DNA of 64,000 nt, taken from assembly GCA_030789695.1 (NCBI GenBank), contig CM061139.1, positions 200,109,641-200,173,640 on the forward strand, in the 5' to 3' direction. The notes below the pieces were generated by a model. That model saw only the letters and a list, made by a program, of their open reading frames with translations. It ran no database searches and was not told the origin of the DNA. This document shows, in pieces, positions 1 to 64,000 of this stretch. The translations under genes and the position numbers were made by a program. Position 1 is the first letter of the stretch. Each line of letters begins with the position of its first letter. This stretch comes from Scilla litardierei. Taxonomy: Eukaryota; Streptophyta; Magnoliopsida; Asparagales; Asparagaceae.

Positions 1-105
1 GTTGATAGTTGATATTGTTGTCCTTGTTGCTCAATATCGGAAGATGGGAGATGGATGAACGGCTGGAATCCATGGCTTAAAATCAACTGGGCTCTGATAC
101 CACTT
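1..105 (-). mobile_element. Leader of a minus-strand LTR retrotransposon running off the left edge
   Basis: Positions 91-103 read GCTCTGATACCAC, the reverse complement of the tRNA-Met primer binding site (TGGTATCAGAGC) that follows the 5' LTR of many plant Copia and Gypsy elements. It lies three bases from the LTR at 106. The rest is the start of the internal leader. The element body must lie to the left, outside the window, so its class cannot be read. Confidence 0.75.
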
Positions 106-449
106 TGTTGTTTAAGTGAATCTGGAAAAATAGATCATCAGATGATCAACTCAGGGTTTTTGTAGTCCCTTTGTGATCAATTGAGAGAGATCTAGAAAAA
201 TTATTGTAGGAAGAAAATGAAGAACATATATTTAAAAACAAGGAGCAACAAGATCAGATTTTTCTTATTCATAAGAAGATGAATTACATGAAGAGAGATA
301 ATTTAGAGATCTTTTGTTACAGATCATCATGGCTAAATCTAAGAAAAACAGAATTTCAAAATACAATTTAAATTTGAAAAGATTTGCTCTGATCTTGGGC
401 TTAACTGCTGCTTGATTTGAGCCTAAAATTTTACTGAATTAGGCTAACA
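106..449 (-). repeat. 5' LTR of the off-window minus-strand element
   Basis: The block opens TGTTGTTTAAG and closes GGCTAACA, so it has the TG...CA ends and a TGTT/AACA terminal inverted repeat. The inner edge abuts the primer binding site at 91-103, which fixes the orientation. The length of 344 bp is in the range of small plant LTRs. The partner LTR and the target-site duplication cannot be seen. Confidence 0.7.
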
Positions 450-917
450 AACCCTTACTGTCCAGATCTCTCAAACATAATATGAGATCCTTTTGAGCCT
501 GCACTCCTGATGCTCCACTACACATGCATCCTCTTTACGTATAAATGCTTTAACAGCTTCCTGTGGTATGCCACCATGTATTATATTTTAGAGGATTGTC
601 CCATATGACATGTACCAAACATCATTTTCATTCACCATCTTTATCAAATTCCATTCATTTTGTACACATAACTGATGGCACCTCTTCATCTGCACTTGTC
701 AAAGGGTTGTTTCATACTGATTATTCGTTGTCATTACACGATGTATTATATGTTTCAAAGTTCCAACTTGCCTTTCATTTATCATTCAGCTTAAAACTGC
801 TCAATTATTTTCTATCCTTCCTATCGTGTATTTTAAAACTTGTAAACTGTGATGATGATTGGTTCGGAGCATGGAAGAGGTGTAAATTATTTGGATACTG
901 GTGCCACTAGGGTTTGA
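450..917 (+). pseudogene. Ty1/copia remnant, piece 1 (protease region)
   Basis: From about 585 to 911 the plus strand encodes a decayed Copia protease and adjacent region. GLSHMT matches the conserved SGASHHMT segment, and VHITDGTSSS and LHDVLYVSKF match the usual strand motifs before the GAG-pre-integrase domain. Frameshifts and lost catalytic residues show it is dead. The same old element resumes at 1323, 4118 and 10,349 after later insertions. Positions 450-584 show nothing I recognise. Confidence 0.65.
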
Positions 918-1322
918 TGATAAAAAGGATGGGAAAAGATGAGATTTTTAGGGTTTTGGAGAGAGAGATTTCGGAAAAGAGTGGGGTTTAGGGTGAAAAG
1001 AGGGGATTTGGGGAAAAAGAAGGATTTTTATTGATAAAAACTGAAATATAAAATATAAATTTAGCCACATTAGAGATGAGGCCGCTCTCCTAGCTTTTCC
1101 TTCTAAATGAAAGCCTAAATCTCCAAATTAGGGCTCATGGACGACCAGTAAAATATTCTTCTCACAAATCAAGTATGAAAACCCCCCTAGCCAGCCCTAG
1201 CTCCAATAAAGAGAAAATTGCATAAAATTGCAGATTTACGAAAAAGCCACTAATACTGAAAGTTGCAAAAAGACACCTAAGATTCAAAAATTCCGAAAAT
1301 GCCACTGAGGAGTCTAAATGCA
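918..1322 (-). repeat. LTR-like insert related to the 42,120 LTR
   Basis: The block starts TGATAAAAAGG and ends near AAATGCA. Its middle (GGATTTTTATTGATAAAAAC, then a stretch ending CCTCCTAGC-like) resembles the LTR at 42,120-42,432. Copia protein homology stops just before it and resumes just after it, which supports an insertion. Orientation is inferred from that similarity. No target-site duplication is clear, so the edges are approximate. Confidence 0.5.
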
Positions 1323-1428
1323 AAATGCATTAGTTTACTGCATCCATCTCTGATATACCATCCCAATGGTGTTATCTTCTTAACCATCCCTCCTTACAGA
1401 AGTTGTGTCAAGGGGTAATTGTTGAATT
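1323..1428 (+). pseudogene. Ty1/copia remnant, piece 2 (GAG-pre-integrase motif)
   Basis: The plus strand translates to LSQWCYLLNHPSLQKL, a decayed form of the W-H-x-R-L-G-H-P-S motif that begins the pre-integrase zinc-binding region of Copia pol. It is the direct continuation of the protease fragment ending near 911 and is cut at 1428 by the Gypsy element. Confidence 0.6.
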
Positions 1429-1753
1429 CGATAGGAAATGGTAGGTATTTGAGGAATAAAGGAGGATTTTTTTCGAAAACAAAGTGAAAATACAAGATAA
1501 GGGTTTCAATTAGAGATGAAACCACTCTTCTACCCTTTGATTGAAGATAAAGAGCCAACTCTCCTCATTCTACTATTAATCTACTCCTAACCTTTCTTCT
1601 TTTTTTCCATATTCTAGATAATATTAGCCCTAACTGTCCCTCTCAATTTAAAGGGCCGATTTACCCAATATTACAAAAGATGGCATTATGGCCCAAAATA
1701 ACAAGTTTGCCAATAGAGCCCGTAAACTACCAAACTACCACCAGGTGGCCGCA
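1429..1753 (-). repeat. 3' LTR of the 1429-4117 Gypsy
   Basis: It starts CGATAGGAAATGG (TG decayed to CG) and ends GGTGGCCGCA, followed by the minus-strand polypurine tract. It aligns along its length with 3779-4117 with many substitutions, so the insertion is old. Confidence 0.75.
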
Positions 1754-2420
1754 CCTCCATCCCAACACTACATCCTGAAGAACCACAATGTCCTTAAGGT
1801 GGTGTGCGACATCCGTGGGTGCGCTATTCCAAATGAGGGTGATTGTTCCCTTCTGTCTCTTCCTCTCTGATGGCTGCATCAGCATCATCGTCGACTATTA
1901 GCGCTTGCAACGCACGATCGCGACAACGATGGCCCGCGTTGAACCGCTTGCCAGTTGCCACAATGGCAATATAACCCATTGACGCACTGGTCCATGATCT
2001 CCCCCTGTATGAGATGCTCATATCTGTTGTCCGCTAAAGGCTCGACACTTTTCTCTGGTGCTGCCTGGATTGTTATTGGTTTGGGCTTCTGGGTCTTCCC
2101 GATAACTAAGTGTGGAATGCGGTCATGCTATTCACTCCTTTGGACCTTCGATCCACGGTAAGTCTGTCCTCGATAACCTGGGCAAGATCCATCGTCTCTA
2201 TGAATCCCTTTGGCCTTTTGTTAACAGAGTTCAGCACGGATGTCGGGTCTGAGTCCCGGCATAAAACTCACCTCTAAAGTCGCCTCATGGATCCCCTAAC
2301 TCGATCAGCGAGTGCCTCAAATCTCTCCTAAAATCATGGACTGTGCCATCCTACCAAAGTACGATGAGCTGCTCATGCAGATCCTTGCCATGGGTGTCAT
2401 GGAAGTGGTTCAATAAGCAG

Positions 2421-2648
2421 TCATTGAACTCTTCCTACGATCGCACTCGCTGCCACTGGTGCCTCTATATGAACCAGGATAAGGCTTTTTCCCTCTAAGC
2501 AGGTGCCGACTGCCCACAGTTTCTCCACTTCAATCAAGCGGTTTACCGTGAAGTATCCCTCCGTGCGGTAACCCCACCCGTAAGGATCATCTCCTTCGAA
2601 AACTGGTAGCTTCAACTTGCAAACCTTGCTCTCGAGGCTAAATACCAC
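2421..2648 (-). pseudogene. Gypsy gag fragment
   Basis: The minus-strand translation contains KLKLPVFEGDDPYGW, YFTVNRL and EKLWAVGTCLEGK. This is the start of the Retrotrans_gag core common in plant Gypsy elements (normally L-P-x-F-x-G-x-D-P-x-x-W). The reading frame is broken on both sides. It would have encoded the capsid part of the virus-like particle. Confidence 0.65.
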
Positions 2649-3778
2649 ATGTCTTGCTCTCTTCCTTGGCTGTCCGAAATGGGGGCATGGATAAACATTT
2701 TGCAGAGCTCCTATATCTCTTCGCGGGGCTTCTCTTACTTCCCCATGGTATCCCTAGCACTCGTCAACCCAACCTGGACCATCACCATCTCTTGCCAAGC
2801 ATCAAGGATCACAATCACGCTCATCGTAACCTCCGAATGATTCGTCATCTCCCCACGCTTGGCGTCGGGTGCCTGAGTCACCGCTGCACTGTCCATGGAA
2901 TTGATGTGCTTCAACGGAGGTGCCGCCGCTGCTCCGAGTAAGCGCTAATGACCAACAGTCATGTTGTGGAACAGAACAGAGGCCCAAGGGCCCCTGCGGT
3001 GGCACATAGGGTTCCCGAGGCCCTGCGACTACGTCAGGGGACAGCGACCCTCGAGGCGGCACTGGGTTCACAAGGCCCCCAGCAGGCCGTCGGGGGCGTT
3101 CGAAGCCCCCACGAAGTCGGAGTGGGCTCGCAAGGCCCTTAGGGCTGTGTTCAGGGCTCGCGAGGTCCCCAGTGCTCTATCGAGGTCTCGTGACCTACCC
3201 ACAGGTTCGCTGAAGTCTGTCGATGGTCCGATGAGATCACCCCGGTCCCACGAGGCACTAGTGATTAAGATCGGGGGTTGTCGCCCCCTGCTAGGGTTTT
3301 GGGGGTCGACGGCTCCTCCGGGGATTTGGACGCCAGATGTCCCTCCCGCCGCTTAGGAATTAGGGTTTTGTGCACATCCTGCTTCTTCATCGCCTTGTAC
3401 CTGCAGCTCGTCATTAAAAATAACTTTGCTATTCCCTTTGTCCAAAGCTCGCTCATTTCTCTCTTGATCTACGGTGGGATCTTCGTCTTCCCTCAGATCT
3501 GGGTTTGGAGAACTCCTTTTTTAGATCTAGGGCTTCGACCACTCTCTTCAATTTTTTCATGAAGATCTCCATATTTGCAGTGATTTAGATCTCAGTTTAG
3601 GTTGCGATCTGATTTGAGTCTGTTTCCCATCGCTACTATCTTCGTGCTCATTAAGGAGAAATTTTCCTCTGTCGATTTATTGAACTTCCTAAGATCGGCA
3701 TCATATCTCACCTCTAAAGCTTTGATCTTTTTCTTTGTTTCCACCATTGGCATGGATCGTAAAGCTCTGATATCAATT

Positions 3779-4117
3779 TGATAGGAAATGGTTGGGATTT
3801 GAGGAATAAAAGGGAGATTTTTTATAGATTTTTATAGAAAATGAAGTGAAAAATACAAGATAATGGTTTTAATTAGATGGGAAACCACTCTCATACTCTT
3901 CGATTGAAGATAAATGGCTAACTCTCCTCAATCTACTCTTAACCTACTCCTAACATTTCTTCCCTTTTCTCCAAATTCAACGTATCATTAGCACTAACCA
4001 TCCCTATCAATATAAAGGTCTGATTTGCCCAATATTACAAACTATGCTATTATGGCCCAAAATAACTAGTTTGCCACTAAGGCCCAAAAACTACCAAGCT
4101 GCCACCGGGTGGTTGCA
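3779..4117 (-). repeat. 5' LTR of the 1429-4117 Gypsy
   Basis: It starts TGATAGGAAATGG, three bases from the primer binding site, and ends GGTGGTTGCA. It is 339 bp against 325 bp for its partner. Confidence 0.75.
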
Positions 4118-4232
4118 CCCCCCTTTCGAACCGAATCATTTATTTATTTTTCATAAGATTGTGTCATGTGAGACTTCCTTTTTGGTATGGTAAATAAAAT
4201 AGTGGTCCTTTTTAAATAGTTCAGCATGATAC
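4118..4232 (+). pseudogene. Ty1/copia remnant, piece 3 (start of integrase)
   Basis: This short stretch reads as a very decayed start of the integrase core and joins in register with 10,344 onward once the Tork-like insertion is removed. The last five bases, GATAC, are the left copy of that element's target-site duplication. Confidence 0.45.
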
Positions 4233-5210
4233 TGTTGAGAATAAATCACCGGCGAAAGACAACGTCTTTGGGATCCGCGCGGAATACCAACCCTAATAAA
4301 CTGATCAGGAATCTAGGGCTAGCAAATGACCACACTTCACCTAATAAACCAAATTGACCTTGCAATAGAAATTAGCAACCGAATAATAGCAACAAGAAAA
4401 CAAACACAGACACAAGAGAATTTGCCTTGGTTCCATTGTAAACAACCTACATCCAACATTCCGAGACGATTCCACTATCAGATAGATCCACCAATCTAGG
4501 GTTACAATCTTGCTTCCACTCACGTGAGTAATAACTTGGTAAACCACACAAGCCCTCAGTAATCTCACTCAAGGAAGAAGAAAACAAAGGAGAAACAAGA
4601 GAAGAATCACACACATTCTCAATCAAGAACTCCTAAACCCTAACTCTCTCAAGAATCTCCAAAGGGGTGCTCAAGGCTCTTCAAAAGCTCCAGATATCTA
4701 ATGGAGGCTTAACCTATCTAAAACAATAGTTAGGTTTAAGTAGGAACCCCAAAAAGATCAGAAAACTGATTCAGGCCGTTGGTCTTTTTGGCTGGCCCGC
4801 GCTGACTCGGCCCGAGTCGATCTACAACCCGAGCTGCTCGACCGAGCTAACATGCGCTACTTCAGCCGCTGGGTGGAGTCGAGTCGACTCGGTCAAGTAG
4901 CATAGCCACTCGGCCCGAGTCGATATTCCTTGCAGAGCTCTCTTCAAACAGCAAACTCTCGGACTTCTGAGACCTTTAGAATCCTTCTGTAGCTCGTCCG
5001 AGTAGCCTCCTACTCGACCGAGTAGGAGTAGCCTCCTACTCGACCGAGTAGGAACCTACTCGACCGGATAGGAGGTCGACCGAGTCAGAGAAAAAACTCC
5101 ACACAACTTACTGTCTTCTGCTGCTTCTGTAGCTCGGTCGAGTAGCCTGCTACTCGATCGAGTTGCCTGGAAAACCTACACATTTGAGATCTGAATTACA
5201 AAAAACAACA
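4233..5210 (-). repeat. 3' LTR of the Tork-like Copia
   Basis: It starts TGTTGAGAATAAATC and ends AAACAACA. It is longer than its partner mainly because a stretch of short palindromes built on CTCGACCGAG (about 4990-5165) has extra copies here. Several palindromes of the form GACTCGG-C-CCGAGTC (4804-4818) lie in the U3 part. Confidence 0.9.
4797..5165 (-). promoter_or_regulatory. Palindrome array in U3 of the Copia LTR
   Basis: At least eight short dyads with an ACTCGGCCCGAGT or ACTCGACCGAGT core occur here and in the partner LTR (about 9958-10,300). Copy number differs between the two LTRs, so the array changes by duplication. On the minus strand it lies upstream of an AT-rich CTTAAA segment near 4735. 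A role in transcription is inference. Confidence 0.5.
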
Positions 5211-5339
5211 CGCTACCTTGATTCAAATCTCATCACCAATGACTCATGCACCTCCACGCTTCACGCCATGGTCCTTTATCTGATTATCACGATCATCTTG
5301 GTACTCGTGCTCTTTGGCGCACCTAAGCCAACAAGAAAA

Positions 5340-6818
5340 TCAGATCCAGGCAAACCTGGAGCTTGACGGAACTGGCTTGGTAAACATGTCTGCGGGATTC
5401 TTCTCAGTCGAGATCTTCTGAAGCTTTATCTCCTTCTTCTCTAACTTAAGGAAGGAATCACACACCTCAATATGCTTCGTCCTCGAACTGTATGACTGGT
5501 GCTTTGCCAGATGAATGACACTCTGGCTGTTACAATGCATATGTGACAAACTCTGCGGCATCTCCAAATCTCTCAGCAGACTCCTCAAATACTTGGCCTC
5601 CTTCACAGCTTCCATGCTGCAATCAACTCGGCCTCTGTGGTCGATAATGCAACCACAGACTGTAAGACCGACCTCCACGATACCGCGACAGTGCCCAAGG
5701 TGAACACATACCCCATGGTAGATCGCCGCCTGTCTATATCACCTGCATAATCGCTATCGCTGTATCCTGTCAACACCTTTCTGTCTCCTCTCCCATAGAG
5801 GATCTCGACACTCGCTGTGCCTTGCAAATATCTCAGAATCCACTTGATGGCCTGCCAATGCTCCTTGCCAGGATTAGCCATGTACCTGCTAACCACTCAC
5901 ACGGCCTGTGCAATATCTGGACACGTGCAAACCATTGCATACATTAAGTTTCCTAATGTACTCACATATGGTACCTGAGATATGTAAGTCTTCTCATCAT
6001 CGGTGCTTAGCGACTGATTTGCCGACAGCTGAAAATGAGCTCCCAAAGGTGTTGTCACGGGCTTCGCGCTCTCCATCCCAAAACGGACTAGCACCTTCTG
6101 AATATACACATGCTGTGACAATCTAAGCTCATGCTTCTTCCTATCTCGGAAAATGTCCTTTCCGAGAATATTCTTCGCGGACCCTAAGTCCTTCATGTTA
6201 AACTCTGGCCCTAGCTTCTCCTTCAGCTTCTTCACCTCAGACATGCTATTAGAAGCAATTAGCATGTCGTCCACATAAAGCAACAAATAGATCTTCAAGC
6301 CATCATCAAGTGTGTCGCTCATACACACATTGATCATTGATGCTCCTCTCGAAACCTACTCCCATCATGAAGCTATCAAATCGTTTGTACCACTGCCTGT
6401 GTGATTGCTTCAACTCGTACAACGATTTCTTTAACTTGCACACCAAGGTATATTTCCCCTCAACTCTGAACCCCTCAGGCCGTTGCATATAGATTTCTTC
6501 ATCAAGATCTCTATGCAGAAAATCGGTCTTCACATTGAGTTGTTCCAACTTCATATCCATGCTAGCAACTAGCGCCAACAACACCCGAATAGATGTATGT
6601 CGCACAACCGGCGAGAATATCTCGTTGTAGTCTTCTCCCTTCCTTTGTGCAAACCCCTTGGCTACCAACCTTGCATTATACCTGGCATTGTTACCTTTTT
6701 GAGTTGAGCTTTCCTTAACCTTGTATTTCCAACGACAACCAATGGCACGTTTCTCGCTGGGTAACGTCACCAACTCCCATGTGTCATTCCGGTGAAGAGA
6801 CTCCATCTCCTCCTCCAT
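5340..6818 (-). pseudogene. Reverse transcriptase and RNase H of the Tork-like Copia
   Basis: On the minus strand, 6818-6306 holds the N-terminal half of the RVT_2 domain (WELVTLP, RLVAKGFAQ, FSPVV). The segment 6337-5897 holds the palm with YVDDMLIA, the catalytic Y-x-D-D box. The segment 5896-5340 holds RNase H (GYSDSDYAGD, LSTTEAELIAA, RTKHIEVCDSF, ENPADMFTKPV). The order is normal and all four catalytic regions are visible, but at least three frameshifts separate them. The intact protein would have copied element RNA into DNA inside the particle. Confidence 0.85.
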
Positions 6819-7110
6819 AGCTCCTTGCCACTAAGCGGCATCTCCAGAGACTGGCTCCACCATATAGGACTGGCTCCTCATGCTCTAGGTTGAGTGCATA
6901 AGACGCCATATAATCGAAAGAATAACCCGCATAATCACATGCTGCAAATCTTTCTGGCGCCTTCTTCACCCTCTTTGATCTACGCGTTCCATCATCATAT
7001 GCATAGGTGTCAATGCGTAACTGAGATGGACCGGGTGTCTGCACTTTATTCTCAACATGGACCTCATCATCTCCCTCAACTGGGGCATCGATCGTCAACT
7101 CTTTGCTTGG

Positions 7111-8402
7111 TCACTGAGTAGGCTGGACCGGAAGATTGACTCTCTCCGATGAAATCTTCTCTGCAGACGTGTCCTCTTTTGAATGAGAATGATCCGCCTT
7201 GAACATTGCATCCTCATCAAAAGTGACATGTCGGTTCATTATCGCTTTCTGACCCTCTGGATCCCACAAGCGATATCCCTTGACGTCGTGGCCAAATCCA
7301 AGAAAGATACACTTCTTTGCTCTTGGATCCAACTTGTCGCCCCTCTCGTGCGCATACGCCGGGCAACCCACACTGCGCAAGTAAGAATAGTCACCAGCTT
7401 CACCACTCCACATCTCCTCTGGGATCTTGTAGTCAATAGCTACTGAAGGAATTCTGTTCACAATGTGCATAGCAGTGGTGAGAATCTCACCCCAGAATTC
7501 CTTTCCCAAACCGGCTGAGTGTCTTAAACACTGCATTCGCTCCAACAATGTACGATTCATCCCTCCACCACACCATTAGACTGCGGATCTCCAGGTGTAC
7601 TAAAATGACGGCGAATCCTATGGAGTTTTCAGAAATTTCTAAACTCCCTCGATGTATACTCACTTCCATTGTCAGATATCAGCACCTTCACGTGCTTTCC
7701 GATTTGCTTCTCCACCATGGTCTTCTACTCTCTGAACATGTCAAACATCTGGTCCTTTGACTTCATTAAGTATATCAAGACTTTGCAAGAGTAGTCATCA
7801 ATGAATAAGATAAAATACCTAGCTCCCCCTCTTGACGGCTTTGGACACGGACCTTGCACATCTGTGTGTACTTAGTCAAGTGGTCCCCTGCTAGTATGCT
7901 TTCTCGTGTTGAACTGCACATTTGTCCTCTTTCCGTACACACATGATTCACAGAATTTTACACTCATTCGCGGATTCAATCAGTTTTCTTTTTCGGAGTA
8001 CATCGAGGGTTTTGTCACATGGATGACCCAAGCGATAATGCCATAACTTGGCTGAATCGTCGGGAACTGAGCTCGTAGTGCTTACGTCTGCTTCACCTTC
8101 AACTGTGTACCTTGAAGGGCATATAAGTTACCTACTTTTCTTCCCTTAATTACAACCATGGCTCCTTTAGAGACTCTAAGTTGGTCCTTTTCAAAGACTG
8201 ACTTACATCCTTTATTGTTCAATACGCCTATGGAGATTAGGCTCTTACGCAGATTGTGACATGCCTCACATCGGCTAGTGTTCGCACTATACCGACGTGC
8301 ATTTTTATCCGGACGGTTCCAATACCCGCAGTTTTGCACACTGCATTGTTCTCCATGAGGGTCGAACCTCCATTTTCCTTGGAACGGTATGGAGCGAACC
8401 AA
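7111..8402 (-). pseudogene. Integrase region of the Tork-like Copia
   Basis: The segment 8402-8082 carries the pre-integrase strands (LRVSKGAMVVIKG, GNLYALQG). The core between about 8080 and 7560 is heavily broken. The segment 7560-7111 carries the integrase C-terminal part (MNRTLLERMQCLRHSAGL, FWGEILTTAMHIVNRIPS, KKCIFLGFGHDVKGYRLWD). The linker to reverse transcriptase follows at 7098-6784. The frames disagree, so no working integrase can be made. Confidence 0.8.
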
Positions 8403-8755
8403 CTCCTATGAGTAGTCATATGGTACGAGCATACACTATCCATGAGCCATGCCATATTTGCATCTCCTGCAATCCCTGCGACAAACATCTTGATATCTCT
8501 ACCTTCATCACGGACCTGTTCACCATCAATCCCCAAAGATGCCGAACAGGACTCCTTCTCGGCTTCGTTGCCTTTCTTCCTAACCTTGTTAGGGCACCGG
8601 CTCGAATAATGACCATTCTTCTGGCAATTGAAACATGTGATATTCGCATACCTATCCTGCGAATGTCTCGACTTGGAGATGTCATTGTTCTTCTTGTAGC
8701 CTCCTCTCCTTTCCTGTCGACCCCTTACATGCAATGCCTCCTCGCAATTACTCAC
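8237..8755 (-). pseudogene. Zinc knuckle and protease of the Tork-like Copia
   Basis: The minus strand encodes CFNCQKNGHYSSRC, a canonical CX2CX4HX4C nucleocapsid knuckle that binds genomic RNA. About 60 residues on comes WLMDSVCSYHMT, the aspartic protease site. The family has D-S/T-G here, and G is replaced by V, which should inactivate it. Confidence 0.8.
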
Positions 8756-8870
8756 ATGTTCTCTACCTTGAAACTTGCCACTGTTGCTCGGTGTGAAGCG
8801 CTGCCTTCACCTCTTCAACAGTGAGAGTTGTTCGGTTGTAAATCATCGACCGAACGAATTTATTATACTC

Positions 8871-9374
8871 CTAAGGCAACGAACATAACAAGATAACCGC
8901 TTGCTGTTCATCCTCAATCTTTACATCCATACCACGCAACTCCAGCACTATCCAGTTCAACTCATCCATGTGATTCTTCACCGCTGATCCAGATTTCATC
9001 TTGAGATTATACAGCTGCTGAAGCAAATATAGGCGACTCGTGAATGATTTCTCCATATATAGTCCCTCAAGCTTCTTCCACATGTCAGATACCGTAGCCT
9101 CATCTAAGACTTCCCTCCGAACATAATCTGATAACGACAACTGAATCGCGATGTACGCCTTTCTCTCCATCTCCGCCTTAGCGGATTCTTTCACCTCCTT
9201 ATCGATATTCGACACATCGAATATGATCTGGTAACATCCCGTCTGCATAAGAATATTTTTCACCTTCGTCTGCCAGATCCGAAAATCATTCCGGCCGGTG
9301 AACTTCTCAATGTTCAATGTTGCTAAAGATACCATCTTTCCTTCACCACTAACTTCCTTTGCAAACGAACACAA
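8871..9374 (-). pseudogene. Gag of the Tork-like Copia (5' part)
   Basis: The open frame of 167 aa contains FTGRNDFRIWQTKVKNILMQ and MWKKLEGLYM, the UBN2/gag-like capsid core of Tork elements. The likely native start is the internal methionine before VSLATLNIEKF, since the upstream residues run into the primer binding site. The capsid reading is lost before the zinc knuckle. Confidence 0.8.
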
Positions 9375-9387
9375 GCTCTGATACCAC
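9375..9387 (-). other. Primer binding site (tRNA-Met)
   Basis: GCTCTGATACCAC, the reverse complement of GTGGTATCAGAGC, directly abuts the 5' LTR at 9388. Confidence 0.85.
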
Positions 9388-10343
9388 TTATAGGAAATAA
9401 ATCACCGACGAAAGACAATGCCTTTGAGATCTGCGCGGAATACCAACCCTAATAAACTGATCAGAAATCTAGGGCTAGCAAATGACCCCAATTCATCCAA
9501 TAATAAACCCAATTGACCTTGCAATAGAAAGTAGTAAACGAATAATAGCAACAACAAATCAAACGCAAACACAAGAGAATTTACCCTGGTTCGGTTATAA
9601 ACAACCTACATCCAGCATTCTGAGACGATTTCACTATCAGAGAGATCCACCAATCTAGGGTTACAATCTTGCTTTCACTCACGTGAGTAATAACTTGGCA
9701 AACCGCACAAGCCCTCAGTAATCTCACTTAAGGAAGAAGAAAACAAAGGAGTAACACGAGAAGAATCACACACCTTCTCAATCAAGAACTCCTAAACCAT
9801 AACTCTCTCAAGAATTTCCAAAGGGTGGCTCAATGCTCTCCAAAAGCTCCAGATATCTAATGTAGGCTTAACCTAATCTAAAACAATAGTTAGGTTTAAG
9901 TAGGAACCCCAAAAAGATCAGAAAACTGATTCAGGCCGTTGGTCTTTTTGGTTGGCCCCATGCTGACTCGGCCCGAGTCGATCTGTAGCCCGATCTGCTC
10001 GACTGCTAACATGCGCTGCTTTAGCCGCTAGGTGGAGTCGAGTCGACTCGGTCAAGTAGCATAGCTACTCGGCCCTAGTCGGTATTCCCTGTAGAGCTCT
10101 CTTCAAACAGCAAACTCTTGGACTTCTAAGACCTTCAGAATCCTTCTGTAGCTCGACCAAGTAGCAAGCTACTCGATCGAGTAGCCTCCTACTCGACCGA
10201 ATAAGAGGTCGTCCGAATCGGAGGAAAAACTCCCCACAACTTACTATCTTCTACTGATTCTATAGCTCGGTCGAGTAGTTTGCTACTCTACCGAGTCGCC
10301 TGGTAAACCTACACATATGAGATCTGAATCACAAAAAACAATA
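9388..10343 (-). repeat. 5' LTR of the Tork-like Copia
   Basis: It starts TTATAGGAAATAAATC and ends AAACAATA, both decayed from TG...CA. It aligns over its whole length with 4233-5210, with indels in the palindrome array. Confidence 0.88.
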
Positions 10344-11570
10344 GATACGTGGGATCCTTACCAAAATACTTTTGTTTATGGTTATAGGTATTTCATTGTC
10401 TTTGTGATGATTTTTCTCGTATGACAGCCACAGGCTTGCATGTGCTTAAAGATAAAACATAAATTCCTAGCATAGTTCAAGATTTCTTCAATGAATTAAA
10501 AAATCGGTTTTATGCTTCCATTAAAATTTTGCGCACTTATAATGTTTGGAATCTATACAACCTGATCTTTTGTTTTTCTAATAATGTTTTGCATCAAACT
10601 TCTAGTCCACATACATCACATCAAATTGGGATTGCTGAAAAGAAACAGACACGTTTTTGATGTAACTCGGACCTTAATGATCAAATGAATGTTCCAAAAT
10701 GTAATGATTCAAATGAATGTTCCAAAGTGTTTATAGTATGATGGTGTTGTTCTTTGTGCATTTCTTTAGATTAACAGAATGCCTTCTTCAGATCTTCTTT
10801 GTGATATTCCTTTTTATTGCGGGTGTCCATATAAATGTGTCATTTATGTACTACATGTTGTTTTTGGCGGAATATATTTTGTTCATGATCTTCCGTCTAG
10901 GCTTAATAAATTATCTCCATGATCCATTAAGGACGTGTTTGCTAATAATTTTAGGAATTATGTAATGTGTACTTTTATCATGAACTCGTACCGTACACAT
11001 CAACATATGTGCCAAACACCGACACTTTTTGGACCCTTCTAAGATGTGTCAGATACTTTTTAATACTTGATGGATACATGGGAGAAACATTTACTTCTGT
11101 TCTTGTATTTTATAGGGCATACTTGTATTTTTATAGCTATACGTGTTATTTCGTGGGTCATACGGATGATTCTACGCATGCTTAAGACAACTAGAAAAAT
11201 GTAACTATAAGATAAAGTAATGATATTATCTAAGTAATGTGTATAAATTTTTTTATCATCTGATGTTATCTTTTATATTTAGTTTATTGTGTGTATAAAT
11301 ATATATATTATATTATATTATAGCATAATACTTTGGTCCATTGGCATACTTTTTACAAATTAACCGTGTTACGTACCCATCGCATATACAAGCATCTGTT
11401 TCTAAGCCTATTAGTCTTTAGACATATAGGGTTATCTTTGTTTTGGTCATAGCGGACGTCAATATTATGTTTCTACAGCTGTCACCTTTTTAAATATGTT
11501 CAATATTTCTCTTCTAATGGTCAAGAGATCCATTCTCTTCTAGTCAACCTGCCAAGCAATGGGCTTGAAG
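10344..11570 (+). pseudogene. Ty1/copia remnant, piece 4 (integrase)
   Basis: Decayed plus-strand integrase. Residues around 10,520-10,660 read IKILRTYNVWN and HTSHQIGIAEKK, matching the usual D-N and Q-N-G-x-A-E-R-K catalytic segments. The stretch 10,780-10,980 reads RMPSSDLL, YFVHDLPSRLNKLSP and SIKDVF, matching the C-terminal F-V-H-D-L-x-P-x-x-K-L-x-x-R-x-x-K-C-V-F block. Homology resumes near 11,430 (YYVSTAVTF). The gap (about 10,975-11,420) holds an AT-rich insert I cannot classify, with an (AT)n run near 11,296-11,330. The first five bases are the right GATAC duplication. Confidence 0.65.
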
Positions 11571-12131
11571 AGATGTATGTAGCCACTACGCCATTCCATG
11601 TATGCACCAGATGTCACAAAGCAGCGTCGCTATTAGAAGAGGAATTTATATTGAGGAACCTTACATTGCTTATAGAAAGAATATAGTGTTCAAACTTAAA
11701 AAAAACAATTTATGGCCTCATGTAAAGTCCTCGGGCATGATTTCATAAATTTAGCATGCCTTTTTGGGTTTATCTTTTTTCTTTTTCCTTTTTCCCTCTT
11801 TTTTCCCTTTTCCTTGGCACAAGCTGTTGGCCCAAGTCAATTTCCTTCGTGCCCTTCTTTCTTTCTTTTTCTTATTTCTATTCCCCTCTATTTTCCAAGC
11901 CCACGGCATGCCACCGGCCCTTCTCCCTCCTTTTATAAATTTTCTTGTCTTCAACAGCAAGCACACGAAACCACAGCCAATTCCTCTCACCGAGCCCACC
12001 TCCACTTTACTGATCTCATCGAACGGTTGCCCTCTCCCACCCTCTTCTTCGACAAAAATGAGAAACCAATAAGCTCCCCTCTCTTCAACACGAGCCGCAA
12101 CTGCCGCCTTGTCTCTGTGCATTACGCCTCT
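11571..12131. other. Unclassified sequence, left flank of the Reina-like insertion
   Basis: It is pyrimidine-rich at 11,760-11,935, followed by a TATA-like CTTTTATAAATTTT near 11,932. It continues, once the inserts are removed, at 17,850-18,323 and then 37,761-38,170. The joined piece could be a promoter and leader of a host gene or a long LTR. I see no conserved protein. Confidence 0.4.
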
Positions 12132-12653
12132 TATAAGAGTCTCGACGGAGCTAATGGAAAGAGGTGTCTCTGCGCCACCGTCTTCAAGCTTAAGAATGGA
12201 GGTTGCCGCGAACTTGGGATTAAAGGAGGTAGCCGTCGGATCACAAGCTGGAGAGATCTCATCCCTACAGCATGGTGATAATCCTAGCCGTTGAGATAGT
12301 AAGTGGAGGAATGTAGTCCCTTGATATGGGTGGGCCCAATGTGAGAAATAGATGTGTTCTTTCCTCACCCCAGCTAAATTCGGACCAGGGATGGAGAAGG
12401 GTTTATATGATTCTAACAAAATTCTGTTAGGGCATTTGTTAGGAGATGGAGAAGGGATAAAGGGCAGATTTGGAGAGAGTTGTAATCATCGTGTATTTGG
12501 AATGAATCTAGTCTCATTTGAGATTTTCGTTTTCTTCATTTGTTCTTATTTGTTCCTATTTTTCTTTCTTTGAGTTGTGATTGCAGAATCCATGGGACAG
12601 CCACGGAAGCGTTCTGAGGAAGAGGAGCCCCCTGAGGAGGAGGTATCTCCACA
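12132..12653 (+). repeat. 5' LTR of the Reina-like element
   Basis: It starts TATAAGAGTCTCG (TG decayed to TA) and ends TATCTCCACA, then the primer binding site. Its last 62 bp (from ATG 12,592) are in frame with gag. Confidence 0.9.
12541..12586 (+). promoter_or_regulatory. Possible 3' splice site just before the gag start
   Basis: A long pyrimidine-rich run ends in TTGCAG (12,581-12,586), five bases before the gag ATG at 12,592. It looks like a strong plant splice acceptor. The same sequence is kept in the 3' LTR near 17,720-17,785. No donor could be assigned. Confidence 0.4.
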
Positions 12654-13353
12654 ATTGGTATCAGAGCAACCAAGTTCGAGCCAGCGGGAGGAGGAGAACG
12701 ACGAAGAGAATGCCATCGATGAAGAGACTTGGACCGAAAGGTTTCAAAGGTTGGAGGAAGAGTAGAAGGCGGTCCATCATCAAATCCAACAACAATGGGA
12801 GTTGATTCAACAGGATCAAAAGGCTACTCATAACAGGATTGAGCAACAATGGAACTTGGTGCAGCAGCAGCTTCAGCAACAAATTGCCATCAACACTGCC
12901 CAGTACCAAAGCCTCGCAAGTAAGATGGATGAACTCTCTAAAGGAGCCTTACATCTAGTTACTTGTCTAGATAACTACAGGAGACCAGATCAGCCAGAAG
13001 GAGATCAATCATCTTTCAATGCTAGGGAGAATTCCAACAATAGACGATGGGAAGGGTCAGGAAGCAGGGAGAACAATCCTAAGGGCTTGAGACCAGAGTT
13101 TCCCACATTCAAAGGAGGAGAGGAGGTTATTCCATGGATTAATCAAGTAGTTCAGATTTTTGAGTATTACAAAACTGAAAGGAGTTCATGGGTGAAGGTG
13201 TGTGGGTTTTACTTGAAGGAAGAAGCCTTACAGTGGTACGACTGGGCGAAAATTAACGTGGATGAATTCATGGTGTGGAATCACTTTAAGAAAGAGATAT
13301 TGGCTAGGTTTGGACCCCCCAGAAATGGAAAAACCTTTCCAAGTCTTTACTAA
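12592..13353 (+). pseudogene. Gag of the Reina-like element
   Basis: The frame opens at ATG 12,592 inside the 5' LTR, runs through the primer binding site, and continues to 13,353 with one stop (TAG 12,763). The N-terminus is acidic and Glu-rich. A Gln-rich coiled-coil-like stretch (HNRIEQQWNLVQQQLQQQ) follows, then the Retrotrans_gag capsid core (LRPEFPTFKGGEEVIPWINQ, ALQWYDW, NHFKKEILARFGPP). A frameshift near 13,315 ends it. It would form the particle shell. The start in U5 is unusual but is supported by the unbroken frame across the LTR edge. Confidence 0.75.
12656..12668 (+). other. Primer binding site (tRNA-Met)
   Basis: TGGTATCAGAGCA follows the 5' LTR after two bases. Here it is also translated as part of gag. 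Confidence 0.9.
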
Positions 13354-14232
13354 GTTGAAGCAAGAAAGTTCTGTGAGAGAATACTTGAAGAAATTAGAGA
13401 AGGTGATGTGATTCTTAGACAGGTTGCCCAAGGAGTACATCCTGGATAAGTTTGTTCGGGGGGGCTTAAGGAGGAGATTAGATTTGAGGTTGCTGCTGCA
13501 GAACCTTAGGATCTTAAAAATGCAATATGTTTGGCCAAAAATTTCGAAAAGAAATTTCTTACAACAAAGAAGACCACCAGACTACCAGCAATGAGTGGAG
13601 TCCAAGGCAGATCTACCCACAATGCTGCAGGAGTTGGGAATACTAATAAGGCTATTGCACCATCTCCAATTTCCAGGAAGTTAACAGATGAAGAAATCCA
13701 ATATAAAAGAAGGAACCATTTGTGCTTTGGGTGTGATGAGAAGTGGAGTAGGGATCACAAATGTAAGAAGTTATTCATCATGGAAGGTATATGGGAGGAG
13801 GAAGAATACTGTGGGGAAGCTGATAACACCGAGAAGGAGGAATTGCCTGGGAGTGAACCAAATCAGGAGGGGGATCACTTACATACTATTTCACTACAAG
13901 CTATGTGTGGTATTCCAGCAGCTCACACTATAAGAGTTGAAAGCTGTATTAAGGGGCAAGCAGTTCAAGTCCAAGTGTATTCTGGCTCAACTCACAATTT
14001 TATCCAGCCTAAATTGGCCAAGAATCTGGGATTGGAAGTAGAAGAATTAAAGAATTTTAAAGTGTGGGTGGCTAATGGTGATAATCTTGAGGGATCAGGG
14101 ATTTGCAGGAATGCGTTGCTAAAGTGCCAAGGAATTACTGTTCCATTGGACTTACTCCTACTGCCAATGAGAGGAAATCAAATTGTATTGGGAGCTCATT
14201 GGCTTAAACAGTTGGATGACATAGTGCGATGA
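13354..14232 (+). pseudogene. Gag C-terminus, zinc knuckle and protease of the Reina-like element
   Basis: Frame-shifted gag continues to about 13,530. The ORF 13,531-14,232 carries LCFGCDEKWSRDHKC, a chromovirus-type CX2C...HXC knuckle. About 80 residues on comes VYSGSTHNFI, the aspartic protease site. The family has VDSGSTHNFI, so the catalytic Asp is replaced by Tyr (codon 13,976). NQIVLGAHWL is the usual end of the protease fold. Polyprotein cutting would fail. Confidence 0.8.
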
Positions 14233-14582
14233 CATAGTGCTGAATTTTAAAAAGTTACAGATGAAATTCCATTATTAGGAAAGTGAGTATACTTGGCAAG
14301 GAGCAAAGGGGGAAACACGGATGGTTAGTGATAAATTGATGAGAAAAACATTGAGGCAAGAGGGCAGTGGCTATTTAATCCAATTGAGACAGCTACTCAG
14401 TGGAAGTGTGGAGGGCAAGGAATTCAGAATCAACCCCCAGAACTACAGAGGTTAATGGCAAAGTATTTTATAATATTTGAGGAACCCAGGACCTTACCAC
14501 CACAGAGGCACTGTGACCACAATATCCCATTGGAACCTAATGCCAGGCCAGTATGTGTTAGACCCTACAGACATGCCCACTT

Positions 14583-15789
14583 TTGAAGGGAGAGATTGAG
14601 AAACAGATTGTTGCAATGTTGAACTCTGGAATAATCCGTGCTAGTACTAGTCCCTATGGATCACCTGTAGTCATGGTAAAAAAATCTGATGGCTCTTGGA
14701 GAATGTGTGTAGACTATAGAATTTTGAATCAGCAAACAGTGAAAGATAAGCTTCCCATGCCTATAATTGAGGAGCTTTTAGATGATCTTCATGGAGCAGT
14801 AGTTTTCTCTAAACTGGATCTTAGGTCTGGATATCATCAGATAAGAGTTCGAGAAGAGGATATGTACAAGACAACATTTTTAACACATAATGGCCATTAC
14901 GAGTTTATTGTGATGCCATTTGGGCTGACTAATGCTCCGTCAACCTTCCAATCTTTGATGAATCAGGTTTTCAGGTCAGTGTTAAGGAAATATGTCTTAG
15001 TTTTTTTTGATGACATATTACTTTACAGCACAAATTTCTACTCATCTGGAGCATTTGGAGGAAGTCTTTAAGATTTTGAAGTCTAATCAACTGTTTGTGA
15101 AGCTCTCAAAGTGCCAATTCAACAAGAAGTCTCAACAAGAAGTCTGTAGACTATTTGGGCCATGTAATTTCTGGGGAGGGTGTTGCAGCAGACCCTAAGA
15201 AAATAGAAGTTGTGGTGGCATGGAGTGAGCCCAAAACAGTGAAAGGGTTGAGAGCTTTCATTGGGTTAGCTTTGTATTACCGCAAGTTTGTTAAAGGGTT
15301 TGGGTGCATTACAGCTCCCCTTACCAACATGCTGAAGAAGGGAGAATTTTTGTGGAGTGATGAAGCTCGGATAGCTTTTCAGAAGCTGAAGAATGCCTTG
15401 GTGACTTCTCCAGTATTAACCTTACCAAATTTCAATAAAGAGTTCATTGTGAAATGTGATGCTTCTGGGCAAGGGATTGGGGCTGTTTTAATGCAAGAAG
15501 GAATGCCCATAGCCTATCTAAGTTCTAAGCTGAAGGGGAAAATTAACTGGTGTCCACTTATGAAAAGGAGTTGCTAGCACTCATAATAGCTACAAAGAAA
15601 TGGAGTCATTATCTTATTGGGAGGAAATTTGTGATACGTGCTGACCATAGAAGTCTAAGCCACTTGTTATCCCAAAGGTTGCAACATGGAATACAAAGTA
15701 AATGGCTTGTCAAGCTACATCAATTTGATTACAAAGTGGAGTTCAAGCCTGGGAGGAAGAATGCCGCAGCTGATGCTTTGTCTAGGTAG
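14583..15789 (+). pseudogene. Reverse transcriptase and RNase H of the Reina-like element
   Basis: Reverse transcriptase has [49 protein letters not shown] and [10 protein letters not shown] (the F/Y-x-D-D box is intact, about 15,003-15,030). A frameshift near 15,040 moves the frame. GHVISGEGV and APLTNMLKKGEF mark the connection. RNase H has IVKCDASGQGIGAVL, then a frameshift near 15,550, then YEKELLALI and ADHRSLSHLL and ends NAAADALSR. Catalytic residues of both enzymes survive in separate frames. Confidence 0.85.
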
Positions 15790-15927
15790 CCTGAAGGAGA
15801 AGATTTCCTGCAAGAAGACTACTATACTTTGTGCAAACTATCAGTGGTGCAAGCTGACTGGATGCATGGTATTAAGGACATGGTAAGCAAGGATGAGTTT
15901 TTTAAAGAGCTGGAGTAAAAACTACAA

Positions 15928-16836
15928 TTGGACACCAAGCAAGTTGAAGATATTAAGAAGGTGGATATATTGTATTATTATAAAGGAAATATATTGATAA
16001 ATCCTGAGAACCAAGAGGTAGTGAAAATTCTGATGAAAGAACACCATAGATCACCTTTGGGGGGACATTCAGATGCTGCTAGAACTACACACAGATTGAG
16101 GAGTGTTTTCTTTTGGAGGGGCATGATGTCAGATGTGAAGAGGTTTGTAGGAGAATTCGATACCTGCCAACGCAGCAAGGCAGAGAACCTAGCTTATACT
16201 GGACTGTTACAACCACTTTCAATCCCTAATCAAATTTGGGAAGATATATCTATGGATTTCATAATTGGGCTACCACCATGTGGGATGTCAGTGCTGTATA
16301 TGTGGTAGTTGACATGTTATCAAAGGGGGCACACTTTTTTTTGGAATCAAGTATCCTTTCACTGCCAAGCAAATAGCCCAAGTCTTCTTCAATGGGTGTT
16401 CAAACTGCATGGACTCCCAAAATCTATGGTAAGTGACAGAGATCCAATTTTCACTGGCTTATTCTGGAAAGAGTTATTAGCTTTGCAAGGAACTATTATT
16501 GCTATGATCTCCTTGTACCATCCTCAATCAAATGGGCAAACAGAGATAACTAATAGACAGTTAGAGTGCTATCTGAGATGTTTTTGCATTCATAAGCCTA
16601 AGGAGTGGCTGAGGTGGCTGCCATTAGCTGAATATTGGTTTAATACCACATGGAAGGCACCTACCCAAATGACTCTCTTTGAAGCAATGTACGGGAGGAA
16701 ACCACCATCATTGTTAAGCTATGTTCCACATACAACAAAGGTGCAAGGAGTTGAGGAGGAATTGTTCTCTAGGGAAGTTACACTTCAATTTCGAAAAGAC
16801 AATTTGAGAAGAGATCAAGGCCGTATGAAAAAATAG
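15928..16836 (+). pseudogene. Integrase of the Reina-like element
   Basis: The zinc-binding N-domain is recognisable (HHRSPLGGHSDAARTTHRL then EFDTCQRSK). The first cysteine of the usual C-x-x-C pair is Phe, so metal binding is impaired. The core has MDFIIGLP, SDRDPIFTGLFW and NGQTEITNRQLECYLR, giving the D-D-E triad, with a stop at 16,306 between the first and second Asp. PLAEYWFNTT and MTLFEAMYGRKPP close the core. Confidence 0.82.
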
Positions 16837-16863
16837 GCAGACAGGAGAAGGACTGAGAGGATA

Positions 16864-17300
16864 TTGGAAGTTGGTGATTGGGTTTACTTACGTCTCCAAC
16901 CCTACAGGCAAGTTACTGCATCAATGAGAAAACCCCATACATTGTCTCCTAATTATTATGGACCATATAAGATAATTGAGAAAATTGGCCCAGTGGCCTA
17001 TAAGCTGGAAATGCCAACTTCGTCCAAGATTCACCCTGTATTTCATGTTTCACAACTGAAGGAGAAGATGGGAACTGGAGTGGAAGTTCAGAATGATCAA
17101 CCCTGCTATTTGGAAGAAGTTGTGGATGAGCCAGAGTCAATTTTGGATCGACGAACAGTTCGTCTGAAAAATGCACTGATTTCGCAGGTCTTAATCAAAT
17201 GGAGGTAGAGGGATGCTGATGATATAACTTGGGAGAGCTACTGGGACTTAGTGAAGCGTTTTCCAACCTTCAACCTTGAGGCAAGGTCGAAAAATGGGGG
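16864..17300 (+). pseudogene. Integrase C-terminus and chromodomain of the Reina-like element
   Basis: GDWVYLRLQPYRQ, LSPNYYGPYKIIEKIGPVAY and IHPVFHVSQLKE are the GPY/F module of chromovirus integrase. After EPESILDRRTVRLKNA comes QVLIKWR, a stop at 17,206, then ITWESYWDLVKRFPTFNLE, which is a chromodomain with its conserved W-E aromatic pair. In chromoviruses this domain targets integration to marked chromatin. The stop removes its C-terminal half. Confidence 0.8.
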
Positions 17301-17304
17301 GTAA

Positions 17305-17844
17305 TGTAAGAGTATCGTCGGAGCTAATGGAAAGAGGTGTCGCTGTGCCACCATCTTCAAGCTTAAGAATGGAGGTTTCCGCGAACTTGGGATTAAAGGA
17401 GATGGCCGTTGGAATGGAGGGAGCCATCGGATCAGAAGCTGGAGAGATCGCATCCCTACAGCATGGCGATAATCCTAGCCGTTGAGCTAGTAAGTTGAGG
17501 AATGTAGTCCCTTGATATGGGTGGGCCCAATGTGAGAAAGAGTTGTCTTCTTTCCTTACCCCATCTAAATTCGGACCAAGCGATGGAGAAGGGATTATAG
17601 GATTCTAACAGAATTCTGTTAGGGCGTTTGTTAGGAGATGGAGAAGGGAAAAAGGGCGGATTTGGAGAGAGTTGTAATCATCGTGTATTTGGAATGAATC
17701 CAGTCTCATATGATATTTTCATTTTCTTCATTTGTTCTTATTTGTTCCTATTTTTCTTTCTTTGAGTTGTGATTGCAGAATCCATGGGACGGCCACGGAA
17801 GCGTCCTGAGGAGAGGAGCCCCCTGAGGAGGAGGTATCTCCATA
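17305..17844 (+). repeat. 3' LTR of the Reina-like element
   Basis: It starts TGTAAGAGTATCG directly after the purine tract AAAAATGGGGGGTAA and ends TATCTCCATA, then the CCTCT duplication. The gag-start region is retained but frame-shifted by a deletion at about 17,810. Confidence 0.9.
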
Positions 17845-18323
17845 CCTCTCCTCTCACCACGATACCACACGAAACACGTCACATAATTCTCCAACAGCTC
17901 TCTTCCTTCCCTATAACTCTTCTTTAGAGTTTTCATGGGTTTTCTTGCTTGCAAAAATTTTGTTTTTCCTCCCAAAGTTTAGATTTGTTCCGTTGAGGCG
18001 TTTGATCTCGTTGTTTGGCATAAAATCCTTTCAAAGCTTTCAACTTTTCCTTAATCAAGCAATCACAGCCGTGGATCGGTAAGGTGGTAGGGCTTGAGCG
18101 GGGATTACGGTGGTTTTCGGCATCGATTCACGGTAGATTATTCTTAATCCAAGTTTGCTTTGGTTAATTTATATAAAGTTTGAATCTTTAGTATTATTTG
18201 TTTGGAGAAATTTATCTTGTGCTAGAAAGTGATTTTAGTATTCATGCAATGATAAGGGATTTTTGAGGGATATGATGATAAGGGATGTATTGAGAGATTT
18301 TATTCCCTTTGGGAAATTGGGGC
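17845..18323. other. Unclassified sequence between the Reina-like and Tat elements
   Basis: AT-rich, no recognisable protein. It is the continuation of 11,571-12,131 and is itself cut at 18,323 by the Tat element. The last five bases, GGGGC, are the left copy of that element's duplication. Confidence 0.5.
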
Positions 18324-19150
18324 TGATACAACCCTCCTGAGCGGACTGAGACGGAGAGGGCCAAACCCACGGTCCGAGCCCATGGGCCAGGACGGGATTA
18401 TGCCCCGGCCTAAGAGCCCCACAAAGGCCTCGAGCCATAACGGCCCTGGACTGACGTAGAGGGAACCGCTAACCCTCGGGAAAGGTTGAGGTAACCGCTC
18501 CCCCGAATTGCGCCCACCTTCATTACCTTTCAAGATCCCCATTATGCCCACCTTGATGACCCATCAAGGGACTATCAAAGCGGCGGATGGACGAGGGGGA
18601 CGTGCGGTTCAGCCTCTACAAAAGACCCAAATATCGAAAGATGAAGGGACCCGGGATTTCTGAATACTCTCCCGTCAGGTATTCCTTCTCCGATGACTTT
18701 GTCTTCCACCTTACAATTCTCCTCCACAGCCTGGCCTGAGGATTCGTGTGTCGGTCTCTCTGTGAGCCGTACTCCGCGATCCCACTGGGCACCTTTCAGA
18801 ACATATCTGATTTTGGCATCGGATGGGACTTGGTCGGAACCAAGGTCCAACCCCCTGACGAGCTCTCTTGTCTGCGCATGTCAAGGAGACTTCATCCCGC
18901 CGAGGCTACCCCTCGATGCTTCGCCCACCAGAGCCGAGCGACCTTGACAACGAGCTCGTTCGCCACTCCACTCGAGGAAGCCATCGCTCTTCCGAAGCTA
19001 CCCTTCGGGACACCGATGCTCGGAACCGTGCTTTCCTGATCGAGCGAATGCACCTCTACCTGATCCCGGTGGACGCACGTGTCCCGCATGACCGCGTTGG
19101 CATCCGACCTTCGAGACTACCGAAAAATGGTGGGAAAACACCCCAAAAAT
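18324..19150 (+). repeat. 5' LTR of the Tat element
   Basis: It starts TGATACAACCCTCC and ends near CACCCCAAAAAT, one base before the primer binding site. CTCTACAAAAGACCC near 18,614 is the probable leader region, but a TATA box is not clear. Confidence 0.85.
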
Positions 19151-19151
19151 C

Positions 19152-19169
19152 TGGCGTTATTTGTGGGAA
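19152..19169 (+). other. Primer binding site (tRNA-Arg type)
   Basis: TGGCGTTATTTGTGGGAA matches the Tat-lineage site TGGCGCCGTCTGTGGGAA with three C-to-T changes, as expected from decay of methylated cytosines. Positions 19,170-19,852 hold the leader with no recognisable gene. Confidence 0.75.
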
Positions 19170-19852
19170 TGAAGTTTTCGTCCACGTCATCCACAATAAG
19201 CAACATGGAGCAGCATTACAACGGATCCACAAGCCTGCCGACCATCCCCTCCCGAATGGAACCGGGCACAGCTATTCCGCAGAGGGAACCGACAATTCGC
19301 GCTTGGAAACCCGTCAACTACTCGATCATCTCGCTCAGTAGATGAACGCCAACTTCCGAACTCTGGCAGCGGACATCCAACAACTCGCAGGCCCGCAACA
19401 CCCCTTAGGAGAGAACCATGCAGGGTTCAGTGACCACTCGGGGCAGCACCCCCCACTACACTTAGCCGTAGTTGCGGACCGAGAAGGTGAAGGCTAGAAA
19501 CGGGAGCGCTTACCGATCCCCACTTCTCTCCGAACAAGGGGAGGGGAGAACCATGTGGACCGGGGGCAAATCGACGACGGCTTCGTCCAAACGGTCCCGC
19601 TCGACCAGGCGCTGGTCACCCAGCCGCACGGACACCGAGGGGCACCTGGGACGAAGCAAGAACCCACGCCGGAAGAGGCCGAGAAGCCGCGAGGAACGTC
19701 GCCGCAGAGAACGCACTCGACAACTTACGCCGATCCTCGACTGAGATGGCCACCGAGGGAATCCTCCCTGCGTCTCCGTCGACCCGCCCCGATAGCCCGA
19801 GCGCCACGGCGAGGCACCAGCCGGCCAGGCAAATTTGAGGCCACTGGCTGCT

Positions 19853-20756
19853 GACCATTACCCGTTGGCAAGAAGCATCACCAACGCATGGGTACCCTCC
19901 AAGTTCAAAGTGCCAGCCCTGGAGAAATACGACAGAACGGGGGACCCTGAAGAACACGTTCTGGACTACCAAGGGATCATGAGGTTCTAGGGAGCTGACA
20001 ACACTCTGCTCTGCTACGATTTCTACACCACCCTCAAGAAGTCCGCCCGGGACTGGTACAACAGCCTCCCTGATCGGTCCATCAACAATTTCCAGAACAT
20101 ATCCCAGATGTTCTGCCAGCAATTTGTGGCCGGACGTAGAGGAAGCCCGGCTCGGACATCCTGTTCAACGTGATACAGAGGCTGGACGAGACCCTGAAGG
20201 CTTACTTGAAGCGATTGAATGCCTAGAAGCTGAACGTCGAGAGCTGCCTTGAACTGGTCGTGACGACAGCCCCAAAGAAGGGGCTCCGACATAGGGGCGT
20301 GAAGAACTAACACAATGCCCCCCGAAGAACCTTGTCGAGGTCATAGCTGGGGCGAAACGGTTCATGCTGACCGAAGAGGCCCTGGCTGCAGAAGGGGGAG
20401 AGCTCCAAGCGCGGCGAAGGCGAGCGTCACGAGCTGGAGGATCACATGCAAGAGAAAAATCCAAAAGGAAAGCAGCGCAAGGGAGAAGTGCCGCCCACCA
20501 AGCTGAACTCAACCCAGGACGCCGTCCTAACACAGGCTCAGAAGGAGGACCACATCAACAAGCCGCCCCTAAGATGAAGGCTGGTCGAAGGGACGATGAA
20601 AAGTACTGCAAGTACCACAAGGACAACGACCACGATACCGATGACTGCTGGCACTTAAAGGACATCGACCAGCTGATTAGCCATGGACACCTAAAGAATT
20701 TTGTTAATGCCTCGAAGGCGACCGCCGGAGAGGGTACATCCATGCAAATGGACTAG
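19853..20756 (+). pseudogene. Gag of the Tat element
   Basis: From about 19,860 the plus strand reads SKFKVPALEKYDRTGDPEEH, then ARDWYNSLPDRSI and FCQQFV, which is the Tat/Retand gag core. A stop (TAG near 19,988) and frameshifts break it. The last ORF (20,364-20,756) is Arg/Lys-rich and ends with YCKYHKDNDHDTDDCWHLKD. This is the C-x-x-H...H-x-T-x-x-C motif that replaces the CCHC knuckle in this lineage. The sequence continues to the Athila-like insertion at 20,900 without protease. Confidence 0.8.
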
Positions 20757-21184
20757 GGGAAGAAGGTGAACGTCGTCCAAACCCCATTGCGCATAATCAA
20801 GTGAGGGAGCGGGCCAATCAACCGTGACTCCTCCCCCGGGCAAGCTATGCGCGCCCACCGTTATCTTCCCTGCGTTTTCGTATTCCTCCCCGAATGTACT
20901 GATCACTCCATATTTTACACCTTTTTTCCGTGGATTTGCATGCCATTTAGATCGCCCAAATCATGTTTTTCACGATATATCGACGATATTGCGATGCTTT
21001 TCACGATTTGTTGTTTTTGTCGCATTTCAGGTGATTTGGCGCGATTTGGAGTGATCTCGAGACGCGCTTACTCTACACGGCCACCGACGACCTCCCCGAG
21101 GGATATTTTACTGTTGGAGAGGAGCGGAAGAAGAATGGATGTCGCAGGAGCGACGAGGAGGCGAAAACAATCAGATTGGGCATT

Positions 21185-21580
21185 TTTGTGTCCCACTCGG
21201 CCGAGTGGAGGAGCCACTCGGCCGACCAGCGAGACACTGCTCGGCCGACCCGTTCAGACACGTTTTCCATGTGTACTCGGCCGAGCGACGGAGACCACAT
21301 CGGCCGAGTGACGATACCACGTCCGCCCAAGTGGCGCCCAGACGAAGGCCCTCAAAAATATCGAAGTTACTGTTTTTCGGCCACCTGAGCTTCAGAAGAC
21401 CCACTCGGCCGAGTGGTAAACCGCGTCCGCCCGAGTGCAGTAAAGCCATCGGCCGAGTGACGACAACTCACTCGGCCGAGCCGCCTCCGAACCGAAGACC
21501 CTTGAAGCCCCCGACTTACTGGAAAATGACAGGGTTTTCACTCGGCCGAGCGACTTTTGTCACTCGGCCGAGTGCGATGC
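21185..21580 (+). promoter_or_regulatory. ACTCGGCCGAGT palindrome array in U3
   Basis: About ten full or near-full copies of the 14-bp palindrome CACTCGGCCGAGTG occur in 400 bp, spaced irregularly by roughly 10-80 bp. The array ends about 80 bp before the TATTTAAG box. The same block is present at about 31,318-31,712 in the 3' LTR. Position and palindromic form suggest binding by a dimeric factor, which is inference. Confidence 0.6.
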
Positions 21581-21657
21581 GCTGCCTGTAGCGAAATTTG
21601 CGGAAAACAGGCTGTGCAGGGGCGTTTTGGTCAGGATTTTTGGACGATTTTTGGGGC

Positions 21658-21665
21658 TATTTAAG
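21658..21665 (+). promoter_or_regulatory. TATA-like box of the Athila-like LTR
   Basis: TATTTAAG followed by CCC. The same octamer is present in the 3' LTR (31,789-31,796) and, on the minus strand, in the related LTR at 62,031-62,038, in each case just downstream of the palindromes. Confidence 0.55.
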
Positions 21666-22056
21666 CCCTGTTTTTACCCTAGTTTTAGGAGCCATCTCTT
21701 AGATTTTTTGCAGCTTTTTGAGATTACTTTTTAGCTTTATTATTTGTGATTGGAGAAGAGAAAAACTTGGATTTTTGTTGGATTAATTGAAGAACTACTT
21801 TGGTTTGCATCTCTCTTCCCCAAAAACTCTATTTTTATTGTTTATATCATTGTTGTGATGAATTCCATTGTCTATTTCATTGATTATTTTTGTGCTATTG
21901 TTATGATTTGTGAGTAGTCTCCACGTCTTGGGGCGTGGGGATGAACCCTACAAGCCCAATTTCGTATTTGTGATGAATTGGTAGAAATTGTGCTAGAATC
22001 AATAATTAGAGATTAGATTGGGATCGAATTACTACGGATAGCTAGGTATTCATATC

Positions 22057-22356
22057 AATCGGGATTTGCAAGAGATTGGATCCCAATTTGATAGGAAGCC
22101 CTAGAAATCCGAATTGGGTTGGGGTCGGATTTTCGAAGTATCGGTTTGCAAGAGATTGGACCGATACTAGGATCTCCGGTTGCAATTCCGTGCCGATACC
22201 CGTTTGCAAGAGATTGGACGGGTAGGAACTATCCTAATTTAGATTGTGGACCGAGTTTGCAAGAGATTGGGCTCGGTGCGCAATTGGACGATGATGTTGA
22301 CCCTAATGCTAGCTTTCCTAGGCTAGGGTTTGCAAGAGATTGGACCCGACCCTAGG
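22057..22356 (+). repeat. Five hairpins with a constant 14-nt loop
   Basis: The 14-mer TTGCAAGAGATTGG occurs at 22,066, 22,146, 22,204, 22,257 and 22,330. Each copy is bounded by a different pair of complementary arms: GGGAT/ATCCC, GTATCGGT/ACCGATAC, TACCCGT/ACGGGTA, ACCGAG/CTCGGT (plus a G-T closing pair), and GGGT/ACCC. The same set lies at about 32,188-32,487 in the 3' LTR. The pattern sits between the TATA box and the LTR end, so it is in the transcribed leader. Confidence 0.8.
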
Positions 22357-22722
22357 ATAGCTATAGACCGGCAACAGCGCGAGAGCGTGAGCTTGGTTCC
22401 ACATTTAGTTGCAACTAGTTCATCCAAATTCTCATTCTAGCAATTTTAATACCGACGAACCACATTTATGAAATACGGTGAGTAGCGGGGATTCCCCATT
22501 CCCTAGACGTTCTTTATTTGATTTGATATTTCACACATTTGTCTGACGATTGTGACAGGATCGCCCAAGGCAACTCTCTCTATTCTTGAATAGCCAGGTT
22601 GATTAGGAGCAAGCACGGTCATTCGTCATCCCTGTGTTCGATACCCGCTCGCCGCTATACCGTGCGCTTGCGGTAAAACTACAACCGTTCTTTGGGTGTA
22701 CGTCCCGGAACGATCAAGTTTT

Positions 22723-22740
22723 TGGCGCCGTTGCCGGGGA
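22723..22740 (+). other. Primer binding site (Athila type, tRNA-Asp)
   Basis: TGGCGCCGTTGCCGGGGA, six bases after the 5' LTR, is the standard Athila primer binding site. Confidence 0.92.
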
Positions 22741-22884
22741 GGCGATTGCGTTTGATTCTTTTTCACCCTAGCTATTTCTTTCTTTTACTTTTATTTTTTT
22801 ATTACCATTATTATTTCCCCTACTATTCTTACCTAACCCTTCCACGGTACTAATCATCTCTTTGAAACTCTGTTTTCCCTGTGC

Positions 22885-25656
22885 ATGTACACGAGATCTA
22901 CGGCGGACCCCGAAGCCTTATTATTCGATCCCGAGATCGAACGTACCGCGCGGAGACTTAGAGCGGAAAGGAGACAATATCCGGAAGGGCGGTTTATGAC
23001 CAACCCGGAAACTCCCGAAGAATTGGCGGCGAGGATGGCGAGAATAATTTCTATTCGCAATAGGCTTCGGCATAAGACCTCTTCTACTACGTCATCCATT
23101 GCCGTGCCGGAGTTGGCGGCCGACAAGAACTTCGAGCTAAAGACGGGATTGGTGGTTTTGATGCAACAAGACCCATTTCATGGGAACGCTCATGAGAACC
23201 CCCATTACCACATCCAATCATTCTTGTCGAAGTGCGCCACATTCCAAATGCCGGGGGTCCCCATCGATGCCATCAGACTGCGCATCTTCCCCTTCACGCT
23301 AAAGGACAAAGCACTCTATTGGCTGAGGACGCAAGCTGACGGAGTTTTCACCTCTTGGGACGGGTTGGCGGATGCATTCATTGACAAATTTTATCCACCA
23401 TCCAAGACGGTGAAGATCCGGAGCGCTCTCATGTCCTTCAAGCAAGGACCACATGAGACGCTCTATGAAGCTTGGGAGCGATTTAAGGATTTGCAGCACC
23501 AATGCCCGCACCACAGTATAGAGGATTGGGAGCTAGTTCATAGCTTCTACAACGGTCTCCAACCGGGGACCAAACAAATTATTGATGCCGCGGCGAATGG
23601 TGCAATCTTGTCAAAGACTCCCGAGGAAGCTACGGCCCTAATTGAGGAGATGGCCTCAAATAACCAACAATGGGGCGATGAGCGAGGACACTCCACATCC
23701 TCCTTAAAGCCAACTAGCATCTACGAGGCAAAGGCCGTAGCGGAGCTCACGAGCAAATTCGATTCTCTCCACAAGGTGGTGGAGAGATTGGAGAAATTTA
23801 TCACGGAGCCCCAAGGAAGCCCATCCACCTCCGCACCGACCAACCAAATGTGTGATTGGCAAAACCAATCTCAAGTCATGTACTCGGGAGGAGAGCAAGG
23901 AGAAGGATCCTTGGAGCAAGTACAATATGTTGCGGGGAACCAAGGGTATTGGTCCAATCCGGCCGCAAGAAATCATCCGGGATTCTCCTACGCCAACAAT
24001 GAAGGAGCCTTGAACCCGCCACAACCACCGCCTCAACAAGCTCGACCACCACCACCCCAACAACAAAACTATCCACCGAGGGGGCCTACTCAACAAAACT
24101 TTCAACCAAGGCAACAAGTTCCACCATATAGGCCTCCCGGATTCAACCAAGGGTGGAGGAATCAAAATCAAAACCCTCCACAAACTCCACAACGATCCGA
24201 CTTCGAAACTAGAGTGGAGGCGTTCATGGTCGAGCAAAATAAGGTGAATGCTACTTTGAAGGCGGGGCAAGAATCTCTTAATACCGTAGTGGCTCAAATA
24301 TCGGAGCAATTGGCGTTGCTCAATCGGAACACTCAAAGATTGCCGGCGCAACCGGAGCAAAACCCACGGGGCAACACGGGCCACATCAATGCCGTAGTTG
24401 CCGTTACTACTAGAGGCGGGAAGGACACCACCCCCGCTATGATTCCTACCGAGGAGGCCGTGGAGGAAAGCTTGGAGCCGGTTGAGCCGGTAGTTGAGAT
24501 TGAAAAGGAGAAGGAGCCACAAGACAAGGAGAAATCTAGGGCGGAGCGATTAATTGAGGAGAGGCGCTTCATGCCACCGGTCCCATTCCCCCAAAGACTA
24601 GCGAAAGCGAAAATGGAGAAAAGGCTAGCGAAATTCCTCGAGTATCTAAGAGGAGTTAGCCTAAATATTCCCTTCCTTGACGCCATCATCGAGATCCCCA
24701 CATATGCCAAATTCTTGAAGGACTTGATTTCGGGGAGAAAGAGGAAGGAGAAGATCATGCTAGCCGAGGAGGGCTCTTGGTTCACCAAGAGAGAAAAGGA
24801 GCCGGCAAAATTTAAAGATCCGGGGAGTTTTCGGATTCCTTGCACTTTGGGCGGCGTGCCTCTTCAAAAGGCGTTGGTCGATCTTGGGGCTAGTGTGAGT
24901 CTCATGCCCCTCTCCATGTTCTTAAAGCTTAACACCGGGACAAAGTTGAAACCCACCGACATGCGCATTCAATTAGCCGATGGCCGGATAACAAGGCCGG
25001 TGGGGATTGCCGAAGACATCCCACTTCAAGTCCCGGGTGGAATATGCTTGCCATGTGACTTCGTCATCATGGACGTTAAGGAAGAGGGAGACACCTCATT
25101 GATACTTGGACGCCCATTCCTCGCCACCGCCGGAGTCATCGTCGACGTGCGCGAAGGTACCTTAACCTTAAACGTCGGAAACATCGAGGTGGAGCTCCAC
25201 ATTCCTAAGGCAATGAAGCACATGCCTTACCACGAGGAGCTTGATTACATGGACCTCCTCGATGAGGTGATAGAGGAGACGATTCCTCACTCAATTGGCG
25301 CCCTTTTTGATGAAGAATTTGAAGAAGGCCCGGATTTAGGCCATGAAGACAATAATGATGATTCCCCCGACTTCTCCGCTGATGAAGATGAAGGCGACGT
25401 TGATGTCGCAAGGATTCGAGAGCTCTGCAAGCTCTCGAAATTAAAGTCTCCAAAGAAAGCTCCGCAGGTACGGAAATCGGCATCGCCGGTTAAGCCGTTG
25501 ACCCGGGCAAATGCTAGCTTGGGGGAGCCTCCCCCCAACACTATTCGAGACAAGAGACCTCCGAGGGAGAACGCTACGCCGCCACGTCCAAATCCAAGCG
25601 CGCTCCCCGGGAAGTTTGACGGGTGCATCTCATATGCACCAAACATCCCGCATTGA
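22885..25656 (+). CDS. Athila-type gag-protease polyprotein, 923 aa
   Basis: It encodes the capsid and protease of a Ty3/gypsy Athila element. The ATG at 22,885 follows the primer binding site by 145 bp and opens an unbroken frame. Residues ~80-270 are the Retrotrans_gag core (FPFTLKDKALYWLRT, FIDKFYPP, ETLYEAWERFKDLQHQCP). The zinc knuckle expected near residue 315 is lost: only one Cys (MCDWQNQS) remains. Residues ~370-435 are Pro/Gln-rich. The protease has LVDLGASVSLMPLSMF, with the catalytic Asp at residue 666, and ILGRPFLATAG as the flap and C-terminal motif. After it comes an acidic tail and a basic Pro-rich end where reverse transcriptase would normally begin, so the polymerase has been excised. 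The frame is open, so it is probably still coding. Confidence 0.9.
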   Translation: MYTRSTADPEALLFDPEIERTARRLRAERRQYPEGRFMTNPETPEELAARMARIISIRNRLRHKTSSTTSSIAVPELAADKNFELKTGLVVLMQQDPFHGNAHENPHYHIQSFLSKCATFQMPGVPIDAIRLRIFPFTLKDKALYWLRTQADGVFTSWDGLADAFIDKFYPPSKTVKIRSALMSFKQGPHETLYEAWERFKDLQHQCPHHSIEDWELVHSFYNGLQPGTKQIIDAAANGAILSKTPEEATALIEEMASNNQQWGDERGHSTSSLKPTSIYEAKAVAELTSKFDSLHKVVERLEKFITEPQGSPSTSAPTNQMCDWQNQSQVMYSGGEQGEGSLEQVQYVAGNQGYWSNPAARNHPGFSYANNEGALNPPQPPPQQARPPPPQQQNYPPRGPTQQNFQPRQQVPPYRPPGFNQGWRNQNQNPPQTPQRSDFETRVEAFMVEQNKVNATLKAGQESLNTVVAQISEQLALLNRNTQRLPAQPEQNPRGNTGHINAVVAVTTRGGKDTTPAMIPTEEAVEESLEPVEPVVEIEKEKEPQDKEKSRAERLIEERRFMPPVPFPQRLAKAKMEKRLAKFLEYLRGVSLNIPFLDAIIEIPTYAKFLKDLISGRKRKEKIMLAEEGSWFTKREKEPAKFKDPGSFRIPCTLGGVPLQKALVDLGASVSLMPLSMFLKLNTGTKLKPTDMRIQLADGRITRPVGIAEDIPLQVPGGICLPCDFVIMDVKEEGDTSLILGRPFLATAGVIVDVREGTLTLNVGNIEVELHIPKAMKHMPYHEELDYMDLLDEVIEETIPHSIGALFDEEFEEGPDLGHEDNNDDSPDFSADEDEGDVDVARIRELCKLSKLKSPKKAPQVRKSASPVKPLTRANASLGEPPPNTIRDKRPPRENATPPRPNPSALPGKFDGCISYAPNIPH

Positions 25657-25983
25657 TTGAAAATTATAGGGGGTCGAGCTCACGACCTAAAACGAGCGCT
25701 TGTCGGGAGGCAACCCGACGGTTTTTGCTTTATTTTTACTTTTTCTTTATTTTCGTTTTAGAGATTTTTAGTGTTTTGAGTCATCCGACCAAAAATTTTG
25801 TGATAACGGGTCCTATTTTTCTTGACAGGAGAGGAGATAGGTAGATCCATCATGAGGAGGATGAACGAGACGACGAGGAGCGCCCCAAGAAGGCGTTCGA
25901 CGCTTAGGAGGAGCATGAAATCGACTGGAGGAAGAAAGACGGAGTTTAGAGCCCAAACGAAGACAAACAGCAGAATACAAGGC
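25657..25983 (+). other. Spacer after gag-protease
   Basis: It contains the phrase GGTCGAGCTCACGACCTAAA and GGGAGGCAACCCGACG, which in full-length Athila elements lies downstream of the integrase. Its place right after protease marks the join left by loss of pol. There is no gene. Confidence 0.5.
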
Positions 25984-26330
25984 TCACTCGGCCGAGTATA
26001 CTAGTCACTCGGCCGAGTCCAGAAGTTCGTCCGGCCGAGCCGCTCACGAACGAGGGAAGTCTGCTGTACCCAACTCTCTGTCTATTTTCCTCATTTCATT
26101 AGAACTGCTACTCGGCCGAGTCTACATTTTCACTCGGCCGAGTAAAACGGATACCCTCCTAGGGCGAGTCATGCCGAGTAGCTTGAGTCACTCGGCCGAA
26201 TGGACTTACTCCACTCGGCCGAGGCTGGCAAAGCCACTCGGCCGAAGCGATATCGGGGAGAAATTTTTATTTGCCTCGCTCGGCCGAGTGAGAACGTCAC
26301 TCGGTCGAGTCGTAACTTTTTTATATATAA
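25984..26330 (+). promoter_or_regulatory. Internal palindrome array and TATA box upstream of ORF2
   Basis: About ten copies of ACTCGGCCGAGT or close variants fill 25,984-26,310, the same motif as in the LTR U3. They are followed within 11 bp by TTATATATAA (26,321-26,330) and a GC-rich leader. The layout repeats that of the LTR promoter and lies about 550 bp before the ORF2 ATG. A pyrimidine-rich tract ending ATGCGCAG at 26,698 could be a splice acceptor in the leader. Promoter function is inferred from layout only. Confidence 0.55.
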
Positions 26331-26876
26331 GCGGCGAGGGGGGCGCGGAATTCGAAAACGCAAATCCCCAATTCTCGCCCGCGCCCCTTCAGCTCCCACG
26401 CCCGATTCCCCCCTCGCTCGACCCTCACTCGCCCGACCGCCGCTGCCCCGCCGCCGCTCGGCCCGCCACCGCCGGCCGAGCCCGCCGACGCCTCGCCCAA
26501 GTCGCCGCCGGCGGCGCACCGCCTGGTCACCTCCGGTTCGCTTGTTTTCACCATTTTCTCCTCTTTTTGCGTAGTTTTTGAGGATCCGTGTATTAATCGA
26601 ACCCCTAACCCGAATCAATTCCCATATCTATCTGTTATACCCCTATTGCTCCATACATTTTGATTATTACTCGCTGATATCGTTTTTCCATGCGCAGGTT
26701 GCTTTTTGGAGTTTAGGGGAGCTCAGGGGAGCTTCTACGGGCTGCTCAGGACTACGTGGAGGCGCGGACTTCGCACGCTTCCACTGCTTAGCACTCGCGG
26801 CGTGTTTGGGTATACTCTTTCCATTCTTTGTGCACACGTCGCACTTTTCACTTTTCGGCACGCGCTCGGGGCCGAT

Positions 26877-28952
26877 ATGCCGCCCCGGACACGGCCGCGG
26901 TCGAAGAGAGCTTCCGCCAAGCGGAAGCGGTCGGATGATGCCGGCCCCTCCCACGAGTTGGAGGACTCTCCTCCACCGTCCCCCACACACCCCGCACACC
27001 CAGCACAGCCTGCAGGCCCCGCACACCCCGCACAGCCTGCAGTGCACCCACAGCCCGCACAGCCTCTCCCTGCCGATCCACAGCCACCACCACCGGCTCC
27101 ACTGGTCGGGCCGCTCGGGATTACGTTCCGAGACGACGCACACCGCGCCGTCTTCGAGCGTATCTCCCAGCGCTCGATCGTACCCTCCAGGTTTGCACAC
27201 CTCGCTGACCTAGGACGCCTGGGGGTACTTGAGGGGATGCTCACATTGTACGACAACGTGGGCTGGCGAGATTTTTTCCAGGTGTCGGCGGATACTTTTA
27301 CCCGCCCGACACTTGAGGTTTTGAGTTCGATCGCCCGGACCGATGAGGGATGCTCATTTAGGTTCATGGATCGAGAGTGCCAGGTCACTCTCGATATGAT
27401 GAGAGCGTTCTTCTCATGGCCCGCAGTCCCCGGAGCCGATCGCGGTTACGGCCCTACCCACATCCCACCACCTTCTTTCGACGCCGGTGCCTTCTGGGCC
27501 CGGATCACAGGCTACCACGCCGCCTTTGACCCTAGTAGGGCCAAGGCCTCGGCCATTGTCCACCCCTGCCTACGTATTGCCCAGCGCCTTATGGCGACCA
27601 CCTTTTTGGCCAGATATGAGCCGGGCACGATGTCTACGCCAGAGCTCTACATGCTCTATGCGATGACACGTCCCAGAGCTCTATCTATGGATGGAGATGA
27701 GCTTGTCCCCGCCGTCGTGATCGACATTGCGGCTTGGTTTTTAGACCGTATCATTGTGTCGGTGGGCGCTCGCTCACCGATATGCTGCGGCGGTCTGATC
27801 ACCCTACTTACCATGATGACCGGCGAGGACCTACCTGACGACCTGCGACGCGTTCCGGGCCCCACTTCCTTGTCGATAGACGTTATGGCCCGGATGAAGA
27901 TGCTGCGTCCGCATGGTGAGCGTCACTGGGTCTGGTTGCACGGCCCTTTCGGTGCCGACTACATGATTCTCCCGAGCCCAGCTCGGACCCAGATTGCACC
28001 GGCCCACGTTGACTGGCTCCCAGCGATGGATGTCCTCATCCCCGCTGCGTACGTGCTCGAGGCCGAGGAGGCCGAGCAGGCCCACGCTGCCCACGCTGCC
28101 CAGGCTGCTCCCGCAGACCCTGCTGCACACCCTGCCGAGCCTGCTGCCGACCCCGTCGACCCTGTGGCCCCTCAGCCTGTTCCTGACGTTTCCACTGCTC
28201 CTGACACTTCTGTCCCCACCTCTGTCAGTGTCGAGAGTACTTTTGCTGAGCCCACTTCCACCACTGTCACCACTTCCGAGGCTGTCCCCACCACTCCCGC
28301 TGCCACCTCTGGCCCTCTGTCCGTGGAGCCTCTTTGCTCCGCACTCCCCGAGCGCCCGCCGACCTTTGTCGAGAGTGGAGCGCCCTCGTTTGCCGCGGTC
28401 GTGGAGACCATGGCTAGCATGATCTCCGCTGGGATTGCGCCTTTTGGTCCACACAGTTCCGCCCCAGCGGTAGAGTCCTCTGTCTCCACAGCCGCCGTAT
28501 TCTCCGAGAGCGTCGTGGCGTCTGTCCACACTTCTGGGCCACTGACCTCTCTTGCCGCCTCGTTGCCACTTTTGCACGCTTCCTTTGCTGCCGCTGCCTC
28601 TACTTCTCACCAGCCGGTGTCCCGGCCTCACACTGAGGCCAGGCCCACATTTGCTGGCGCGGCACCTTTTGTCCCCTTCCCTGCTAAGCCCGTTACATAC
28701 TCCACTCGCGTACGCCAGCCCCGCCCTGCGCAGCCTAGACCGGTGCGTCCCTCTGCACCACCCCCGCCCGACACTGTACTGCAGAGCATACGTGCTCTTG
28801 AGTTGGCGGTGAGCGGTCTTAGAGGTGACCTTAGGACCCTGTCCTCCACCGTCTCTACGATGGCTGGACGCTTTGCCCTGATCCCTCAGATCCACTACTG
28901 CCTGACACAGATCTTAGAGCGTCTTCCGCGCGTACCCCCACCCACCCAGTAG
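26877..28952 (+). CDS. ORF2 of the Athila-like element, putative plant transposon protein, 691 aa
   Basis: The protein occupies the place after pol where Athila elements carry an extra ORF. I start it at ATG 26,877 (MPPRTRPRSKR) because upstream residues have no ATG near a good context. Residues 1-25 are Arg/Lys-rich and could be a nuclear signal. Residues ~35-80 are Pro/His/Ala repeats. Residues ~85-340 are a globular core (FERISQRSIVPSRFAHLADL, GWRDFFQVSADTFTRPTLEV, FRFMDRECQVTLDMMRAFF). This resembles the ATHILA ORF-1 / putative plant transposon protein family, whose function is unknown. The rest is Ala/Pro/Ser/Thr-rich, with a heptad-like C-terminal helix (LQSIRALELAVSGLRGDLRT). I see no signal peptide or membrane segment, so an envelope role is not supported. 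Confidence 0.75.
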   Translation: MPPRTRPRSKRASAKRKRSDDAGPSHELEDSPPPSPTHPAHPAQPAGPAHPAQPAVHPQPAQPLPADPQPPPPAPLVGPLGITFRDDAHRAVFERISQRSIVPSRFAHLADLGRLGVLEGMLTLYDNVGWRDFFQVSADTFTRPTLEVLSSIARTDEGCSFRFMDRECQVTLDMMRAFFSWPAVPGADRGYGPTHIPPPSFDAGAFWARITGYHAAFDPSRAKASAIVHPCLRIAQRLMATTFLARYEPGTMSTPELYMLYAMTRPRALSMDGDELVPAVVIDIAAWFLDRIIVSVGARSPICCGGLITLLTMMTGEDLPDDLRRVPGPTSLSIDVMARMKMLRPHGERHWVWLHGPFGADYMILPSPARTQIAPAHVDWLPAMDVLIPAAYVLEAEEAEQAHAAHAAQAAPADPAAHPAEPAADPVDPVAPQPVPDVSTAPDTSVPTSVSVESTFAEPTSTTVTTSEAVPTTPAATSGPLSVEPLCSALPERPPTFVESGAPSFAAVVETMASMISAGIAPFGPHSSAPAVESSVSTAAVFSESVVASVHTSGPLTSLAASLPLLHASFAAAASTSHQPVSRPHTEARPTFAGAAPFVPFPAKPVTYSTRVRQPRPAQPRPVRPSAPPPPDTVLQSIRALELAVSGLRGDLRTLSSTVSTMAGRFALIPQIHYCLTQILERLPRVPPPTQ

Positions 28953-31029
28953 GTGCCCGCACACACTTCCACACACACTAGACCTGCTTCCACTTCCACG
29001 CCCACCCCAGCTCAGCAGCCTACACCACCACCACCTCCTCCGCCTCAGGACGGAGACGGCGCAGCACCACCTTCCTAGGCACCCTTGATGCCATCGATTC
29101 CTTTTGCCGTTGTGCTGCCCGTTTCTGCGGGGTCCTGATGCCTTTTTGTCCACCCCCTCCCCTCACTTTTTGTGATTCTCATTTGCCGTATCTTTATATA
29201 TCTTTTTTGGGAGAGAGGGAGAGCTTTTGGTGACCCATTTATACTCGTATCACTCATATCTGTGCATGCATCATATCCGCATCATATTTTCATTTCTTTA
29301 TTTTTCGTTTTATTATTTTTTTTTTCTTTCCATCATGCATGCATCCTCACTTGCCCCTCTCATTACTTGTCTCTCTGTGTGCCACACTTTGCACATTGAG
29401 GACACTGTGCAGTTTAGCTTGGGGGAGTGAGTTCTCACGTTCTTTTTCGATTTGCCACCTTTATTTTTAGTTTTTCACACCGTTTTTTTTCACTTTCGCA
29501 CTCATTTTTCTTTATTTTTCTTTTATTTTGCCATGCATCACGTTTTTCTTATTTCTCTGTGCGCCGCATTGCATAGTTTTATTTTTCTTATCTTTATTTC
29601 TTTCATTTTTCATCTCATGCTAGAGATGAATTTTCTGTGATGATGTCTACGTGGAGTTAGCTTATTCTATATGCATGCTATATTTGTCATGTCTTAGATT
29701 TTATTTCTGATATCATATGATATGACTTGCTTTGCATCTAGAATAGTAACCCACACTTTCTCCGCATGAAAATGGATGAAGTTTTATTATTAACTGAGCC
29801 TGAATATTCATATGTATGCTATCACAGAAAACACACCAAGATTCACGCATTGAATGCCTATATCTGGAGTACCGATTTCTTTTCCTATATCACTTCTATA
29901 TGCATGAATTGTACACTTCACTTCGGGATGATTGAATGATGTTAGCTATGATATATCTGGATTAGTTAGCTTTTTTGTGATCGAAACTGAGTAGATTAGA
30001 TTACCCTGCTGAAGTTGTCGTGCATGTCTTATAGAGTGAACCGAGAGTTATATATATTTCTTTCTCCACAAATCTTGAACATCATTTCTCTACTTTTAAA
30101 AATCATTGGTGGATCTCCCCTTAGTGATTCTATTTTATGGCATTTCCCCCGCTATTAATTCCTAGCTCCAAATCCCTTCTTCTAAAAAAAATAAAATAAA
30201 TATATAAAGAGAGAAAAACATTCTTGTATATCATTATCTCTCTCTGAGTTGGGATCATTGTGTATATATTGCTTATAAAAAAAAGAAAAAAAAAGGAGAA
30301 AAGAGGAAAAATCCTCAATAAAGGATCCCATCTCACTTTCTTTCTTTCTTCTTTATCTTCTTTGCTTTTGGAGCTATATAAAAATGGGGATGTAAATATT
30401 TTTGTGCCACCACGCTTATAGATAAGCTTGGGGGAGGGGACCCATTGATGTGTGAGAGTGTGACTACTTGACATTGCACGACAACCTAGGCTAAGTAATA
30501 TTCTATACTCGGTGAGATTGTTTCTAGCTTCACGAAATCCAGAAATCTAATCCTAGCGTTCATTTCATGAAATCCAAACTTTTCTATTCTCTCTATTCTA
30601 TAGTGTGATACTCTTATACTCCAGATAGAAAGCGTTCAATTGAAAAGTGTGTGATCTGTGATTTGTATACCGCTTTAAATGATTCAGGCAATGTTAATTT
30701 TAAAATCATTCCGTTCTTCATGATTATATCATTGTTCGTGGGTTTTCTATTTCTATTTGCACTATTATACTATGATATCAAAATAAGATTCTTTGACATG
30801 TATTTCTCATTCGGTGCATGCTATAAGAGTAAGTGAAACCCACGTCCTGAGAAAATGATCTAGCACCCTACCTCTTCGCTTCTTTCTTTCGTCTTTATTT
30901 TCATTTGGTTTTCATTCTTCTTCGTTTTTCCTTTTTTTCGTTTTTTCGCCGTTTTGTTTTCCGAATCCACCGGGTTCGCCTTTTACTTATCTTCCTCGAG
31001 GACGAGTAAGAGGCAAGCTTGGGGGATTT
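28953..31029 (+). other. 3' untranslated region of the Athila-like element
   Basis: No coding region. It holds CACATTGAGGACACTGTGC followed by AGCTTGGGGGAG (about 29,417), an Athila signature, and a second AAGCTTGGGGGAGG near 30,423. The true polypurine tract, AAGCTTGGGGGATTT, is at 31,015-31,029 next to the 3' LTR. The rest is T-rich and A-rich low-complexity DNA. Confidence 0.75.
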
Positions 31030-32847
31030 TGATCACTCCATATTTTACACCTTTTTTCCGTGGATTTGCATGCCATTTAGATCGCCCAAATCATGTTTTC
31101 CACGATATATCGACGATATTGCGATGCTTTTCACGATTTGTTGTTTTTGTCGCATTTCAGGTGATTTGGCGCGATTTGGAGTGATCTCGAGACGCGCTTA
31201 CTCTACACGGCCACCGACGACCTCCCCGAGGGATATTTTACTGTTGGAGAGGAGCGGAAGAAGAATGGATGTCGCAGGAGCGACGAGGAGGCGAAAACAA
31301 TTAGATTGGGCATTTTTTGTGTCCCACTCGGCCGAGTGGAGGAGCCACTCGGCCGACCAGCGAGACACTGCTCGGCCGACCCGTTCAGACACGTTTTCCA
31401 TGTGTACTCGGCCGAGCGACGGAGACCACATCGGCCGAGTGACGATACCACGTCCGCCCGAGTGGCGCCCAGACGAAGGCCCTCAAAAATATCGAAGTTA
31501 CTGTTTTTCGGCCACCTGAGCTTCAGAAGACCCACTCGGCCGAGTGGTAAACCGCGTCCGCCCGAGTGCAGTAAAGCCATCGGCCGAGTGACGACAACTC
31601 ACTCGGCCGAGCCGCCTCCGAACCGAAGACCCTTGAAGCCCCCTACTTACTGGAAAATAACAGGGTTTTCACTCGGCCGAGCGACTTTTGTCACTCGGCC
31701 GAGTGCGATGCGCTGCCTGTAGCGAAATTTGCGGAAAACAGGCTGTGCAGGGGCGTTTTGGTCAGGATTTTTGGACGATTTTTGGGGCTATTTAAGCCCT
31801 GTTTTTACCCTAGTTTTAGGAGCCATCTCTTAGATTTTTTGCAGCTTTTTGAGATTACTTTTTAGCTTTATTATTTGTGATTGGAGAAGAGAAAAACTTG
31901 GATTTTTGTTGGATTAATTGAAGAACTACTTTGGTTTGCATCTCTCTTCCCCAAAAACTCTATTTTTATTGTTTATATCATTGTTGTGATGAATTCCATT
32001 GTCTATTTCATTGATTATTTTTGTGCTATTGCTATGATTTGTGAGTAGTCTCCACGTCTTGGGGCGTGGGGATGAACCCTACAAGCCCAATTTCGTATTT
32101 GTGATGAATTGGTAGAAATTGTGCTAGAATCAATAATTAGAGATTAGATTGGGATCGAATTACTACGGATAGCTAGGTATTCATATCAATCGGGATTTGC
32201 AAGAGATTGGATCCCAATTTGATAGGAAGCCCTAGAAATCCGAATTGGGTTGGGGTCGGATTTTCGAAGTATCGGTTTGCAAGAGATTGGACCGATACTA
32301 GGATCTCCGGTTGCAATTCCGTGCCGATACCCGTTTGCAAGAGATTGGACGGGTAGGAACTATCCTAATTTAGATTGTGGACCGAGTTTGCAAGAGATTG
32401 TGCTCGGTGCGCAATTGGACGATGATGTTGACCCTAATGCTAGCTTTCCTAGGCTAGGGTTTGCAAGAGATTGGACCCGACCCTAGGATAGCTATAGACC
32501 GGCAACAGCGCGAGAGCGTGAGCTTGGTTCCACATTTAGTTGCAACTAGTTCATCCAAATTCTCATTCTAGCAATTTTAATACCGACGAACCACATTTAT
32601 GAAATACGGTGAGTAGCGGGGATTCCCCATTCCCTAGACGTTCTTTATTTGATTTGATATTTCGCACATTTGTCTGACGATTGTGACAGGATCGCCCAAG
32701 GCAACTCTCTCTATTCTTGAATAGCCAGGTTGATTAGGAGCAAGCACGGTCATTCGTCCTCCCTGTGTTCGATACCCGCTCGCCGCTATACCGTGCGCTT
32801 GCGGTAAAACTACAACCGTTCTTTGGGTGTACGTCCCGGAGCGATCA
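31030..32847 (+). repeat. 3' LTR of the Athila-like element
   Basis: TGATCACTCC to GGAGCGATCA, 1818 bp, differing from the 5' LTR by about 11 substitutions or single-base indels (about 0.6%). It carries the same palindrome array, TATA-like box (31,789-31,796) and hairpins. Confidence 0.95.
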
Positions 32848-32939
32848 TGTACCCCTTAGTTTTTAATTTCGAAAATGAAGTGCGAGTCCACACCGACAAC
32901 CATATGTCTCTCGAGATCCGATTCAAGCTTCGCCTTGCC

Positions 32940-34100
32940 AAAACCTCCTGAATCGGCCATAAGGCTGGGGCAACTCCTCCAGCAGGCCGATCGCTCAAAT
33001 CATCCGTAAGACTGGGGGAAACTCCTCCAGCATCATTCAAATCGGCCGTAAGGCTAGGGCAACTCCCCCAGCGGGCCGATTATTCGAATCGGCCGTAAGG
33101 CTGGGGACGACTGCCCAGTGGGCCTATTGTTTAAATCAGCCGTAAGGCTGGGGATGACTTCCCCAGCAGGCCGATCGTTCAAATCGGCCGTAAGGCTAGA
33201 ACAACTCCCCCAGCAGGCCAATCTTTCGAATCGGCCGTAAGGCTGAGGCGACTCCCCCAGCGGGCCGATCGTTCAAATCGGCCGTAAGGCTGGGGGGCGA
33301 CTCCCCAAGCGGGCCGATCGTTTGAATCGGCCGTAAGGCTGGAGGCAACTCCCCCAGCAGGCCGATCTTTCGAATCAGCCGTAAGGCAGGGACGACTCCC
33401 CCAGCAGCCGATTGTTTAAATCAATCGTAAGGCTGGGGGCGACTCCCCCAGCAGGCCGATTGTTCAAAACGGCCGTAAGGTTGGGGCAACTCCTTCAACG
33501 GGCCGATCTTTCGAATCAACCGTAAGGCTGGGAGCAACTCCCTCATCGGGCCGATCATTCAAATCAACCGTAAGGCTGTGGGCAACTCCCTCATTGGGCC
33601 GATCATTCAAATCACCCGCAAGGCTGTGGCAACTCCTCCAGTATGCCGATCATACAATCGGCCCTAAGTCGGGGGTAGATCCCCAGCAAGCTGACCGACC
33701 CGTCGATTGTCAGGCTGGGGGCAACTCCCCTAGCAGATCGACATTACATCGACCGTAAGGCTGGGATAACTCCCCAGCGGACCAATCATTCTATCGACCA
33801 TAAGTTTGAGGGTAACTTTCCCAGCCCGACGACCAGCCCATCGACAGTCAGGCTGGGGCCAACTCTCCCAGCAGGTCGGCAACTCTCCCAGTAGGTCGAC
33901 AACCCGTCGACCGTTAGGCTAGGGGCAACTCTCTCAGCAGGCCGACACCCCGTCGACCGTCAGGCAGGGGACAACCCCCAGCAGGCCGACACCACGTCGA
34001 CCGTCATGCTGGGACAACCCCCAGCATGCCGACAACCAGTTGACCGTCAGGCTGTGGGCAACTCCCCCAGTAGGTCGGTAGCCCGTCGACCAGCAGCTGA
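32940..34100 (+). repeat. ~48-bp tandem array of hairpin units in the Tat element
   Basis: About two dozen degenerate units of roughly 48 bp. A typical unit (33,277-33,318) is ATCGGCC, GTAAG, GCTGGGG, a short loop, CTCCCCAAGC, GGGCCGAT, so nearly the whole monomer folds on itself. From about 33,660 the outer arm changes to GTCGACC with GGTCGAC or GGCCGAC on the other side. Tandem repeats in this 3' region are known for Tat-lineage elements. Confidence 0.85.
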
Positions 34101-34401
34101 GATAGAAGTCGACAGTTCGACTAGGGAGCAACTTCCCCAACAGAGCGACCATGGACTGCCACCGAGAACTGGGAGTAATCCCCTCCATGAATGGCTCCCG
34201 CAGACCAAGTCGGCGAACGACCCCAACTCGAGCAGCGAGATGGGGGCAGGGCCAAACCGGATCCAAGGCAATTTGGAGAGCATAAGCACGGCAACAACAC
34301 CGAAGAGAGGAGAAATCCATTTCAACAAAAAATGTTTCTTCTTACAATTCGGTAACAAAAAAGAAGGGGATATGGGAAAAAGGAATAAAGGCCCGCTCCA
34401 C

Positions 34402-36700
34402 CTACGATTCAGGAGCTCGCGAAGAGGCATCTCCAGGTGCGTCACCTTCACCTTCACCTCCGCCTGAACCGGTGGGACGCCCAGGACCAACCAGAGGACG
34501 GAGAAGCATTCTCCGAACCCGCTCCTCGAATGACAGGAACCCCTCCCGGAAGGACATCACGATCGTCGGGGCCAAGATGCCCTCGTACGCTTGGAATCCC
34601 TCCCGGAGGGACTCTGCGATCCTCGGAGCCAGAACGTCTTCATAGCCCCTCTGGACGAGCCGAGCGGGGTCTGCTTGTCGAAGGGCGCCTAGCTCGGACC
34701 AAAGCTCGGCCCTCTCTTTCCTGTGCGTCTCCCGGATAAGGGACAACGCCTCCTCAGCTTCCTTGGCCGACCTCTCGATGACCGCTCGAGAAGACTCAGC
34801 AACCGTCCAAGCCTACCTTAGGCTTTCCAGCTCCGAGGTGAGCTCGGTGACCTGGCATTGGGACTGATGGGCCGCCCTACAGGCCTCTTCGGCCGCCTGT
34901 TCGGCCGCATCGGCCCTCAGGCACCCTCGCTCAAGAGCTGCTCGAGCTCATCAGCCATCTCCGAGCGCCGCTGCGCCTCTACATCTAGTGAAGACGCCTA
35001 CGAGACGAGGGAGTGAGGATCATTCGAAAGCAAAACAGGAATAAGAGGGGCAGAAAACACTCCTGCTGGATCTTCCATAGCATACAGTCCGCTAGGGTCG
35101 AGGAGCGGACCCGCTCGAGAAGGGCGCGATCCTCTGGAAGGGCGGAATCCCCCGCCAGCCGAAGGGTCATGTCGTAGTCCGGAAAGACCGACCCCGGGCG
35201 GAACCTCTTGGCCGATCCCGAGCATGGACAAAGTCCGTCCCACCTCGACCGGGGGATGCTCTGTCCGGTTGGCGAGAAGCCTCTGCCACGGTCTGAGGGC
35301 TCGCCTCAAGGTTAACCGGCGTGTTGCGCGCCGCCGGGAAGCCCTCTCCACCTCTTCTTCTCATCTGGCTCTTCAGACCCCGAGCGAGAATCTCTCTTCC
35401 TCTCACCCTGATTCGCGGCAGATACACGGGGAGACTGCTCGGTGGCTGCAGCAAGCCTCTCTTCGGGAGCGAGACTGGCGGGGACATCGAGCGGATCTGC
35501 CACCACTGATGAAGGTCCGGCCGTAACCAGATGCGGGGATGGGAGACGCCCATCGCCCTCAGGGTCCCGATTGGTGGGTCGGCCACACGGGCTTCCTCGT
35601 TCGCAGTGCGGCGAGGCACATGGCTAGAGGAACTTCCCCGGGCGCCCAGAGCCCCTCGACGAATGAGTTGGTGCACGTCCCGGCTTAATTTTCAACCCGC
35701 CATCTCTGCAAAAAGGAGGGAAATCAGGGTAAGAAGGAGAGAAGAACAAGATCAAAAAGAGGCATTTATCGGGAGACCGCAAGACGCTCTTAATGAGGAG
35801 GCCGTCCAACAATGGCCAGACCAATTTCTCTCCTCCAGACAAGCCAGCCAGAAGGCCGACCGCGGACCGATCGGACTCAGAAAGGGACAACATCAGCTCG
35901 AAGGCCCCCAAATTCCCCCAACCGGTCATGATTACAGCGTCCTCTGGGAAAGTGACGAAGACGTAATCATTTTTCCAGTCACCAACCCAGCGGGACAGAC
36001 CCAGTAGACATTCTCGGCCTACCCTGGGGCAGATATGAAGCCACGTCCCCGAGTAACAACTCAGACTCTGAAATGGCAGAATAAAAGTGGCAGGGTCGGC
36101 TCCAGCCTATGCGTGTGGCAGATCATAATGAAGCCGATCAGGACCGGGACAGAGTATGGGATCATCTGGCATAAGGCCACCACCAAAAACTCCATGACCT
36201 TAATGATGAAGGGGTGGAGGGAAAAGTGAAGCCTCATCTGGAACTTCTCAACATACATCCCGACCTCGTGGTTCTTGGGGAAACAGGTCCTCTCATCCGC
36301 AAAAGGCACACGAACACCGTACGGATGAGAAAGGTATTCCGTCCTAATCCTCTCGGCGGTAGAATAGGAGACGATGGAAGTCGACTCAAGGATGGCCAAA
36401 GGGACATCGGACCCTCCCGTTCCAGGAGGAGTCCCTCACCGGGTCGAATCCTTAAATAGCATACCTTTGCTCTTACCGGGGGAAACCTGGGCTCAGGGGA
36501 GCCACCGGACCCAGATGACGGAGTTCCTATCCTCAACGCCACCACCGATCAAGCGAATCAAGCAGGAATAAGGAAAGGGGATTACCTTGCGAAGTTTGGA
36601 GGAGAGGAACTCGATAACAAAGGGAGAGCTTAAACCAAATCAGGAAGCACACGGGGGAGAATCAAAAATCCAGCAGTTTTATTAGAAAGGCGATTTCGAA
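34402..36700 (-). pseudogene. Antisense gene of the Tat element (putative gypsy-type transposon protein)
   Basis: Several minus-strand frames share one theme. The segment 36,399-36,061 reads YGVRVPFADERTCFPKN, VGMYVEKFQMRLHFSLHPF and SVPVLIGFIMICH. This is the conserved block of the 'putative gypsy type transposon' family (PF04195), normally V-Y-E-x-x-L-x-x-G-L-R-x-P-L-H-P-F. Frameshifts and stops follow. The 3' end (34,746-34,402) is charged and helical (KERAELWSELGALRQ) and Gly/Glu-rich, like the coiled-coil tail of that family. The gene runs opposite to the element, as gene 23 of maize Grande does. Introns may explain some frame changes. Function is unknown. Confidence 0.65.
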
Positions 36701-36911
36701 TCTAAGCCGTCCAAAGGAGGATGCATGGCGACATCCCGCAGACGGCGGCACTTCGAATCCCGCTCCTAAGAGCGGGAGAATTCCTACCCGGCATTTTCAT
36801 GATGGCCTTCATTTAATGCGTCGCCTCGACTGACGCGCTCGTCAATCTACACAAATCACATCACTCGGGCCGAACCGTCAGAATCCGAACGGCCCTAGCG
36901 ATGGGGGCAAT

Positions 36912-37755
36912 TAATACAACCCTCCTGAGCGGTCCGAGACGGAGCGGGTCAAGTCCACGGTCCGATCCCATGGGCCAGGACGGGATTAGGCCCCGGCCTA
37001 AGAGCCCCACAAAGGCCTCGAGCCATGACAGCCCCGGACTGACGTGGAGGGAACCGCTGACCCTCGAAAAGGTTGAGGTAATCGCTCTCCCGAATTGCGC
37101 CCACCTTCATTACCCTTTAAGAGCCCCATTACGCCCACCTTGATGACCCATCAAGGGACTATCAAAGCGACAGATGCTCGGGGCGAGAAGGGTGGAGGAC
37201 GGGGGGCGTGGGCGGTTCAGCCTCTACAAAAGACCCGAAGATCAAAAGATGAAGGGACCTGAGATTTCTGAATACTCTACATTCAGGTACTCCTTCTCTA
37301 ACGACTGTCTTCCACCTTACAATTCTACTCCACAGCCCGGCTGGAGGATTCGTGTGTCGGTCTCTCCGTGAGCCATAGTCCGCGATCCCACTGGGCACCC
37401 TTCAGATCATATCTGACTTTGGCATCGGATGGGACTTGGTCGGAACCAAGGTCCGACCTCCCTGACGAGCTCTCTCGTCTGCGCGGTCAAGGAGACTTCA
37501 TCCCGCTGAGGCTACCCTCGGCGCTTCGTCCACCAGAGCCGAGCGACCTCGACCCCGAGCTTGTTCGTCACTCAATTCGAGGAAGTTGTCGCTCTCCCGA
37601 AGCTATCCTTTGGGACACCGACGCTCGGAACCGCGCTTTCCTGATCGAGCGAACGGATCTCTACCCGATCCCGGTGGACGCACGTGTCCCACACGACCGC
37701 GTTGGCATCCGATCTTTGAGACTACCGAACAGTGGTGAGAAAACACCCCGAAACA
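36912..37755 (+). repeat. 3' LTR of the Tat element
   Basis: It starts TAATACAACCCTCC after the purine tract GATGGGGGC and ends CCCGAAACA. It aligns with 18,324-19,150 with scattered substitutions and indels, clearly more diverged than the LTR pair of the nested Athila-like element. Confidence 0.88.
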
Positions 37756-38539
37756 GGGGCCTTACGGCCAAACTATAGCTTTGCAGCGACCCCTGCCGCT
37801 GCCCTTCGTTACTAGGTTGTATGGGTTATGGCTTTTAACTTTTGGATTGGCTTGTTCTGGGGTGTTGACTCCTTTGCGTTCCTAGTTTGGTTGTCATGTG
37901 TTTGATCCTGATGCCTATTGAGCGTCTATCTCTTGACCGTTTAAGACCTCAAACCTTCTTCTTTCCTGACAGGGACCTCCTGGTTTCCTTTTTTGCTTGC
38001 CTGGAGCCTATTAACTCCCTGTCCTTGCGACTTCAACCTCGGGCTCCATCTTTTGAGTTGACTGAGGCAATTTGGCTTACTGTACCTTGCTTTTTTAAGT
38101 TTGTAGTCATGTTTCCTTACTATTTAGAGTTCGGATTCCCTTACTGTAATTAGAAAATTTCAGTTGCTTTCTCTTGGCAATCACGACACAATCCCTAAAT
38201 CTGGTCCCATGTGATTTTGAGAATTTTCCTCATATAATTAAAATTTTAGTTTTTTTAATAATTGCAGATTTAACTTGATACGATTTTTGTAGAAATTTAT
38301 TGTATTTTGGATTGGAACATTTATTGTAAAATTAGAAATTTCGTTTAAACAGGAAAATGTTGACATCATTCGTTGACATCATTCCTTTTATTAAGTCGAA
38401 GAAACTAAATATCATGCTTACAATAAATTGGTACTGTTAATTGTGTCTTCAAATTATGTTGCTAAGGGGTTGTGCATGAAACAAAATGACTGTGGCTTGA
38501 TGTTGGAGTTTACACACGATATATATTACTATATATATA
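37756..38539. other. Unclassified sequence right of the Tat element
   Basis: It begins with the GGGGC duplication and continues the flank seen at 17,850-18,323. It is mixed composition to about 38,170 and AT-rich after that. The plus frame 37,887-38,153 is open but matches nothing I know. Confidence 0.4.
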
Positions 38540-38909
38540 GTAACATTCTGGTGCGAAAAGTATGGTGCAAAAGCTAGTGCGAAAAACATTTTATCTATTT
38601 TTAAAAATGTTTTTTGCAAATTTTTTATGATGTTTAATCTATACAATTATATACCCCAGAGAAAATAATGGGCGAACCATATGGAATTTGAGCACCGATC
38701 GACCCATTACAAAATTTAACGATTTCAGAACAAGAGAACTTTTTGTAATGTCTTGATTGAAGGCTAAATCACATTATTTTTCAACCATTATTTTTGAGGG
38801 GTATATAACATGAAGTGAAGGGAAAAAACTTTTAAATAATTTTTTTAAGAATTAAAAATATTTTCGCCCGGAATTTTTCGTGCGAAATATTTGCATTTGA
38901 AAATTTTCC
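38540..38909. repeat. Short AT-rich repeated element, copy 1
   Basis: About 370 bp from GTAACATTCTGGTGCG to GAAAATTTTCC. It matches 39,106-39,470 along its length (shared TTTATCTATTTTTA, CCCATTACAAAATTTAACG, GTGCGAAATATTTGCA). GTGCGAAA and its variants occur near both ends in inverted sense, but no clean terminal inverted repeat is seen. It may be a MITE or other non-coding element. Confidence 0.65.
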
Positions 38910-38922
38910 ATATACATATATG

Positions 38923-39087
38923 GGATTAATGTAGAGCAGGTGGCACCTGATCTAAAGGATCGGGCGCAAGACACAAAGGGGTGGGCCCCAACGAGTACAA
39001 GCCCATGTGAGGGCTTGTACTCTCTAACTTTTTTGTGTCTTGCCACCTGATCAATGGATCAGGTGGCATCTTTTCTACATTAAATCC
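38923..39087. mobile_element. MITE-like inverted-repeat element
   Basis: About 165 bp with ends GGATTAATGTAGAG and CTACATTAAATCC, and with GGTGGCACCTGATC mirrored by GATCAGGTGGCATC. Nearly the full length is an imperfect inverted repeat around the TACAAGCCC/GGGCTTGTA centre. It has no coding capacity. It sits in a TATA-rich gap between the two repeat copies. Confidence 0.7.
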
Positions 39088-39105
39088 TACATATATATAT
39101 ATACG

Positions 39106-39470
39106 GTAATATTCTAGTGCAAAAAGAATGGTGCGAAAGCCTGTGCGAAAAGAATTTTATCTATTTTTAGAATTTTTTTTGCAAAATTTTTTTGATGTTC
39201 AATTCATACAATTATATATACCAGGAAATATAATAGGTGAACCTTAGTGGGATTTGAGCACCCGATCTACCCATTACAAAATTTAACGGTTTCAGAACGG
39301 CGTAGTTCTTTGTAACTCCTTAATCAAATGCCAAATCACATTATTTTTTAACCATTATTTTTTGAGGGCGTATAACAACATGAAGTGCAGGTGGAAAAAA
39401 TTTCAAAAAAAATAAAAACATTTTTGCACGGAAAATTCTGTGCGAAATATTTGCACTTGAAAATTTTTCT
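39106..39470. repeat. Short AT-rich repeated element, copy 2
   Basis: Direct-orientation partner of 38,540-38,909, about 365 bp, with many substitutions. The shared order of blocks shows common origin. Confidence 0.65.
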
Positions 39471-40299
39471 ACACACATTTGTTGAAACATGATCTAGAAC
39501 TTGAATTGTTATGAGAAACTCCTAAACCGTGTAATTTAAGATAGTATGAAACTTAGACACTTCTGTGAACCATGATATTACCTGAGATTAAACTGGTGAC
39601 ATGCAAGCCTAGAAAACAACTATACAACTAGAAACAATACATTACCTAGACATCACACTTGACGTCCACACATTGACACTAAACAACATTACACACGACT
39701 TACTGGGGATTTGGAAACTTAAAATAGAGAATGAGGGAGCGATTGGAGCCATGCTTTTGGACCCTGTCTGGTAGGACCCCTTCCCGTTTCTTGTTCCAAC
39801 CTGGCCGTTCTCCACTAAGACCTGTTATGTCAGATGAATCCTGTGTCATTTCTTGTAAGTTCTCGAAATCGGCCCGGAATAGCTCCATGTGGTACGCATT
39901 GGATTTCGGGTTGCATATCGTGCTCTCCATTATGAGTCATTACTTAGAAATGTTTAATTAAACATTACACTATCCTAGAAAATTTGTGACATTGAAAACA
40001 TTCATAATACATCATGTTTCATTTCAGCAGTAGTTTACTTTGCATGTCTACTTTGCATGTCTGTTTAAACATCTAAAATGTTCATAGCTTGTTACATTCA
40101 TGAACTGTAGTTACTTTTATTTGTCTATATATCGTTTGCATCCTGCATAAACCGTTCAATTGGTTTCTATATAATCTATAACTGAGCTGGCAGTGCATTC
40201 TTTTGGTGTTTCCGCCATGTACAGAGCAGTAGTATCCCAAGGCACTTGTGTACGCAGGTTCTGAGTTTCCCGTGCAGGACATAGTGTTTTGAGATTAGG
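39471..40299. other. AT-rich sequence with no recognised gene
   Basis: A minus-strand frame of 76 codons (39,700-39,930) and two short ones at 40,082-40,365 are open, but I recognise no domain and they lack splice or start evidence. Confidence 0.4.
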
Positions 40300-40656
40300 G
40301 AGTTTTTGCTCACATTCTCGCCCTTCGTTATTCTTCTTTAGAATATCTCCTTCAAAGATCACCACACCCTTTTCCCTTATCCAAAGCTTGCTTCTTTCCC
40401 ATCCGATCTTTGTTGGAAACTTCCTCTTCCATTATATTTGGATTTGATGAACTCTTATTCTTGGATCTAGGACTTCCATTCATCTCTTTTATTTTTTTCA
40501 TTATTCCATGGCTATACTAATTTGGATTGAGAATTGAATTAAGAGTCTCTCCTCCATCGCTAACATTTTCGCATTCATCGAAGAAAACCTATCCTCCATC
40601 GATCTCTTGAGCTCAGTGAGCTCAATGTCAAATTTCTCCTCCAAAGCTTCAATCTT
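40300..40656 (-). mobile_element. Leader fragment of a Gypsy related to 1429-4117
   Basis: It parallels 3400-3740 (shared CCAAAGCTCGCTC/CCAAAGCTTGCTTC, TTGGATCTAGGACTTC and TCCTCCAAAGCTTCAATCTT blocks). It is cut at 40,656 by a solo LTR and resumes at 42,066 up to a primer-binding-like GGTTCTGGTACCA near 42,104-42,116 and the LTR at 42,120. The element's remaining 3' part is absent. Confidence 0.6.
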
Positions 40657-42065
40657 TGTTGCAATCTTTAAATATATTCACAAGCGCATGGTATTGCATG
40701 CAGCGAGTGTTGAACACAGGGAGGCGAATGCTCAATCAGGGACAAGTGACATGCTTTATATGGCTGCGGAAATCGGTGTCTCAAGAACATGGAGAGATTA
40801 ATCTAAGGGAAAGTTCAGATATGAGAAGGATCTAGGGCTAGCGTATCACCGCTATTGTAAGACTTGAGCTAATGGGTCTAGCTTCTCGATCCAAGGATTG
40901 TAGTCTTCGATGACGACCGAATCTTAATCCTTGTCCTCTCAGCATCTAGTCGTGAGAGATGACTCGGAGAATAGGTTATCGTAGCCCTGATGGTTCGTCG
41001 ATCGCTACGATATAGGTGATAGTAGTGGGTGTGTCTAATGGTTCGTCGACGCCTAGCACTAGATGGTCAACCTTCCATTAAGGGCATCAAATCGAAATCC
41101 CAATGGGTAATCGGTGATTAAGATTATGTAGCACAATAATGGGGAGAGTTGAAGGTGGCTCTCATCCAATCCTATCTCTAGCCTACAATCTTATCGGATC
41201 GATATTTGAGGCAATCCATCATGCTCAATCCCTACAATAGGACTCTACATGGCCTTAGCTAAGGGTACTACTCACTAATCATAGGGTTGATAGGTGAAAT
41301 CAATGCAAGGATAATCATAATGAGCTATCAATAAAAATGAGCTAAAATACCAATCAAGCAATCAAAGTAGCAGAAGGAGTTAAACGTGATGCCACTAATT
41401 AAAAGAAGGATTAGAAAAAAGTCTTACAAATAACAACCAGAAATAGCTCTAGAAAATCCCCAGAAAATCGCCCAAAATAGAAAATATTCGAATACAGCCA
41501 CTTTCATCATTTACAACTGAGCCTTATAAAGATTTACATAGCGCACGGCTGTGCCGAAAAGCGGCACGGCTGTGTCAACTCTAATTACCTAAGTTAACTA
41601 TGTGCTGCCACAGTCGTATCAGTCAGCTCCTCGTGGCTCCAGCAGCTTTAGTGTCTTCAGATGACACGGCCGTGTTGCAAGACTGTACTGTCAATCTTCA
41701 ATATGTGAAAAATCCAGCATGGCCGTGTAGCACTGCTGTGCCGCTGAGCTAAAATCTGCCTCTCCGATTGATACTGTGACACGGTCGTGCGTGCATCAGC
41801 ATGGCCGTGTTGAGTCTTTCTCTTCCTCCAAGCCTCCAAGCTTGACTATGCCTCTTTTCTCTCCGCCGTTTCCTCCTTCGGTCCCTATTTCGTTGAAAAT
41901 ACATTGTTTTGGGCATGAATACGTGAAACATGAAGAAAACATACCTTGAGCATGAAAGTGGGAAAAGATAGCAAAAGGCGACTAAAAATAAAGACGATGA
42001 CACAAAATAAAGGGGGAAAACACGAGGGGAAAAGGGTGGAAAACCTGTATAAAATACACCTAACA
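40657..42065 (-). repeat. Solo LTR, Athila-type, minus strand
   Basis: It starts TGTTGCAATC and ends CACCTAACA, with perfect ATCTT duplications at 40,652-40,656 and 42,066-42,070. There is no internal sequence, so it arose by LTR-LTR recombination. Its left end (CACAAGCGCATGG ... GTTGAACACAGGGAGG) parallels the end of the Athila LTR at 60,918-60,965. It contains ACACGGCCGTGT palindromes (41,540-41,820) and, on the minus strand, TTTATAAGG just after them (41,524-41,530). It also has several stem-loops (40,893-41,060), for example ATCGTAGC/GCTACGAT. Confidence 0.85.
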
Positions 42066-42119
42066 ATCTTCTTTCTCATTCTTGCTCCCGCCATGATGAT
42101 CTTGGTTCTGGTACCAATT

Positions 42120-42432
42120 TGATAGGAAAATTAGAGTTTTGTGGAAGAAATTTAGGAAGGAAGAGTAAAAGATTTTTATTGATAATAAAGACGAATACAA
42201 AAATAAATTGGTTCCAATTTGAGAGGAAACTATCCTCCTAGCCTTTAATTCGATATAAAGCCTTAAATCTCCCAAGATCTAAACTAACATACTCATATTA
42301 TCTTCTCCACTCAATATTATTCATTCAATTTTCACATCCCTAGCCCTAACCCCTTCTCCACTATATGACTAATTTGTTCAAAATTTTGCCACTAGGACTC
42401 AAACTTATGAATTTGCCACTTGTGTGGCCGTA
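42120..42432 (-). repeat. LTR of the Gypsy whose leader is at 40,300
   Basis: It starts TGATAGGAAAATTAG and ends near GTGTGGCCGTA, which is homologous in layout to 3779-4117. The primer-binding-like TGGTACCAGAACC on the minus strand directly precedes it. Its partner LTR is not in the window. Confidence 0.65.
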
Positions 42433-42480
42433 CTCCTACTCCCAATAGTTTTTAATTGAGTTAATGATGAGAACCCAGAC

Positions 42481-42867
42481 CATCTACTGTATGGTGCCAC
42501 CTGAGCTAGAAGAACTTCGGGCTCAGTTGGATATTCTTTTGTAGAAGGGATGTATACGGCTCAGTGTATCCTTATGGGGTGCTCCAGTACTGTTGGTGAA
42601 GAAGAAGCGCCGATCCAGGCACATGAGCATCAACTACAAGGGGTTGAATACGGTGACAATGAGGAACACATATCATCTTTTTCGAATCGATGACATATTT
42701 GACCAACTCGGTGGATCGAGCGTATTTTTAAAATTGGATCTGAGGAGTGGATACCACTAGATGAAGGTCAATGAGGAGGATGGTCATAAAAATGCATTCA
42801 GAATCAGTATGGACGCTACGAGTACATGGTGATCCTGTATGGTGTGACGAAGGCACCGACGATATTA
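42481..42867 (+). pseudogene. Ty3/gypsy reverse transcriptase fragment
   Basis: The plus strand reads [58 protein letters not shown] and DLRSGYH, the first half of a chromovirus-type RVT_1 domain. Stops and frameshifts interrupt it, and it is cut before the Y-x-D-D box by the truncated end of the SIRE-like LTR at 42,868. The rest of the element is absent. Confidence 0.8.
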
Positions 42868-43582
42868 GTCGACCAATGAAATTTGTTAGTCAACTAAGCA
42901 ACTAACCATTGGTGAAAAACTAACTGTTAACTAATTGTTTAAATGGGTATTTGGGTAATCTCTTTTCTTAAATTTTTCCCTCTATAAATAAGGATTTATT
43001 CTTAGATATTTAGACAATAAATAAGAAGAAACCAGTGATGAATAAAAATTATATCTTTGGCCAAAATAGTTCTTGATCACTTATATTCTATTAGAGCTAA
43101 AAGAAAAAGAAAATTCCTACCTTTTATTCTCGAATTTTCTATCATGTAGAATAGAAACCACTATTGTATCTATAAGATCATGTATTCAAGGATATATGAG
43201 TTTGTATCCTTTTCTAATTCAAAGTTTTACCTCGATGTTTGAGGTGGTATTATTCTCAGTTTGAGAGTTTTCTAATCTCAGGGTTGTTGGAATTAGGGGT
43301 TGCAATTGGCAATGGTGATTGCCAAGTTGCAAGGTTTTCTCTTACGGGTTTGCAAGTTTAGTGGAAAATCTCAAGTAGAGAGCTTGGAGACTAGAGTATG
43401 TGTGTGAGACCGAATCAGGATATATCGTTGTCTTTGTGATTGTGCTTCTTTGGTTTAGTTGTTCTTTCTCATATTATTTTATTTAGTATTCCGTTGTATT
43501 TTATTAAGAATTGGTTTATTGTTAGCTATCACCAATCGTAATTGTTTAGTGTTTAAGTTGCACATCCTAAAAGGATCCAAAA
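42868..43582 (+). repeat. Truncated 5' LTR of the SIRE-like element
   Basis: It matches about 45,416-46,137 (CCCTCTATAAATA, a TATA box; GTTTTACCTCG; TTCTTTCTCATATT). Two primer-site-like motifs follow: TTAGTATCCGAGCT at 43,584 and TTGGTATCAAAGCA near 43,622. Confidence 0.75.
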
Positions 43583-43649
43583 CTTAGTATCCGAGCTAGA
43601 AATCTTACCGTGATGCCAACACTTGGTATCAAAGCAGGTATTAACAACA

Positions 43650-44560
43650 CGCTTTCCCGAGGGACACTCCACAACTCAATCTCCGGTGTTCACCAGTTCA
43701 AACTATAGCTAATGGAAGAGGCGGATGATCTACCTCAAATCCATCAATTATGAGCTATGGAATATCATGGAGTCACCTTATAGCGAACCAACCGCTCTGT
43801 ACTCCCAATGGACAGAATCTTAGAGAGTAACATCATCCCTCAACTCTAAGACCATGAATTGCTTGTATTGTGTCATAGACAACAACGTTTTCAATTGTGT
43901 GTCAGAAACTACCTCGGCAAATCAAATATGGCACACTCTTGAGAAAACTTTTGAAGAGTCATCATCCGATGAAAAGGAAGATTGACAAGAAATGCATACA
44001 TGTGTTTTATCATAAATGAGAATAATGTAATCTCTGACTCAGATGATAATGAATTATTAACGGCCTTTAATGGACTGAATGATAGATATAATAAATTAAG
44101 TGGTATGTATAAATCAAAAGTAGATCATGATAATTTGATAAATGAACATGTTATGTGTGCATCTAAATCAGATAATGTTCATTTGTCTCATGAAAAATTA
44201 GTTTTAGAAAGTAAAAATCTAGAAGCAGAAATTTTACTCAAAAAGAAAAGTCATGATTTAAATATTTAAATAAAATAACTTCATAAGAACATTTCTTCTA
44301 TTAAATTAAAATATGAAGAGATTGCTAAGAATGTTGAAACATTTAACAAAGGTAAAAAGATTTTGAATAATTTATTTTTTAGTCAACATGTTTCTAACTC
44401 TAAGCTTGGATTTGGTTATACTCAAAAGAAACGTGTTCAAAACAAGTTGCATGTTAACCAATCTAAAAGATATGCTTATATTTATAATAGACTTACAACT
44501 ATTCACAAAAATTGCATCATGATAATTATTTTGACAAATCACATGTTAACAAGAATATGA
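43650..44560 (+). pseudogene. Gag remnants of the SIRE-like element
   Basis: Decayed frames read WKRRMIYLKSINYELWNIM, then SKTMNCLYCVIDNNVFNCVS and QIWHTLEKTFE, which are the hallmark gag segments of SIRE/Maximus Copia elements. The ORF 43,982-44,269 gives ELLTAFNGLNDRYNKLSGMY, the following helical part. The zinc knuckle and everything after is degenerate. Confidence 0.75.
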
Positions 44561-44956
44561 TTTTTAAGTGGATTCCTAAAGATGCAAATAAACATAAAAA
44601 TAATGTATATGTTAATAATTTTATGAAAACTGTGGATAATTTAAGGAATTATTCATGTGTATTCTAGGAAATACAATCCTAAATGGGTTTGGGTTCTTAA
44701 TGACTAACCTTAAGGACCCAAAATAAAAAGGTACCAAATTTCATGGTTATCTTTTAGGTACTCAGAATAAAAATGGAAGCATACTTTATGCAGAGATTCT
44801 AAATTGGTGTGACCTCCCAAAAACCATACCCGTGATACCAACATTTTGGAGAGAAATACTAAGAAAGCATCAAAGTCACAAGTGAAGCATCAATTCAGGG
44901 AGAGTATACTAAATTTAGCGGGATTATGTTTACATTTGTTAAATTTTTTGATTTTG

Positions 44957-44978
44957 ATGTGTGTGTGTGTGTGTGTGG
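44957..44978 (+). repeat. (TG)n microsatellite
   Basis: About eleven TG dinucleotides just before the 3' purine tract of the SIRE-like element. Confidence 0.9.
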
Positions 44979-44998
44979 TATCATCAAAAGGGATAGAA

Positions 44999-46137
44999 TG
45001 TTGGATAATAGAGTGTCCTAACATGACTTGTGCATGTACTAGGAAATATATGATGATGTGAAAAGACTAGAAGAACTGACAACTATACCTATGACAAGAA
45101 CATGGAGGATAAATGACTTCAATCAAGTTCAAGGTTGTATTCTTTGTTTATTGATGTAATTTTTTTTTGTCGTAAATTTTTGTTAAAGCCTTAAAGTTAC
45201 GATGCACACACTTGAAACCATAGGATAAAGGCTTAGAAATATCATGAACTTAGCCACCCCAAACCCCTAGGTTTCCTAGTCATAACCGTGTTTTAATAAG
45301 GTTATTAGTCTATCAACATCAGTCACTAATCGACTAATATTTTTAGAAACTCAACTAATAGACCCCATTAGTCAATTAATGCTGTTCGGCCAACAGTTCT
45401 TTCTCCTGGACTATTAGTTGACTAATGAAAGTTTATTAACCAACTAATCAATTTGTGCCATTGGTTAAAAACTAACTGATAACTAGTCGTTTGAAGGGGT
45501 ATTTTTGGTAATCATTTTTCTTATGTTTTTCCCTCTATAAATAGGGATTTATTCTCAGATTTTTAGACATGAAAAGAGAAGAAACAAGTGAAGAAAAATT
45601 ATATATCTGGCCAAAATAGTCCTTTATCTCTCATATTCTTTTAGAGCCAAAAGAAACATAAAAGTCTCACTTTATATTCTCCAATTCTCCATCATATAGA
45701 ATAGAAATCCTTTTCCTTAGTCACCATTGTATCCACAAGCATAAATATTCAAGGCTATATGAGTTTGTATCCTTTTTCTCTTTCAAAGTTTTACCTCGGT
45801 GTTTGAGGTGGTATTACTTTTGGTTTGAGAGGTTTCCAGTCTCATGATTGTTCAGTTTGGGGTTTGTAATTGGTAAGCGTGTTTATCAAGTTACGATGTT
45901 TTCTCTTGCGGTTTGCTAGAGTGTTTAGTGAAACATCTCAAATGGTGAGCTTGTGGAATAGGTCGGGGAGACCGAACCAGGATATGTCTTTTTGTGGATG
46001 TGCTTTTTTGGTTCGGTTGTTCTTTCTCATATTGTTTTATTTATTATTCCGTAATATTTTATTGAGAATTGGTTTGTTAGCTTATCATAAGCGTAATTGT
46101 TTAGTATTTAAGCTGCTCATCTTTCGGGGATCCAACA
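44999..46137 (+). repeat. 3' LTR of the SIRE-like element
   Basis: It starts TGTTGGATAATAG after the purine tract and ends GGGATCCAACA. It contains CCCTCTATAAATAGG near 45,530, a clear TATA box. Confidence 0.75.
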
Positions 46138-46528
46138 TTGTCTAATATATATAAGACTTAAACGGGATATGGCTTCATAGCTTCTCTCCCTTTCTCCCTT
46201 TTATATCATAATAACATGATTTAAACTGAACATTTCCTCACAATTTGCTAAAAGTCATGTTTTTTACCCTAAAAGTATATGCATATGGTTAATGAAGATT
46301 TCAATTATGAGAAAGAAAATTATAAATTTCCAATGCTATAACTAAACAGTCCGGCACTACACTGCTATATAACTATAAAGCGTCAATCACTACTGTCTTA
46401 CCAACAAATAATTGCAGGAAGCATTCTGTAACAGCATTTGTATTGTTTATTTTAGATAAACATTTGTCACATTTAAGATAAAAGTTCTATAATATGTGCA
46501 TAATTTTAGATGATCTTACAATGGACAG

Positions 46529-48086
<1,558 letters not shown>

Positions 48087-49607
48087 TAGGTGTTTCTGTA
48101 TGTTCTTGTGATATCCTATTCTTATGATTTTGACTGCATTTTTTCTTGGTCTGTTGTATGGGGCTGTGACTGCCACCATGAGATCCGAATACAAGCAGTC
48201 TCTGAGTCCAGTAATGTGTTGAAGACTTGAAGTCGATGATCAGGACCCAAAGAGTGGATGCCGACGTCCGAATTACAGTATTTCTATCCGGATGATGATG
48301 TAACGATGCATAACTGAACGGTGATGGTGCATTTGAGCTTAGCATTTGATTTGTGCTCTGTCCTATCTTTGTATGTTTGTGATTTTACAATTCTTCTATC
48401 AATATAAAGATGTCTCCTTTCTTTGCCATCACCTTTCGGTGCTCATCTTCTAATTTGGTTCAGTCTTCTCTTTTGCGATACTGCAAGTATCTAATTGTCG
48501 GTATTTTGGATCTAGTCTTTCTCCACAATTGAAAAATCAAGCAAGGTGCTTGGTTTGATGATGATTATTGGTAGTGCTTATATCTCTCGCAAGAGTTCGA
48601 ATGCCCAAGTATTCATATGGGTCACGACACTAAGTGACACGGGAGATTGTGATACACGAGTTACCTGCGATTATTAAATTAAGGTTGTTAACTCAAGGTG
48701 TTTAAGAAACTTAATTGAAATAACAATGGAAGGTGGGAAACAAGAATTATTGATTTGGGAGTTCCGAATTTGGGACGAATTTGAACTAATATTATTAAAA
48801 ACTAAGAGATTTCTCAGTTGCAACAATTTTGTTATTTTTTCGAAGAATGCATGATTTTAGTCAAATATGGGGGGATAAATTTCTCACTCACTAAGGGACT
48901 TGTCCAAGTAAATTTATGATTGTTACACTCAAGTTTTTTGTGTACTGGATGTGCATATTTAACAATTCATGTATATTTATATATTATTTAAAAGAACATC
49001 TAGGGGAAAAAAACTACAAGTGATAATTGAGGTGCTATTTGGATTCCCAGAAAGATATTTGGAAATGAGTTTCCCAAAGTGATGGCTCACTTTTCTTATT
49101 AGATTTTTAAGAATATTTTTGAGAATATTTTCCTATTCCGTTTTAAGAATTGCTTCAGAAAACAGTTCGTAAAGTAGATTATAGGAAACCGTATCAGCAG
49201 TCTTTTTTACTATAATAGCACATGCCTTTGATGTGAATCAAGGTAAGCATGCTTTGTCAAAAGGCTTGAATTCCTTAGCAGTTGCATCGTTGACTGACCA
49301 GTGAGAAGTGACTATTAATCCATCAAAATTGACTTCAAAAATTTAAAAAGAAGAGTCTTTTTTATTCCCTCTCAATTCTAAACCAGTCAAGTGATACATT
49401 GGTGCCAAGATATTTCAGCTCTCCTCCATCGTGATCACGGTAATCAACATGATATTATATGAGATGGACTATATACACCTCAATTTGAGGAGTATAGAGG
49501 TGACTCTTTGATAAATATGGGAGAAAAAAGTAACATCAAGGGCTCACTTCTGACCTACTCTTTTACAAATATTTTGTTTTTTTGGCAATCATCAACTCCA
49601 TACACCT
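48087..49607. other. Intergenic, 3' of the receptor kinase
   Basis: AT-rich with no recognised gene. A possible polyadenylation region (CAATATAAAG) is near 48,400. Confidence 0.5.
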
Positions 49608-49764
49608 CATTTTGATGTGTATATAATCCAACTCAACTAAATTCAACACAATGCTAAACCATTTTGGCGGTGTTCTTTCTCACAACATTTTGAGGTGTAT
49701 ATAGTCCACCTCAACTAAATTCAACACAAAGCTAAACCATTTTGGTGGTGTTCTTTCTCACAAC
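49608..49764. repeat. Two tandem copies of a ~78-bp unit
   Basis: CATTTTGATGTGTATATAAT starts the first copy and CATTTTGAGGTGTATATAGT the second at 49,686. The rest (CTCAACTAAATTCAACACAA ... GGTGTTCTTTCTCACAAC) is nearly identical. Confidence 0.85.
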
Positions 49765-49907
49765 ACCAACTTGGTCAGAGTTTGAGACGGAGATGGCTCG
49801 ACTTTGGATGCTAATTAGAGCGCCTTTTTCAATGATAAGTTAATGAGAGCTGCTTGGAAAACCCCAAAGGAAAAACAAATTAAATAAAAAATAAAAAAAT
49901 AATTATA

Positions 49908-50125
49908 TGTTATGAATGAGGGAGGCCTTTGGCCTCCCCTCCTTCATTACCCACTATCATTAGTCCCCATTACTATGAGTAATGGGGACTCTTGGTCTCC
50001 TTTAGGCCTTTCATCTCCTCCCCTATATCAATATATAGAGAACCATGGTCTATGGCCATGGTTACTCATTCCTTTGGCTATGAAAGCTTCTCTCTCTATC
50101 TCTTGAATCCAATTATCCTATAACA
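49908..50125 (+). repeat. 5' LTR of the 49,908 Copia
   Basis: TGTTATGAATGAGG to CCTATAACA. CTATATCAATATATAGAG near 50,022 may hold the TATA box. The next bases, CGTTATCAGCACG, are a primer site of the internal-tRNA type seen in some plant Copia groups. Confidence 0.92.
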
Positions 50126-50414
50126 CGTTATCAGCACGTGTTCTCCTCTTGAGCACAAATTTTTCAACAAAATTTTCATCCCCTACTCGCAAGGAATCTA
50201 TAGTTACTGCGGCTAGGAATCTATTGGTTGCAGCGTTGCGGCATCCTCAAGGCGTTCGGGAGCTCGGATTTTTATCTACGGTTCTAATCTACGGCCGTCC
50301 CTAGATCATCGATCTAGAGGTAAAATTTTATTTCCCGTAGATTACAATACATGATAATTTTTACATTGTTATAGTACAAGTAAAAATTAAAATGAAAAAA
50401 AAAACCCTACTCTA

Positions 50415-50800
50415 ATCCCTCGCGCCGCCGCCCCCCCAGTCGGGGGGCCTCTGTTGCTGACCCGCCGCCGCCCCCCCCAGTCGGGGGGGGGGGGGCCTCT
50501 GTCGCTGACCCGCCGCCGCCCCCCCAGTCGGGGGGCCTCTGTCAGGGGGGGGGTCCTCCGGAAGCGCCCCCCTGACGGGGGAGGCCGATTTGCAGCGCCC
50601 ACCCCCCCAGCGGGGGGTTCCTCCGGCAGCGCCCCACCTGATGGGGGGGCCGATTCGCAGCGCCCACCCCCCAGCGGGGGGGTCCTCCGGCAGCGCCCCC
50701 CCCTGACGGGGGGGCCGATCTGCAGCGCCCTCCCCCTAGCAGGAGGTTCCTTTGACCGATCGGCATCGCCTCCCCCCGACGGGGGGGACTCTTCTCTGTC
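50415..50800 (+). repeat. C-run/G-run inverted repeats in the Copia leader
   Basis: Roughly ten units of the form C5-8, AGTC or AGC or TGAC, G5-12, separated by TCCTCCGGCAGCG or similar. Each can fold into a C-G hairpin, and the G-runs could form quadruplexes. The array sits between the primer site and gag, so it is in the element RNA. Frames across it on the minus strand are low-complexity shadows. Confidence 0.85.
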
Positions 50801-51747
50801 GCCTTCCACCCTTACGGGGCGGCAGGGGGGGATATTTTACTCTGGCTGCTGCGTGTGGGGGTTGTCTGGCCACCGCCAATGACCCAAATCAGTAACTAAT
50901 AGGGTGGAGATTGTGAGGACAAACTTACGGTTTTGGGGATTATTGGGTTTTCCCCAACCTAAAGTATGCTAAATTTAATTAAAATTGATAGTTGGGCCAG
51001 AAGACCATTTGTGAGTATCAATAACACAAAATATTTTAATTGGGCCTGCAGCCCCCATTACCTAACGGTCAAAAATTATATTTAGCCTACTAAATAATTG
51101 CCTGAAACCAATTCTTTAACGGGACTCTCCCCTGAGTAAAATCAAAAATAATCTTGTTGACAAATTATTTTATACATCCCTCTTGCATATTATAATCTAT
51201 GTTTTACTATGACTCTATTTTTAAAAATATAACTATCTCAAAGATCCTGAGACCGCTCTGCCGTTAGTCATCTAACCTAACGGTGTATGACGTTTCCACG
51301 TGGTCTACGAGATAATTATATTTTCTAGTTTCCTTTACATATATGTTTTGCTTAAGATATATGCGTGGTTGTACTTTTTTATGCCAGTAGCATATTTAGA
51401 ACTGCGTGGATGTTTAAATAAGTAAAAATGTGTTTTTCGGGATCGGCCATTGAATACCTATTTACATTCCTGCACTTTTATTTTTCTTTTGAGAGAATTT
51501 GTAAGTTAGGAAATTTGTATTAAAAGCCAAAGCTCGGTGCAATAGCATTTGAAGACGGAGATATAAGGACCCAGTTTGGGTTTCCAAAGTTGTATTTTTC
51601 TTTTTTCTCTTATGGACTGTAAACGAACTTTGGACTGTGTACTATTTTGGGTATCTGGCCGATCCCCGCATTTTTACTTGTTTATTTCTTTGTGCATGAA
51701 TATTTGAATTTTAATTAATTCATGCTCATTTTAAATTGCGTAGATAA

Positions 51748-52761
51748 ATGGCAAAATTGGCAAGCGTCGATTTCTAAGTCCTTAACTCTGCAGGGACAAA
51801 TTACCTGAGTTGGCGAGTGGACCTGAAGTTCCACTTGCGTTCGATGGCCCTCCTTGGGTCCATTTTGGCTCCTTCCTCGGCCCCAGCAGCGGCCGACGCT
51901 TCTGCTACATCTAGCAGCAGCCCTACAACCACTGTATCCGATGTAGATAAGGCAAAAGCCATAATCTACATTAGGAAACATATAGATCGGACCTTGAAGG
52001 CCGAATACTTAACGGTTGAGGACCCAAAGGACCTATGGACAGTTCTGGAAGCACGGTATAAACATCAAATTGATGTTATATTACCCCGTGCCAGTTATGA
52101 GTGGGAAAACCTCAGACTTCAGGACTATAAGTCCGTCGCTGAGTATAATTCTGCACTTCATAACATCACCTCACGCCTGAAGTTGTGCGGTGAAGAAGTG
52201 ACAGAACAACGCATGTTGGAAAAAACATATACCTCGTTTCACGAGAAAGATGCAATCCTCATGCAGCAGTATCGTGAACTCAACTTCACGAAATTCTCTG
52301 ATCTGATCTCATGCCTACTTAGGGCAGAGCAAAATCGAGATTTACTGCTTGCAACTCATAACTTGCGTCCAGCTGGCACTGCCCCAATCCCTGAAGCCCA
52401 CCATGTTTCTCCCCAGAAGTGGAAAAACAAAAGGAAGCCTAAAAACACTAAAGGGAAAGCGGTAATGAAGCAACCAAGAGGTGCAGCTCCCCAGACAAAC
52501 AAAAACAATAAAGGAAAAAGAAACTTCACTTGGAAGTGAAAGAACACCGAGCACGTTTCACTTCCAAAGAAGACCTGGGAGGACAAATGCCATAGATGCG
52601 GCATGACTGGCCATTGGTCCAGAAACTGCCGCACTCCTTGCCACCTACAGGATATATACCAGGCGAGCCAGAAGTCTCGACCTGAGACAAACTTGGCTGG
52701 TGTACTGCCGCCAACTGTCTTTACTGCTAAAGACTTCGAGAACGATGACCTGCTCGATTGA
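51748..52761 (+). pseudogene. Gag and zinc knuckle of the 49,908 Copia
   Basis: ATG 51,748 opens MAKLASVDF, then a stop at 51,775. The same frame continues through AGTNYLSW, KAKAIIYIRKHIDRTLKAEY and DLWTVLEARYKHQ (UBN2-type gag) to a second stop at 52,537, then CHRCGMTGHWSRNC, a CX2CX4HX4C RNA-binding knuckle, ending at 52,761. Without the two stops this would be a normal capsid-nucleocapsid protein of about 337 aa. Confidence 0.85.
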
Positions 52762-52889
52762 GCACTATCTTTTATCTATGCATTTAGAATTAGATGTATC
52801 TTCATCTTTATTTTGCTTTAGTACGATCTTTTATTTTCGAATGTTATCTACATTTCCGCTCAAATAAAATTTCGTTTTTGCTAATATAG
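52762..52889 (+). other. AT-rich spacer between gag and protease
   Basis: T-rich, ends CTAATATAG just before the protease ATGATG, resembling the end of an intron or a spacer for separate pol translation. No gene. Confidence 0.4.
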
Positions 52890-53273
52890 ATGATGACTGA
52901 GTGCCTTGTGGACAGTGCCTCGACGCACACAATCCTTCGCGATCATTGCTATTTTAATAGCGTAAACAAATATGACGGTCCTGTTATCACAATTTCAGGA
53001 CTGTCCCAAATAATCGAAGGAACTGGTGAAGCTATTATATTGCTCCCAAATAACACAAGACTTCAAATAAATAATGTATTATTCTCTCCTAAATCAAATA
53101 GGAATCTCGTAAGTTTCAAGGATTTCCGTTTAAACGGATATCACTTAGAGACCAGAGATGAAAATAAGGTTGAATATCTAATTGTAACTCGCCAAAAAGA
53201 TGACCAGAAGATCATCTGCAAGCGATTCAAGGGACTCCCGCGGGTCTCTACCAAACATACATTCAACCAGTAG
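52890..53273 (+). pseudogene. Protease region of the 49,908 Copia
   Basis: CLVDSASTHTILRDHCYF carries the D-S-A variant of the Copia aspartic protease site, and VLFSPKSNRNLVSFKDF is the following conserved strand. The frame runs into a stop at 53,271, because a frameshift near 53,230 separates it from the integrase frame. Confidence 0.8.
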
Positions 53274-53281
53274 AAGCCAAT

Positions 53282-56056
53282 ATGATTGAGCACCAGACGT
53301 GCCAATCACTGCCAGAGTTCCAACTCTGGCACAATAGACTTGGTCACCCTGGAACAGCAATGATGCGCCGCATCATCACTAAATCCCGTGGACACAAATT
53401 GAAGAACCTGAAGATTCTTCAAAGGGGTGAATTTCTATGTCTCCCTTGTTTCAAGGGAAAACTAATAACGAGACCATCCCTCCTGAAAGTGGGATTAGAG
53501 TCTCCTGGTTTCCTTGAGAGAATACATGGCGACATTTGCGGGCCTATTCACCCCACAAGTGGCCCATTTCGGTACTTCATGGTACTGATTGATGCATCAA
53601 CCAAATGGTCTTATGTGTGCCTCTTGTCCACCCGCAACCTAGCTTTTCCAAAGCTATTGGCACAAATAATAAGGTTGTGTGTTCATTTTCCCGATAACCA
53701 TATCAAGAAACTACGTCTTGATAATGCGGGAGAATTTACTTCACAAGTCTTCGAAGACAATTGCCGTGCAACGGGTATTGAAGTTGAACATCCGGTAGCA
53801 CATGTTCACACCCAAAACGGATTAGCTGAGTCTCTTATAAAGAGACTCCAGTGGATTGCACGTCCATTTCTTATGCAATCCCAGTTGCCTGTGGATGCTT
53901 GGGGGCACGCTATTTTACATGTCGCATCACTTATAAGGATAAGACCATCTGGAGGTCACACTTTATCCCCGATGCAACTAGCATACGGCGCACCTCTGGA
54001 TATCTCTCATTTGAGAGTGTTTGGTTGTGCGGTATATGTCCCAATAGCACCACCTCAGAGGACTAAAATGGGTCCTCAACGTCGTCTCGGTATATATATT
54101 GGGTTTGATTCACCCTCTATTATCAGATACCTTGAACCCCTAACGGGTGACGCATTCAAGGCACGTTTTGCTGACTGTGAATTTAATGAGAAAATTTTTC
54201 CAAAACTGGGCACACAGTCTAAGAAGCCAGAAGCTTCTGAGACCATTAGTTGGGACCAGAAGTCTTTGTCCCTTTACGATCCGCGTACTAATCTGTGTGA
54301 AGAGATCCTGAAGATCCTTCACATCCAGAATACAGTACATCTATTACCGGATAATTTCACGGACAACCAGAAGATTGTCCGTTCACACGTCCCTGCTGCC
54401 AATACGCCAGCTAGGATTGACATCCCCATAGATGGATGCAACCCACCGGCAGCAGATTTGGCTGTACCTCAAATGAAAAGAGGACGCCCACCAGGTTCAA
54501 AAGATAAAGTTCCTCGAAAGAGGAAGACTCCTGGTGATACTAAGATTATCCCTCCACAGGATGCTGAGCTCAGACCAGCTACTTCTCCCCTCCTGATTTC
54601 TCCAGCAGAGGAAACAATAGGAGAAACATCATTAAATTTTGTACGTACTGGAGAAGTACTGGACAGAAATAGCATAGTCGACGACGACGATTTTGCGTTC
54701 GATATTGCCGTTCACGTCACTGAATATGACGATGACATCGAACCACGATCTCTAGCGGAATGTAAACGCAGAGATGATTGGCCAAAGTGGGACGAGGCAA
54801 TAAGAGTAGAGCTGGACTCACTCTTGAAACGCAAAGTCTTTGGACCAGTAGTCCAAACACCAGTAGGTGTAAAACCTGTGGGCTATAAGTGGGTTTTCAT
54901 AAGAAAAAGAGATGAAAATAATTTGATCGTTCGCTATAAGGCACGCCTTGTAGCCCAGGGATTTTCACAAAGACCGGGGATTGATTACGAAGATACGTAT
55001 TCTCCGGTCATGGATTCGATCACTTTCCAATTATTAATAAGCCTAACTTCTCTGGAAAGCCTAGAAATGCAGCTCATGGACGTTGTGACTGCATATCTAT
55101 ATGGCGATATAGATAAAAATATCTATATGAGACTCCCTGATGGGTTTAATCTACCCCAAGAGATGAAAGAGATACCTCAGGACGTATTCTCTGTAAGGCT
55201 ACATAGATCATTATATGGTCTAAAACAATCGGGAAAGATGTGGTATAACAAACTTAGTGACTTCCTTGCACAGCAAGGATTCACGAATAATGAAGTCTGC
55301 CCTTGTATCTTTATCAAAAGAACGGAAACAGGATTCGTCATCATAGCCGTATATGTAGATGACATAAATCTCATAGGGTCTCCTGCAGAGATCAAAGAGA
55401 TATCTGAAAGCCTTAAACATACTTTTGAAATGAAAGACCTAGGCAAAACAAAGTATTGTCTTGGCTTACAGATAGAACACCTAAGAGGTGGAATCCTATT
55501 ACACCAATCTAATTACACAAAGAAACTTCTACACAAGTTTCATATGGATAAATGTCATCCTTTAAGTACTCCTATGGTCGTAAGATCACTAGATGTACAA
55601 AAGGACCCCTTCCGGCCACTGGAAGAGGGGGAGGAGATACTGGGTCCTGAAATACCCTACCTCAGTGCCATTGGAGCACTTCTATATCTGGCTAACTGTA
55701 CGCGTCCCGATATAGCGTTTACAGTTAATCTTCTAGCCAGACACAGTGCAGCGCCCACAAAGCGCCACTGGAACGGAGTAAAGCATCTTCTACGATACCT
55801 TCAGGGTTCCATTGATCTTGGACTTTACTACCAGAGAGGTGCCTCCCCCAAATTATTTGGTTATGCTGATGCATGTTATCTCTCTGATCCGCACACGGCA
55901 AAATCCCAAACTGGCTTTGTTTTTACCTACGGAGGTACTGCTATCTCCTGGAGATCGGTGAAGCAAACCACAACAGCTACATCATCCAACCATTCAGAGC
56001 TCATTGCGATCCACAAAGCAAGCAGAGAGTGTTATTGGCTACGATCCGTCGTCTAA
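53282..56056 (+). CDS. Integrase-reverse transcriptase-RNase H of the 49,908 Copia, 924 aa
   Basis: One long frame with, in order: the HHCC zinc domain (LWHNRLGHPG ... CLPCFKGK), the integrase core (HGDICGP, RLDNAGEF, QNGLAESL giving D-D-E), a variable linker, reverse transcriptase (SLAECKRRDDWPKWDEAIR, ARLVAQGFSQRPGIDY, SLYGLKQSGKMWYNKL, VYVDDINLIG), and RNase H (FGYADACYLSDPH, ATSSNHSELIAI). The Y-V-D-D box is intact. A stop at 56,054 removes the last ~100 residues of RNase H; their remnants (FEDNAACIAQL, NNLADLFTKSL) follow to 56,354. The conserved catalytic residues survive, but the missing tail and the upstream frameshift make function doubtful. Confidence 0.9.
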   Translation: MIEHQTCQSLPEFQLWHNRLGHPGTAMMRRIITKSRGHKLKNLKILQRGEFLCLPCFKGKLITRPSLLKVGLESPGFLERIHGDICGPIHPTSGPFRYFMVLIDASTKWSYVCLLSTRNLAFPKLLAQIIRLCVHFPDNHIKKLRLDNAGEFTSQVFEDNCRATGIEVEHPVAHVHTQNGLAESLIKRLQWIARPFLMQSQLPVDAWGHAILHVASLIRIRPSGGHTLSPMQLAYGAPLDISHLRVFGCAVYVPIAPPQRTKMGPQRRLGIYIGFDSPSIIRYLEPLTGDAFKARFADCEFNEKIFPKLGTQSKKPEASETISWDQKSLSLYDPRTNLCEEILKILHIQNTVHLLPDNFTDNQKIVRSHVPAANTPARIDIPIDGCNPPAADLAVPQMKRGRPPGSKDKVPRKRKTPGDTKIIPPQDAELRPATSPLLISPAEETIGETSLNFVRTGEVLDRNSIVDDDDFAFDIAVHVTEYDDDIEPRSLAECKRRDDWPKWDEAIRVELDSLLKRKVFGPVVQTPVGVKPVGYKWVFIRKRDENNLIVRYKARLVAQGFSQRPGIDYEDTYSPVMDSITFQLLISLTSLESLEMQLMDVVTAYLYGDIDKNIYMRLPDGFNLPQEMKEIPQDVFSVRLHRSLYGLKQSGKMWYNKLSDFLAQQGFTNNEVCPCIFIKRTETGFVIIAVYVDDINLIGSPAEIKEISESLKHTFEMKDLGKTKYCLGLQIEHLRGGILLHQSNYTKKLLHKFHMDKCHPLSTPMVVRSLDVQKDPFRPLEEGEEILGPEIPYLSAIGALLYLANCTRPDIAFTVNLLARHSAAPTKRHWNGVKHLLRYLQGSIDLGLYYQRGASPKLFGYADACYLSDPHTAKSQTGFVFTYGGTAISWRSVKQTTTATSSNHSELIAIHKASRECYWLRSVV

Positions 56057-56543
56057 CACATTCTTCAATCTACTGGCCTGAAGACCGGTGATTTGGAGCC
56101 TACCGTTCTGTTTGAAGATAACGCTGCATGCATTGCTCAACTTCAAAAAGGCTACATCAAGGGCGACAGGACGAAGCACATATCTCCAAAGTTTTTCTGG
56201 ACACATGAGCTAAAGGAGGACAAGCAGATCGAAGTTTAGCAGATACAGTCCTGCAATAATTTAGCTGATCTTTTTACTAAGTCTTTGCCCAAATGTATTT
56301 TTGTAAAACTTGTAACGAACATTGGCATGCGACAACTGAAAGACCTGCAAGCCTGAAGCTTGTACGGATCAGGGGGAGTAACCTGTGGGTTGCACTCTTT
56401 TCCCTTAAGCTGTTGGGTTTTTCCCACTGGGTTTTTCACAGCTAAGGTTTTAACGAGGCAAACACTCTTACTCTGGATCCAGAAGTATCCACCCCTCTTT
56501 GCCTCTAATGCTGAGACCAAAGTGATGAATGTGTAAGGGGGAG

Positions 56544-56761
56544 TGTTATGAATGAGGGAGGCCGTTGGCCTCCCCTCCTTCATTACCCACTATCATTAGT
56601 CCCCATTACTATGAGTAATGGGGACTCTTGGTCTCCTTTAGGCCTTTCATCTCCTCCCCTATATCAATATATAGAGAACCATGGCCTATGGCCATGGTTA
56701 CTCATTCCTTTGGCTATGAAAGCTTCTCTCTCTATCTCTTGAATCTAATTATCCTATAACA
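56544..56761 (+). repeat. 3' LTR of the 49,908 Copia
   Basis: TGTTATGAATGAGG to CCTATAACA, preceded by the purine tract GTAAGGGGGAG and followed by TTATA. Confidence 0.93.
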
Positions 56762-56773
56762 TTATATAATTAA

Positions 56774-56882
56774 ATGGAGGGAAGCCATAGACGATCAACC
56801 CTCCTGTTGTCGATCTTCTTCATGCTCGTCTCCTTCGTGGCCACGGCAGCCACCGCCAGGGACACCATAAATCCAACCACCC
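56774..56882 (+). CDS. First 36 codons of a second G-type lectin receptor-like kinase
   Basis: The ATG at 56,774 opens a basic start, a hydrophobic core (TLLLSIFFMLVSFVATA) and then TARDTINPTT. This is a signal peptide followed by the A-x-D-T-I-x-P start of the mature B-lectin ectodomain in G-type S-receptor kinases. After 109 nt the exon is cut by the Copia LTR at 56,883. Upstream, another Copia ends 12 bp before the ATG, so the promoter is displaced too. The rest of the gene, if it survives, lies beyond the window. With the kinase exons 8.7 kb upstream it suggests a former tandem cluster. Confidence 0.65.
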
Positions 56883-57760
56883 TGTTGGATCCCCGTGCAC
56901 CTCTCCAATCCTTAGGCTAGGAACACAACGCCACCTGCAATGCGCGGAAACGGTGGCCAAACAATCCCAAGCCCGAATTCCACCGAGATGTCACCTAGGC
57001 ACAAAACCAAACACCTCACGGGCACAAAAGAAAGTTGTCACCAACAAACAACCCTCTAAACGATCTTGTGACAGATATATGTAGGCACACGAATATAATA
57101 CGAAAGTAAGAGCAAACATAAAAGAGACGGAGATTTACCCGGGTTCGGTTGCGAACAACCTACATCCAGCATCCAATGCACCCGGTTCCACTACTGATCA
57201 AGCAAGGCATACACCGACTCCATCATCTTCTTCCTCCACAATGAGAGAATAGCTCCAAGCAACAAGACCTAACCCTAGATCTCTCACCAAGCTAACACAC
57301 ACTCTCAACCAAGTGGGAATCCTTGATAACAAAGCCTCTACAACATATAGAGCTCCTCAAGGGACCAATCCCACACCAATGGAGATCACTCCTTGGTAAT
57401 ATAGCCCCAAACTAGGAAGCTACCCAAGGGACTCTAAATCTCAAACACGGAAGAAGAAATGCAGACACTCACCTTGGATCTCACAAGAAGAAGCTCCCTA
57501 GCTTTCTTCTCCTCCACTTTCAGATCCAAGAACACTTGGCTCTCCCAAAAGAAATGGCAGCAAGGGCACCCCTCACTTTTGCTCTCTGGCTCTCTAAAAC
57601 TGAGAGTGCTCGTTGGAAAACTGAGGCTTGCAAGCCTCTTTCTCTGTTGTCAGACCAAAATGAACAAGAAGGCAACAGCCTTCAATGCTCAACAACCCCA
57701 AATAATGAGATGGGCCCAAGGAGTTATGAAGGAGAGGATTTAACAGCATGTAAAACAACA
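56883..57760 (-). repeat. 3' LTR of the 56,883 Copia
   Basis: It starts TGTTGGATCCCC and ends TAAAACAACA. On the minus strand the purine tract GCAGGGTAGAG precedes it. CCGGGTTCGGTTGCGAACAA near 57,140 is shared in kind with the 4233 LTR. Confidence 0.75.
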
Positions 57761-57877
57761 CTCTACCCTGCTGATAAATCCATACACTCACATCAGCATA
57801 GCTCCAGCTCTAGCGTCAACCTGCACCCGTCGTGTATGAACTCCACTTGCCTTGACCATCGGACATGTGAACGTCCG

Positions 57878-59110
57878 TCACGTGCATCGGAAATCGTGCC
57901 CTCTGGCGCCTAAATCCTCCGAGAGACATGTCAAGCTCAGAAGTCGTCTGAGCCTAGCCTCACGCATCTCCGCCTCGTTCATCGCCATGTCTGCGATGAA
58001 GTCATCTGTCTCTGAGGATAATCCTGCGAGCTCGGACTCCATGAATGAATCAAATGACATCGTGCCAGTGTCCAATGAGCCCTCTGTCGATCCATGAACA
58101 TCCCTATCATCACCCCATGGGTCCGTGAGCAACTCATGCTTGCCATGGCCATCATCTATGAGAAACACGCCATCATCCCCACTGCTCTGCAGACTGATCC
58201 CAACTGGGTCACATCGATACGCCATCCGTATCTGCTCGGTCTGCTGATGCCTGTCATCAAGACTCGTCGTCCATCGGCTCCGCGCCTCAACTGACTGTGC
58301 CGACGAATCAAGACACGAATGCGCACATACAAGCGCCAAACTGTCCGCCGCACCAACATCTAGCCTCTGAAGATCGTCCTCACCTGCCATGCTCTGTGAT
58401 GAACTTGCCGAAGGTGAGATATGAGCACACACTGAAGGAGCTCCTCTCGGCTCTGCTTCCTCCCTATATCAAGCGAGAACACACTCGATATGTGGCCTCA
58501 TAACTCTCAGCTCCATGTCCCTAGTGGCAACTCCACCTGAGACCACCATCGCAGTCTCCACACTGCCGTGGAAGTCTCCGTGCTCCACCACTCTATCAGA
58601 TTCCCTGCTCCTCTGCATCTCCACCGGTCTGGCCTCTGAAGTATCAGAAGATGCGCCTGATAAATTACTCCTAGCCAAATAAGAACCATATCGCCTGTGC
58701 ACATACTGTGAAGACTGCTCTACCATACACAGCGAATGCTCTACCCTGATGTCAAGCTCCTCAGAAGACCTCTCTACCCTGAAGCTGAAGCTGCACACCT
58801 CAACACGCTGGTCCTCCTCAGAAGCAACCAACTCATGCGTGCTATAAATGTGAGAGATCTCAGTCTCCTCACCAACTGCAACCTCTGGCATCGGTACGGA
58901 AACCAACTGCCCTACTCCTCCGTAGATCGACGGCTCTACCTCGAAGCTAAAGCTGCACATCTCAGCATGCTGGGTCTCCTCAAGAGCATCCACAACGTGC
59001 ATGCTGGAACTGCGAGAGACCTCTGTCTCCTCACACGCTGCAACTGACTGCATCGATACGACGACCGACTGCAACACCTCCTCGTAGACCGATGTCCTCT
59101 GCACCTCCAA
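57878..59110 (-). pseudogene. Expanded acidic linker with internal repeats
   Basis: Two minus-strand frames (59,110-58,469 and 58,432-57,878) encode Ser/Glu/Val-rich protein with no known fold, in the place of the integrase-reverse transcriptase linker. The first contains two similar ~56-residue units: CEETEVSRSSSMHVV ... EMCSFSFEVE and GEETEISHIYSTHELV ... EVCSFSFRVE. The linker is far longer than the usual 100-150 residues. After it the LTR comes directly. It may be a deletion relic or a coding satellite. Confidence 0.55.
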
Positions 59111-60760
59111 CTAAACTGAATCTGGAGCTACATCGTGAGATTCCTGCTGATCACTGACACTGACCACATCAGATGAAATCTGCACCCTGTCTGTCTGCAC
59201 ACGTGTCTGATCATCTGCCTGAGTCTGAATCTGAATCACCTCATCCTCTCTATGGACCGGGTTGTCCTCTGTTCTCTGCACACCGTCAAGAGTCTGCTCC
59301 GTCCTAAGCACTGCAGACTCGTCAATCATGACGTGTTGTCTGACAATCACCTCACGGATACTAGGACACCATAACCTGTACCCGCTCGCACCTCCACCAG
59401 CGTACCCGACTAGGACACAATCATGCATGCACTGTCCTTCATCGTCATCGTCCCTTTCGTGCGGCCGCACTGGACATCCAAACGTACGTAAGTGCGAGAA
59501 GTCAACAACTCTGCCCGTCCATAACTCCTCGGGAATAGAACTACATGCAGCTAGTGACGGTGTTCAGTTGATGAGATATGCCGCAGTAGCAAGGGTCCAC
59601 CCATAATTCCCTAGGAAGGCCGGATGGTCTCAGTATCCCCCGTGTCTTCTCTACCAACATCCTGATCATACTGTCTGCTACGCCACCGTGAGGGTCTCCA
59701 TCAGGAATGGTGTATCGGCACACGATTCCCTCTGACTTGCAAACATCCTGTATCTCTACATCGTTGGTACGGATCTCTCCTACGGGTCTACCCATCCGCC
59801 TCTCGACTATGCTCCTCCATAGCCGCACCTTCTCATGGATCTCCTCCCGAGATCCCATGAGAGTAACCATGACTCTCCTCGAGAAGTCATCTATGAAGGC
59901 CGCGAAGTACCGCGCGCCTTCCAGGGAAGGAACTGGACATGGACCACATACGCCGGCGTAGACGCACTCTATGGGCTCCCTGCTATGTCTAACATCTGTC
60001 CCAAACTGCACTTGCCTCGGCCGCTCTGCACCACAGTCATTACAAGACTCAAGCCCACGATCACCTCCGAACACACTCCTCCTCTGAAGAATGTCATGGC
60101 TCTGCTCATCAGCATGCCCCAATCTGAGATGCCACAGTCTCGCTGGATCTCTACTCTCAGACTCCTGTGATCTGCCAGTCTCGCCCACTACCGTGTGCAC
60201 ATCGAGCGCATACAAGTTGCCACGCTTCTTCCCCCTCATGACAACTAAGCATCCTCGGGAAATACGCAGTCGATCCTCCTCGATCACTGCTCTGTAGCCC
60301 ATCCCGGTCAAAGCTCCTATCGATACCAGGCCACTGTGAAGATCAGGAACATGTCTGACGCCATCAAACACACGGACGATGCCATCGTGCATCCTGACTC
60401 TGACTGTGCCACTCCCAACCTGCTCACACTCCATACCATTCCCCACGAGAATCCTCTCTCCAATGCATGGAAAGTATGAGTCGAACGCACTCCGATCCGG
60501 AGTCATATGGAATGAACACCCCGAGTCCAATAACCACGAACATTGCGCTTCTCCCACGGAGTATGCCGCAAACACCGAGCAATCATCCTCGTCAGAAAAC
60601 ATCCTGTCTCGTGCTCCAACATGAGTCGAACTCTGAGCAACATCTTCCACAATGCCAATCGACGTCCTCGCTTTCAACCTCGGGCAATCCCTCTTCCAAT
60701 GCCCGCTTTCCTTACATAGAAAGCATTTGTTGTCACCGCGGCCCCTTGACTTGGACCGAT
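59111..60760 (-). pseudogene. Zinc knuckle, protease and integrase of the 56,883 Copia
   Basis: From right to left: CFLCKESGHWKRDC (CX2CX4HX4C, about 60,695-60,740), protease WLLDSGCSFHMTPD with an intact D-S-G, pre-integrase strands (LRISRGCLVVMRGKKRGNLY), zinc domain (LWHLRLGHA ... CNDCGAERPR), and integrase core (FIDDFSRR, RTNDVEIQD, GGVADSMIR). The second Asp segment is altered and the catalytic Glu is replaced by Asp, so integration would fail. A frameshift at about 59,545 leads into the C-terminal part (CVLVGYAGGGASGYRLW) ending at 59,111. Confidence 0.85.
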
Positions 60761-61340
60761 GCCGCTGCCACCGATTCCAACTCTTGGAACGGCCCGTCTT
60801 GGATCTTGGAGTGGGTCCGCTCTCTTGGCGACCCCGGATGACATTGGGTACCTCACAACCATCGGTGTCACTGATCGCGCCCCGGATACACGTCCCGGAG
60901 CGGCGATTGTAGTTTTACCGCAAGCGCACGGTCAAGTGGCGAGCGGGTATCGAACACGAGGAGGTGGTGTTGGGCTCCAATCTATCCTAGGTTGGTTCGA
61001 CTACGAAGGTATTATTGGTGGGGATGACTATGGTATGATATAATGGAAATGGTGGTGGATGTCGGTGTCGGTGATAAAGAAATCGGTCAAATATCGATAC
61101 AAATACAATATAATAAAAGAGGGAATTTGCCTTGCGGCGATCCTGTCACAATCGTCGGGCAAAGTATGGGATATAAAATCAAATAAAGACGTCTAGGGTT
61201 AGGGAATCCCCACTACGGACCGTCATGCATCATTGTGAATAGTGAATCTCAATATTACTAGACTTGCGTTGAGGTGAACTAGTCGCAACTTAATGGAGAA
61301 CCAAGCTCACGCTCTCGCGCTATTGCCGGTCTATAGCAAA

Positions 61341-61645
61341 CCTAGGTTAGGGCCCAATCTCTTGCAAACCCTAACCTAAGCCACTAGCATGAGGATCGAC
61401 ATCATCGTCCAATCGCTCCTCGAGCCCACTCTCGTGCAAACTCGAGTTACGATCTAGGTTGTGATAGTTCGTATTCGTCCAATCTCTTGCAAACGAATAT
61501 GTGTATAGATTTACAATTAAAAATCCTAGCTTTGGTCCAATCTCTTGCAAACCAAATCTAGAGAAACCCAATTGTAAACCTAAATCGAATATCTAGGCCT
61601 TCCCATCGATTAGAATCCAATCTCTTGCAAATCCCAAATCGATGG
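61341..61645 (-). repeat. Hairpin set with constant loop, second Athila family
   Basis: CCAATCTCTTGCAA, the reverse complement of the loop seen in 22,057-22,356, occurs at 61,354, 61,479, 61,537 and 61,617, plus a degenerate copy near 61,426. The stems are TAGGTTAGGG/CCCTAACCTA, CTCGAG/CTCGAG, TATTCGT/ACGAATA, TTTGGT/ACCAAA and CCATCGATT/AATCGATGG. All differ from the stems of the other LTR except for the loop. Confidence 0.8.
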
Positions 61646-62129
61646 AAATCCCTAGCTATCCGTAGTAAATCAATCACAACCTAACCTCCTAGCAATTCTA
61701 GCAATTTGGAAATTCATTCATCACAAATATGAAATTAGATCCATAGGGTTCATCCACATGCCCTAGAACATCAAATCTACTCAAGCATAGCAACAACGAT
61801 ATAGGAATCAATAAAAACAATTGCTTGCATGTAAAAAGATAGCAAATCAAAGATTCAAATAATAAGAATAGAAATACTTAGCTTTGATGAAGAATTCCAA
61901 TCCAAATACAAGCTTTTTGATCCAAGAGGGGGCCTAGGGCATGGCCTAACCTCTAAAAATAACCCTAATAAAACATCTTGGGAGCTAAGAAAACATAATG
62001 GAGATCTCTTCTAATGGTGGCTACAAACCCCTTAAATACTCCCCCAAAACCCTAGCAAGAAAACCCTAGAAAACCCCTCAAATTCGTGCCCAAAAACAGC
62101 CCAAACCGCAACTTTAAATCTGGGCCCAG

Positions 62130-62690
62130 GCCGCACTCGGCCGAGTGGAATATGTGACCCGGCCGAGTGACACTGACATGCAAATTCCAGCACTGCAGCA
62201 TCAACTTGCAGAAATTCCCCAGATTTCATCCGACCTCCGATTTGCGCGTTCTTGGCGGCGTTGGAACCGTCATGAAGTCTACTATCCATAAAAAATATGA
62301 GAAAAATACTTTGATTGCTGGAATGATAGTAGATTTCAAAAGAGTGAGAGGCTGTCTGAAAATCTGGGCGCTGCATGTCCTCGGCATCACTCGGTCGAGT
62401 GGCAAATGTCACTCGGCCGAGGGGCATTTGGTACTCAGGCGGACGGCTTTCGTCACTCGGCCGAGTCGGGCTTCTGGGGCAGACTGACGGATTACAGTAA
62501 GTTGGACATTTTGGCTTGCCGTCGTCTGGGTGCCACTCGGGCGGACGGAGTCTCCGCACTCGGCCGAGTCGGCGTGCGATGCTCGGCCGAGTGCACGCTG
62601 ATACATCTCTGTTGCATGTCCGATCTGGCCGGCCGAGCGGGGTCTCAATGCTCGGCCGAGTGACTCCTTCACTCGGCCAAGTGGCATGCT
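62130..62690 (-). promoter_or_regulatory. ACTCGGCCGAGT palindrome array, second Athila family
   Basis: About ten palindromes or half-sites, such as CACTCGGCCGAGTG, GTCACTCGGCCGAGTC and TGCTCGGCCGAGTG, upstream (minus strand) of TATTTAAG. Spacing differs from the 20,900 LTR, so motif and position are kept but not the sequence between. Confidence 0.6.
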
Positions 62691-62990
62691 GAAAATGCCC
62701 AATCTTCATCTTTTCGCTCCCCCGTCGCTCCTACGGCGTTCTTTCTTCTTCCACTCCTCTTCCATTGCAGAATAACCCTCAAAAGGGCCATGGTTGACTC
62801 TCCGGAGTGGGTGCAAATCCTCTTGATCTCACAATCGATCAAAATCGCTCCATATATCCTGAAATACGACAAAAAACAAGAAATAGTGAAAAGTATCGCA
62901 ATATTGTCGAATAATCGTGAAAAGCGTGATATGGGCGATCAAAACGGTATGCAAATATGCAGAAAAAAGGTGTAAAATATGGAGTGATCA

Positions 62991-63579
62991 AAATCCCCCA
63001 AGCTTACCTCTTACTCGTCCTCGAGGAAGATAAGTAGAGAGACGAACTCAGGAGATGAAAATAAAGAAAATGAAACGAAAGAAAAAGAAAGAACACGAGG
63101 TGGAAGTGGTTGCTAGATTTTTCTCTCAGATCTCAAGCCATAAGCTACACATCACGATAACTTGGAAAATACGAATCACATGCTATAAGGATTTCAAATC
63201 TTACTTAGACATGGTACTTGCAAGCTTTTAAGAGCAATAAGAGGGACTCTCTAAATTCATACAATCAATTCATATCCACATCACACATTTCATAGAACTT
63301 AATATACAAATGTTGGCAATGCACTTTTCAATCAAAAGTTATAAATGAAGCATATAAGATACACACCAAGCATGCAATAGAGAATAGAATAAGAGTCATG
63401 GCATTCACATATTTATTTCAATTCATAAGAAATCTCCATAACTTAGGTATTTTGCTAAGTTTCAGCATTATCAAACTTCCCCATTCGTGCACCTCTCCGC
63501 TCTAATGTCGCACTCACTCATATGGTCAAATGAATTCACCCCCTCAAGCTTAGCTTGAGGCATCACATCTAAAGGAATA
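62991..63579 (-). mobile_element. 3' internal region of the minus-strand Athila element
   Basis: It begins with the purine tract and the TTCCTCGAGGACGAGTAAGAG phrase, which is also present at 30,993-31,012 in the other Athila-like element. No ORF. It is cut at 63,580 by a Copia. Confidence 0.8.
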
Positions 63580-64000
63580 TGATAGTGGAAAATGGGATTT
63601 TTACCTTGGTTTTCCCAAGTATTTTGTGGCTCCAATAATGAGATAGAGAAACATTTTTCTTCTTCTTTTTTTTTCTTTTTGTGTTGTAAACTCGGCGGCT
63701 ATGGAGACCATAGCCCTGTATTTATAGTGGTAGGGTTACATAATGGGTGGATACCCACTAACGGGTAGGCCCACCAAGAAGCCCGTTTATAACACTTCCC
63801 CTTATCCATCCATTGTTGTAAGCCATGGTGAACGCTTCAGGGTTCATGAAGCTTATTTGATCATGGGGTTGTAGATACTTCTGGATCTCTAAGTTTAAGA
63901 GTGCTTGCCTCATTAAAACCTTCGCCAAGGAAAACCCAGTGGGAAAAACCAGTGGCTAAGGGAAAAGAGTACAAGTCTCTGTAACTTCCCCTGATCGATG
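63580..64000 (-). mobile_element. 3' end of a second copy of the 49,908 Copia family
   Basis: The LTR at 63,580-63,794 (TGATAGTGGAAAATGG to TTTATAACA) is followed by a purine tract (minus strand ATAAGGGGAAG) and a 3' untranslated stretch. That stretch matches 56,370-56,540 in reverse complement (TACTCTTTTCCCTTA, TTTTTCCCACTGGGTTTT, GATCCAGAAGTATC). It lies in the Athila 3' region, so it is younger than that element. Its body is off the right edge. Confidence 0.85.

Follow-up and report, generated by a model that had tools for sequence, protein, structure and literature searches.

A hairpin array with a conserved tip and covarying stems in the predicted 5' leader of Athila LTR retrotransposons

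Structured leader signals and the Athila locus

Structured signals in the leader are a known kind of feature in LTR elements. Alpha- and Gammaretroviruses carry hairpins with GACG tetraloops, which take part in retroviral packaging according to the accessible text of PMC516450. Among plant elements, BARE2 is a subfamily without a protein of its own that keeps the cis-acting dimerisation and packaging signals of BARE (PMC3735527, in the portion available). Sireviruses harbor repeated motifs with dyad symmetry, the RM boxes, which are conserved palindromes upstream of the TATA box; boxes with the CGG-CCG core are called Sirevirus specific in the available sections of PMC2829016. Finally, the related elements Athila, Calypso and Diaspora are characterized by an ATHILA ORF-1, a Gag, long LTRs and a TGGCGCC-type primer binding site (PBS), all of which are common to the element described below. 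A PBS of the tRNA-Asp type is stated for Diaspora and Calypso in the accessible part of PMC1142308, in which the terms hairpin, stem and secondary structure do not occur and a leader array is not mentioned.

We analysed a window of 64,000 nt from the genome of Scilla litardierei. It contains three Athila LTRs (A, B and C), each of which carries five short hairpins built around the same 14-nt motif. As in the GACG systems, several short tetraloop hairpins are placed in the 5' leader of an LTR-element RNA, here by prediction. The Athila tip, however, is a GAGA sequence beside a UG bulge (GAGA, not GACG, in 334 of 345 sampled hairpins). The hairpins come as five near-identical copies at fixed spacing, accompanied by a predicted sixth GAGA hairpin, and they precede the PBS, within the LTR itself. 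In further contrast to the retroviral packaging hairpins, the Athila Gag is without a CCHC knuckle, and the function of the array is a prediction from sequence. BARE and BARE2 offer a parallel to the pol-less Athila copy in the window, but they belong to the Ty1/copia superfamily, and a hairpin array is not described for them in the accessible text. RM boxes share repetition and dyad symmetry with our hairpins; the latter, in contrast, are found downstream of a TATA-like box, combine a fixed tip with variable stems and have no fixed CGG-CCG core. Array, tip and host lineage all appear to be new among structured leader signals. Neither the array nor the 14-mer is described in the open-licence literature covered, including the available text of PMC3601003, PMC5311732, PMC11728184 and PMC7076952.

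We also noticed motifs in the Athila U3 that do resemble RM boxes, the palindromes TCGGCCGA, which have the same CGG-CCG core. There are 10 of them in LTR A (21194-21571, equal to LTR positions 295-672), 6 in LTR C and between 1 and 9 in each of ten other LTRs of the genome, in all cases upstream of the TATA-like box.

The Athila element and its hairpin array

The features of the window are as follows.

20900..22716, plus strand: 5' LTR (A) of the Athila element, with TGATC...GATCA ends; target duplication TGTAC at 20895-20899
21658..21665, plus strand: TATA-like box TATTTAAG, 408 nt upstream of the motif of hairpin 1
22057..22088, plus strand: core of hairpin 1 in LTR A (motif 22066-22079)
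22137..22168, plus strand: core of hairpin 2 in LTR A (motif 22146-22159)
22195..22226, plus strand: core of hairpin 3 in LTR A (motif 22204-22217)
22248..22279, plus strand: core of hairpin 4 in LTR A (motif 22257-22270)
22321..22352, plus strand: core of hairpin 5 in LTR A (motif 22330-22343)
about 22366..22399, plus strand: predicted sixth hairpin, GAGA-capped, just after the array (fold prediction and sequence conservation)
22723..22740, plus strand: putative primer binding site TGGCGCCGTTGCCGGGGA, read from the sequence after LTR A
22837..25653, plus strand: open frame with Gag and aspartic protease domains (Pfam PF03732, PF13650)
26664..28949, plus strand: open frame with ATHILA ORF-1 domain (Pfam PF03078)
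31030..32847, plus strand: 3' LTR (B) of the same Athila element; target duplication TGTAC at 32848-32852
32188-32219, 32268-32299, 32326-32357, 32379-32410 (GG to GT) and 32452-32483, plus strand: five hairpin cores of LTR B
60872..62990, minus strand: diverged Athila 3' LTR (C), with a polypurine-like tract immediately upstream; the element extends beyond the window
61608-61639, 61528-61559, 61470-61501, 61417-61448 (CAC-GAGA-GTG) and 61345-61376, minus strand: five hairpin cores of LTR C

LTRs A and B bound a single element (20900-32847); they are 99.3% identical in a self-alignment and flanked by a 5-bp target duplication. The element has the ATHILA ORF-1 and retrotransposon Gag domains that mark the Athila lineage (PF03078, E 1e-11; PF03732, E 1e-19), and its PBS is presumably of the tRNA-Asp type. 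Pfam showed no reverse transcriptase or integrase domain in the plus-strand frames tested, the four longest of 22837-28949. Since its LTRs are nearly identical and the Gag-protease and ATHILA ORF-1 frames are present while a pol domain was not found, this is probably a recent, non-autonomous Athila copy, with degenerate pol remnants conceivable elsewhere in it. The Gag frame contains no CCHC knuckle, and the pattern C..C....H....C is matched by 17 of 67 database relatives. Diverged tandem repeats of more than 100 nt (32950-34091) directly adjoin LTR B.

The motif TTGCAAGAGATTGG fills all five motif positions listed for LTR A (starting at 22066, 22146, 22204, 22257 and 22330) and recurs in LTR B at 32197, 32277, 32335, 32388 (with one mismatch) and 32461, always on the plus strand. 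In LTR C, it occurs five times on the minus strand between 61354 and 61630, one copy reading TTGCACGAGAGTGG. The first-pass annotation of this DNA had reported five loop copies per LTR, each enclosed by its own complementary arms, and this holds for all three LTRs. Its description of the arms as perfect or near-perfect is borne out by 32 of 35 paired positions beside the motif in LTR A and 34 of 35 in LTR C; hairpin 5 of LTR A is only near-perfect, with 4 bp followed by an internal loop and renewed pairing.

It seems safe to dismiss the idea that the array is an artefact of recent duplication, or due to chance. The five units share a motif and must therefore have arisen by duplication at some time. 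However, their own arms pair, while arms exchanged among the hairpins of a single LTR do not pair like them (mean of 3.55 of 7 positions in A and 4.25 in C); the arms are thus not mutual duplicates, whereas the first-pass annotation had named such duplication as fatal to its proposal. With up to two mismatches, the window holds 15 motif matches, compared with a mean of 0.85 and a maximum of 4 in shuffled sequence. A covariance model scores these 15 copies at 39.7-49.1 bits and the next best site in the window at 11.7. Chance is also at odds with the genome counts: the exact 14-mer is present in 84,400 + 83,374 = 167,774 copies in the 3.68-Gb host genome, as opposed to 1 + 4 = 5 copies of its reversed control. 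The variant TTGCACGAGAGTGG adds 16,292 + 15,837 = 32,129 copies. Together, at five per array, these counts suggest at least about 40,000 LTRs with an array, provided that all copies sit in five-hairpin arrays.

The spacing is conserved as well. Of 110 fetched LTR stretches, 105 have five hairpins spaced by about 80, 58, 53 and 73 nt (within 10 nt per step), and in the first-listed arrays five motifs within three mismatches were found in 30 of 30.

The array is located between the TATA-like box and the PBS, and the transcript start is a prediction. Of 13 LTRs examined, 12 have a TATA-like box (TATTTAA or TATATAA) at a distance of 384-408 nt before hairpin 1. Because the array follows this box by about 400 nt, the first-pass annotation is supported in placing it in the genomic RNA's 5' leader; it would begin about 375 nt into the predicted transcript and end before the PBS. 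The 356-nt array folds far better than shuffled sequence (z = -6.8 for A, -8.0 for C), and the hairpins are retained when the whole leader is folded.

Two further observations concern the array region. The stretch containing the sixth hairpin (22362-22400) is identical between LTRs A and C at 37 of 39 positions, so that here the sequence itself is conserved (22366-22399), unlike the conservation of pairing alone. In addition, one open frame without ATG crosses the array in both families (22095-22355, 86 codons; 61371-61592 on the minus strand, 73 codons); the translated array, used as a protein query, found no protein relatives.

A search of 20900-23000 against Rfam gave three matches with E 2.2-4.5, far below the gathering scores, and none of them was a ribozyme (including the hammerheads of retrozymes). 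In viral contigs, the exact 14-mer occurred in at least 120 stretches. These look like chance matches because none among the matches listed has more than five consecutive arm pairs. Two motifs 38-68 nt apart were not found in viral contigs, nor was the conserved block downstream of the array. The 11-mer GCAAGAGATTG was present twice, 64-80 nt apart, in ten viral contigs, all of them without the exact 14-mer. Gag as query yielded nothing in viral or genome contigs, and a query built from ten aligned plant Gag-Pol proteins yielded nothing confirmed in viral contigs. Plant-type Gag-Pol contigs did turn up in five bacterial records (Geminicoccus, Solirubrobacter, Modestobacter and two Blastococcus; L121-L125), likely as plant contamination. 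The best score of the covariance model on these contigs was 11.6 bits (E 0.93), and in L125 the 1.1 kb preceding the PBS is free of such an array.

Pairing and covariation in stems and tip

The alignment of LTRs A and C revealed an uneven distribution of changes. Identity is 68/70 in the motif, 49/70 in the seven-pair stems and 126/178 in the remainder. The tip is therefore 97% identical between the two LTR families and the stems only 70%; the latter vary like spacers, yet they pair. What had been counted as ten distinct stems in the first-pass annotation are in fact five orthologous hairpins in two families, whose stems differ at 21 of 70 sites. Six stem pairs are changed on both sides and still pair, compared with 1.3-1.9 expected under independent change, and between 27 and 231 of 100,000 simulations reached this number. 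RNAalifold on the three LTRs predicted 126 pairs, 14 of them changed on both sides.

We used two LTR samples to follow these changes along a tree. Sample 1 comprised 69 arrays: A, B and C, 30 from the first-listed sites on contig 1 (of 32 clusters listed) and 36 of 40 that were selected by the CAC-GAGA-GUG variant. Four arrays were left out, three with five motifs at altered spacing and one (L214) with no such cluster. The tree was built from the spacer columns of the 69 arrays. Sample 2 comprised 39 of 40 arrays from eight contigs, chosen for one hairpin with C15/U20 (L264 was left out). In sample 1, the 55 true column pairs showed 11 double changes that fall on the same branch and keep the pair, and the 140 swapped pairs showed none (p 4e-7); sample 2 gave 8 such changes in 39 core pairs and 2 in 140 swapped pairs (p 9e-5). 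Selection on base pairing in the array stems, as claimed from the start, is thus supported, since these changes concentrate in true partners in two LTR samples.

Counts of kept and broken pairs were less uniform. On the internal branches of sample 1, they were 26/3 for core pairs, which were picked after the data were seen, and 28/11 for all pairs, as compared with 63/52 for swapped pairs (p = 0.0005 and 0.09, respectively). The corresponding values in sample 2 were 12/3 for core pairs and 42/33 for swapped pairs (p = 0.15). Internal branches also differed from terminal ones, with 26/3 versus 50/55 for core pairs (p 4e-5) and 28/11 versus 53/61 for all pairs (p 0.009) in sample 1, and 12/3 versus 41/43 for core pairs (p 0.046) in sample 2; for the seven outer plus two inner pairs of sample 2, the counts were 12/10 versus 43/47 (p 0.64). 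We do not rely on this contrast because swapped pairs show a weaker one of the same sign (63/52 versus 81/128 in sample 1, 42/33 versus 82/141 in sample 2). Mutual information with APC in 33 arrays was set aside as a test, as it is dominated by phylogeny; its top 60 holds 2 expected pairs, both of them the inner-stem pair.

The 14-nt loop had been taken to be open. According to RNAfold, it probably contains a 3-bp CAA/UUG stem closed by a GAGA tetraloop, beneath which there are a UG bulge and a U.G pair. The supposedly degenerate copy in LTR C, TTGCACGAGAGTGG, reads CAC-GAGA-GUG, so that both sides of one inner pair are changed; the motif is indeed kept, as had been stated, but this copy turns out to be a compensatory double change. 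In a sample of 345 hairpins, in which 36 of the arrays had been selected for this very variant, the inner pair 15/20 is A-U in 261, C-G in 77, U.G in 4, G.U in 2 and A.C in 1, with C-G in hairpins 4 and 5. Genome-wide, the 32,129 double variants contrast with 247 copies of single C15/U20, the one single change counted. GAGA is found in 334 and UUG in 340 of the 345 hairpins. The predicted probability of the inner stem, which speaks against it, is only about 0.6; for the C-G copy of LTR C, RNAfold prefers a wobble-rich register and the value falls to 0.23. We think that the tetraloop stem is the likelier form.

Whether pairing acts in RNA or in single-stranded DNA had been left open; the evidence leans towards sense-strand RNA. 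The array folds better in sense than in antisense (-137.9 versus -115.4 kcal/mol), and G.U wobbles outnumber A.C in sample 1 (17:3 on internal and 35:28 on terminal branches). In sample 2, the ratio was 7:3 on internal branches, which is not significant, and 29:13 on terminal ones, where swapped pairs gave 68:40. As swapped pairs also carry some G.U excess, this polarity is suggestive only.

Possible functions of the array

An invariant tip, stems that change freely while paired and copies at fixed spacing are what would be expected of a multivalent protein-binding RNA. Our tentative reading, which stands a good chance of being right but which we would not call probable, is that the array is such an element in the Athila leader and most likely serves Gag binding for packaging. 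It would act in cis, as a structured element of the R-U5 leader in the genomic RNA of Athila. The tip would be the recognised part, probably 5'-UUG-CAA-GAGA-UUG-G, with its 3-bp stem and GNRA tetraloop beside the UG bulge. The outer stem would need only to pair, so its sequence could drift through compensatory change. Five copies at fixed spacing would create a multivalent docking site. The likeliest ligand would be the element's own Gag, and the array would single out full-length RNA to be packaged, either in cis or in trans. Since the element at 20900-32847 has a Gag while a reverse transcriptase was not detected, it would need signals to which proteins from outside also respond.

The absence of a CCHC knuckle from this Gag cuts both ways. 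It deprives such signals of the reader that is customary in retroviruses. Ty1 Gag, without homology to retroviral Gag, nevertheless binds and dimerises RNA (accessible text of PMC8396678). A bolder version, possible but on the doubtful side, is that in a plant Ty3/gypsy lineage whose Gag lost its zinc knuckle, RNA is identified and packaged by means of a GNRA-tetraloop operator in five to six copies at fixed spacing. In that case the RNA hairpins, acting as a multivalent array, would have taken over specificity from the knuckle, and both tens of thousands of copies and non-autonomous derivatives would use them.

The same structural evidence would fit a host or element protein that binds the array for nuclear export of unspliced RNA, for stability or for translation (CTE- or IRES-like), because identical tips on variable stems suit any multivalent RNA-binding site. 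Athila is noted for long LTR leaders, and splicing around its env-like genes is predicted (PMC1142308 and PMC2829016, in the text available); both point in this direction, but nothing ties the tip specifically to an export or translation factor and an Rfam family match is absent; we consider this role somewhat unlikely. Dimer linkage, in which the self-complementary UUGCAA of the tip would make kissing contacts between two genomic RNAs, gains from a predicted loop-loop duplex of about -5.9 kcal/mol and from the role of palindromic and tetraloop hairpins in retroviral dimer linkage (PMC516450, accessible part). However, UUGCAC is found in hairpin 4 of 23 of 33 arrays (the part of sample 1 that includes A, B and C) and in hairpin 5 of 7 of 33. 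This change abolishes the palindrome while the inner pair is kept, which makes kissing via UUGCAA improbable.

The strong local folding of the array would also be compatible with small-RNA precursors that serve host silencing or its evasion, as proposed for palindromic LTR regions of maize Sireviruses in the available text of PMC10760457. Given that the core stems are short and that silencing leaves both the invariant tip on changing stems and the fixed spacing unexplained, we regard this as very unlikely. We give just as little credence to a signal at the DNA level, such as repeated transcription-factor sites or cruciforms. The 14-mer is a direct repeat, LTRs do carry such sites and its reverse complement contains CCAAT. 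Binding sites, however, need no complementary arms, the array lies downstream of the TATA-like box, the CAC/GUG variant is common although it destroys CCAAT, and the better fold of the sense strand points away from DNA.

To our knowledge, little is known about how plant LTR retrotransposons choose RNA for copying. The Athila array is a compact candidate signal with internal controls: it comes in five copies, has natural compensatory variants, and the exact copies in one genome number about 200,000. Should it prove to be a recognition signal, it would account for the mobilisation of non-autonomous Athila copies and provide a handle to detect or trap the Athila ribonucleoprotein. In that case, the array copies would also lend themselves to the study of RNA evolution as a natural data set, with selection shaping their changes during the active life of the element and decay following insertion.
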